Part shown: positions 1 to 26,965 of the stretch, in pieces
Position numbering within the stretch: position 1 is the stretch's first letter
Layout: every line of letters starts with the position of its first letter
IMG/VR virus record: IMGVR_UViG_3300027805_000070
Location: 1-26,965 of that record
DNA from: a virus
Reading direction: 5' to 3' (one strand)
Length of the DNA stretch: 26,965 nucleotides
Notes under the pieces: model-generated
Seen by the model: only the letters and a program-made list of their open reading frames with translations
Databases searched by the model: none
What the model was told of the DNA's origin: nothing
Position numbers and translations under genes: made by a program

Positions 1-174
1 CGCAAAACTAAATACATTGTGTATGACGAGGCTGGCCCATTTCGTACGTTCGACAAAAAGTCTGATGCTGAGAATTTTTTGGAGCACATGTTGCGTGATG
101 GGTCAGACGCTAAGATTGTTATTGAAAAGCCTAAGCTTGCTTTGGAAGATCAGCATTGGGAAAAGCATCTATGA
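1..174 (+). CDS. C-terminal part of a small hypothetical phage protein (5' truncated by window edge)
   Basis: An open frame runs from the first base to TGA at 172-174 and gives 57 residues (begins RKTKYIVYDEAG, ends DQHWEKHL). Composition is charged and soluble, with no membrane segment. Its stop overlaps the next start in an ATGA arrangement (171-174), the same coupling used by the following genes, which supports it as the 3' end of a real gene. I do not recognise a family. The true start lies outside the window. Confidence 0.6.
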   Translation, partial: RKTKYIVYDEAGPFRTFDKKSDAENFLEHMLRDGSDAKIVIEKPKLALEDQHWEKHL

Positions 175-401
175 ACAATGAACCAGTAGCGTATGTAAAC
201 AGTATGTGCAACGACTACATTGATTGGAAGGCAGACCCTATGAGTATTGATGGTCAGCCACTCTATACCCATCCAGTAAAAGAACTAACAGATGAGGAAA
301 TACGGACTATTCAGGATATGTGTCACTTAAAAAATGTTGGATACAACAGCTTTATTATGCGGTTTGCTAGAGCAATACTAAGAAAGGCACAGGAAAAATG
401 A
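171..401 (+). CDS. small phage protein with NEPVA...PLYT N-terminal motif, paralogue 1
   Basis: A 76-residue protein. I chose the ATG at 171, which overlaps the upstream TGA, over an in-frame start at 156, because the resulting N-terminus (MNNEPVAY) matches the start of the next gene. The N-terminal module, EPVA...G.PLYTHP, is a motif I know from many small accessory phage proteins of unknown function, including Ea22-like ones. The remainder (about residues 27-76) is charged and predicted helical. The first 22 bases are identical to those at 398-419. Function unknown; probably an accessory early protein that is not essential. Confidence 0.7.
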   Translation: MNNEPVAYVNSMCNDYIDWKADPMSIDGQPLYTHPVKELTDEEIRTIQDMCHLKNVGYNSFIMRFARAILRKAQEK

Positions 402-419
402 ACAATGAACCAGTAGCGT
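171..419 (+). repeat. 22-bp perfect direct repeat at the 5' ends of two adjacent genes
   Basis: Positions 171-192 and 398-419 are identical (both begin ATGAACAATGAACCAGTAGC) and cover the start codon and first seven codons of two neighbouring genes. Identity at every base, third positions included, points to recent duplication or gene conversion rather than protein-level conservation alone. The entry spans both copies; only the two 22-base ends are the repeat. Confidence 0.85.
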
Positions 420-757
420 GGCGCATTAAAGATAAAGATGGTAAGTGGTTATATTATGATGAGCCGCTTGTTGGCACTGAGCCTTTGTACACACGCGCAA
501 CAAGTAAACGTAAGTATTCAGACGAATGGTGGCAAGGCGTAAACGAACTAGCTGACAAATTGTTGGGCAGTCTTACTATGGAATACGACTGCGACAAGTA
601 TATGAAACAAGCCGCCACCATGCTACGCCAGCAAGCAAAAGAGTTAGATGAAGCTGGACATATGATTGGTGTGCTACGGGAATACATCTCCGACCTAGAA
701 AACGGCTTGGACTCGTCAATCAAACTAAACAAGGCACAAGCAGAAAGAGATAAATGA
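398..757 (+). CDS. small phage protein with NEPVA...PLYT N-terminal motif, paralogue 2
   Basis: A 119-residue protein starting MNNEPVAWRIKD, with the same EPVA (residues 4-7) and PLYT (about 29-32) motifs as the preceding gene but a different C-terminal part. Residues 40-119 are rich in Glu, Lys, Gln and Leu and look like a long amphipathic helix or coiled coil (DKYMKQAATMLRQQ, then AGHMIGVLREYISDLENG). The start overlaps the previous TGA (398-401). The shared N-terminus with a divergent C-terminus suggests duplication or recombination of a modular N-terminal cassette. No enzymatic motif is visible. Confidence 0.7.
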   Translation: MNNEPVAWRIKDKDGKWLYYDEPLVGTEPLYTRATSKRKYSDEWWQGVNELADKLLGSLTMEYDCDKYMKQAATMLRQQAKELDEAGHMIGVLREYISDLENGLDSSIKLNKAQAERDK

Positions 758-1107
758 CGCCTAGAAAATTGACGCAAAAATATGTTAAAGAGCTTTTTGA
801 TTACCAAGACGGCTTACTATATTGGAAACAAAAACGCGGTAGACAATATATTGGTTCAGAAGCAGGCTGTATTGATAGTCATAATACACGTATGGCTGTG
901 CGTATTGATAATAGAGTAAGCCCGTACGCTAGAGTTGTTTTTCTTTGGCATCATGGATATGAACCTGCACGCATTTTACATAAAGACGGCAACACGCTAA
1001 ATAACAAAATTGAAAACTTAATCGCGGTTGAACGCAAAAGCAAAATAGAACGCGAAAAAGATAGACAAAAAATGATACTTCGTAAACAGCTAAAGAAAAA
1101 ACTATGA
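754..1107 (+). CDS. HNH_3-like (AP2/HNH homing endonuclease type) small phage protein
   Basis: A 117-residue protein with the layout of phage HNH_3 homing-endonuclease-type proteins. An N-terminal beta-rich region (LFDYQDGLLYWK, about residues 14-25) is followed by GSEAGCID, then RVVFLWHHGYEPARILHKDGN at about 60-80 and NNKIENL at 83-89. His76, Asn84 and Asn88 fit the H-N-N/H positions of the beta-beta-alpha-metal fold. The Asp that often precedes the first His is Leu here, so activity is uncertain. The C-terminal 27 residues are very basic and could bind DNA. The start overlaps the upstream TGA (754-757). It could be an active nicking or homing enzyme or a domesticated DNA-binding relative. 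Confidence 0.7.
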   Translation: MTPRKLTQKYVKELFDYQDGLLYWKQKRGRQYIGSEAGCIDSHNTRMAVRIDNRVSPYARVVFLWHHGYEPARILHKDGNTLNNKIENLIAVERKSKIEREKDRQKMILRKQLKKKL

Positions 1108-1352
1108 CAACATTCACAACTGATGATCGTATTGAAGCAACACGTAAAACTGAGCAATGGCAAATTGCGTATGACGATTGGGTAAAATTGTTAAACACTG
1201 CTAACGCTAAAGAGTTATTGCAAGATCCTAGTGCTTGCTTTGATGAAGGTTGGCGTCAAGCTTCTATGATTGCAATGGCAACAGTTTTGCAAATACTTAA
1301 TAATGACAAGCCTGAATTACTTCGTATTTTAGAAAAGAGGTTATTGAAATGA
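1104..1352 (+). CDS. hypothetical small phage protein
   Basis: An 82-residue soluble, mostly helical protein (MTTFTTDDRIEATRKTEQW) with a C-terminal stretch rich in Leu and charged residues. No recognisable motif or membrane segment. It sits in the chain of small early genes, with an ATGA overlap at each end (1104-1107 and 1349-1352), which is the main reason to believe it is expressed. Function unknown. Confidence 0.6.
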   Translation: MTTFTTDDRIEATRKTEQWQIAYDDWVKLLNTANAKELLQDPSACFDEGWRQASMIAMATVLQILNNDKPELLRILEKRLLK

Positions 1353-1600
1353 ACTTAACTGCAAATGACAAACAGCTGCTAAAGCAAATGATCAACGCTG
1401 GTAAATTTAATTACGACATTTATGAGTTGCTAATTGAATACAACAAAGATCGTGCTAAAGAAATGATTCAGCAAATGGGAACCAAATGGTGCCTACACCC
1501 ACTCAACGCGACAAAGCGCTTGGATACTCCATTGCCTTTGTTAAATCGTGGCTCTAGAATTTTAATGGAAAGAAAAGAGACAACTAAATGGTCGATATAG
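1349..1600 (+). CDS. hypothetical small phage protein (KWCLHPLN motif)
   Basis: An 83-residue protein. The N-terminal half (residues 1-43) is helical and well formed (ANDKQLLKQMINAGKFNYD). Residues 44-61 (GTKWCLHPLNATKRLD) resemble a short motif I recall from other phage accessory proteins. The last 20 residues look less protein-like, and another frame is open at 1486-1557 (MVPTPTQRDKALGYSIAF), so the 3' end could be affected by a frameshift or by overlapping coding. The start is coupled to the upstream TGA, and the end overlaps the next gene by 13 bases. Function unknown. Confidence 0.55.
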   Translation: MNLTANDKQLLKQMINAGKFNYDIYELLIEYNKDRAKEMIQQMGTKWCLHPLNATKRLDTPLPLLNRGSRILMERKETTKWSI

Positions 1601-1794
1601 AACCAATCCCGTTTGCTGGACTTGTTGAGCTGCCTGATATTGAAGACAAACGATTCTGCGCATATTGCCAATTCAATAAGCCTAAAATTAGCTTTGAGCT
1701 GATTACGTTAAAAAGTGGTGCAAAGCGTTGGAAGTGTGCAGCATGCAAAGCACGCAAATCAACGCCAAGGTACAGGAGTAAGAGCAATGATTGA
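1588..1794 (+). CDS. small zinc-ribbon protein
   Basis: A 68-residue protein with two CxxC knuckles: C24/C27 (FCAYCQFNKP) and C50/C53 (WKCAACKARK). They are separated by a beta-hairpin-like FELITLKSG segment, the typical layout of a small treble-clef or zinc-ribbon protein. The tail is basic (ARKSTPRYRSKS). Such phage proteins usually bind nucleic acid or a host polymerase, but nothing here identifies the partner. The start lies 13 bases inside the previous gene, and the 3' end overlaps the next start. Confidence 0.7.
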   Translation: MVDIEPIPFAGLVELPDIEDKRFCAYCQFNKPKISFELITLKSGAKRWKCAACKARKSTPRYRSKSND

Positions 1795-1882
1795 CTTTTT
1801 AATGGTTTTCTTTGCACTAAGTGGTATTGTAGGCTGGGCTTTTTTCATTTTTGTTATATGTTTCATATACTTAGAGAAATGA
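1787..1882 (+). CDS. single-pass membrane mini-protein
   Basis: A 31-residue peptide (MIDFLMVFFALSGIVGWAF...YLEK) made almost entirely of one hydrophobic helix with a short charged C-terminus. It is preceded by a clear Shine-Dalgarno AGGAG (1774-1778), 8 bases before ATG 1787, better than most starts in this region. Its start overlaps the end of the zinc-ribbon gene. Small one-pass membrane peptides are common in phage early regions and can alter host membrane functions; the role here is unknown. Confidence 0.55.
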   Translation: MIDFLMVFFALSGIVGWAFFIFVICFIYLEK

Positions 1883-1933
1883 TTTCACGATATGACAAAC
1901 TTCCAATTATTTGAAATAAATGCACAAAACCTG

Positions 1934-1961
1934 TTTACTTTCACGAGAGTCGCATTAGAAT
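1934..1961 (+). promoter_or_regulatory. candidate sigma70-type promoter for the DUF932 gene
   Basis: TTTACT (1934-1939) and TAGAAT (1956-1961) are separated by 16 bases and resemble -35 and -10 boxes with two and one mismatches. They lie in the 140-base gap 1883-2022, which holds no convincing gene and precedes a gene with a free-standing start. The leader downstream resembles the leader of the gene at 3042. Confidence 0.35.
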
Positions 1962-2022
1962 TGAAATGGTAGTAACTTAGTTAATTTTCTTCTTGTTAAT
2001 GTTTATTGAAAGGTATTAAATT

Positions 2023-2952
2023 ATGTCACATATGATCGCAAAAACAGCTGACGGTAAAGACGCAATTGCTTACGTTGGCGAAACTCCATGGCACGGCTTA
2101 GGTCAAGTATTAACTGCTGATGCCCCTTTAGAAGTTTGGGCTAAAGAGTCTGGCTTAAACTTTCAACTTAAAACTGCACCTGTACAATTCAACGGCGGCA
2201 TCGAATTCCCAGGCAAGCGTGTTATGTATCGCGGTGATAGCGAAATGCCTTTGGGCTTAGTTTCAGATCGCTACAAAATTGTTCAACCAATCGAAGTTCT
2301 TGAGTTCTTCCGCGATATGGTCGGCACTGTGGCTCACCTTGAAACAGCCGGCGTACTTCGTGATGGCGCTCACTATTGGGCATTAGCACGTATGGACGGT
2401 GAGTTCTCTCTAGGCTCAGATAAAGTTAAGCAATATCTTCTATTGGCTTCTTCTGCTGATGGCTCTCTGGCCACTCAGGCTCGTTTAACCAGCGTTCGTG
2501 TTGTATGCAATAACACATTGCAACTCTCACAGCGTGGCAAGGCAGAAGTTAGTGTACGTCATAACTCAGTATTTAATCCTGCTGATGTTAAGACCAAGTT
2601 GGCTGATTTCAACGATGCTTTCAAGTTGTTCAAAGATACAGCCGAGGCTTTGGCTGCAATCAAAGTTAGCTCAGCTCAAGCTACCGCGATCTTTACCAAG
2701 ATCCTTGGTGGTGACGAGGCCAAGCCAAGCCGTGCTGCTACTCGTGCCTTAGAGTTATACCAAGGTGCTGGTATCGGTGCCTCTCTTGAGGCTGCTCATG
2801 GCACAGCATGGGGTGCTTTGAATGCAGTTACTCAGTTAATGGATTGGGAAACAGCCCGCACCAATGATGCTCGTATGCGTAATGCATGGTTTGGCGGTGG
2901 TGTTGATGTTAAGCAACAAGCCGTGGACGAGCTCTTGGCTTTGGCAGCATAA
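2023..2952 (+). CDS. DUF932 family protein (phage/plasmid-like protein, TIGR03299 type)
   Basis: A 309-residue protein. The N-terminus MSHMIAKTADGKDAIAYVGE followed by TPWHGLGQVL is the hallmark of DUF932 / TIGR03299 proteins of phages and plasmids, and about 300 residues is the usual length. Later conserved blocks include YRGDSEMPLGLVSDRYKIVQ (about 68-87), YWALARMDG (about 118-126) and RVVCNNTL (about 158-165). Biochemical function is unknown for the family; it is usually near replication or recombination genes. It has its own leader, an RBS (GAAAGG 2008-2013, 9 bases before ATG) and a terminator immediately after the stop, so it is probably its own transcription unit and possibly strongly expressed. 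Confidence 0.88.
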   Translation: MSHMIAKTADGKDAIAYVGETPWHGLGQVLTADAPLEVWAKESGLNFQLKTAPVQFNGGIEFPGKRVMYRGDSEMPLGLVSDRYKIVQPIEVLEFFRDMVGTVAHLETAGVLRDGAHYWALARMDGEFSLGSDKVKQYLLLASSADGSLATQARLTSVRVVCNNTLQLSQRGKAEVSVRHNSVFNPADVKTKLADFNDAFKLFKDTAEALAAIKVSSAQATAIFTKILGGDEAKPSRAATRALELYQGAGIGASLEAAHGTAWGALNAVTQLMDWETARTNDARMRNAWFGGGVDVKQQAVDELLALAA

Positions 2953-2978
2953 AAAGTTGGGCTTCGGCCCTTCTTTTT
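2951..2978 (+). terminator. rho-independent terminator with UUCG tetraloop
   Basis: Directly after the DUF932 stop. The stem GGGC (2959-2962) / GCCC (2967-2970) closes a C(UUCG)G tetraloop. An outer AAAAAG (2951-2956) can pair with CTTTTT (2973-2978) across a TT/TT internal loop. The T-rich 3' arm fits termination on the + strand; the A-rich 5' arm makes it symmetric. Confidence 0.8.
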
Positions 2979-2981
2979 GTG

Positions 2982-2987
2982 TATAAT
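2982..2987 (+). promoter_or_regulatory. consensus -10 box (TATAAT) before the 3042 gene
   Basis: TATAAT at 2982-2987 starts only three bases after the T-tract of the preceding terminator. No good -35 is found at 16-18 bases upstream, because that stretch is the terminator hairpin. It would give a leader of about 45-50 bases before ATG 3042. Plausible promoter restarting transcription after the terminator; activity is not proven. Confidence 0.4.
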
Positions 2988-3041
2988 GTTTATGTTGTTT
3001 CTAGTTACTAGTTAATTTATTGATCTTTGAAAGGTAGTTAT

Positions 3042-3560
3042 ATGAATATCTTCTATTTGCACCACATCGCTCCCATTGCTGCCGAGTACCATTGCGACAA
3101 ACATGTCGGCAAAATGATTATCGAAACTGCGCAGCTTCTAGCCGCAGCTCATCACCTCCACGGCAACGGCGATGCTGTTACCTATAAGCTCACTCATCAA
3201 AATCATCCAAGCGCCATCTGGGCCCGTTCTTCCCCTGCTCATTACAAATGGCTAGCTACGCTCGGCCAATACCTTGGCTACGAATTCTATCGCCGTTATG
3301 GCAAACGCCATAAGTCAGCCGACATCATTGCCAACGAGCTTATGTTGCCTCCCCCAGCTTTACAAGCTATGCCGTACACATGGTGTCCACCTACATTAGC
3401 TATGCCTGACGAATACAAGTCCGACGACGCTGTCGAATCGTATCGCAACTTTTACGCCAGCAAAGCCAATCGTATGCCTATGGTTTACCGCCAAGGCAAA
3501 CAACTTCCGCCAGTATGGCTTACCGATATCTGGCAATCACAACATAAGGAGGCAGCATAA
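3042..3560 (+). CDS. conserved phage protein of the type often annotated as pyrimidine dimer DNA glycosylase
   Basis: A 172-residue protein. I use ATG 3042 rather than the in-frame start at 3027 because GAAAGG (3029-3034) lies 7 bases upstream and the N-terminus MNIFYLHHIAPIAAEYHCDK matches the family start. Conserved features are YHCDKHVGKMIIETAQLL (about 16-33), THQNHPSAIWAR (about 51-62), a tyrosine- and arginine-rich YEFYRRYGKRHKS (about 80-92) and MPDEYKSDDAVESYRNFY (about 126-143). I know this pattern from many phages, often labelled pyrimidine dimer glycosylase. I see no clear match to T4 DenV, so the label is only tentative. A role in DNA repair or base excision is inference. It starts a new transcript and couples to the MazG-like gene. 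Confidence 0.65.
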   Translation: MNIFYLHHIAPIAAEYHCDKHVGKMIIETAQLLAAAHHLHGNGDAVTYKLTHQNHPSAIWARSSPAHYKWLATLGQYLGYEFYRRYGKRHKSADIIANELMLPPPALQAMPYTWCPPTLAMPDEYKSDDAVESYRNFYASKANRMPMVYRQGKQLPPVWLTDIWQSQHKEAA

Positions 3561-3958
3561 TGTTTAAATCAGTTGGCGAGTTCAGAGCCAAAATGCAATT
3601 ACCTATGAGTGACTCACCTCATTTGCTTTCGCCTGAGGAAACATCATACTTTGCGCGGTTCATCATGGAGGAGCTTTCTGAGTATCTTCGCGCTAATGAA
3701 GAGCAAAACTTAGTTGGTGCTGCTGATGCGATTGTTGACTTGGTCTACGTAGCACTTGGCGCTGCGCATGCAATGGGGTTACCGTTTGATGAGTTGTTTA
3801 ATGTAGTACATCAGGCTAATCTCAAAAAAGAACCTGCCAATGAATTTTGTCGCTCAATTCGTGGTAATCAATACGATGTTATCAAGCCGTTAGGTTGGGA
3901 AGCACCAGAGCCAGAAATGCAAAACATTATCAATAAAGCAATTAAGGAAGTAAAATGA
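3560..3958 (+). CDS. MazG-like all-alpha nucleoside triphosphate pyrophosphohydrolase
   Basis: A 132-residue helical protein. EELSE at 37-41 and DAIVD at 56-60 form the paired acidic EExxE / DxxxD metal sites of MazG, HisE and dCTPase-type NTP pyrophosphohydrolases, followed by FDELFNVVHQANLKK (76-90) with the conserved Asn87. The family hydrolyses (d)NTPs to NMP and PPi. In phages, members remove unwanted nucleotides (T4 gp56 destroys dCTP) or act on host alarmone pools. The start overlaps the previous TAA (TAATG), with a strong AAGGAGG (3546-3552). A dCTPase-like role would fit the hydroxymethylase at 12598, but substrate cannot be read from the sequence. Confidence 0.8.
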   Translation: MFKSVGEFRAKMQLPMSDSPHLLSPEETSYFARFIMEELSEYLRANEEQNLVGAADAIVDLVYVALGAAHAMGLPFDELFNVVHQANLKKEPANEFCRSIRGNQYDVIKPLGWEAPEPEMQNIINKAIKEVK

Positions 3959-4320
3959 ATATCAATGATTTAATCAACAACTTTGTTGAAGTCAAAGCTT
4001 TGAAGGAAAGCCTTAATGAACAAATCAAAGAATGTAATGAAAAGCTTGCCGCTATCGAAGCGGATATTATGGAGCAAATGGGCAACGCCGGTATTACACA
4101 GGCAGCGTCCGAAAAAGCATCGTGCACCATGCGTCAGGTCACACATCCGGCGATCACGGATTGGGATGCATTCTATAAGCATGTTGCAAGCACAGGTGAA
4201 TTTGAACTTCTTCACAAGCGTTTATCCTCTGCCGCCTTTAAAGAACGGTGGGAGTCAGGGGAAGCAATACCCGGTACGTCGGCATCGACAAACTGGGAAC
4301 TATCCGTTCGTCGCAAGTAA
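3955..4320 (+). CDS. hypothetical phage protein with N-terminal coiled coil
   Basis: A 121-residue protein. Residues 1-43 form a heptad-like helix (VKALKESLNEQIKECNEKLA). Residues 66-121 form a compact domain with WDAFYKHV (70-77), FELLHKRLSSAAFKERWESG (83-102) and a basic C-terminus (ELSVRRK). Similar small proteins sit beside phage ssDNA-binding or recombination genes, and the next gene here is a putative ssDNA-binding protein, so a replication or recombination accessory role is possible. Its start overlaps the upstream TGA (3955-3958). No catalytic motif is visible. Confidence 0.65.
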   Translation: MNINDLINNFVEVKALKESLNEQIKECNEKLAAIEADIMEQMGNAGITQAASEKASCTMRQVTHPAITDWDAFYKHVASTGEFELLHKRLSSAAFKERWESGEAIPGTSASTNWELSVRRK

Positions 4321-4333
4321 CTCGTTAACTCGT
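4318..4333 (+). repeat. tandem 8-bp repeat TAACTCGT x2 in the spacer
   Basis: TAACTCGT occurs twice in direct succession (4318-4325 and 4326-4333), beginning at the stop codon of the upstream gene, just before the AAAAAAGGAG Shine-Dalgarno of the next gene. Its role is unknown; it could be an operator half-site pair or a chance duplication. Confidence 0.5.
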
Positions 4334-4348
4334 AAAAAAGGAGCCATC

Positions 4349-5110
4349 ATGGCAAAAGCACCAGCAGCATCAACACAAGTAGCATTATTTGAAGACCAAT
4401 TAGCAGCTTTGGCTGTTGAAAGTTTAAAAGCTGAGCAATCATCTTTACAAACAACTTTCCTATCAACCAAAAGCGGTACACTAACTTATCGTGGTGACGC
4501 CGTTGCAGGTAATAAATTGGCATGTGTCATCTTGGCAGCACCTGTTGAGCGTTTGTATTACTCAACTCGTTATGATCCAACCAAGATCGTAGGACCTGAT
4601 TGTTTTGCAATTGCGTCAACTGCAACAGGTATGTCGCCTAACTCAGCTTCACCACAACCACAACACAGTTCATGTGAAGGTTGCCCTAAAAATGAATGGG
4701 GCTCATCACCAACTGGTGGTAAAGGTAAGGCTTGCCGTGAAACACGTCGTCTGTTGTTAATCCCTGCCGACGCAATCACAAGTGCTGAGTCTGTTAAAGC
4801 TGCAGAGGTAGCTGCGTTACGTCCACCGGTCACAAGCCTTAAGAACTACGCAACCTATGTACAAACAGTTGCTGCATCACTACGTCGTCCGCCATTGGCT
4901 GTGATTAGTGAAATTGCAGTAGTGCCTGATGCAAAGACGCAATTCAAGGTAACATTCAATATGCTTAAAGCAATTGATGATCCTGAAATTATCAATGCAT
5001 TAGTTGTACGAAGCCGTGAAGAAGTTGAAAAGGCTATTGCCTCTGCTGGTGAAGTAGATGATTCTGCTCCACAAGTTGAAGCACCGGCTACCGAGTCATC
5101 ACGCTTCTAA
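4349..5110 (+). CDS. putative ssDNA-binding protein with zinc motif
   Basis: A 253-residue protein. The frame is open upstream to 4016, but ATG 4349 follows an excellent AAGGAG Shine-Dalgarno and the upstream part overlaps another gene in a different frame. Cysteines C85, C109, C112 (SSCEGCPKNEWGSSP) and C129 (GKGKACRETRRLLL) make a likely structural zinc site inside a beta-rich core. The C-terminus (about 234-253) is acidic, Ala/Pro-rich and ends in Phe (ATESSRF), recalling acidic tails of phage and bacterial SSBs that recruit partners. Position just upstream of the polymerase fits. The assignment rests on layout rather than a certain family match; alternatives are a recombination mediator or another replication accessory protein. 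Confidence 0.6.
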   Translation: MAKAPAASTQVALFEDQLAALAVESLKAEQSSLQTTFLSTKSGTLTYRGDAVAGNKLACVILAAPVERLYYSTRYDPTKIVGPDCFAIASTATGMSPNSASPQPQHSSCEGCPKNEWGSSPTGGKGKACRETRRLLLIPADAITSAESVKAAEVAALRPPVTSLKNYATYVQTVAASLRRPPLAVISEIAVVPDAKTQFKVTFNMLKAIDDPEIINALVVRSREEVEKAIASAGEVDDSAPQVEAPATESSRF

Positions 5111-5119
5111 GGTGCTAAC

Positions 5120-5263
5120 ATGCTAACTAGACAAGAATTGATTTTACAGTTTATGTTTGCATTGTCAAGCAATGCCAATATCACCAAGGACATTACATCC
5201 GCTGATGATGTTGTTAATGCTGCAGCAAGTTTAGCTGATGCGTATCTTAAAACTTTAGGATAA
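5120..5263 (+). CDS. hypothetical 47-residue protein
   Basis: A short ORF (MLTRQELILQFMFALSSNAN ... YLKTLG) with a helical, fairly hydrophobic N-terminus and an Ala-rich helix near the end (VVNAAASLADAYL). It starts 9 bases after the SSB-like stop with a modest AAGG upstream, and is followed by a hairpin. No recognised family. The good fit into the gap between the previous stop and the hairpin is the main support. Confidence 0.5.
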   Translation: MLTRQELILQFMFALSSNANITKDITSADDVVNAAASLADAYLKTLG

Positions 5264-5269
5264 CTTTGT

Positions 5270-5301
5270 TGGGCGAAAGCGTAAGTGAGTAGCCCATTTT
5301 T
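5270..5301 (+). terminator. hairpin followed by T-tract, possible terminator or attenuator
   Basis: TGGGC (5270-5274) can pair with GCCCA (5292-5296) around a 17-base loop that itself contains a small GC-GAAA-GC element (5273-5280, using two bases of the outer stem). TTTTT follows at 5297-5301. The stem is short and the loop long, so it is a weak terminator; the RBS of the next gene begins right after the T-tract, so it might tune read-through into the lipoprotein and polymerase genes. Confidence 0.4.
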
Positions 5302-5313
5302 GAAAGGTATGAA

Positions 5314-5598
5314 ATGAAACTAATCTTTAGTCTTTTGTTACTTGCAGGCTTAACAGCCTGTGGTTCATCAAAGCCACCACCAACTGTTGCTATGGATTTA
5401 AAAGCGCCTGTCGTGCAATTGCAGTATGAGGCTCAGGTTCAACAAATGAATCGTAATGATGTGATACAGGCAGTGCATGATTGTGAGGGCAATGGCCTTC
5501 GTGCAATTATGGTTACATCAAAGCGTATTGTTGCGGGTGTACTCTCAAACATTATTATTGACGTACAATGTGCGCCAAGATTCAGGGCATTCTTTTAA
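5314..5598 (+). CDS. small predicted lipoprotein
   Basis: A 94-residue protein with a type II (lipoprotein) signal: Lys2, hydrophobic LIFSLLLLAG, lipobox LTAC and predicted lipidated Cys16, followed by GSSKPPP. There is no Asp right after the Cys, so outer-membrane routing would be expected in enterobacteria-like hosts. The mature part (about 79 residues) is not recognisable; C52 (VHDCEGNG) and C87 (DVQCAPR) could form a disulfide. RBS GAAAGG (5302-5307). The stop overlaps the polymerase start (TAATG). Phage lipoproteins in early regions are often superinfection-exclusion factors; a spanin-type lipoprotein is less likely because the gene is far from the lysis genes. Confidence 0.7.
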   Translation: MKLIFSLLLLAGLTACGSSKPPPTVAMDLKAPVVQLQYEAQVQQMNRNDVIQAVHDCEGNGLRAIMVTSKRIVAGVLSNIIIDVQCAPRFRAFF

Positions 5599-7460
5599 TG
5601 AAACCTATTTTCCTTGACTTTGAAACAGAAGGCATTGAGGCTCGACCTAAGTACCCTCCTAAACCTGTAGGGCTTGCGATATATGACCCTGAAAATGAGT
5701 ACCCCAATGGCTACCTAGCGTTTGACCACCTGCATGGCAACAACTCAACTTGGCAAGAAGTCAACGAGATTCTTACAAGGATTTACGCAGGTAAACGAGA
5801 TGTTTGTTTTCACAATGCTATGTTTGACCTTGACGTTATTGATACTCATTTTGAGCTTCCTATTCCTAACGCCAATCGTTTGCATGACACACTTATTCTT
5901 GCGTTTTTGCATGACCCACATGTACGGTCTTTGTCATTAAAAGATTTAGTTGTTACATGGAACTTGGCTACACCTGATGAGCGCGATGAGTTGAAGGAAT
6001 GGATTACTACTCATGTGCCTGAGGCAAAGAAAAAGAAATCAACATGGGGTGCTTACATTAGCAAAGGGCCTGTTGAATTAGTAGGCCGATACGCTGAGGC
6101 TGACGTACGGCTTACATCACAGTTGTATGAATTCCTTATTTCAAAAGTTTTACCAGATCAACAAGTTGCTTATATTCGTGAGATGGAACTAATTCCAGTG
6201 TTACTTGAAAACTCACGTCTAGGAGTTCGAGTTGACCGTGAAGGGTTACTTGCTGCAAAAGAGCAAGCAATAATAGACATTGAAAAATGTACTGTTTGGA
6301 TCCGCGCATTGTTTAATTCTCCTGAGTTAAATGTAGACAGCGATCAGCAGCTGGTTGAATGTATTTATCAGTCGGAGCATTGGAACAAAAATAAAAAGTG
6401 GCCTACCACAGACAAAGGCCAATTACAGGCTACTAAAGAAGCTTTGGAGGAAATGCTAACCAATCCACTTTTGCAAGGAGTATTACGGTACCGCGCTAAC
6501 TTATCAACTTGCTTATCTACATTTATAGAACCGTGGCTTGTAGCATCGCAAGAGACAGGTCGTATATATACCAATTGGAACTCAGTTAGAGGTGAACGTG
6601 GTGGCACTAGAACCGGTAGATTAAGCTCTACACCTAACTTTCAGAATGCACCAGTAAGGTATCCTAAAATTGTATCTGAAAATGCTACCAGTGGTATGGG
6701 TAAAAACGAGATTGTAATACCTGAAGAGCTTGGCTTATCGCCATTGCCTTTAATTCGTAGCTTTATTTTGCCTGATGAAGGTCATCAATTAGTTGCATGT
6801 GACTTTAACGCTCAAGAGCTTCGTATCTTTGCACACTTTGAAGGTGGCAATCTTATGAAGCAATACCAAGAAGATGCTCGTGCTGACTTGCATACTTACG
6901 CAGCAAATCTTATGACAAAGGCAGCAGGTGTACCTATATCTCGTACGTACAGTAAAGGCGTAAGCTTTGCCATTCTTTACGGTGCTGGCCCTAAGAAAAT
7001 TAGTGAAATGCTTGAGGTAGACTACGAAATGGCAAAAACACTAATGGATTCATACACCACGGCTGTGGCGCCGGGTCTTAAAGATATGCAAGCAACTATG
7101 CGTACGCGGTATAAGTTAAACCAACCTTTGAAAACTATTGGCGGTCGCATGGTGATGATGGAGCCACCTAAGATTATCAATGGCAGACGCCGTGAGTTTG
7201 ACTACAAAGGCGTTAATCTTTTGATTCAAGGTTCTGCTGCTGATCAAGCTAAGCAAGCCATGTTAGATTACCAAAAGAAAAGAAATGGTAGCAGGTTGCT
7301 TTTAAGTGTGCATGATGAACTTGTTATCAGCGCGCCAAAAGAACATATTGAACGTGAGGCAAACTGTCTTATGGACGCTATGTGCAATGCAGTGCAAATG
7401 GAAGTACCAATGGTAAGCGATTACAAAGTTGGCGATACTTATCAAGAGGTAAAAGGATGA
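5598..7460 (+). CDS. family A DNA polymerase with 3'-5' exonuclease domain
   Basis: A 620-residue DNA replication polymerase. ATG 5598 overlaps the previous TAA and gives MKPIFLDFETEG; an in-frame upstream start at 5568 lies inside the lipoprotein gene. The 3'-5' exonuclease has ExoI D7/E9, ExoII N73/D76 (FHNAMFD) and ExoIII Y165/D169 (YAEAD). The polymerase domain has GTRTGRLSSTPNFQN (about 336-350), motif A with D402 and E407 (ACDFNAQELR), motif B R449-K453-F457-Y461 (RTYSKGVSFAILYG) and motif C H572-D573-E574. F457 sits where E. coli Pol I has F762 and T7 has Tyr. There is no 5'-3' nuclease domain, as in T7-like phage polymerases. All catalytic residues are present. Confidence 0.96.
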   Translation: MKPIFLDFETEGIEARPKYPPKPVGLAIYDPENEYPNGYLAFDHLHGNNSTWQEVNEILTRIYAGKRDVCFHNAMFDLDVIDTHFELPIPNANRLHDTLILAFLHDPHVRSLSLKDLVVTWNLATPDERDELKEWITTHVPEAKKKKSTWGAYISKGPVELVGRYAEADVRLTSQLYEFLISKVLPDQQVAYIREMELIPVLLENSRLGVRVDREGLLAAKEQAIIDIEKCTVWIRALFNSPELNVDSDQQLVECIYQSEHWNKNKKWPTTDKGQLQATKEALEEMLTNPLLQGVLRYRANLSTCLSTFIEPWLVASQETGRIYTNWNSVRGERGGTRTGRLSSTPNFQNAPVRYPKIVSENATSGMGKNEIVIPEELGLSPLPLIRSFILPDEGHQLVACDFNAQELRIFAHFEGGNLMKQYQEDARADLHTYAANLMTKAAGVPISRTYSKGVSFAILYGAGPKKISEMLEVDYEMAKTLMDSYTTAVAPGLKDMQATMRTRYKLNQPLKTIGGRMVMMEPPKIINGRRREFDYKGVNLLIQGSAADQAKQAMLDYQKKRNGSRLLLSVHDELVISAPKEHIEREANCLMDAMCNAVQMEVPMVSDYKVGDTYQEVKG

Positions 7461-7612
7461 TACAACCAATTCGATTACGCATACCTAGAACTAAACTATC
7501 TAGTCAACGTAGGCAGCATTCTAAAGAGTGGTCACTTTACATTCGTTATCAAGAGTTTAAAGTGCGTATGAAGTACGGGCGCCGTAGCCCTATTCACTGG
7601 TGGAGAAAATAA
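7457..7612 (+). CDS. hypothetical 51-residue basic protein
   Basis: Begins at ATG 7457, overlapping the polymerase TGA (7457-7460). The product (MIQPIRLRIPRTKLSSQRRQ ... RSPIHWWRK) is very rich in Arg and Lys and contains WSLYIRYQEFKVRMKYG. The frame is open further upstream inside the polymerase gene, but only this start fits the coupled layout. Strong basicity suggests nucleic-acid binding; no family recognised. Confidence 0.5.
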   Translation: MIQPIRLRIPRTKLSSQRRQHSKEWSLYIRYQEFKVRMKYGRRSPIHWWRK

Positions 7613-7743
7613 TGATCAATTTTATAGCAGGCATTGTAGTGGGCTTTTTTGTAGCAACGTATGGCGTAAGTGGCGTAGCTACAGCGCTTGACAAAGGCAT
7701 TACAGCAGTTAAACAGATTAACGTAACCGTGGAGCAAAAATGA
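7612..7743 (+). CDS. small membrane-anchored hypothetical protein
   Basis: A 43-residue protein (MINFIAGIVVGFFVATYG...) with one N-terminal transmembrane helix at about residues 3-22 and a short polar tail (DKGITAVKQINVTVEQK). It is embedded in the coupled chain: its ATG overlaps the previous TAA, and its TGA overlaps the next ATG (7740-7743). Function unknown. Confidence 0.55.
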   Translation: MINFIAGIVVGFFVATYGVSGVATALDKGITAVKQINVTVEQK

Positions 7744-7946
7744 AATCGCTAAAGCCATACCCAGAGTTTTACACTTCAACAACGCCTATTTCGCGTGAGT
7801 CATTGTCAAATCTGGCAAACGCTCTATCTGACTTACGAGATGAAGATGGTTTACCTATTGGCATTAACCCAGCAAACATTCTACAAGAATGGATTATTGA
7901 AATGTACCCTGAAGCTGTTAAAAACGTGTGGAAGAAAATCAAATGA
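7740..7946 (+). CDS. hypothetical phage protein
   Basis: A 68-residue soluble protein (MKSLKPYPEFYTSTTPISRE) with a helical middle (LSNLANALSDLRDE) and an IILEW-like helix near the end (ILQEWIIEMYPEAVKNVWKK). No motif recognised. It overlaps both neighbours by ATGA junctions, which supports expression as part of the polymerase-nuclease operon. Confidence 0.6.
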   Translation: MKSLKPYPEFYTSTTPISRESLSNLANALSDLRDEDGLPIGINPANILQEWIIEMYPEAVKNVWKKIK

Positions 7947-8230
7947 CTAGCGACTTTCAAAGAGCGTTTCTTGCAAAAGGCGTAGGTAATAAGCTATTTA
8001 CGCAAGAAGAGTTTGATGCTGAGCTTCAAGCAGCACAAGCAGAGATTGTGGCAATGGCAATTCAGGCAACTAAAGAAGCTGTTGTCATTGAGCGTCAAGC
8101 TTGCGCACAAATTGTAGAAGACATCACTAAAGATATTGTCGAAGGCACAGAGAATCGTGATCACATTATCATTACACTTCGTGAAATAGCAGAAGCAATT
8201 CGTAACCGTATTCCACAACAAAGGCAATAA
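7943..8230 (+). CDS. hypothetical phage protein, helical
   Basis: A 95-residue protein. ATG 7943 overlaps the upstream TGA and is preferred to the in-frame GTG at 7928. Residues 20-92 are predicted long amphipathic helices rich in Glu, Gln and Ala (EFDAELQAAQAEIVAMAIQA), with a single Cys at about 54 (RQACAQIVED). This resembles small coiled-coil accessory proteins common in phage early operons. The end overlaps the nuclease start by one base. Confidence 0.6.
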   Translation: MTSDFQRAFLAKGVGNKLFTQEEFDAELQAAQAEIVAMAIQATKEAVVIERQACAQIVEDITKDIVEGTENRDHIIITLREIAEAIRNRIPQQRQ

Positions 8231-8865
8231 TGAGCTTCTCAAACTCCTCCATTAAGCTTTACGAAACTTGCCCGTTTAAGTATAAGTTGCAAAGAATTGA
8301 TGGCTTTCAAGAGCCAACTGGCACTGCTGCTGAACGTGGCAAAATGATTCATGCAGAATTAGAAACAGCGTTAATTGCTTTACCAGTCTATTCTGAAGTA
8401 ACTGAATATTGGGAGCCATTCATTAACGAGCTTAAAGCTATGGGCGCTAAACCTGAAGTCGAGCTTGGTTTTACTAAGGATTGGGAGCCGTGTGCGTTTA
8501 CGGCGAGCGAGGTTTGGCTACGTGGAGTCCTAGACGTCCTTAGTTTAAATAATAACATTGCCTATGTTGCTGACTGGAAAACAGGTAAAGAACGTGATTA
8601 TGAAGAGCAGGTCAAGCTATACGCTGCAATGGTCATGGGAACTTATCCAGAGATTGATGAAGTCAAACTTGAGATTCTCTATGTAGATCTTAAGAAGAAA
8701 GTAAGCTATGGCACCATTAAGCGTACTGACTTTGAAGGCTTACGTGATTGGATTACCAGCCGCATTCTTAAGATCGAGGCAGACGATATTTACGCGCCAA
8801 AGCCAAGCTTTAATTGCAAATGGTGCCACTTCCGTAAAGACAATGGAGGTCCTTGCCGGTGGTAA
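8230..8865 (+). CDS. PD-(D/E)XK nuclease, Cas4/RecB-like with Fe-S cysteines
   Basis: A 211-residue nuclease. The visible RecB/Cas4-type motifs are H41 (RGKMIHAELE), D102 (RGVLDVL), D115-x-K117 (VADWKTGK) and Q127 with Y131 (EEQVKLYA). Cys14 (YETCPFKYK) and the C-terminal C196, C199 and C209 (CKWCHFRKDNGGPC) reproduce the one-plus-three cysteine pattern that holds a 4Fe-4S cluster in Cas4 and AddB. Such phage proteins are 5'-3' or 3'-5' exonucleases used in recombination or DNA end processing. There are no CRISPR genes or array, and the next genes are a VRR-NUC protein and a helicase, so a replication/recombination role is most likely. The start overlaps the upstream TAA (TAATG). Confidence 0.88.
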   Translation: MSFSNSSIKLYETCPFKYKLQRIDGFQEPTGTAAERGKMIHAELETALIALPVYSEVTEYWEPFINELKAMGAKPEVELGFTKDWEPCAFTASEVWLRGVLDVLSLNNNIAYVADWKTGKERDYEEQVKLYAAMVMGTYPEIDEVKLEILYVDLKKKVSYGTIKRTDFEGLRDWITSRILKIEADDIYAPKPSFNCKWCHFRKDNGGPCRW

Positions 8866-8867
8866 CC

Positions 8868-9143
8868 ATGTTATTGGAACGTCATCTTGAGCAGTATTTC
8901 TCTGCTGCTTGCAAAAAGCGTGGGTTGCTTACTTTAAAGCTACATGTTAGATTTGCAAGAGGGTGGCCAGATCGTATTGTAGCATTGCCTAATGGTAAAA
9001 CCTTATGGGTTGAACTTAAAAGGCCAGGGGGTAAAACTACGCCACTCCAAGATAAGGTTCATAAGGATTTGAAAGATCGTGGCCATATAGTCCATGTCAT
9101 TGACAGCAAAGAAGGGATCGATAGTGTTCTGGGAACCCCATGA
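8868..9143 (+). CDS. VRR-NUC domain nuclease
   Basis: A 91-residue stand-alone VRR-NUC domain, the usual phage length. E4/E8 (LERHLEQY), D35 (RGWPDRIV) and E49-x-K51 (WVELKRPGGK) followed by Q61 are the expected PD-(D/E)XK-type catalytic residues. The start is uncertain: ATG 8868 matches the family N-terminus, but GTG 8859 has a GGAGG (8845-8849) nine bases upstream and would add three residues. The family cleaves branched or flap DNA, or acts as a helicase partner; phage copies are very often next to the SNF2-like helicase, as here. Confidence 0.88.
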   Translation: MLLERHLEQYFSAACKKRGLLTLKLHVRFARGWPDRIVALPNGKTLWVELKRPGGKTTPLQDKVHKDLKDRGHIVHVIDSKEGIDSVLGTP

Positions 9144-10512
9144 ATATCAAAAAGAAGCAGTAAAGTTTCTGGTCGAGCGTGGCTCTGCCAGCTTATGGCT
9201 AGACCCAGGGCTTGGCAAGACAGCCATTGTCTTATCAGCTTACAAGATTTTACGCACTAAAGGCGCTGTAAAAAAGATGCTGGTGATTGCGCCGCTTCGA
9301 CCTGTCTATGGCGTATGGCCTACTGAGGTTAAAAAGTGGGAACAGTTTGAGCACTATTCTGTTGGTGTACTCCATGGCGGCCAAAAAGAAAAAGTCTTAA
9401 AGCAAAATCACGATATCTACGTTATCAATTTTGAAGGCCTAAACTGGCTTGCAGCCAAAATGAATGGCAAAGACTGGCCTTTTGAAATCTTGGTTGTTGA
9501 TGAGATTTCTTATATGAAGAATACACAGACACTACGATTCAAAACTTTAAAGCCGTTGTTGAATAAGTTTGATCGCCGCTGGGGCCTCACTGGTTCACCC
9601 GCGCCCAATAGCCTATTAGACATATTTGGCCCACAGCTTGTGATTGACCAAGGGGCTACATTTGGCCCGTATATATCAAGATTTCGTACCGAGTACTTTT
9701 ATCCTTCCGGCTATGGTGGCTATGAGTGGAAACTAATGCCTGATGGAGAGGCTAGGATCCAAGCAAAATTAGAAGGTAAGGTATTACGCATGGCAGCGCT
9801 TGACCATTTGGATTTGCCTGAGTTGGCTTACAACGATGTCAAAATAGATCTACCTGCAAGCGCCAAAAAGATTTACGATGAGTTTGAAAAGTCTTTGACC
9901 ATTCAACTTAAAGAAGGCGATGTGACTGCAGTTAACGCAGCGGTTGCTGTAATGAAAGGTCAACAAATAGCAAATGGAGGATCTTATCTTGATTCAGATG
10001 CTGGAGCAGATAGAAAAACTACACACATACATGACGCCAAAACTGATGCAGTGGTTGAGCTGGTTGAGGAGTTGTCCGGACAGCCTTGCATTATTGGGTA
10101 TCATTTTGCTCATGATCTTGAGCGCTTAAAGAAAGTATTCCCAAACGCGCCAATCATTGGATCAGGCGTTGTTGGTGAAAAGTTAGACAAAATTATCGAG
10201 GATTGGAATAATGGCAATACACCAGTTCTCTTAGCCCATCCAATGTCAGCAGGTCACGGCCTTAATTTACAAGGCGCAGGTCATGCTGTCATTTGGTATT
10301 CTTTGACTTGGTCATTGGAAGTCTATGAGCAGTTTATTCGCAGACTCTGGAGACAAGGTCAAAAGAATCACATAATGGTCCATCATATTATTGCAAAAGA
10401 TACTATTGATGAAGCCATTATGCTTGCAGTACGTCGCAAAGACAAGACGCAACAAAATTTGCTGAATGCCGTGCGCGACTATATTCAACGTGATAAAATA
10501 GAATCTGCTTGA
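9124..10512 (+). CDS. SNF2-like superfamily 2 helicase/ATPase
   Basis: A 462-residue DEAD/H-box ATPase. I prefer GTG 9124, which has AAGGGA (9112-9117) six bases upstream and gives FWEPHEYQKEAVKFL, the usual start of the phage family; ATG 9094 would add ten unusual residues. Walker A is DPGLGKT (27-33), motif II VVDEIS (D126/E127), motif III TGSP (156-159), and motifs V/VI are GHGLNLQGA (377-385) and QFIRRLWRQGQ (403-413) with the arginine finger. It likely remodels or unwinds DNA in replication or recombination. It overlaps the VRR-NUC gene by 20 bases, implying translational coupling and joint function. Confidence 0.9.
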   Translation: MFWEPHEYQKEAVKFLVERGSASLWLDPGLGKTAIVLSAYKILRTKGAVKKMLVIAPLRPVYGVWPTEVKKWEQFEHYSVGVLHGGQKEKVLKQNHDIYVINFEGLNWLAAKMNGKDWPFEILVVDEISYMKNTQTLRFKTLKPLLNKFDRRWGLTGSPAPNSLLDIFGPQLVIDQGATFGPYISRFRTEYFYPSGYGGYEWKLMPDGEARIQAKLEGKVLRMAALDHLDLPELAYNDVKIDLPASAKKIYDEFEKSLTIQLKEGDVTAVNAAVAVMKGQQIANGGSYLDSDAGADRKTTHIHDAKTDAVVELVEELSGQPCIIGYHFAHDLERLKKVFPNAPIIGSGVVGEKLDKIIEDWNNGNTPVLLAHPMSAGHGLNLQGAGHAVIWYSLTWSLEVYEQFIRRLWRQGQKNHIMVHHIIAKDTIDEAIMLAVRRKDKTQQNLLNAVRDYIQRDKIESA

Positions 10513-10572
10513 TTGATTATTGAAAAGAAACTATGAATCATACTCTCAACTTTACTTTACTAGGAGCACATT

Positions 10573-10788
10573 ATGCCTGCTAATAACCGCATGCACGTTA
10601 AAAAAGCCGCTGTCATCACTGTAGTCGCAGGTGAAAACCCAAAGCGTAAGGGTACTTTATCTTTTACGCGCTTTAACTTATATCGCACTGGCATGACTGT
10701 TGGTGAATACATTGCAGCAGGTGGTCGTTCTGGTGACATCAACTATGATGTAGCAGCTGGTCACATTACTGTCACACACGCAGGGTAA
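10573..10788 (+). CDS. conserved small phage protein, unknown function
   Basis: A 71-residue protein with AGGAG (10561-10565) seven bases before ATG. Sequence: basic beta-rich N-terminus (KKAAVITVVAGENPKRKGTL), then RFNLYRTGMTVGEYIAAGG (about 33-51) and GDINYDVAAGHITV (about 54-67). I recall the GMTVxEYI...DIxxDxxxGxI pattern from short phage proteins, without known function. It lies between the helicase operon and the putative base-modification genes, three bases upstream of the latter. Confidence 0.7.
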   Translation: MPANNRMHVKKAAVITVVAGENPKRKGTLSFTRFNLYRTGMTVGEYIAAGGRSGDINYDVAAGHITVTHAG

Positions 10789-10791
10789 ACC

Positions 10792-11682
10792 ATGAATATC
10801 CTTATCACCGGCGTTACCGAAACGCATATCAATCATCCAGATAGAGCAGGCTCTACCAAGTTTATCTCTATTCCTGAGCTAATGTCCGATGGCTTTACAA
10901 AACTAGGACATCAGGTTGACCATCGCGCCGTTGAGCTAGGAGAAGATTTAAGCATATACGACAAAGTCTTTGTGTATTTATACCCATTGGATAAAAATGC
11001 AGTTGATCCAGCTGGTGCTGTATATGCTTTGGCACAAAGAAAAGATGCGTATGTTTGCTTAGATGATTGGTCATTCCAAAAAATATTACCCACATGGAAA
11101 GATGACATTGACATGGAAGACATTCAGTCACGTACATGGTTAGCGCCCCTTTTTCCATGGGGCAATATTGCCAAAATGAATTTACCTGTAGCAAAAATTC
11201 AAGCATGGGACCCATCACCACTTTATGTTATGCCACCTGTTCACAAGGTAGCGTGGAAACAACGTAAAGCTGAGTGGTACAACGCTTCACTTTCAAAAGA
11301 TTCGCATGAATGGGCAGCAAAGCAAGAACTTATGTGGCCTGTTCATGCGATTGGTGGAAAGTCTCTTGGCCAACCACGCATACTTGAATCTGATGTTGTA
11401 TGGCAATATGGTTCTTATAAAGGTGTGTTATGCCCAACCTATTCACATGCAGGTTGCGGTTGGTGGCGAGTTAGATACTTGCACGCTGCTGCAGCAGGTT
11501 GTGTGCTAGGTGGCAACCCTTTAGAATTAAATATGATTGGTCCATCTTATAGCTTTACATTAAAAGGCCTTGAAATGATGGATGATGAAAACCTAGAGCA
11601 TTTGGCTGGTTTGCAAGCAATGGATTTAAAACATGCAACACTTGCCAAAACATTGGCAAACTTAGAAAGCTTCCTAAAATGA
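10792..11682 (+). CDS. putative GT-B-fold glycosyltransferase (possible DNA base modification)
   Basis: A 296-residue protein. The N-terminus MNILITGVTETHINHPDRAG, then ISIPELMSDGFTKLGHQVDH, looks like the first Rossmann half of a GT-B enzyme. The C-terminal YKGVLCPTYSHAGCGWWRVR (209-228) with LHAAAAGCVLGGNP (230-243) resembles the nucleotide-sugar binding region of GT4-like transferases, where a small-residue AAG loop follows a charged helix. No DXD motif is obvious, as expected for GT-B. It is directly followed by a nucleotide kinase fusion and a hydroxymethylase, so transfer of a sugar to hydroxymethylated DNA bases is a reasonable inference; a virion or envelope sugar substrate is the alternative. 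The fold call is by eye. Confidence 0.55.
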   Translation: MNILITGVTETHINHPDRAGSTKFISIPELMSDGFTKLGHQVDHRAVELGEDLSIYDKVFVYLYPLDKNAVDPAGAVYALAQRKDAYVCLDDWSFQKILPTWKDDIDMEDIQSRTWLAPLFPWGNIAKMNLPVAKIQAWDPSPLYVMPPVHKVAWKQRKAEWYNASLSKDSHEWAAKQELMWPVHAIGGKSLGQPRILESDVVWQYGSYKGVLCPTYSHAGCGWWRVRYLHAAAAGCVLGGNPLELNMIGPSYSFTLKGLEMMDDENLEHLAGLQAMDLKHATLAKTLANLESFLK

Positions 11683-12620
11683 TCCTAATACTTGAAGGCC
11701 CAGATGGTGCCGGAAAGACAACCCTTGCTGAGACGCTGCGACAGCGTTTTCAGAATAATGGTATGGTCCATATAGTTAAACACGGCCCTTACACAGGCGT
11801 TGAGCCTGAGCATCTTTGCCGTATTTACTTTAGAGCAATGTCACCTGCATTAACGTTTGATGACATTGTTATCATGGATCGGTCATGGATTTCTGAGCCA
11901 ATTTATGGTGAAGTCTATCGCAATGGCGCCAATCGTATTGACACACCTCGAAAGCGTATGCTTGAACGTGTTGCGTTATCAAGAGGCGCAGTGGTTATCC
12001 ATTGCCAACCTGATTTTGAGGTTTGCGCTGAAACATTTGAAAAGCGTACTGAAGAAGAATACCTTGATGACATTAGCCAGCTTGAGCAAGTGTATAACGA
12101 ATACGAAGCGTTGCCGTTGATTACCAACTTACCTACAGTGCACTATGACTACACACGTGATACTGTAGATGAGTTACTACATAAGATAGAAACAGTGTCA
12201 ATAAAGAATGAGGCGTCAGGAGGTGGATGCTTTAAACAAGGTAACATATTGATGCTATGCGATAAGGGCCCCAGAACTAACGTACGTGCCTCTGCAGTGG
12301 TCATTCCATTCATTAACTTCCTTGACAATGATGGCCCTAGTCGTATGCTGGCAGACGCACTTGAGTATGAAGGCGTTACTGAAAAAGAGCTTTACTGGAT
12401 TAACACACAAACTTATCAAGGCACACCAACCGAGCCTGAGTTTATTGAGAAATTGAAACCAAGCAAGATTTTTGCATTGGGCAATAATGCCTACACATGG
12501 GCATTAAATAATAATGTGAAAGCAATAAAATTACCACCACCGCTACATCATATGCAGCATTACCCTAACCAACCTTATTTGATCATGGAATCTGACAATG
12601 GAAACTTCAATAATCTATAA
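11679..12620 (+). CDS. P-loop nucleotide kinase fused to a uracil-DNA-glycosylase-fold domain
   Basis: A 313-residue two-domain protein. Residues 1-172 are thymidylate-kinase-like: P-loop GPDGAGKT (7-14), DRSWISEPIYGEVYR (67-81) where dNMP kinases have their DR(Y/S) motif, and a lid-like KRTEEEY (122-128). Residues 188-302 match the uracil-DNA glycosylase superfamily pattern: NILMLCDKGP (189-198), DGPSRMLADALEYEGV (218-233), LYWINTQ (238-244), FIEKLKPSKIFALGNNA (255-271) and HHMQHYP (290-296). The usual GExPG and HPS catalytic motifs are replaced, so glycosylase activity is doubtful. Between a GT-like gene (ATGA overlap) and a dCMP-hydroxymethylase-like gene, it may phosphorylate a modified nucleotide or base and then process it. 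Confidence 0.75.
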   Translation: MILILEGPDGAGKTTLAETLRQRFQNNGMVHIVKHGPYTGVEPEHLCRIYFRAMSPALTFDDIVIMDRSWISEPIYGEVYRNGANRIDTPRKRMLERVALSRGAVVIHCQPDFEVCAETFEKRTEEEYLDDISQLEQVYNEYEALPLITNLPTVHYDYTRDTVDELLHKIETVSIKNEASGGGCFKQGNILMLCDKGPRTNVRASAVVIPFINFLDNDGPSRMLADALEYEGVTEKELYWINTQTYQGTPTEPEFIEKLKPSKIFALGNNAYTWALNNNVKAIKLPPPLHHMQHYPNQPYLIMESDNGNFNNL

Positions 12621-13383
12621 TGAGCCCGATCTCATTCAACTATACCAATGTCTAGAGCAGTACGGGCATTGGACTGAGCCAAGAGGCGAAAAGACTCTTG
12701 AGATCGAAAACTTTACTTACACAGTAGGGCCACGTGTAAGATTTAATTCTTTCAAAGGCCGCAACTTCAACCTTAAGTATCTTAAGCGCGAAATGGCTTG
12801 GTATATTAATGCAGACCCGCATGACTTATCTATTGCTGAGCATGCAGCGCAGTGGGGCAAAGTTGTTGCAAATGGAAAGCTCAATAGCAACTATGGTTCA
12901 TATTGGTTTGGCTGTTATGGCGTTAAGTATATTACCAGTACGCTTTCAAAAGATCCAATGAGTCGCCGTGCTGTTATACCTATGTATGGCACTGACGATG
13001 ATCACATGGACAAAGACGCTAAAGATGTGCCATGTACTATTGCAATTGAGTTCAGAATACGTAATGGCAGGCTAAATACACGTGCCATCATGCGTTCTCA
13101 GGACATCCTTTGGGGTATGGGTAATGATCTACCCACATTTAGTTTCCTCCAAGAGATCGTAGCAACACTTTTAAACTTGCAAGTAGGCACACTCACTGTT
13201 TCAGTTGGTTCGTTCCACGTTTATGAATCTCGCTTTGAGATGTTTCAAAACATTCTAAAAGAAAATACGCATGAGGCTATTGCTGATAAACCACCTATGA
13301 TTGGTCGTTTTGAAGCACATAACCTTATTGAAAAATCCATCAACCCTTCCTTCGAGTTCTCAAAATGGCTAATGAATATATAA
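12598..13383 (+). CDS. thymidylate-synthase-family nucleotide hydroxymethylase, T4 dCMP-hydroxymethylase-like
   Basis: A 261-residue enzyme that overlaps the kinase gene by 23 bases. Conserved elements: E65 (KREMAWY), NSNYG (96-100), SRR (122-124), nucleophile C146 (DVPCTIAIEF), R166/S167/D169 (MRSQDILWG), N176-D177 and VGSFHVY (203-209). As I remember it, T4 gp42 has the same NSNYG, SRR, MRSxDvxxGxxND and VGSLHVY blocks. D177 falls where thymidylate synthase has the Asn that selects dUMP; Asp there selects dCMP. The predicted reaction is dCMP plus methylene-tetrahydrofolate to 5-hydroxymethyl-dCMP. A dUMP substrate is not excluded. Expected role: supply of modified nucleotides for phage DNA. 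Confidence 0.85.
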   Translation: METSIIYNEPDLIQLYQCLEQYGHWTEPRGEKTLEIENFTYTVGPRVRFNSFKGRNFNLKYLKREMAWYINADPHDLSIAEHAAQWGKVVANGKLNSNYGSYWFGCYGVKYITSTLSKDPMSRRAVIPMYGTDDDHMDKDAKDVPCTIAIEFRIRNGRLNTRAIMRSQDILWGMGNDLPTFSFLQEIVATLLNLQVGTLTVSVGSFHVYESRFEMFQNILKENTHEAIADKPPMIGRFEAHNLIEKSINPSFEFSKWLMNI

Positions 13384-13556
13384 TCAGCGACAAAACACTA
13401 ATTGCTGAAACAGAAATACGTGAGTACGTTATGCAGCTATTGCGTAATGGCTACACTATGGAGCATGTAATTACTGCATTACAAGCTGTCAAAGTTGAAA
13501 TGGCTGCCGCCATGCAATATGAAAAAGCAATTAACGACGCATTATATCGACCATAA
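13365..13556 (+). CDS. hypothetical small phage protein
   Basis: A 63-residue, mostly helical protein (MANEYIISDKTLIAETEIRE) with an Ala-rich segment (VKVEMAAAMQYEKAINDALY). It overlaps the hydroxymethylase by 19 bases and is the last + strand gene before the convergent terminator. No convincing Shine-Dalgarno is visible, so it would depend on coupling with the upstream gene. No family recognised. Confidence 0.55.
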   Translation: MANEYIISDKTLIAETEIREYVMQLLRNGYTMEHVITALQAVKVEMAAAMQYEKAINDALYRP

Positions 13557-13579
13557 AAAAGGCCCTCTTTATGAGGGCC
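13555..13579 (-). terminator. convergent rho-independent terminator between early and late gene blocks
   Basis: A perfect 7-bp stem GGCCCTC (13561-13567) / GAGGGCC (13573-13579) with a 5-base loop TTTAT. On the - strand it is followed by TTTTTT (complement of AAAAAA 13555-13560), giving a classic terminator for the late genes ending at 13601. On the + strand the hairpin lacks a T-tract and would be a weaker stop for the early operon. Confidence 0.88.
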
Positions 13580-13581
13580 AA

Positions 13582-13600
13582 AATTCCACGTGAAGGAATT
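13582..13600. repeat. inverted repeat AATTCC/GGAATT next to the terminator
   Basis: AATTCC (13582-13587) and GGAATT (13595-13600) flank ACGTGAA, directly beside the terminator hairpin and abutting the last - strand stop codon. It could form a second small hairpin that stabilises the 3' end of the late transcript. Weak on its own. Confidence 0.4.
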
Positions 13601-14713
13601 CTATTCTTTAGTATAGGCTTGATAGCCTTGTACAGCCAGTGGAATCGCGGATAAGCCTGCGCCAATTACTTTAGCAGCTGGGTGTGGAGCCATCATCATT
13701 GCGCCGCCAACTCCACCCATTGCATTCATGGCTGCTTTGCCATACTCACCGCGATCAATATTGTTAATTAGTTCAGCTAACTCAGCTGCAGATATTGCAC
13801 CACCAACAATATTCATTAACGGCGTTTTGCCTAAAGCCATACCTATTTTAGACAATGTGCTTGGAGATTGCGCTTGCAATAGTCTTAATTTTTCTGCAGA
13901 TTGCGCTGCTTTTTCAGCTGCAGTCATAACACGTTGCTGTTGTTGTGCTGTTACTGGTGGACGCTTACCTGCTGATTCGTACATGCCTTGAGATTTTGCA
14001 ACTTGTTGCTGCGCTGCTTTACGTTCAGCTTCAGTTCTTGCTAAATCTTGTTGCGCCGCTAATTGCGCGTCATTGTAAAAAGGGCCAGCTGACTCTACTG
14101 TATTAGGTACTATTAAGCCAGATCTCGAAGTTTTGAATTTAGATGACTCTTCGGGCGATAGGCTTTGTTGTAAGCGATAATTACGTGCCGCCTCTGTCAC
14201 TGAGTCACCACCAGGGCCCATAGAGCCAGTGACCTTAGAACTCCATTTATCACCGGAAGGAATGTCGCCTGCCGCACGTACGGGCTCAGGCATAGCGCCT
14301 AATTGTTTGGCTTTTGCCTGCGCTTCATCATACGCAGCAGCAGCATCTGCCAGTTTAGCTTTGGCAGCATCAAGTTCTAGTTTGATGTTGTCAATGTTCT
14401 CAACGTAAGATGTCTTTAAACCTTGTGTTTGTGCCAGTCGATCTTGGTATAGCTTTTCAGCAAGATCTTTTTGTATTTGTGCTTGGTCAAGACCTTTAAC
14501 ATTAACTTGCTGTGTAGGTGCCATTTTATTGGCAGCATAGCCAAGAGCAGCGCCTCCTACGCCTGATAACTCAGGGCTAATAACTTCTTCACCTGTATCT
14601 GGTGAGTATACTTTAACAGTGCCTTTAACGCCTTCAGCAACGCCCATTGGGCGATTAAAAATATCAGCGCCTAAGTCTACAGGTTTTTCTTCTTGTTTCT
14701 TTTCGTCAGCCAT
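13601..14713 (-). CDS. putative internal virion protein, coiled-coil
   Basis: A 370-residue protein, the last gene of the late operon. Residues 70-135 and 215-285 are long Ala/Gln/Lys/Glu helices (LELDAAKAKLADAAAAYDEA; RTEAERKAAQQQVAKSQG). The C-terminal 60 residues are small and hydrophobic (AAELAELINN, then GGVGGAMMMAPHPAAKVIGA), looking like membrane-active segments. This resembles internal or ejection proteins of podoviruses that enter the host envelope with the DNA. The RBS is AGGA before ATG 14713. The assignment is from composition and neighbours, not a family match. Confidence 0.6.
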   Translation of the reverse strand: MADEKKQEEKPVDLGADIFNRPMGVAEGVKGTVKVYSPDTGEEVISPELSGVGGAALGYAANKMAPTQQVNVKGLDQAQIQKDLAEKLYQDRLAQTQGLKTSYVENIDNIKLELDAAKAKLADAAAAYDEAQAKAKQLGAMPEPVRAAGDIPSGDKWSSKVTGSMGPGGDSVTEAARNYRLQQSLSPEESSKFKTSRSGLIVPNTVESAGPFYNDAQLAAQQDLARTEAERKAAQQQVAKSQGMYESAGKRPPVTAQQQQRVMTAAEKAAQSAEKLRLLQAQSPSTLSKIGMALGKTPLMNIVGGAISAAELAELINNIDRGEYGKAAMNAMGGVGGAMMMAPHPAAKVIGAGLSAIPLAVQGYQAYTKE

Positions 14714-14720
14714 GATAATC

Positions 14721-16475
14721 CTATTGTTGCGGTTTAGCTAAAGGGCCAATCTGTGATTCTAATTGTTTGTATCTTGGCGCATAGCTATCTAGCACGTTGG
14801 TGTAGTCTTTCGAGCTAAAGAATGCGCTTGGAGGCGCTGTTGTGCCTGTGCGTCTACGATGCTGCTCTAACGCATTAAACAATTCGCCACGCTCCATGTT
14901 AACTAAAGTTTGACGACGCGACCAAGCTTGAATTGCTCTAGCTGAGTCATCTAGACTTGCCATTGGCGCTTGTAAGAGTCTTGCGTCATTATCTGTTGGG
15001 TTAACACCCAATAAGCCTTTATTAGTTTTAACATTCATTAAGAACTCTTCACCAATAATTTGGCTTGCACGAGTAATTGCGTCTTGCTCAGCTTCTGACA
15101 AACGATACTTTTCAAGAAAAGTTTGTACCGGTAAGCTTAAGCTTGCAGTATATTGACCTGCTGATGCTGTTAAGCCTTGATTTGCAGCAGACTGAATAGC
15201 AGTGAGTAAGCCTTGCTTTTTCATTAAACCAAACGCCCTTGGGTATTTCCCAGCTAATTGATCTAATTCATCTAAGTTACGGTTGGACGCACCAATAACT
15301 TGTGGCGTGTAATTGGTAATTAGTTCAACTTTGGTTTGAAATGGCTTATCAGCCTCCAACACTCGAGTCTTTTCAACCTCAGTTCGTTTACCAAGCGGTA
15401 AGTTTTCATTGCCTAGCGACGCAACTTGTACAGCGTCACTTGCAGGCTTTTGGCCAAATAACGGTGTTGGGTCAATAGGTCTACCATCTTTACGTACGCC
15501 AAACTCTACGTGTGCACCAGTTGATTTACCGGTAGAGCCTAATGTACCAATAGGCGTACCTTGATCGATCTTATCTCCGGGCTTGACGTTAATGCCATCA
15601 AGGTGCGCGTAATAAGATATTGAGCCGTCTTTATGCTCTACTTCTACCATATTGCCATATTGGCCTTTGGCGCCAGCTGATTTAACCACACCGGGAAGCA
15701 CTGCTGAAACTGGCGCACCTGGTGTGCCACCAAAGTCAATACCGTTGTGCATAGCAGTTTTGCTTGGGTCAACTGGGTCTTTGCGCATACCAAATGGGCT
15801 AGTCATTGGGCCATCAACTGGAGGTTTAAAGTTCAATGCAGGGCCAGCTGCTGGTGCTGGTTGCCCCGGCATATTTTGAGTAAGCGTTTTAGATAAATAA
15901 GGTATTGCACCTGGGCCATTTTCAATAACGATTTTGGCAGCATCAGTAACTTTACCCATAAGATCAAAGCCAAGTTTTTGGCGCTCAACGTCCATGCCAA
16001 ACGCATTCTTTAATGTTTCGCCAAGCTTAGGGTACAGCAAACTAACTGTAGTATAAATCTCAGGCGTTAATTTGCTTACCATCGAGTTAGGTAAATTACC
16101 AGTTGAAATAGCTTGTGAAGTTGCTTGTGGCGTCATACCAAACGTATCAGCCAATAAGTTTAATGCTTTACCTTGGTTGCCAATCTCGTATTTTTGACCT
16201 GCCAATTGCGCACGCATCATGGCAATACTTGGCTCAGCAGCGCGTTGCGCCTCAACATCACGCCCTACTGACATTGATGCTCTACCTAAAGCTTCACCTA
16301 CGTTACCGGTGCGGCCTGGGTCTAAAAATGCGCCTGCAACATTGAATAAGTTAACTTGATTGCGATCTTGAAGTGACGACAATACTTTTGATATAGCATC
16401 AGTGTATTCTTTTTGCGCTTCAGTATCTGCGCCAATTGCGCTAGGTAGTGTAGGTAACGCGCCAGTTAGTGCCAT
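14721..16475 (-). CDS. virion protein with embedded M23 peptidase (LytM-like) domain
   Basis: A 584-residue virion protein. Residues 1-205 are helical, with no known domain. Residues about 218-340 form an M23 metallopeptidase: GPMTSPFGMRKDP (222-234), H243-x3-D247 (MHNGIDFGG), PGVVKSAGAKGQYGNMVEV (261-279), H291 (YYAHLDG) and GAHVEFGV (320-327). The third zinc ligand, normally the second His of HxH, is Glu324. Residues 365-584 are helical again. Placed among internal virion proteins, it probably opens peptidoglycan locally during DNA entry rather than lysing cells; the M15 protein at 23346 is the better endolysin. RBS AAGGA lies about eight bases before ATG 16475. Confidence 0.8.
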   Translation of the reverse strand: MALTGALPTLPSAIGADTEAQKEYTDAISKVLSSLQDRNQVNLFNVAGAFLDPGRTGNVGEALGRASMSVGRDVEAQRAAEPSIAMMRAQLAGQKYEIGNQGKALNLLADTFGMTPQATSQAISTGNLPNSMVSKLTPEIYTTVSLLYPKLGETLKNAFGMDVERQKLGFDLMGKVTDAAKIVIENGPGAIPYLSKTLTQNMPGQPAPAAGPALNFKPPVDGPMTSPFGMRKDPVDPSKTAMHNGIDFGGTPGAPVSAVLPGVVKSAGAKGQYGNMVEVEHKDGSISYYAHLDGINVKPGDKIDQGTPIGTLGSTGKSTGAHVEFGVRKDGRPIDPTPLFGQKPASDAVQVASLGNENLPLGKRTEVEKTRVLEADKPFQTKVELITNYTPQVIGASNRNLDELDQLAGKYPRAFGLMKKQGLLTAIQSAANQGLTASAGQYTASLSLPVQTFLEKYRLSEAEQDAITRASQIIGEEFLMNVKTNKGLLGVNPTDNDARLLQAPMASLDDSARAIQAWSRRQTLVNMERGELFNALEQHRRRTGTTAPPSAFFSSKDYTNVLDSYAPRYKQLESQIGPLAKPQQ

Positions 16476-16485
16476 ATATTATTCC

Positions 16486-17511
16486 TTAGTCAAACGATTC
16501 GTTCCACCACCAGTCAGGTAGTGTTGGGTTACCTTCGGCGCCTAGTGATAGGTCAATTGGGCCATCGCCAACTGATGTGTAGTTATCAAGGTTAGTTGGG
16601 TCGAACTTATTTGCGCTAAGCAGATCACTTAAGTAAGGGCCTAACTTGTCAAGTCCAGAAGACACACCGCTACCAATTGCTTTACCAAAGTCAGTTTGAC
16701 CAATACCACCTAGCAATGAGCCAATACCTGCAATTTGTTGCAATGGTGAAGCTGCATACGCGCCAGGGATTGGGCCTGTGTAAGTTGACGCTACTGATGT
16801 TGGAATTGTATAGCCACGCAATAACCCCGCTTGTTGATTAGCAACTTGCATTGGGAATAGCGACGCATTTTGGTTAATTTGCTGTTGCTGCGCGCCTAAT
16901 GTAGCCAATGCATTGACATCACCAAGTCCTAAAGCTTGTTGGCTAGTTGCCAAGTTACCTAGTTGCTGTGAGCCTGCCAATTGGTTTGCCACTTGATTTT
17001 GCGCAGCTTGCAATGATTGCGTATAGCCGGTTTGCAATGCTTGTGCTTGTGCTGCGTTTAGGTTTTGCAAGCCTGTATTCATTGCTTGACCAAGTACTTC
17101 AGCGCCACGCTTAGACCCGAATTGACCTGAGCCTACAGCCGCTGCAGTTGCTTGCGGGGCCAAGTATTTTTCAATATTGCTACGACCTTGCACCCCTAGA
17201 GCATCCACTACATTTTGCGTGTAGGGGTTCATAAAGTTGCCAGCCATTGTGGCAACGTCTGACCCACCTGCCATTTGCGCCAAGTTAGTTGCAGCGCTTA
17301 ACGCAGGTTGGTAGTTACCTACATTTTGCCCTACTTGATTGAACGCTTGGTTTTGTAAACCAGTAGCGCCTACGTATTGCGCGCCTGCGGCAGCTTGATT
17401 GCCGGTATTTGCAAGATTAGATAAATAATCAGTATACCAAGTTGGAGCTTGAGTTTGCTGTTGTTGTGTTGTGGTTATATTGGGTAGTGGTGACCCTTGC
17501 TCTAATGCCAT
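16486..17511 (-). CDS. putative internal virion protein, Gln/Ala/Asn-rich
   Basis: A 341-residue protein extremely rich in Gln, Ala, Asn and Gly (TTTQQQQTQAPTWYTDYLSN; NLNAAQAQALQTGYTQSLQA), with no Cys. A block FGSKRGAEVLGQAMNTGLQN (about 131-150) resembles the SGRFGSxRxxE segment I know from phage proteins encoded beside tail hubs. The C-terminal part has a Gly-rich hydrophobic stretch (IAGIGSLLGGIGQTDFGKAI) and ends WWWNESFD. The RBS GGAAGG precedes ATG 17511. An ejected or structural role is the likely reading; there is no enzymatic motif. Confidence 0.6.
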   Translation of the reverse strand: MALEQGSPLPNITTTQQQQTQAPTWYTDYLSNLANTGNQAAAGAQYVGATGLQNQAFNQVGQNVGNYQPALSAATNLAQMAGGSDVATMAGNFMNPYTQNVVDALGVQGRSNIEKYLAPQATAAAVGSGQFGSKRGAEVLGQAMNTGLQNLNAAQAQALQTGYTQSLQAAQNQVANQLAGSQQLGNLATSQQALGLGDVNALATLGAQQQQINQNASLFPMQVANQQAGLLRGYTIPTSVASTYTGPIPGAYAASPLQQIAGIGSLLGGIGQTDFGKAIGSGVSSGLDKLGPYLSDLLSANKFDPTNLDNYTSVGDGPIDLSLGAEGNPTLPDWWWNESFD

Positions 17512-17513
17512 GG

Positions 17514-19223
17514 TTATTTACCTTCCTTCATGTATTCTAAGGGTGACTTGGCCTTAGGGGGTATTTTATTATGGTGCGCGGATCTTTTGTGTTTACGAAT
17601 TTCTTGACGCATTCTATCTAATTGCAAAGCACCTGCTTTATTAGACCCATTTCCCAAAGCAGCCACAGTATCAGCATCAAAAACGTATTCACCATCTGCA
17701 AGCATAGCAGGAATATCATCTGATTGACCATCACCTTCACCTTGAACATAGTGACCTGTTGTGCCAGTTTTAAATTGTGGTACATGAGGCTGCCCACCAT
17801 CTTTTAAGCCATAAGCATTTTTTGCGCCGCCTAATGCTTCTAAACCAGCTGCTGACAGCGCGCTAAATTTACCTGACAGTGGGCTTTCACCTGCAAATCT
17901 AGTAGCACTTGTGCCCCTATCTGCAGCAATTGCAGGATACCCAGCTTGTGGTGTACCACCTTGGCCTGCCATGCTTAAGCCTGTAGTGCCACCGCCCATG
18001 CCGGACTCACCCATAGCGCTAGTTGCAGCAGCTTTGCCCATTAAAGTCTGTAGTAACTTAGGGTCAATTGTTGATAGTTGTGGATATAGTTGTTTAAGTT
18101 GATTGAGATTCATATTAGATCCTTGTGTCACAGGTGCTGCTGCTAAAGACGTGCCTTCTAAACTGCCGGGGAGTGCGCCGCCCCCACTGCTTGATGTACC
18201 ACCTAATGTACTACCTAAGCTAGTTGTACGTAATAATGGCGATGCTGTTCTTGTATTGCCTGTGCCGCCAGTTAAAGCGTTAACTAAACCATAGCCTGAT
18301 TTGGCAACTTGCGCAACTTGCATTGCTTTCTTTGCAGCTGCTAGTGCCTCAGCGCTTGTCATGCCTGCGCTTGTACCACCAAGCCCTGTCATATTTGCGC
18401 CATAATCAGCTGCTAAGACATCTGCAATACTTGCAGCATCACCGCCAGCACTTGCAATTCCTGCAGCATTAGCCGCAGCATATTGATCAATACCAAATTG
18501 AGAAGCTAAATAGCTTGCTAATTCACTTTCTGCAACACCTTGACTTGCAAGCTCAACTGCTGCAGTACCAATGTTGCCGGTCATTGGGCCAGTCCAATTG
18601 TTTAACGCATTTAAAGTACTGATTGGGTCAGCACTTAAATTGGCAATAGTTGCTGCGTCCATGGTGCCTTGCGCAAGCAATGCGTCTGTTGCGCCGGATG
18701 TTAAACCTGCAATTTCGCCTGAAGCTAATGCATCAGCAGCTAATGCGTCAATTGCGCCAGCACCAAGTGCTTCGCCAAGACCTGTGGTTGCAGCTTGTGC
18801 ACCAAGTTCAGCAATTGTTGGACCCATAAGTTCAGCTGCAGCCAATTCGCTACCACCAAGTGCTGCCCCTTCCGCCGCAAATAAAGATGGGTCAGCGTAC
18901 CCTGTCGCAGCTGCTAAAGCAACAGCGCCTACTGTAACCCAACCACCGGGGACAACATCATTAACGCCTTCATCAATCATGACGCCAACATCACCAATCA
19001 TTGGGCCCGGGTCAATTGAAGCAAGTACGTCGCCTGCGCCTTCAACAACACCGCTAACTGCATCACCCACGCCGCTAACTGCATCACCTACAAAGTTAGC
19101 TACGTCTGACACAATCGGAATTCCACCACCACCACCGCCGTGTAACGTCATGCCCTTAGCAAAGACGCTACCTCTTGGTTGAAACGCATCAAGCGGAAGC
19201 ATTGAGTCTAGTGTATATCTCAT
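17514..19223 (-). CDS. large Ala/Gly-rich virion protein with conserved C-terminal GHYVQGEGDGQSDDIPAML motif
   Basis: A 569-residue protein. I start at ATG 19223, which overlaps the previous TGA (ATGA); an in-frame TTG at 19238 would add five residues. The N-terminus LDSMLPLDAFQPRG and the C-terminal TGTTGHYVQGEGDGQSDDIP, DGEYVFDADTVAALGNG and HKRSAHHNKIPPKAKSP blocks are typical of a phage virion protein family found beside tail genes; its exact function is not known to me. The middle (about 35-480) is Ala/Gly/Ser-rich, includes a 7-residue tandem repeat (GDAVSGV twice), and looks membrane-interacting. Probably an internal or ejected protein. Confidence 0.7.
   Translation of the reverse strand: MRYTLDSMLPLDAFQPRGSVFAKGMTLHGGGGGGIPIVSDVANFVGDAVSGVGDAVSGVVEGAGDVLASIDPGPMIGDVGVMIDEGVNDVVPGGWVTVGAVALAAATGYADPSLFAAEGAALGGSELAAAELMGPTIAELGAQAATTGLGEALGAGAIDALAADALASGEIAGLTSGATDALLAQGTMDAATIANLSADPISTLNALNNWTGPMTGNIGTAAVELASQGVAESELASYLASQFGIDQYAAANAAGIASAGGDAASIADVLAADYGANMTGLGGTSAGMTSAEALAAAKKAMQVAQVAKSGYGLVNALTGGTGNTRTASPLLRTTSLGSTLGGTSSSGGGALPGSLEGTSLAAAPVTQGSNMNLNQLKQLYPQLSTIDPKLLQTLMGKAAATSAMGESGMGGGTTGLSMAGQGGTPQAGYPAIAADRGTSATRFAGESPLSGKFSALSAAGLEALGGAKNAYGLKDGGQPHVPQFKTGTTGHYVQGEGDGQSDDIPAMLADGEYVFDADTVAALGNGSNKAGALQLDRMRQEIRKHKRSAHHNKIPPKAKSPLEYMKEGK
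19051..19088 (-). repeat. 21-bp tandem repeat inside the Ala/Gly-rich virion gene
   Basis: CCGCTAACTGCATCACC occurs at 19051-19067 and again at 19072-19088 (period 21), encoding GDAVSGV twice in the virion protein. It is a short in-frame duplication, of the kind that can expand or contract by slippage without breaking the frame. Confidence 0.8.
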
Positions 19224-19582
19224 ACTGGAGCCATCCAACGGTAATTAGGCAAGTCAGACTTCATAGTCTCAACACCAAACTTATTTAATATTTTAAGCAA
19301 CTGTGGAACTTCGCCACTGCCGTACACAGCATTTAGGTCAGACGCACGAATTTTCTCAATAAATACTTTTAACGCGCGGCTTAAATTTAATGGTGAGTCG
19401 GCAGTATATAAGTGCAGCTCAGCGTTATTGTCAGGCATAGCAATTAACAGCAATACAGAGTTGCCTTCTTGCAGCAAAAGTCCAGCGCCGGATTTAACCA
19501 CTTTTGCTAACTTACGCATTACAACATCAGCGTCATAGCCCATGCGCTCTGCGTCTTTTTTAATAATCTCTGACGGTGTCAT
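19220..19582 (-). CDS. small virion-region protein, possible GNAT-like fold
   Basis: A 120-residue protein. I choose ATG 19582, one base after the upstream TAA, over an in-frame TTG at 19594. ELHLYTADSPLNLSRALKVF (about 55-74), then DLNAVYGSG and LNKFGVETMKSDLPNYRWMA at the C-terminus, recall GNAT-like small proteins in podovirus structural regions (T7 gp13 is said to have such a fold). The acetyl-CoA loop (R/QxxGxG/A) is not visible, so enzymatic activity is unlikely. It ends in an ATGA overlap with the next virion gene. Confidence 0.5.
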   Translation of the reverse strand: MTPSEIIKKDAERMGYDADVVMRKLAKVVKSGAGLLLQEGNSVLLLIAMPDNNAELHLYTADSPLNLSRALKVFIEKIRASDLNAVYGSGEVPQLLKILNKFGVETMKSDLPNYRWMAPV

Positions 19583-19583
19583 A

Positions 19584-19817
19584 TTAGTCGCCAATTGTCA
19601 TAATACCTGTTAATCTTGTAGCCCATTCTTGCCATGATAAAAAGCCTCTTGAATCGGGTACCCCTGAAGCCATAAAATTACTAATACCTGCCACTGCATC
19701 AGCCCATTCTTTCCATCTTTCTTCAGGTAAAGTACCTAAAGATTGAGATGCAAACTGCTCTGACGTTAACTTGCACCATTGATCCCAACTCATATTTCTT
19801 GGATCATACGTAACCAT
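19584..19817 (-). CDS. hypothetical small protein of the late operon
   Basis: A 77-residue protein rich in Trp (MSWDQWCKLTSEQF; RWKEWADAV; LSWQEWATRL). It begins one base inside the stop of the tail hub gene (TAATG) and ends one base before the next start, so translational coupling is clear. The repeated W-x-x-W pattern may form a small helical hairpin. No family recognised; a structural or chaperone role in the tail is possible by position. Confidence 0.6.
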   Translation of the reverse strand: MVTYDPRNMSWDQWCKLTSEQFASQSLGTLPEERWKEWADAVAGISNFMASGVPDSRGFLSWQEWATRLTGIMTIGD

Positions 19818-21397
19818 TATGGATTGCCTGTACTACGTTCATCGCCAATATCAGCTGACATCAAAATCTGACCTTGCTCGTAATCACCATTTACAGTGTT
19901 ACTTTCAAACCTAAGACGCATTTCACGCCGTTGTTCTCTCATGTCTATTTTAAGTGTATTCGGGCTAAAAGTATAGGGGCTTGATGTTTGATCTACATCT
20001 TCAGCATACCCTTTACCTGTAACGTATAAGCTCATGTCGCCTACTTGGTTAAAGTCTGGCTCAACACGCTCCATACGAATCCATCTATTTGGCCCAATCA
20101 CTTCATCGGCTCCCGGGCCACCTGTTACCCAGCCAATGTTATTAGTTTCATAATAGCTTTGTATTGCTGACACTGTATTAAGGTACACTACATCAGTTCC
20201 AGTCTCATGCTGCCACAATGTGTATGTGCCTACTGTATTCTCTTCATTGCCTGCCCACACGGGCTTTCTAAAGACTTCTGAAAACACACCAGCAGAGCGT
20301 CTTGCGCCTAGTGCTTCACCTGCGTCGTACCAAACTTGCTCACGAATATTAAAGATGATAGCGTCATTACATTCTGTAGAGTCGCCTTTGGGGAAGAACC
20401 ACCAAATTTCGCCCCAACGTGGTACTTTTGAAGCCCACACTTTTTGACGTTGCGTGTAATTTAAGTTGTCAAAAAAGTAGTTAATGTTTGCTGTATTTGG
20501 AATCTCTTGCACAACACCGTTATACATCAAGAATCGATCAACTCCACACCACAAAAATAATCCGTCATACTCAATTACGCAAGATGATGACAAAATAGAA
20601 GACTGACTAGTAATAATGTCATACCGCCAATAGATGGTAGATGCGCCTACTGTTGTGGGGCTATAGCTCACTCGAATGACAGAGTCAGTTGACCAGAAGA
20701 GGCCAGAAGGTGACGTAGTTCCGCCTCTAACAGGTAAACCTTTGACTATTTTTCCTGTGGATACGTTGGTCTCGTTGGCATCAGCAGAGTTCCAATCAAA
20801 GAAATCTCCTGCAGAGCAATTCTTAATAAGACCATTATTGCCATACACAAATAAATATGGATGAAGCATAACGCAGCCACCAGATACTTCAATTGGGTCA
20901 CCAGATGGCGAAGACCCAGAAGTGTCTGTTAATTGCGCCATTGCGCCACCGGGAAACTCACCGGCTAAAACAGGCGTGTTTTCTGTGTTATCAATCTTTA
21001 GTAAGTTTAGCCCTGGGTGTGCAATCAATTGCGATAAACCACCATCAACATCGTAGCCTATATCAAACTGCCATAAGTTTTTGGAGTCGCCTGTAAAGTT
21101 GCTTAGTGTAATGTCGTATGGGCCAGAACCTATGCCGTTGTCATCATCAGTTTGCCACATTTGCAATTCTGACTCAGTGCCTGAGTAAATGTAGTTTTGC
21201 CCATTTTCTGAGCTCATAATCATGCCACGAGAAATCTCAACGGCGTTTAAAAAAATGCCATTGTAGCCACGCATTTTACGTGGGCGCCCTCGTTGAAAGC
21301 GTACCCATTTACCATCTACAAAAGTAGGCGCATCAAACAGCGTACCATCACGCTGAATGCCGCCTTTAATTTGAAGAGATATTACTTTAGTTGTCAA
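19817..21397 (-). CDS. P22 gp10-like tail hub / packaged DNA stabilisation protein
   Basis: A 526-residue beta-rich protein. The opening IQRDGTLFDAPTFVDGKWVR followed by RGRPRKMRGYNGI is the DGxxRKRPGY-type start of phage tail-hub (packaged DNA stabilisation) proteins. Later blocks YDGLFLWCGVDRFLMYNG (about 290-307), KVPRWGEIWWFFPKGDSTE, and NDAIIFNIREQVWYDAG are the repeated blades expected for its propeller-like architecture. P22 gp10 is a little shorter (about 470 residues). It would close the tail tube below the adaptor and hold the packaged DNA. Order adaptor-fibre-hub on the same strand agrees. Overlaps the upstream fibre gene by 4 bases. Confidence 0.75.
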   Translation of the reverse strand: MTTKVISLQIKGGIQRDGTLFDAPTFVDGKWVRFQRGRPRKMRGYNGIFLNAVEISRGMIMSSENGQNYIYSGTESELQMWQTDDDNGIGSGPYDITLSNFTGDSKNLWQFDIGYDVDGGLSQLIAHPGLNLLKIDNTENTPVLAGEFPGGAMAQLTDTSGSSPSGDPIEVSGGCVMLHPYLFVYGNNGLIKNCSAGDFFDWNSADANETNVSTGKIVKGLPVRGGTTSPSGLFWSTDSVIRVSYSPTTVGASTIYWRYDIITSQSSILSSSCVIEYDGLFLWCGVDRFLMYNGVVQEIPNTANINYFFDNLNYTQRQKVWASKVPRWGEIWWFFPKGDSTECNDAIIFNIREQVWYDAGEALGARRSAGVFSEVFRKPVWAGNEENTVGTYTLWQHETGTDVVYLNTVSAIQSYYETNNIGWVTGGPGADEVIGPNRWIRMERVEPDFNQVGDMSLYVTGKGYAEDVDQTSSPYTFSPNTLKIDMREQRREMRLRFESNTVNGDYEQGQILMSADIGDERSTGNP

Positions 21398-22620
21398 AAT
21401 GTACCACTCACAATACCTACAGGAACTCGCATGCCAGATGCGCCAATAGTCATACCTATATTACCATTCACAGCAATACCTACTTGTGAACTTGCAGGGC
21501 AGTATATGCCTGTGTCTAGATTACCTTGAAAGTTCAATGATGGCGCGCCGGGAGATCCAACCGCCAATGTTAAGCTTGAAAGTACGCTAACAGCAGCAGT
21601 ACCTGCGTTAAACACGTTAGTGCCATCGCAAATTAAAATAACAGTTTGATTTTGTGACAACGCAAAAGTTGCGGCACCTACAGCAGCTGTCTTAAACGTA
21701 AGCGTGTATGCGCCTGTTGTTACGTTTTTCATAGAATACAACTGCACAGTAGGCGGCAATACTACGCTAATGTTTTGAGATAGAACGCCGCTGTACTCTT
21801 GAATAACGTTTGAAGCTTCTGCTGCTGATAAAGTAACTGTTGGGCCTAAGCCTGTCAATACTTTAGATAGAATCGTAAATGTAAAATCAACTGCTTGACC
21901 ATATCCAAAACTATAAAACCCATTAACACCGTCTGACACAACAACAAAAGACTCAGTTAGCTGCAATTGCTGATTAACGTTGTCATCAATAGTATTGGCG
22001 CCTTGTGGCTCAACAGTTAAAATACCTGTCCCGCCATTACGAATCATACAAAACCAGTTATTACCTACAGTAGCAGCATTTGGAAGCGTAATTGTACCTA
22101 CACCGCTATCCCAAACAATAAAGCTTGCTCTATCAGTGTCATCTAACGTAGTGTCTGAATAGTATGTAGTTACTGGGTATGCCTGATTTAGTGTAGTACT
22201 AATAGGCTCTATGCCATAGCCTGCTAACGATGCAGCATCTGCAGAACTAGTGCCTGCACCAAAAGTAACAGTCGACCACGTGCCTGGGATTGTTGTGTTG
22301 TTAGTTACATAGATATACTGCGCTATGCCTGAAGCAATTGCAATAATAGTGCTGCCATCGCTCTTTACAACAGTAAATGAGTTAGCGCCAATATTTTTAA
22401 TCAGTATGCTTTGCCCTGTTGATACTTGTGTTGCTGCAGGCATGTACAACTTAAGGCTTGCTACTGACGCAGTAACTTCAATAATATTGGCAACTACATC
22501 ACTGGTGTTGCCATTAACAGGCCATTGTAAAGTGGTATCAGTAGAGATTGTTAACTGCTCATACCCAACCTGAGAAGGCTGAATTGTTTGGCCAGTAAAA
22601 GGATTTACATATGAAGTCAT
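21394..22620 (-). CDS. putative tail fibre / virion decoration protein
   Basis: A 408-residue protein rich in Thr, Ser, Val, Gly and Asn, consisting of repeated beta segments. Two paired units share the form ITLPNAATVGNNWFCMIRNG (about 184-203) and VVLPPTVQLYSMKNVTTGAY (about 285-304), each followed by LTVEPQGANTID- or LTFKTAAVGAATF-type strands and an ILICDGTNV/VVSDGVNGF turn. A first unit is seen at 45-110 (LKLYMPAATQ, then ILIKNIGANSFTVVKSDGS). The C-terminal SLNFQGNLDTGIYCPAS motif (about 363-379) resembles trimerisation ends of tail fibres. It lies between adaptor and hub genes, and no enzymatic motif is visible. Confidence 0.65.
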   Translation of the reverse strand: MTSYVNPFTGQTIQPSQVGYEQLTISTDTTLQWPVNGNTSDVVANIIEVTASVASLKLYMPAATQVSTGQSILIKNIGANSFTVVKSDGSTIIAIASGIAQYIYVTNNTTIPGTWSTVTFGAGTSSADAASLAGYGIEPISTTLNQAYPVTTYYSDTTLDDTDRASFIVWDSGVGTITLPNAATVGNNWFCMIRNGGTGILTVEPQGANTIDDNVNQQLQLTESFVVVSDGVNGFYSFGYGQAVDFTFTILSKVLTGLGPTVTLSAAEASNVIQEYSGVLSQNISVVLPPTVQLYSMKNVTTGAYTLTFKTAAVGAATFALSQNQTVILICDGTNVFNAGTAAVSVLSSLTLAVGSPGAPSLNFQGNLDTGIYCPASSQVGIAVNGNIGMTIGASGMRVPVGIVSGTF

Positions 22621-22623
22621 ATT

Positions 22624-23256
22624 TTAGCTCTCAATAGCAACAGTTTGACGATCGCCCAAACGAGTAACGTCTTCAGTTTTTAATGCCGCAAGTGCTTGGT
22701 CGTACTTTTGTTGAAAGATTTGACGACTATCATTCTTTAAGAATGGCATTGCTTGCAATAGAGTACCAAAGAGCATTGCATTGGGGGCATTCTGAGTGAT
22801 CCAATTTGTTTGATTCTCAGAAGAAAGTGGTGAAATTCTTTCATAATACAGAACTTCAAACGTGTAAGCAGCATCTGGTGTAGGGGCTACAAGCCAATGC
22901 TCGTAGTCATAATCAGCATAATAGAGAGGCGTACCAGTGGCAGTGGCATCAGGCGCATATAGTTTCAAATACTCATACTTTCTCAACAAGACTGGCAATC
23001 TTTGGCCATCTTTAAGTATGTTCATTGACACAGTCTTGCGCCATCTTGCAGGCTTTGCGATTGTAGGATCACCAACGTTCATTGCGCTTTCAACAACTTG
23101 CAACTGCCCTAGCGTTTTAATTTGCTGAGCAATTTCAAATTCAGCCAAAGTAATAAATGTTGGGATTGCCTCAACGACTGCTTGGTCGCTACGTTCAAGA
23201 TACTGTAAAACAGTACTTGTTAAAGAGTCATAGGTTAGTACAAACGAGACGGTCAC
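22624..23256 (-). CDS. tail/head-tail adaptor protein (SU10 adaptor-like)
   Basis: A 210-residue protein. I choose GTG 23256, with GGAGA six bases upstream, rather than the TTG at 23292. LTSTVLQYLERSDQAVVEAI and EIAQQIKTLGQLQVVE give a helical first half; PLYYADYDYEHWLVAPTPD, YYERISPLSSENQTNWI and NAMLFGTLLQAMPFLKND-type blocks give the beta and helical second half, a pattern I know from the phage adaptor (SU10-type) family. It would sit under the portal and join head to tail hub. The start also overlaps the stop of a 20-codon upstream ORF. Confidence 0.7.
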   Translation of the reverse strand: MTVSFVLTYDSLTSTVLQYLERSDQAVVEAIPTFITLAEFEIAQQIKTLGQLQVVESAMNVGDPTIAKPARWRKTVSMNILKDGQRLPVLLRKYEYLKLYAPDATATGTPLYYADYDYEHWLVAPTPDAAYTFEVLYYERISPLSSENQTNWITQNAPNAMLFGTLLQAMPFLKNDSRQIFQQKYDQALAALKTEDVTRLGDRQTVAIES

Positions 23257-23315
23257 GCCAGTTCTCCACAAATAGAAATTTGTATTACGCAAAAACCATC
23301 TAGTTTTTTCACCAT
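23253..23315 (-). CDS. possible 20-residue leader ORF coupled to the adaptor gene
   Basis: ATG 23315 to TGA 23255-23253 encodes MVKKLDGFCVIQISICGELA. Its stop overlaps the GTG start of the adaptor gene in a GTGA junction, and it contains that gene's GGAGA Shine-Dalgarno. No clear RBS of its own is seen. It could be a translated leader that couples or moderates adaptor synthesis, or a chance ORF. Confidence 0.25.
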   Translation of the reverse strand: MVKKLDGFCVIQISICGELA

Positions 23316-23345
23316 TTTATACTTGTCTTAGTAAAAGTTATACAG

Positions 23346-23774
23346 TTATGCATAAACTCTTGTGCCGGCTCTATCAATAATCAGAGCTTGTCTGCGAGGA
23401 TTGCTCCTAGCAGTATTAGGAATACTAATATGTGTCCAACGGTCAAATTCTCGAATAACTTGGTCATAGCCAATCTCCGATGCAATAACAGCTTTAACGA
23501 CTTCATCAGGGGCCATGCCCGGAACACGAATATCCGCGGCACAACCAACCCGATGCTGACTAGTATCTTTAGAGCCAACAGCGTCGTTTACGGCTTTCGA
23601 CCGAAACGCGCTATTAACCATGATCGGCTTACCACCCAATACTGTCTTAACCTGCTCAAGAAAAGCTGCAAGGCGAGTAAGATTCGCCATTTCAGAGGCG
23701 TTAGGTTCATTGTTCAACTCCCTATGGTCTGTATGTGTTAATTCTTCTAAAGTAAAGTGTTCACTTAGGTTCAT
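23346..23774 (-). CDS. M15 family peptidase endolysin
   Basis: A 142-residue peptidase_M15_3-type enzyme. The fold starts FTLEELTHTDH; VNSAFRSKAVN (53-63) precedes the zinc site SQHRVGCAADIRV with H74 and D81, and WTHIS supplies H115; E109 sits where the catalytic acid is expected. All three zinc ligands are present, so it should be active. It cleaves peptide stems of peptidoglycan and acts as the lysis enzyme after the upstream holin opens the inner membrane. No signal peptide. Its start lies 14 bases inside the holin gene. Confidence 0.9.
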   Translation of the reverse strand: MNLSEHFTLEELTHTDHRELNNEPNASEMANLTRLAAFLEQVKTVLGGKPIMVNSAFRSKAVNDAVGSKDTSQHRVGCAADIRVPGMAPDEVVKAVIASEIGYDQVIREFDRWTHISIPNTARSNPRRQALIIDRAGTRVYA

Positions 23775-24171
23775 CTTTTTTAGCCTTCATATCCATAATC
23801 TTTTCAACTGTTCTGCCGCCAAAATAAGCCAGCATGATGAGTTGGCCCCATTCGCCTAAAAGTTTTACGTAGGACTCATTTACATCAATTTTCCACGCTG
23901 ACATTAAAGAAAAAGTGCAAAAGACTAATAAAATAAACACAAGGGTCATTGGGCGAATGTTCTTGGATAGCCAAGAATCTGATGCCATGTCTGCTTGCCA
24001 GCGTTTACTGGTTTCTTGCATAGCTACAGTATCAGCCTGTATTTCGGCTAGTTTGCCTTCTTGGGCTAGTTTGGCTAAGTCTAATTGGGCTTGTGCTTTA
24101 GCGGCTGGGTCAGGAATTAGCTTGTCAATCAGCTTCATGCCTACGCCAACAATAGTATCTAGTCCCAACAT
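23761..24171 (-). CDS. holin of the GTA/3TM type
   Basis: A 136-residue membrane protein. The N-terminal IDKLIPDPAAKAQAQLDLAK (about 15-34) is the signature of 3TM holins (GTA_holin_3TM), followed by a linker helix, SKNIRPMTLVFILLVFCTFS (69-88) and GEWGQLIMLAYFGGRTVEK (107-125). Two hydrophobic helices are clear (about 74-93 and 104-119); the N-terminal amphipathic helix would be the third segment. It forms inner-membrane lesions that release the M15 endolysin, encoded next. The ATG follows the upstream TAA with no gap. Confidence 0.85.
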   Translation of the reverse strand: MLGLDTIVGVGMKLIDKLIPDPAAKAQAQLDLAKLAQEGKLAEIQADTVAMQETSKRWQADMASDSWLSKNIRPMTLVFILLVFCTFSLMSAWKIDVNESYVKLLGEWGQLIMLAYFGGRTVEKIMDMKAKKDEPK

Positions 24172-24627
24172 TTAAAAAGCTCCTAAAATAAATTTCAACC
24201 ACAATGTAACTATTAACGCCGCCATAAAACAATAGAACTGAACTTGCCTTACTGCCTTCAAATCGTGCTGGAACTCTTCATTGTCTTTGCGTTCCATGTT
24301 CTCAATGTCTAACTTAATCCTAAGCAACGCGTCCCATTCTTTAGCGCCATACTTCTTTACAAAATCAATCTTTAACTTAGCCTCCTCATCGGAGATTTGC
24401 TTCTTATGTTTCCACTGTTCTAACGCTCTAATTAAAGCTCGTTCTTTCTTAAACTCTGCTTCTCGTCTTGCTCTAATTCTGTCTTGCGCTTGCTTTTGCG
24501 CTACATCTACTGCATCTTTTTGTATGTTCTCAATCTGCTTAGAAACAGACTTGCTCGCATCACGCGCAGAATCCAGCCCAGAACTAAGCCCCTTTACTCC
24601 ATCCAACAGCCCTAATGGATCTGGCAT
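24172..24627 (-). CDS. tail-anchored coiled-coil protein of the lysis cassette
   Basis: A 151-residue protein. Residues 20-125 are a nearly continuous charged coiled coil (KQIENIQKDAVDVAQKQAQD; KKQISDEEAKLKIDFVKKYG), and 131-149 are a single transmembrane helix close to the C-terminus (FYCFMAALIVTLWLKFILGA). It is directly upstream of the holin with no gap. A C-terminal anchor is opposite to a standard inner-membrane spanin (which has its anchor at the N-terminus), so a spanin role is unlikely; a lysis regulator or holin partner is possible. Confidence 0.6.
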   Translation of the reverse strand: MPDPLGLLDGVKGLSSGLDSARDASKSVSKQIENIQKDAVDVAQKQAQDRIRARREAEFKKERALIRALEQWKHKKQISDEEAKLKIDFVKKYGAKEWDALLRIKLDIENMERKDNEEFQHDLKAVRQVQFYCFMAALIVTLWLKFILGAF

Positions 24628-24652
24628 ATTTCAATGTCTTCTCCAATGGCTT

Positions 24653-24850
24653 TTATAAATGCGTCTTCATTACAAGACCAAGTAAAAGCAAAATAATTGC
24701 GCCTGTTGCGGTAACGAGAATGCCTTCAAGGCGCTTTAGCCTTGCATTCACGCTACGCATTTCTACTGCAATGCCTTCGTATCTGACAGCACATATATCA
24801 ATATGCGCGTCAATCTTTGCCTCAACTTCCAGCGCTGTCGCCATCACCAT
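24653..24850 (-). CDS. XhlA-like small membrane protein
   Basis: A 65-residue protein with an N-terminal amphipathic helix (VEMRSVNARLKRLEG, about 29-43) and one C-terminal transmembrane helix (about 44-61, ILVTATGAIILLLLGLV). This is the layout of XhlA, which assists host-cell lysis together with holins in Bacillus phages, and of comparable small proteins in proteobacterial phages. It overlaps the upstream gene by 29 bases. ATG 24844 is an alternative start two residues later. Confidence 0.6.
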   Translation of the reverse strand: MVMATALEVEAKIDAHIDICAVRYEGIAVEMRSVNARLKRLEGILVTATGAIILLLLGLVMKTHL

Positions 24851-24992
24851 TATCTTTCTGCTGTTGCTGTATGTACTCTTTACCTTCTTTTTGAATGGCC
24901 TCTACCAATTGATAAGACTCTTCATATGGGCGTTTACCTAAGTAAGCAAGAATAGCGTTAACTAAATTTGTTGACAAAGTGATTTTATCCAT
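24822..24992 (-). CDS. small conserved phage protein upstream of the lysis genes
   Basis: A 56-residue protein, MDKITLSTNLVNAILAYLGK then RPYEESYQLVEAIQKEG and a Gln/Asp/Gly-rich tail. The LVNxILxYLxxRPYxExxxLVxxI pattern is common in phages next to lysis or fibre genes; function unknown. It starts after AAGGA and a purine-rich stretch, and overlaps the XhlA-like gene by 29 bases in another frame. Confidence 0.7.
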   Translation of the reverse strand: MDKITLSTNLVNAILAYLGKRPYEESYQLVEAIQKEGKEYIQQQQKDNGDGDSAGS

Positions 24993-25019
24993 CTCTTTTA
25001 TTTCCTTTATAAGATTAAA

Positions 25020-25385
25020 TTAAACAGTTTCTACTTCAACCCAGTTTTGAGCTGTTTCATCCCAAGAATAAATCTTGTCGTCGGCTGGGTAAGGTACTGG
25101 AGACTCCCACAGGTAAGAGGTTTGGTTCATTGACCAGCTTGGGAATGGTTGCGGAGCAGCAAAGCCTGTGCCGTCCCATGTGTAGCCGATGCCTGCGTAA
25201 TTCTTGTGCAGTGGCTCACGACCGCTAGGCTGTCCGTCTTGACCGTAGTGAATACCGCCACGGGTATTGTAAGAAGTCTGTACCCATGAGGCTGGGTCAC
25301 CCAGCGCACCAGTTTGAATGAATGCGTCCTCGGCTACTACGACCTGAACGACAACGCCATTTTCTACTTTTGCATAATGTGCCAT
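25020..25385 (-). CDS. conserved marine/freshwater-phage tail-region protein
   Basis: A 121-residue protein, MAHYAKVENGVVVQVVVAED, then SWVQTSYNTRGGIHYG, KNYAGIGYTWDG, and PQPFPSWSMNQTSYLWESPV-type blocks near the end. I know this pattern from many cyanophages and marine phages in tail-fibre regions, where its function is unproven. All aromatic positions are kept. It overlaps the preceding stop in a TAATG junction, so it is translated along with the fibre-assembly-like protein. Confidence 0.75.
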   Translation of the reverse strand: MAHYAKVENGVVVQVVVAEDAFIQTGALGDPASWVQTSYNTRGGIHYGQDGQPSGREPLHKNYAGIGYTWDGTGFAAPQPFPSWSMNQTSYLWESPVPYPADDKIYSWDETAQNWVEVETV

Positions 25386-25819
25386 TAGATTGATACTCCT
25401 AAGTTAATTGCTTTAAGTTCTTCTACAGTAGTTGCAGCGGTGATGGCTGCTTCGGTTGACTGCGCCCATGCTACTACAGCCGCACGATAAGTTTCTACAT
25501 CGGCAGGGATGTCTACATTACGCTCGGCTTTGCGGATTACAAACCAGTCGGTGTGGGACAGGGTAATGTTAGCGTTTTGCTTAACCTTGGCAATGTGGTT
25601 AGATTTTAGACCTTTGGCTACTAGGCGCTCAGTGCTGTCTACCATAGCTGGCTGCCCATCAACTTCACCCAGTACTTTTACATACATTGGGTTTCCGTCT
25701 TGGTCAACCTCTTCACGGTCTTCTAGCTCTTTTGGTGTGGCAGAGTACGAGCCGTCTTGGTTTTGAGTTACCCAGTAGTATTGGTCGTCTGGGCGTACTT
25801 CGTCTTGTCTAATAAACAT
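25385..25819 (-). CDS. tail fibre assembly-like protein
   Basis: A 144-residue protein. NITLSHTDWFVIRKAERNVD (84-103) followed by PADVETYRAAVVAWAQSTEA matches the LSxTDWxVxRxxE...YRxxLR helix of phage tail fibre assembly chaperones and DUF4376-like proteins. The N-terminal half is beta-rich and less conserved. It lies directly after a receptor-binding protein gene, the usual place for such a chaperone, and would help trimerise or attach the fibre. Confidence 0.65.
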   Translation of the reverse strand: MFIRQDEVRPDDQYYWVTQNQDGSYSATPKELEDREEVDQDGNPMYVKVLGEVDGQPAMVDSTERLVAKGLKSNHIAKVKQNANITLSHTDWFVIRKAERNVDIPADVETYRAAVVAWAQSTEAAITAATTVEELKAINLGVSI

Positions 25820-25827
25820 ATTAGTTC

Positions 25828-26898
25828 CTATCGTGCGTTAGCGTATTTGAATGGGTTTTCGGCAAATGCTGCGTATATGTAAGTGCTGCCACTATTATTA
25901 TTTCCACCCCAGTTGTCACGGGGTTTAAAGCCGTTTGATAATATATCTAGATTAACAGTTGACCCATCAAACTCCGCATTAGATGCGTTTGGATATAAAA
26001 TCTTACTGCACTCGTTGAAAGTATCCCGTGCAGTATCGTAAATTACCCAGTTGTTACCCGCACTAGAAGATTCTTTTACTAGTACAAGCCGAGGTCTAAA
26101 CCCTAAATACACAAAAGGTCCATCAGTAGAGCCGTTGCCTGTATACGAGCCAAATGCAGAGTAGCCAGCTATTTGTGACCAGCAGTATGCTACATAAGTA
26201 CCGCCATTAGCGTTTGATAGCGTACTAGCTCCAACAGAAAATACTGTTGCTTCTGGATTATTTGAATCCCAAACATCAAAGTTTTGAGTGTTTGCCGAAG
26301 TAGTATTTAAGTTAATTACTTGTGTTCCAGCAATCCCAAATGCAGATGGAAGACTTGCATGATAGACAGCCCAATCTGTTGTGCTACCTCTTTGCTTAAC
26401 AATCATCATTCTTGGCGCAACACCCAACCCATGACCAATTCTAACGCCAGCACTTCCATTACCTGTATAAGTAACAACACTAAATCCGCTTGTTGTGTTT
26501 GCGCTTACCGATGAAGCAATTGATGGAACACCAGGAGAAACAGAGCCAACTGCAATAGTAGTTGCTGCGCCACCATTAGCCCAAGTCCATGCTACATAAG
26601 TAGAACCATTGACATTGACAGAATTATCAGAACCAACGGTAAATGTATTTCCGCTAAATGCTTGAATGACATTAGTGCCTGTGCTTTCAGCAGCAGTTGT
26701 ATTTGATTGTAGATGTCTATTACCGCCAGTAACCGTATTGGCAAGCCTGTGGTCATCTGAGCCACTTCTTAATTTTACCCATGCAAAACCAACATTATTA
26801 ATGCTAGGCACAGTTATTACTCTACCAGCTGAGCCGTTCCCCGTATAAGTAGTAGCATTAAAAAACAATTCGCCGTCAGGTATTGTTGGTGTAGGCAT
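25828..26898 (-). CDS. receptor-binding / tail fibre protein with three YTGNGS repeats (DUF7483-like)
   Basis: A 356-residue beta-rich protein built from three homologous units of about 100 residues. Each unit begins with YTGNGS (18-23, 144-149, 252-257) and ends in a (G/S)xTYVAWTW, GGTYVAYCW or GSTYIYAAF strand (about 98, 233 and 338). Inside unit 2, IGHGLGVAPRMMIVKQRGST and WAVYHASLP are typical of phage tail proteins with this repeat. It would bind the host surface. There is no good Shine-Dalgarno before ATG 26898, and the start lies 4 bases after the stop of an upstream fibre fragment; together they look like one split gene. Confidence 0.75.
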   Translation of the reverse strand: MPTPTIPDGELFFNATTYTGNGSAGRVITVPSINNVGFAWVKLRSGSDDHRLANTVTGGNRHLQSNTTAAESTGTNVIQAFSGNTFTVGSDNSVNVNGSTYVAWTWANGGAATTIAVGSVSPGVPSIASSVSANTTSGFSVVTYTGNGSAGVRIGHGLGVAPRMMIVKQRGSTTDWAVYHASLPSAFGIAGTQVINLNTTSANTQNFDVWDSNNPEATVFSVGASTLSNANGGTYVAYCWSQIAGYSAFGSYTGNGSTDGPFVYLGFRPRLVLVKESSSAGNNWVIYDTARDTFNECSKILYPNASNAEFDGSTVNLDILSNGFKPRDNWGGNNNSGSTYIYAAFAENPFKYANAR

Positions 26899-26902
26899 AG
26901 TC

Positions 26903-26965
26903 TTATATGTTGTAAGTGTTAAGGGCTAAGAAGCCTGTAGGTGGTGTGTAAGTAAATGGTTGTTG
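26903..26965 (-). CDS. C-terminal end of an upstream fibre protein (cut by the window edge)
   Basis: An open frame from the window edge to TAA (26905-26903) encodes 20 residues ending FTYTPPTGFLALNTYNI. The YTPPTGFxALNTxNL block is, from memory, the junction between a SPRY-like domain and a following YTGNGS repeat domain in phage fibre proteins. The fragment therefore belongs to the same protein type as the next gene. The rest lies outside the window. Confidence 0.65.
   Translation of the reverse strand, partial: QQPFTYTPPTGFLALNTYNI

Follow-up and report, generated by a model that had tools for sequence, protein, structure and literature searches.

We describe a three-gene cassette in a fragment of a tailed-phage genome that, in our judgement, probably represents a compact T4-like operon for glycosylation of cytosine. 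The fragment, hereafter referred to as the window, is the whole stretch of DNA that was analysed and comprises the 26,965 bases of an IMG/VR record. We conclude that the cassette is a variant of T4-like cytosine glycosylation that features an unnamed glycosyltransferase (GT) family and a fusion of a nucleotide kinase with a UDG-fold domain. The T4-like reading is supported by 1) the constant arrangement, coupled junctions and purifying selection of the three genes, 2) the cytosine-type active site of the hydroxymethylase, the closeness of the GT model to T4 BGT and AGT, and the hydroxymethylase or TET/JBP genes that neighbour the GT family, and 3) a nucleotide hydrolase that accompanies the cassette in all 19 clade records, together with the restriction resistance of the DNA of the related phage AXL3. 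The families and folds of the proteins, their active-site signatures, their conservation and their genomic associations are computational observations. If the reading is true, the DNA of a large group of uncultured environmental phages contains glycosylated cytosine that a minimal operon of three genes produces, the sugar-bearing cytosine replaces cytosine and hides the phage DNA from bacterial defences, and the GT belongs to a family of DNA glycosyltransferases that no searched protein library names.

Organization and conservation of the locus

The cassette lies on the + strand, where it is preceded by genes for PolA, DUF932, PD-(D/E)XK, VRR_NUC and SNF2-helicase proteins; the virion genes are located beyond it on the - strand. 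The first-pass annotation of the window had pointed to three overlapping genes, and the open reading frames bear this out: the GT gene at 10792-11682 (296 aa), the kinase/UDG fusion gene at 11679-12620 (313 aa) and the hydroxymethylase gene at 12598-13383 (261 aa), all on the + strand. The first two genes share 4 nt (ATGA, 11679-11682) and the last two share 23 nt (12598-12620), which suggests that translation of the trio is coupled. Directly before the GT gene is an ORF of 71 aa (10573-10788, + strand) that has no known family among those searched in Pfam and PHROG and is kept at the same place in most loci of the clade.

A blastn search of phage records with the cassette returned no match, and relatives were consequently sought by protein searches. 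Scans of IMG/VR yielded 73 distinct relatives of the window that were long enough to be assessed for the trio, with protein identity down to about 55-60%, and in all 73 contigs the GT, kinase/UDG and hydroxymethylase genes are contiguous and in the same order, their junctions ranging from -20 to +20 nt. The dN/dS ratios of the trio genes (0.025-0.21) indicate purifying selection, and together with the conserved arrangement they argue that the three ORFs did not arise by chance. The first-pass annotation had named a first product outside GT-B and a trio not conserved together as refuting its interpretation, and the comparison gave the opposite on both counts.

The hydroxymethylase

The product of the third gene (12598-13383) belongs to the TS superfamily, matching PF00303 with 75 bits against a cut-off of 24.3 (7e-21). 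Its best sequence matches in the PDB are the CMP 5-hydroxymethylase MilA and T4 gp42, both ahead of all thymidylate synthases. The active-site signature CT..D (Cys146-Thr147 and Asp177), which is shared with T4 gp42, is found in the window enzyme and in 222 of 222 orthologues, whereas the dUMP-type enzymes of M6 and SPO1L1 (SPO1-type), which served as controls in the same alignment, have CN..N, with Asn at both 147 and 177. According to the MetaGPA study, contigs of modified-cytosine DNA are told apart from the rest by positions 147 and 177 (numbered as in E. coli thymidylate synthase): Asp177 occurs in the former, and Asn177 is typical of dUMP enzymes (PMC8670742). Judged by its sequence, the 12598 product is a dCMP-type pyrimidine hydroxymethylase, in agreement with the T4-type enzyme named at first pass. 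The signature identifies the base as cytosine and does not distinguish among hydroxymethyl, hydroxy and methyl products. 5-Methyl-dCMP is another possible product of a TS-fold enzyme that has Asp.

Relatives of the cassette proteins are named "thymidylate kinase" and "thymidylate synthase" in databases, as would fit plain thymidylate salvage by a synthase and a kinase, with the GT serving an unrelated surface glycan. This interpretation is highly improbable in view of the CT..D active site in every orthologue, the hydroxymethylases among which the nearest PDB matches fall, the GT fold being nearest to T4 BGT and the restriction resistance of AXL3 DNA described below.

The glycosyltransferase

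The 10792 product (10792-11682) has no Pfam family at E<=1 and no NCBIfam match, and it thus falls outside the Pfam BGT and AGT families; its sole significant library match is phrog_14998, to which no function is assigned. Structure prediction, which had been proposed as a check, yielded an AlphaFold2 model with pLDDT 94.7 and pTM 0.91 (from a 52-sequence alignment) that has a GT-B fold. In a Foldseek comparison of this model with the PDB, T4 BGT entries rank first (E 9.5e-6), and VIA-align superimposes the model on T4 BGT over 280 residues with Z 18.9 and rmsd 3.7, followed by SenB (Z 17.6) and T4 AGT (Z 16.4). By its predicted structure the protein is therefore a GT-B glycosyltransferase nearest to T4 BGT, with AGT also near, as the earlier description of a GT-B-like enzyme had anticipated.

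The fold alone is insufficient to establish GT function, and the genomic neighbourhood of the family adds support. We collected 80 viral loci that contain distant relatives of the 10792 GT. A CT..D hydroxymethylase is encoded upstream of the GT and on the same strand in 66 of them, with a median gap of 881 nt, and when the loci are grouped at 80% identity it is present in 16 of the 22 groups. Four loci have a TET/JBP-type gene upstream of the GT-family gene. Hydroxymethylases and TET/JBP enzymes are chemically different routes to 5-hydroxymethylcytosine, and the association of both with one GT family supports glycosylation of that base. We predict that the 10792 enzyme glycosylates 5-hydroxymethylcytosine in DNA.

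A gene for UDP-galactopyranose mutase (UGM) is found beside the GT-family gene in 54 of the 80 loci, which suggests that the sugar in the UGM-bearing phages is galactofuranose. Such loci (e.g., those of Aeromonas Aes508, Erwinia FBB1 and phage C48C1) resemble the window in having a GT of the same family, at about 26-35% identity, that mostly adjoins a hydroxymethylase or TET/JBP gene; they differ from the window clade in encoding UGM and hence, by suggestion, a UDP-galactofuranose donor. Galactofuranose was considered and rejected as the donor sugar in the window clade itself, where neither the window nor its 18 relatives contain UGM and to which the wider association of the family is not transferable. 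The NTP-transferase (PF00483) and epimerase (PF01370) families are likewise absent from the 19 clade records, some of which may be incomplete. Given 18-19 clade records with no mutase, epimerase or NTP-transferase, the donor is probably a host UDP-sugar.

The same evidence bears on the nature of the first product. In Mosigvirus a TS-superfamily homologue of the hydroxymethylase synthesizes 5-hydroxy-dCMP (PMC13390438), and the window enzyme could do the same, with the sugar joined to C5 itself, as happens in Mosigvirus NP/RB69 (5-ara-dC). A GT relative in Morganella Rgz1 adjoins genes for a sugar-phosphate isomerase and an NTP-transferase, which is consistent with such a route. We nevertheless regard it as unlikely, since the clade has no phage sugar-nucleotide module in its 19 records (possibly incomplete in part) and TET/JBP, whose product is 5hmC, is another partner of the GT family.

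The kinase domain

The N-terminal domain of the second gene product (residues 1-173, 11679-12197, + strand) belongs to the thymidylate kinase family PF02223, in which it scores 38 bits (1.7e-9; cut-off 27). It contains the P-loop EGPDGAGKT and a DRSW motif, and the corresponding patterns EGxDGxGK and DRxW are conserved among its relatives. With the structural model of the 11679 protein, Foldseek finds YorR (3kb2, 1e-7) and VIA-align finds the A. aeolicus TMK (Z 15.4). The domain belongs to the dNMP kinases of the TMK/YorR type, a class that acts at the nucleotide level, and its predicted substrate is hm-dCMP.

The first-pass annotation had viewed the cassette as intermediate between T4 and the hypermodified-thymidine phages. 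The comparison with T4 holds with respect to the GT-B fold near BGT and AGT, the CT..D enzyme and the dNMP kinase. The resemblance to thymidine hypermodification, as in M6, SP10 and ViI, is not supported: neither HMUDK_hel (PF18723, the helical domain of the hmU DNA kinase) nor ADDT (PF18724, the amino acid:DNA transferase) occurs in the window, in three relatives from its clade, in phage G, or in AXL3 and an AXL-type record, while the M6 control is detected at 1.4e-57 and 2.3e-48, respectively. A kinase fused to a glycosylase fold and adjoining a hydroxymethylase would fit a scheme in which the hydroxymethyl base is first phosphorylated within DNA by the kinase, after which the UDG fold swaps the phosphate for another group, as proposed for the glycosylase-fold enzymes of SP10/M6-type phages. 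With the kinase being of the TMK/YorR type, the two characteristic families missing and the hydroxymethylase of cytosine rather than dUMP type, we consider this scheme very unlikely.

The UDG-fold domain

The C-terminal domain of the fusion protein (residues 174-313, 12198-12617, + strand) was assigned by profile comparison. A profile of 32 diverse members searched against the PDB has the UDG superfamily as its best 27 matches, each of them weak (E 0.013-0.75); 14 of the 32 members touch PF03167, and any other family recurs in at most two. An hhalign comparison with three bacterial UDGs gives a probability of 96.5% (E 7.5e-10), as opposed to 0.1% for two unrelated alignments used as controls. 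The window domain by itself scores 13.5 bits with PF03167, below the gathering score of 24.3. A fold search of the PDB with the whole fusion protein had no UDG among the matches listed, which were filled by matches to the kinase domain, and it is not counter-evidence to the UDG fold. Bacillus phage G gp315 has the same two domains, its second one matching PF03167 at 1.5e-12 (48.2 bits), and Foldseek aligns gp315 with the 11679 model over nearly its full length. The kinase-UDG architecture is therefore real, and the fusion of a nucleotide kinase to a glycosylase-fold domain seen at first pass is upheld.

Profile homology thus places the domain in the UDG superfamily as a UDG-like protein that lacks the catalytic motifs GExPG and HPxxxxR. 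In all 127 members of the window clade, CDxGP...N and PPPLxHxQ take the place of GExPG...HPxxxxR, such that motif 1 becomes CDxGP and the HP of motif 2 becomes PP, a change of His to Pro. Residues C194, D195, N201, N213, D216, R222, N269, N270, H291 and Q293 are invariant in the clade, and dN/dS of the domain is 0.025-0.09. The rewritten catalytic motifs, the strict conservation of a new pocket and the low dN/dS argue that the domain is functional and that classical uracil glycosylase activity is unlikely. Kinases in some similar cassettes (contigs L174-L176, Xp15 and MD-2021a) have no UDG domain, which makes the domain accessory to the pathway. We infer that it has most probably been repurposed as a module for binding pyrimidines, with the task of selecting the modified nucleotide or channelling it.

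An active glycosylase, working either on DNA (repairing U or hmU that arises when C or hmC is deaminated) or on nucleotides (removing unwanted dUMP or dCMP), is a possibility that we hold to be doubtful. Pfam clearly recognizes the phage G version as a UDG, and in the AXL-type versions motif 2 still reads HPQ and motif 1 still includes an acidic residue; on the other side are the His to Pro substitution and the rewritten motif 1 throughout the clade, as well as the kinases in which the domain is missing. A more specific proposal is unlikely as a whole, namely that the 11679 protein combines a kinase with a nucleotide N-glycosylase that proofreads the precursor pool, the remodelled UDG fold breaking down pyrimidine nucleotides that lack the modification (or a wrong product) and the kinase letting 5-hydroxymethyl-dCMP through, and that the GT family adds host or phage UDP-sugars, including galactofuranose, to phage DNA. 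Our literature search found no paper that describes a kinase-UDG fusion.

Proposed pathway

The reactions, the base (5-hydroxymethylcytosine rather than 5-hydroxycytosine or 5-methylcytosine), the attachment of a sugar and the function assigned to the UDG fold are inferred from protein families and signatures. In the T4-like pathway that we propose, 1) the 12598 enzyme would convert dCMP into 5-hydroxymethyl-dCMP with methylene-tetrahydrofolate, 2) the kinase domain of the 11679 protein would phosphorylate hm-dCMP to the diphosphate, and 3) the 10792 GT-B enzyme would move a sugar from a host UDP-sugar onto the hydroxymethyl group in DNA. Between the last two steps, host NDP kinase would complete the triphosphate and the phage polymerase PolA (5568-7460) would incorporate it into DNA, and a MazG-like enzyme encoded at 3560 would clear the competing dCTP.

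The latter enzyme (3560-3958, + strand) is a PRA-PH/MazG-like nucleotide pyrophosphohydrolase (PF01503, 2.8e-16; phrog_671, 1.2e-21). It is a candidate dCTP remover, its presumed specificity for dCTP being modelled on gp56, the dCTP-removing counterpart in T4 cytosine glucosylation. The PRA-PH hydrolase is present in 19/19 clade records and adjoins the kinase in AXL3-type cassettes, and PRA-PH is another domain associated by MetaGPA (PMC8670742). A dCMP deaminase partner occurs in 0/19 clade records, unlike in the AXL3-type cassettes.

Relative to T4 (gp42, gp1, gp56, alpha-GT/beta-GT), the window shares a CT..D TS-fold dCMP hydroxymethylase, a kinase for dNMPs and a GT-B transferase structurally closest to BGT, as well as an enzyme that may remove dCTP. 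It differs in that the cassette consists of three overlapping genes in one operon, the kinase is of the TMK type and fused to a UDG-fold domain, the GT belongs to a sequence family of its own that Pfam does not match, and the candidate dCTP remover is of the PRA-PH type.

Related cassettes

The gene combination had seemed unfamiliar at first pass, but it is not unique. Bacillus phage G (gp306/gp313-gp315-gp319) has a kinase-UDG fusion, a TS-like CT..D enzyme and two relatives of DNA alpha-glucosyltransferase. Unlike the window, its GTs are of the T4 AGT family (PF11440), its genes are spread over about 12 kb, its UDG is canonical with an HPAY motif, and a dCMP deaminase is present.

A second group of cassettes (AXL3, PW916, ctUtU524 and about 35 viral contigs) mostly contains a methyltransferase, a PRA-PH hydrolase, a kinase/UDG protein, a CT..D enzyme and a dCMP deaminase. 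Stenotrophomonas phage AXL3 and Pseudoxanthomonas PW916 resemble the window in the kinase-UDG fusion followed by the CT..D enzyme, with a PRA-PH hydrolase nearby and a helicase upstream; they differ in having a SAM methyltransferase in place of the GT, a dCMP deaminase and a UDG domain that retains HPQ. AXL3 is an isolated phage, and only 2 of 37 restriction enzymes cut its DNA, both at A/T-only sites, and all 35 enzymes that it resists have G/C in their sites (PMC7504290). The resistance fits a modified cytosine produced by the shared kinase-hydroxymethylase core; since AXL3 has a methyltransferase and not the window GT, it supports this part of the pathway only and says nothing on the GT. 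Contig L170 combines a GT, a kinase/UDG protein and a CT..D enzyme with a deaminase and thus bridges both groups.

Cassettes of the Xanthomonas Xp15 type combine a small P-loop kinase with a hydroxymethylase that has the CT..D signature, the genes being ordered as in the window, and differ in that the kinase has no UDG domain and a carbamoyltransferase is the tailoring enzyme; in Xp15 and MD-2021a this slot is occupied by a NodU carbamoyltransferase. The Xp15 gene ZJ was considered as a lone UDG-like protein and rejected, as it aligns as a P-loop kinase. Pairs of carbamoyltransferase and TS mark modified-cytosine DNA in MetaGPA (5hmC carbamoyltransferase; PMC8670742). Across these cassettes, the hydroxymethylase and the kinase form a shared core to which different tailoring enzymes (GT, methyltransferase or carbamoyltransferase) are joined interchangeably, a pattern that predicts new DNA bases and would supply candidate enzymes for 5hmC labelling.

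Gene neighborhoods of the glycosyltransferase and its relatives

Among the 80 viral loci with relatives of the GT-B glycosyltransferase (L186-L265), a UDP-galactopyranose mutase gene adjoins the family member in 54, for example at 8001-10033 of L004 (phage C48C1) and at 4895-7077 of locus L007, and we therefore predict galactofuranosylated cytosine in the DNA of these phages. The pair in phage C48C1 is directly preceded by a TET/JBP dioxygenase gene (L004:6586-8004). At two loci a C-5 cytosine DNA methylase-like gene adjoins or lies close to the glycosyltransferase gene, namely L170:1303-2391, which is confirmed by Pfam, and L264:2578-3631, a split gene of two ORFs assigned by eye.

In the AXL3-type cassettes (L144-L182) the glycosyltransferase is replaced by a SAM methyltransferase, encoded by the gene before the PRA-PH hydrolase (for example, 6602-7426 of record L001), and the end-product base may therefore be a methylated derivative of 5-hydroxymethylcytosine.

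Bacillus phage G encodes a fusion of a kinase and a clear UDG domain, gp315 (L266:8928-9920), whose neighbors are two relatives of DNA alpha-glucosyltransferase and a TS-like enzyme that carries the signature of the cytosine type.

In the window, an ORF at 10573-10788 (71 aa, no known family), between the helicase and glycosyltransferase genes, is conserved at this position in most loci of the clade. The product of another ORF (3955-4320), immediately after the pyrophosphohydrolase gene, weakly resembles Mu Gam-like proteins of end protection (phrog_253, 1.5e-4).

Follow-up and report, generated by a model that had tools for sequence, protein, structure and literature searches.

The window analysed here, a stretch of 26,965 nucleotides from the IMG/VR virus record IMGVR_UViG_3300027805_000070, encodes a protein in which a thymidylate-kinase-fold dNMP kinase is joined to a domain with the fold of the uracil-DNA glycosylases (UDGs). 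The fusion is genuine and well conserved, and to judge from its neighbours it lies in a cassette that probably serves the synthesis of 5-hydroxymethyl-dCMP (hm-dCMP) and not of thymine. In a reading that we hold tentatively and place somewhat short of probable, the kinase would act on hm-dCMP, and the glycosylase-like domain would remove U and hmU in other members of the family, with only its pocket being kept in the clade of the window protein. Were this true, a widespread phage family, usually labelled thymidylate kinase, would be tied to the synthesis of viral 5hmC.

The fusion gene and its two domains

The gene shares a few bases with each of its neighbours, overlapping the upstream gene's stop at one end and the downstream gene's start at the other. 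The fusion cannot be put down to faulty sequencing or a frame error, since the same arrangement is found in 54 distinct proteins of the clade to which the window protein belongs (hereafter the window clade) and in 44 distinct fusion proteins outside it. The gene and its motifs are as follows.

11679..12620, + strand: kinase-UDG fusion gene, 313 residues, a single unbroken open reading frame
11679..12194, + strand: thymidylate-kinase-fold dNMP kinase domain, residues 1-172 (Pfam, PHROG and fold searches)
11694..11720, + strand: P-loop EGPDGAGKT, residues 6-14; E6, G7, D9, G10, G12 and K13 each in 42 of 42 aligned proteins
11877..11888, + strand: DRSW, residues 67-70, the NMP-kinase DR motif; D67 and R68 in 42 of 42
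12225..12581, + strand: UDG-superfamily (family 4/UdgX-like) domain, about residues 183-301 (profile search, AlphaFold model and fold matches)
12255..12272, + strand: LCDKGP, counterpart of UDG motif A; LCD(K/R)GP in 54 of 54 window-clade proteins, G then D/E in the other fusions
12306..12311, + strand: PF, residues 210-211; Phe in 121 of 122 aligned rows
12402..12404, + strand: Asn242; Asn in 122 of 122 aligned rows
12531..12557, + strand: LPPPLHHMQ, residues 285-293, in place of motif B HPQxxKRF (alignment)

A preliminary description of this DNA had proposed a P-loop dNMP-kinase-like N-terminal domain, and the searches bear it out. The domain matches Pfam Thymidylate_kin (E 1.7e-9) and, over residues 1-175, PHROG 761, thymidylate kinase (E 2.8e-23), while residues 1-177 adopt the thymidylate-kinase fold, with a structure match to 4s35_B at Z 15.4. 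It thus combines a P-loop, a DR motif and the TMK fold, and in profile and fold searches it resembles dTMP and dNMP kinases. The TIGR00041 score of the window protein is 41 bits, under the NCBI dTMP kinase equivalog cut-off of 83.25 bits, and the domain is therefore not named a dTMP kinase; the kinase profile gave no match to T4 gp1. In the model of the full-length fusion (pLDDT 90.8, pTM 0.90) both domains are packed confidently.

The C-terminal domain has, on profile and model comparisons, a UDG fold of the family 4/UdgX type. Against the Pfam UDG model the window C-terminus alone scored 13.9 bits (E 0.06), below the gathering cut-off of 24.3 bits. A profile built from 24 related C-termini hit 28 PDB sequences (E<=10), and 27 of these belong to family-4 UDG or UdgX. 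With the AlphaFold model of the window C-terminus alone (pLDDT 79.3) as the Foldseek query, the top 44 rows were all UDG-superfamily chains, the best being 1ui1 (E 8.5e-4), and the phiLo phage polymerase structure 9qhs is among the UDG fold matches. VIA-align of the same model gave family-4 UDGs at Z 9.9 with 113-118 residues aligned, a score reached both with 1vk2 (113 residues, 2.6 A) and with 4zbx; with the full-length model, kinase matches fill the list and the C-terminal domain is absent among the matches listed. The structure comparison and the search with the C-terminal domain alone had both been proposed in the preliminary description, whose UDG scaffold they uphold.

Bacillus phage G carries the same two domains in the same order in gp315, where Thymidylate_kin (1.1e-6) is followed by UDG (PF03167 1.5e-12, 48.2 bits against the cut-off of 24.3). 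The NCBIfam family-4 UDG model also matches gp315, at 8.8e-9 and under that model's cut-off. This protein is annotated as a thymidylate kinase, the UDG part being missing from the annotation of the record. Unlike the window protein, gp315 keeps the motif-B His (HPAYVKRF) and has QNPG at motif A. The PDB profile matches, the fold matches and phage G gp315 together rule out a chance resemblance to UDG.

In fold and motif order the window domain follows the family-4 UDG and UdgX structures 1vk2, 4zbx, 1ui0 and 6ajp, and the motif-B stretch HPQywKR of fusions outside the window clade aligns to HPaylLR of the Thermus family-4 UDG. Unlike these enzymes, the window protein is joined to a kinase and lacks both the motif-A Gly and the motif-B His, with LCDKGP instead of GExPG and LPPPL instead of the motif-B stretch. 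Phe211 is presumably the base-stacking Phe of family-4 UDG, and Asn242 aligns to what we take to be the pyrimidine-contacting Asn of UDGs. The loss of catalytic motifs had been recognised earlier and holds for the window protein, with LCD(K/R)GP as the motif-A counterpart; the motif-B counterpart, however, is LPPPLHHMQ and not the HHMQHYP first assigned to it.

The hydroxymethyl-dCMP cassette

Three further genes of the window are of interest with regard to the pathway.

12598..13383, + strand: thymidylate-synthase homologue of the dCMP-hydroxymethylase type, with Cys146 and Asp at 177 (E. coli ThyA numbering)
3560..3958, + strand: MazG/PRA-PH-like NTP pyrophosphohydrolase, 8 kb from the fusion here, though its neighbour in most other phages
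10792..11682, + strand: highly conserved gene immediately preceding the window-clade fusion, a candidate modification enzyme of PHROG 14998 (unknown function)

The hydroxymethylase that had been noticed beside the fusion is the thymidylate-synthase homologue at 12598-13383. Its product matches a CMP 5-hydroxymethylase (1.2e-17) and the T4 dCMP hydroxymethylase (5.5e-14) ahead of ordinary thymidylate synthases, and it has the catalytic Cys together with Asp in place of Asn177. Position 177 was surveyed in 84 loci including the window, and among the 82 that yielded a thymidylate-synthase homologue the residue is Asp in 80, the window included, and a gap in 2; by itself, Asp177 fits a dCMP methylase as well as a dCMP hydroxymethylase. 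As controls, T4 gp42 has Asp, and E. coli ThyA, SPO1 gp29 and M6 gp58 have Asn. Because the residue is of the dCMP type and the closest relatives with solved structures act as (d)CMP hydroxymethylases, the pathway would be one of cytosine; a thymine or hm-dUMP pathway is excluded on the same grounds, hm-dUMP having been one of the kinase substrates named for assay in the preliminary description. The T4 proteins gp1, gp42 and gp56, which we take to act as dNMP kinase, hydroxymethylase and dNTP pyrophosphatase, form a pathway of the same type as the window cassette, and the domain profile found no UDG-like match in T4.

Outside the window clade the usual gene order is NTP-pyrophosphohydrolase, fusion, thymidylate-synthase homologue and dCMP deaminase. 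All 9 records searched for other fusions contain the deaminase, and none of the 10 window-clade records (43.9-111 kb) does; it also lies near 38 of the 39 fusion loci found through the domain search. The one exception, L159, has no dCMP deaminase in its 20 kb record, though HPQYWKRF is retained; conversely, L081 has retained the deaminase and lost the motif-B His, which is replaced by Asn. The contrast between deaminase and motif B is suggestive, and it counts essentially as one evolutionary event, since the proteins of the window clade all sit on one branch of the tree.

The Stenotrophomonas phage AXL3 has this operon in the order NTP-pyrophosphohydrolase, fusion, D177 enzyme and dCMP deaminase. 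Its gp29, annotated as thymidylate kinase, is a full-length homologue of the window protein (34% identity over 94%), from which it differs in that HPQYWKRF and the deaminase are kept. According to the available text of the original report, the authors interpreted these genes as dTTP synthesis, and AXL3 DNA is cut by just two of 37 restriction enzymes, both with A/T-only sites, and resists the other 35 (PMC7504290). Cleavage at A/T-only sites alone fits a modified cytosine. In phage G (L202, 228500-238500), the fusion gp315 is accompanied by the DNA alpha-glucosyltransferase gp313 (PF11440 3.4e-9), the dCMP deaminase gp317 and the D177 thymidylate-synthase homologue gp319; glucosylated 5hmC is therefore predicted in this phage.

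With regard to other genes near the cassette, the conserved gene at 10792-11682 has no PDB sequence match, and hhalign to the T4 beta-glucosyltransferase gave a probability of about 1%, so that a glycosyltransferase label goes unsupported; L160 likewise has a homologue of this gene in the vicinity of its fusion. Many of the fusions outside the window clade are accompanied by a conserved SAM methyltransferase (AXL3 gp31; 10602-11426 in L009), for which the hydroxymethyl base is a possible substrate; none was found in the neighbourhood of the window-clade fusions. Elsewhere in the window, positions 3036-3560 encode a small protein of PHROG 624 (DNA binding protein, 2.4e-48) that weakly matches the Pfam pyrimidine-dimer glycosylase family (E 0.027).

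Relatives and motif replacement in the window clade

The fusion is present in AXL3, Pseudoxanthomonas phage PW916, ctUtU524 and phage G, as well as in about a hundred IMG/VR loci; the homologues in the first three were full-length in tblastn. A profile search of viral contigs gave 166 loci, and in the best 80, which were examined, nearly the whole query is covered, except in two truncated loci and in L083 (query residues 2-243). The C-terminal domain alone as query gave 66 loci, and when these and the earlier loci were taken together, 29 of the 69 reading frames examined had no kinase match. Two of them, L099 and L156, start at the edge of a contig and are truncated fusions; the remaining 27 reading frames, which include identical ones, appear to be stand-alone. 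A protein of this stand-alone kind matches the domains of AXL3, PW916 and ctUtU524 at 8e-10 to 9e-13, and the stand-alone and fused forms are therefore related. By tblastn over 50,697 records the domain appeared in only 4 records (3 phages), a search that overlooked phage G; among 84,980 genomes scanned, the hits were confined to two loci of metagenome-assembled genomes, and a plasmid search for the domain found none. Within a limited literature search, no description of a UDG-thymidylate kinase fusion in phages was found, and the word kinase has 0 occurrences in the accessible text of the preprint on the bacterial glycosylase Brig3 (PMC13160076).

The proteins were counted after L001 (ambiguous letters), L069 and L070 (both cut) and identical proteins had been left out. 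Across the 122 distinct proteins aligned, Asn242 is invariant and Phe211 is present in 121; the rows labelled stand-alone number 24, including the cut fusion L099, so that 23 are true. In the 44 fusions outside the window clade, motif-A D/E is kept in 42, Phe in 43, Asn in 44 and the motif-B His in 43, and most fusions have a motif A that lacks the Pro-Gly of family 4. The pattern HPQ..KRF had been used to find the stand-alone set and many of the fusions, which biases their motif-B counts, and the count was therefore redone on the 16 fusions found via the kinase side only: 15 of them keep the motif-B His. This near-perfect HPQxxKRF outside the window clade looks catalytic. All 54 window-clade members, in turn, have LPPPL(H/Y)H(M/I/L)Q in its place. 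The word degenerate, applied earlier to the domain, is thus apt for the window clade and not for the fusion family at large.

When the motif-B columns are left out of the tree, the window clade forms one side of a branch with support of 100/100; it has a stem of 0.96 changes per site and is nested within 21 fusions that together are supported at 96/93. These values come from only 128 columns and a rooting that depends on the stand-alone group. The sister of the clade is L159, in which HPQYWKRF is retained. Over 38 pairs the UDG-like domain shows a lower median dN/dS than the kinase (0.036 and 0.043, respectively) and a higher mean identity (75% and 67%). Given an invariant new motif, strong purifying selection and a clade on a long stem, the picture that these alignments suggest is of a domain that changed its job and was then constrained, and not of decay. 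The repurposing envisaged in the preliminary description finds its support here, within the window clade.

Kinase and domain also occur apart. In Pelagibacter phage HTVC200P and MedDCM phage C10 (L100, L101) an unfused kinase of 157-162 residues lies beside the D177 enzyme, accompanied in C10 by the NTP-pyrophosphohydrolase and dCMP deaminase, and the domain profile gave no match in the whole records of either phage. The domain would therefore be an addition to a kinase able to work alone, and both phages, from these gene contents, probably modify cytosine too. At the stand-alone loci, a T4-type SSB (gp32) and UvsX are neighbours in 7 of 20 and a UvsW-like gene in 6 of 20, on labels assigned by eye. 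Of 18 stand-alone records searched, 10 exceed 110 kb and the other 8 are fragments with no matches; a D177 hydroxymethylase is found in 8 and a dCMP deaminase in 7 of the 10 large ones, two of which (G021 and G023) have no thymidylate-synthase family gene. The D177 homologues of the giant phages L181 (record G026) and L183 (record G018) contain 2 and 1 in-frame TGA codons, respectively, which would reflect either a reassigned TGA or a broken gene. In a small control of six giant phages, five (GAP32, RaK2, phiKZ, PaBG and PAU) gave no domain match, and the thymidylate-synthase copies examined in them, which were all but a weaker second hit in PAU, carry Asn177; the sixth, phage G, has both the domain and the D177 enzyme.

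Possible roles of the glycosylase-like domain

In the mechanism that we favour, the kinase-UDG cassette would make 5-hydroxymethyl-dCMP for phage DNA synthesis, with the kinase domain phosphorylating hm-dCMP, as we take T4 gp1 to do. The UDG-fold domain may act in most family members as a quality-control module, whose targets would be the deamination products U and hmU in DNA or, less likely, in free nucleotides; the hmU could arise from the cassette's own dCMP deaminase acting on hm-dCMP. In human cells, as described in the available sections of one report, DCTD deaminates 5hmdCMP, SMUG1 excises 5hmdU from DNA and DNPH1 destroys 5hmdUMP (PMC9142498). A phage making hm-dCMP beside its own dCMP deaminase would face the same deamination problem, for which a UDG-type domain joined to the kinase would be a remedy. 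In the window clade, where the deaminase and the His/HPQxxKRF motif are gone and the pocket Phe and Asn remain, the domain would most likely serve to bind a base or a partner with no cleavage, keeping the kinase close to its substrate or to DNA. The exceptions L081 and L159 count against this mechanism, as do the pelagiphages and T4, which have no UDG domain. Further points against it are the single evolutionary contrast behind the deaminase pattern, the ambiguity of Asp177, the missing family-4 Pro-Gly in most fusions and the large stand-alone records G021 and G023 with no thymidylate-synthase family gene. If it is correct, it would offer an explanation for the restriction-resistant DNA of AXL3, and cytosine modification would be expected in phage G.

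The bacterial enzymes Brig1 and Brig3 bear on how the scaffold may be used. In the parts of the reports available, Brig1 excises alpha-glucosyl-5hmC (PMC11078745) and Brig3, according to a preprint, excises 5hmC (PMC13160076). By description, they share with the window domain a UDG-superfamily scaffold linked to modified cytosine; unlike it, they are defence enzymes that attack phage DNA. Bacteria would thus turn against modified cytosine the scaffold that phages have joined to precursor synthesis. It is doubtful, on present evidence, that a phage-specific HPxxxKRF branch of the UDG superfamily, fused or free-standing, proofreads viral 5hmC synthesis by removing what the cassette's deaminase produces and that the window clade is a non-cutting, selected LPPPL(H/Y)HMQ recognition module, a counterpart of the Brig enzymes.

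Another explanation, which we consider unlikely, is that the UDG-fold domain never cuts and that all the fusions read hm-dCMP, hmC or glucosyl-hmC, so gating or tethering the kinase. The nearly invariant pocket Asn and Phe, the confident packing of the two domains in the full-length model and the retuning of UDG folds to 5hmC seen, in the text available, with Brig1 and Brig3 (PMC11078745, PMC13160076) would all suit such recognition. So would the UDG domains found on a different partner, PolA, in SPO1 and the Pseudomonas phage PMBT14, both of which have hydroxymethylase-type genes. SPO1 gp31 (L087) and PMBT14 gp45 (L203) carry the domain at the N-terminus of the polymerase (PF03167 1.1e-22 and 3.6e-24, respectively), with another motif B than the fusions; PMBT14 additionally has a D177 enzyme and an unfused kinase. 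By hhalign the domain profile reached a probability of only about 1% against the SPO1 polymerase N-terminus, though Pfam reads the region as UDG. However, the catalytic look of HPQxxKRF outside the window clade speaks against recognition throughout the family, and another role would be required for the stand-alone copies.

It is improbable that the domain sanitises the nucleotide pool by hydrolysing free dUMP or hm-dUMP beside the kinase, like human DNPH1, which has a different fold. UDG-fold enzymes are known to act on DNA, and the stand-alone copies lie among DNA replication and recombination genes, which also tells against this role. In its favour are the fusion to a nucleotide kinase, the linkage to dCMP deaminase and the degradation of 5hmdUMP by DNPH1, as given in the available sections of PMC9142498.

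Very improbable is a hypermodification route, with a kinase that adds phosphate to hydroxymethylated bases within DNA and a glycosylase scaffold that holds the resulting phosphorylated base or replaces it. A kinase, a glycosylase fold and a hydroxymethylase are all adjacent here, and the HhH-fold aGPT-PPlases offer a parallel. However, the hydroxymethylase is of the cytosine type, with Asp where the dUMP-type enzyme that marks 5-hmU DNA kinase/aGPT-PPlase hypermodification has Asn177. Furthermore, the kinase is like dTMP and dNMP kinases, its profile has no match in the examined parts of M6 or SPO1, and an unfused kinase occupies the pelagiphage operon; the handling of a phosphorylated base put forward in the preliminary description therefore goes unsupported. 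Finally, a vestigial passenger domain left by an accidental fusion is scarcely tenable and already largely refuted: the same operon is found without the domain and motif B is lost in the window clade, but the low dN/dS rules out a decaying passenger, the domain is better conserved than the kinase and the replacement motifs are invariant.
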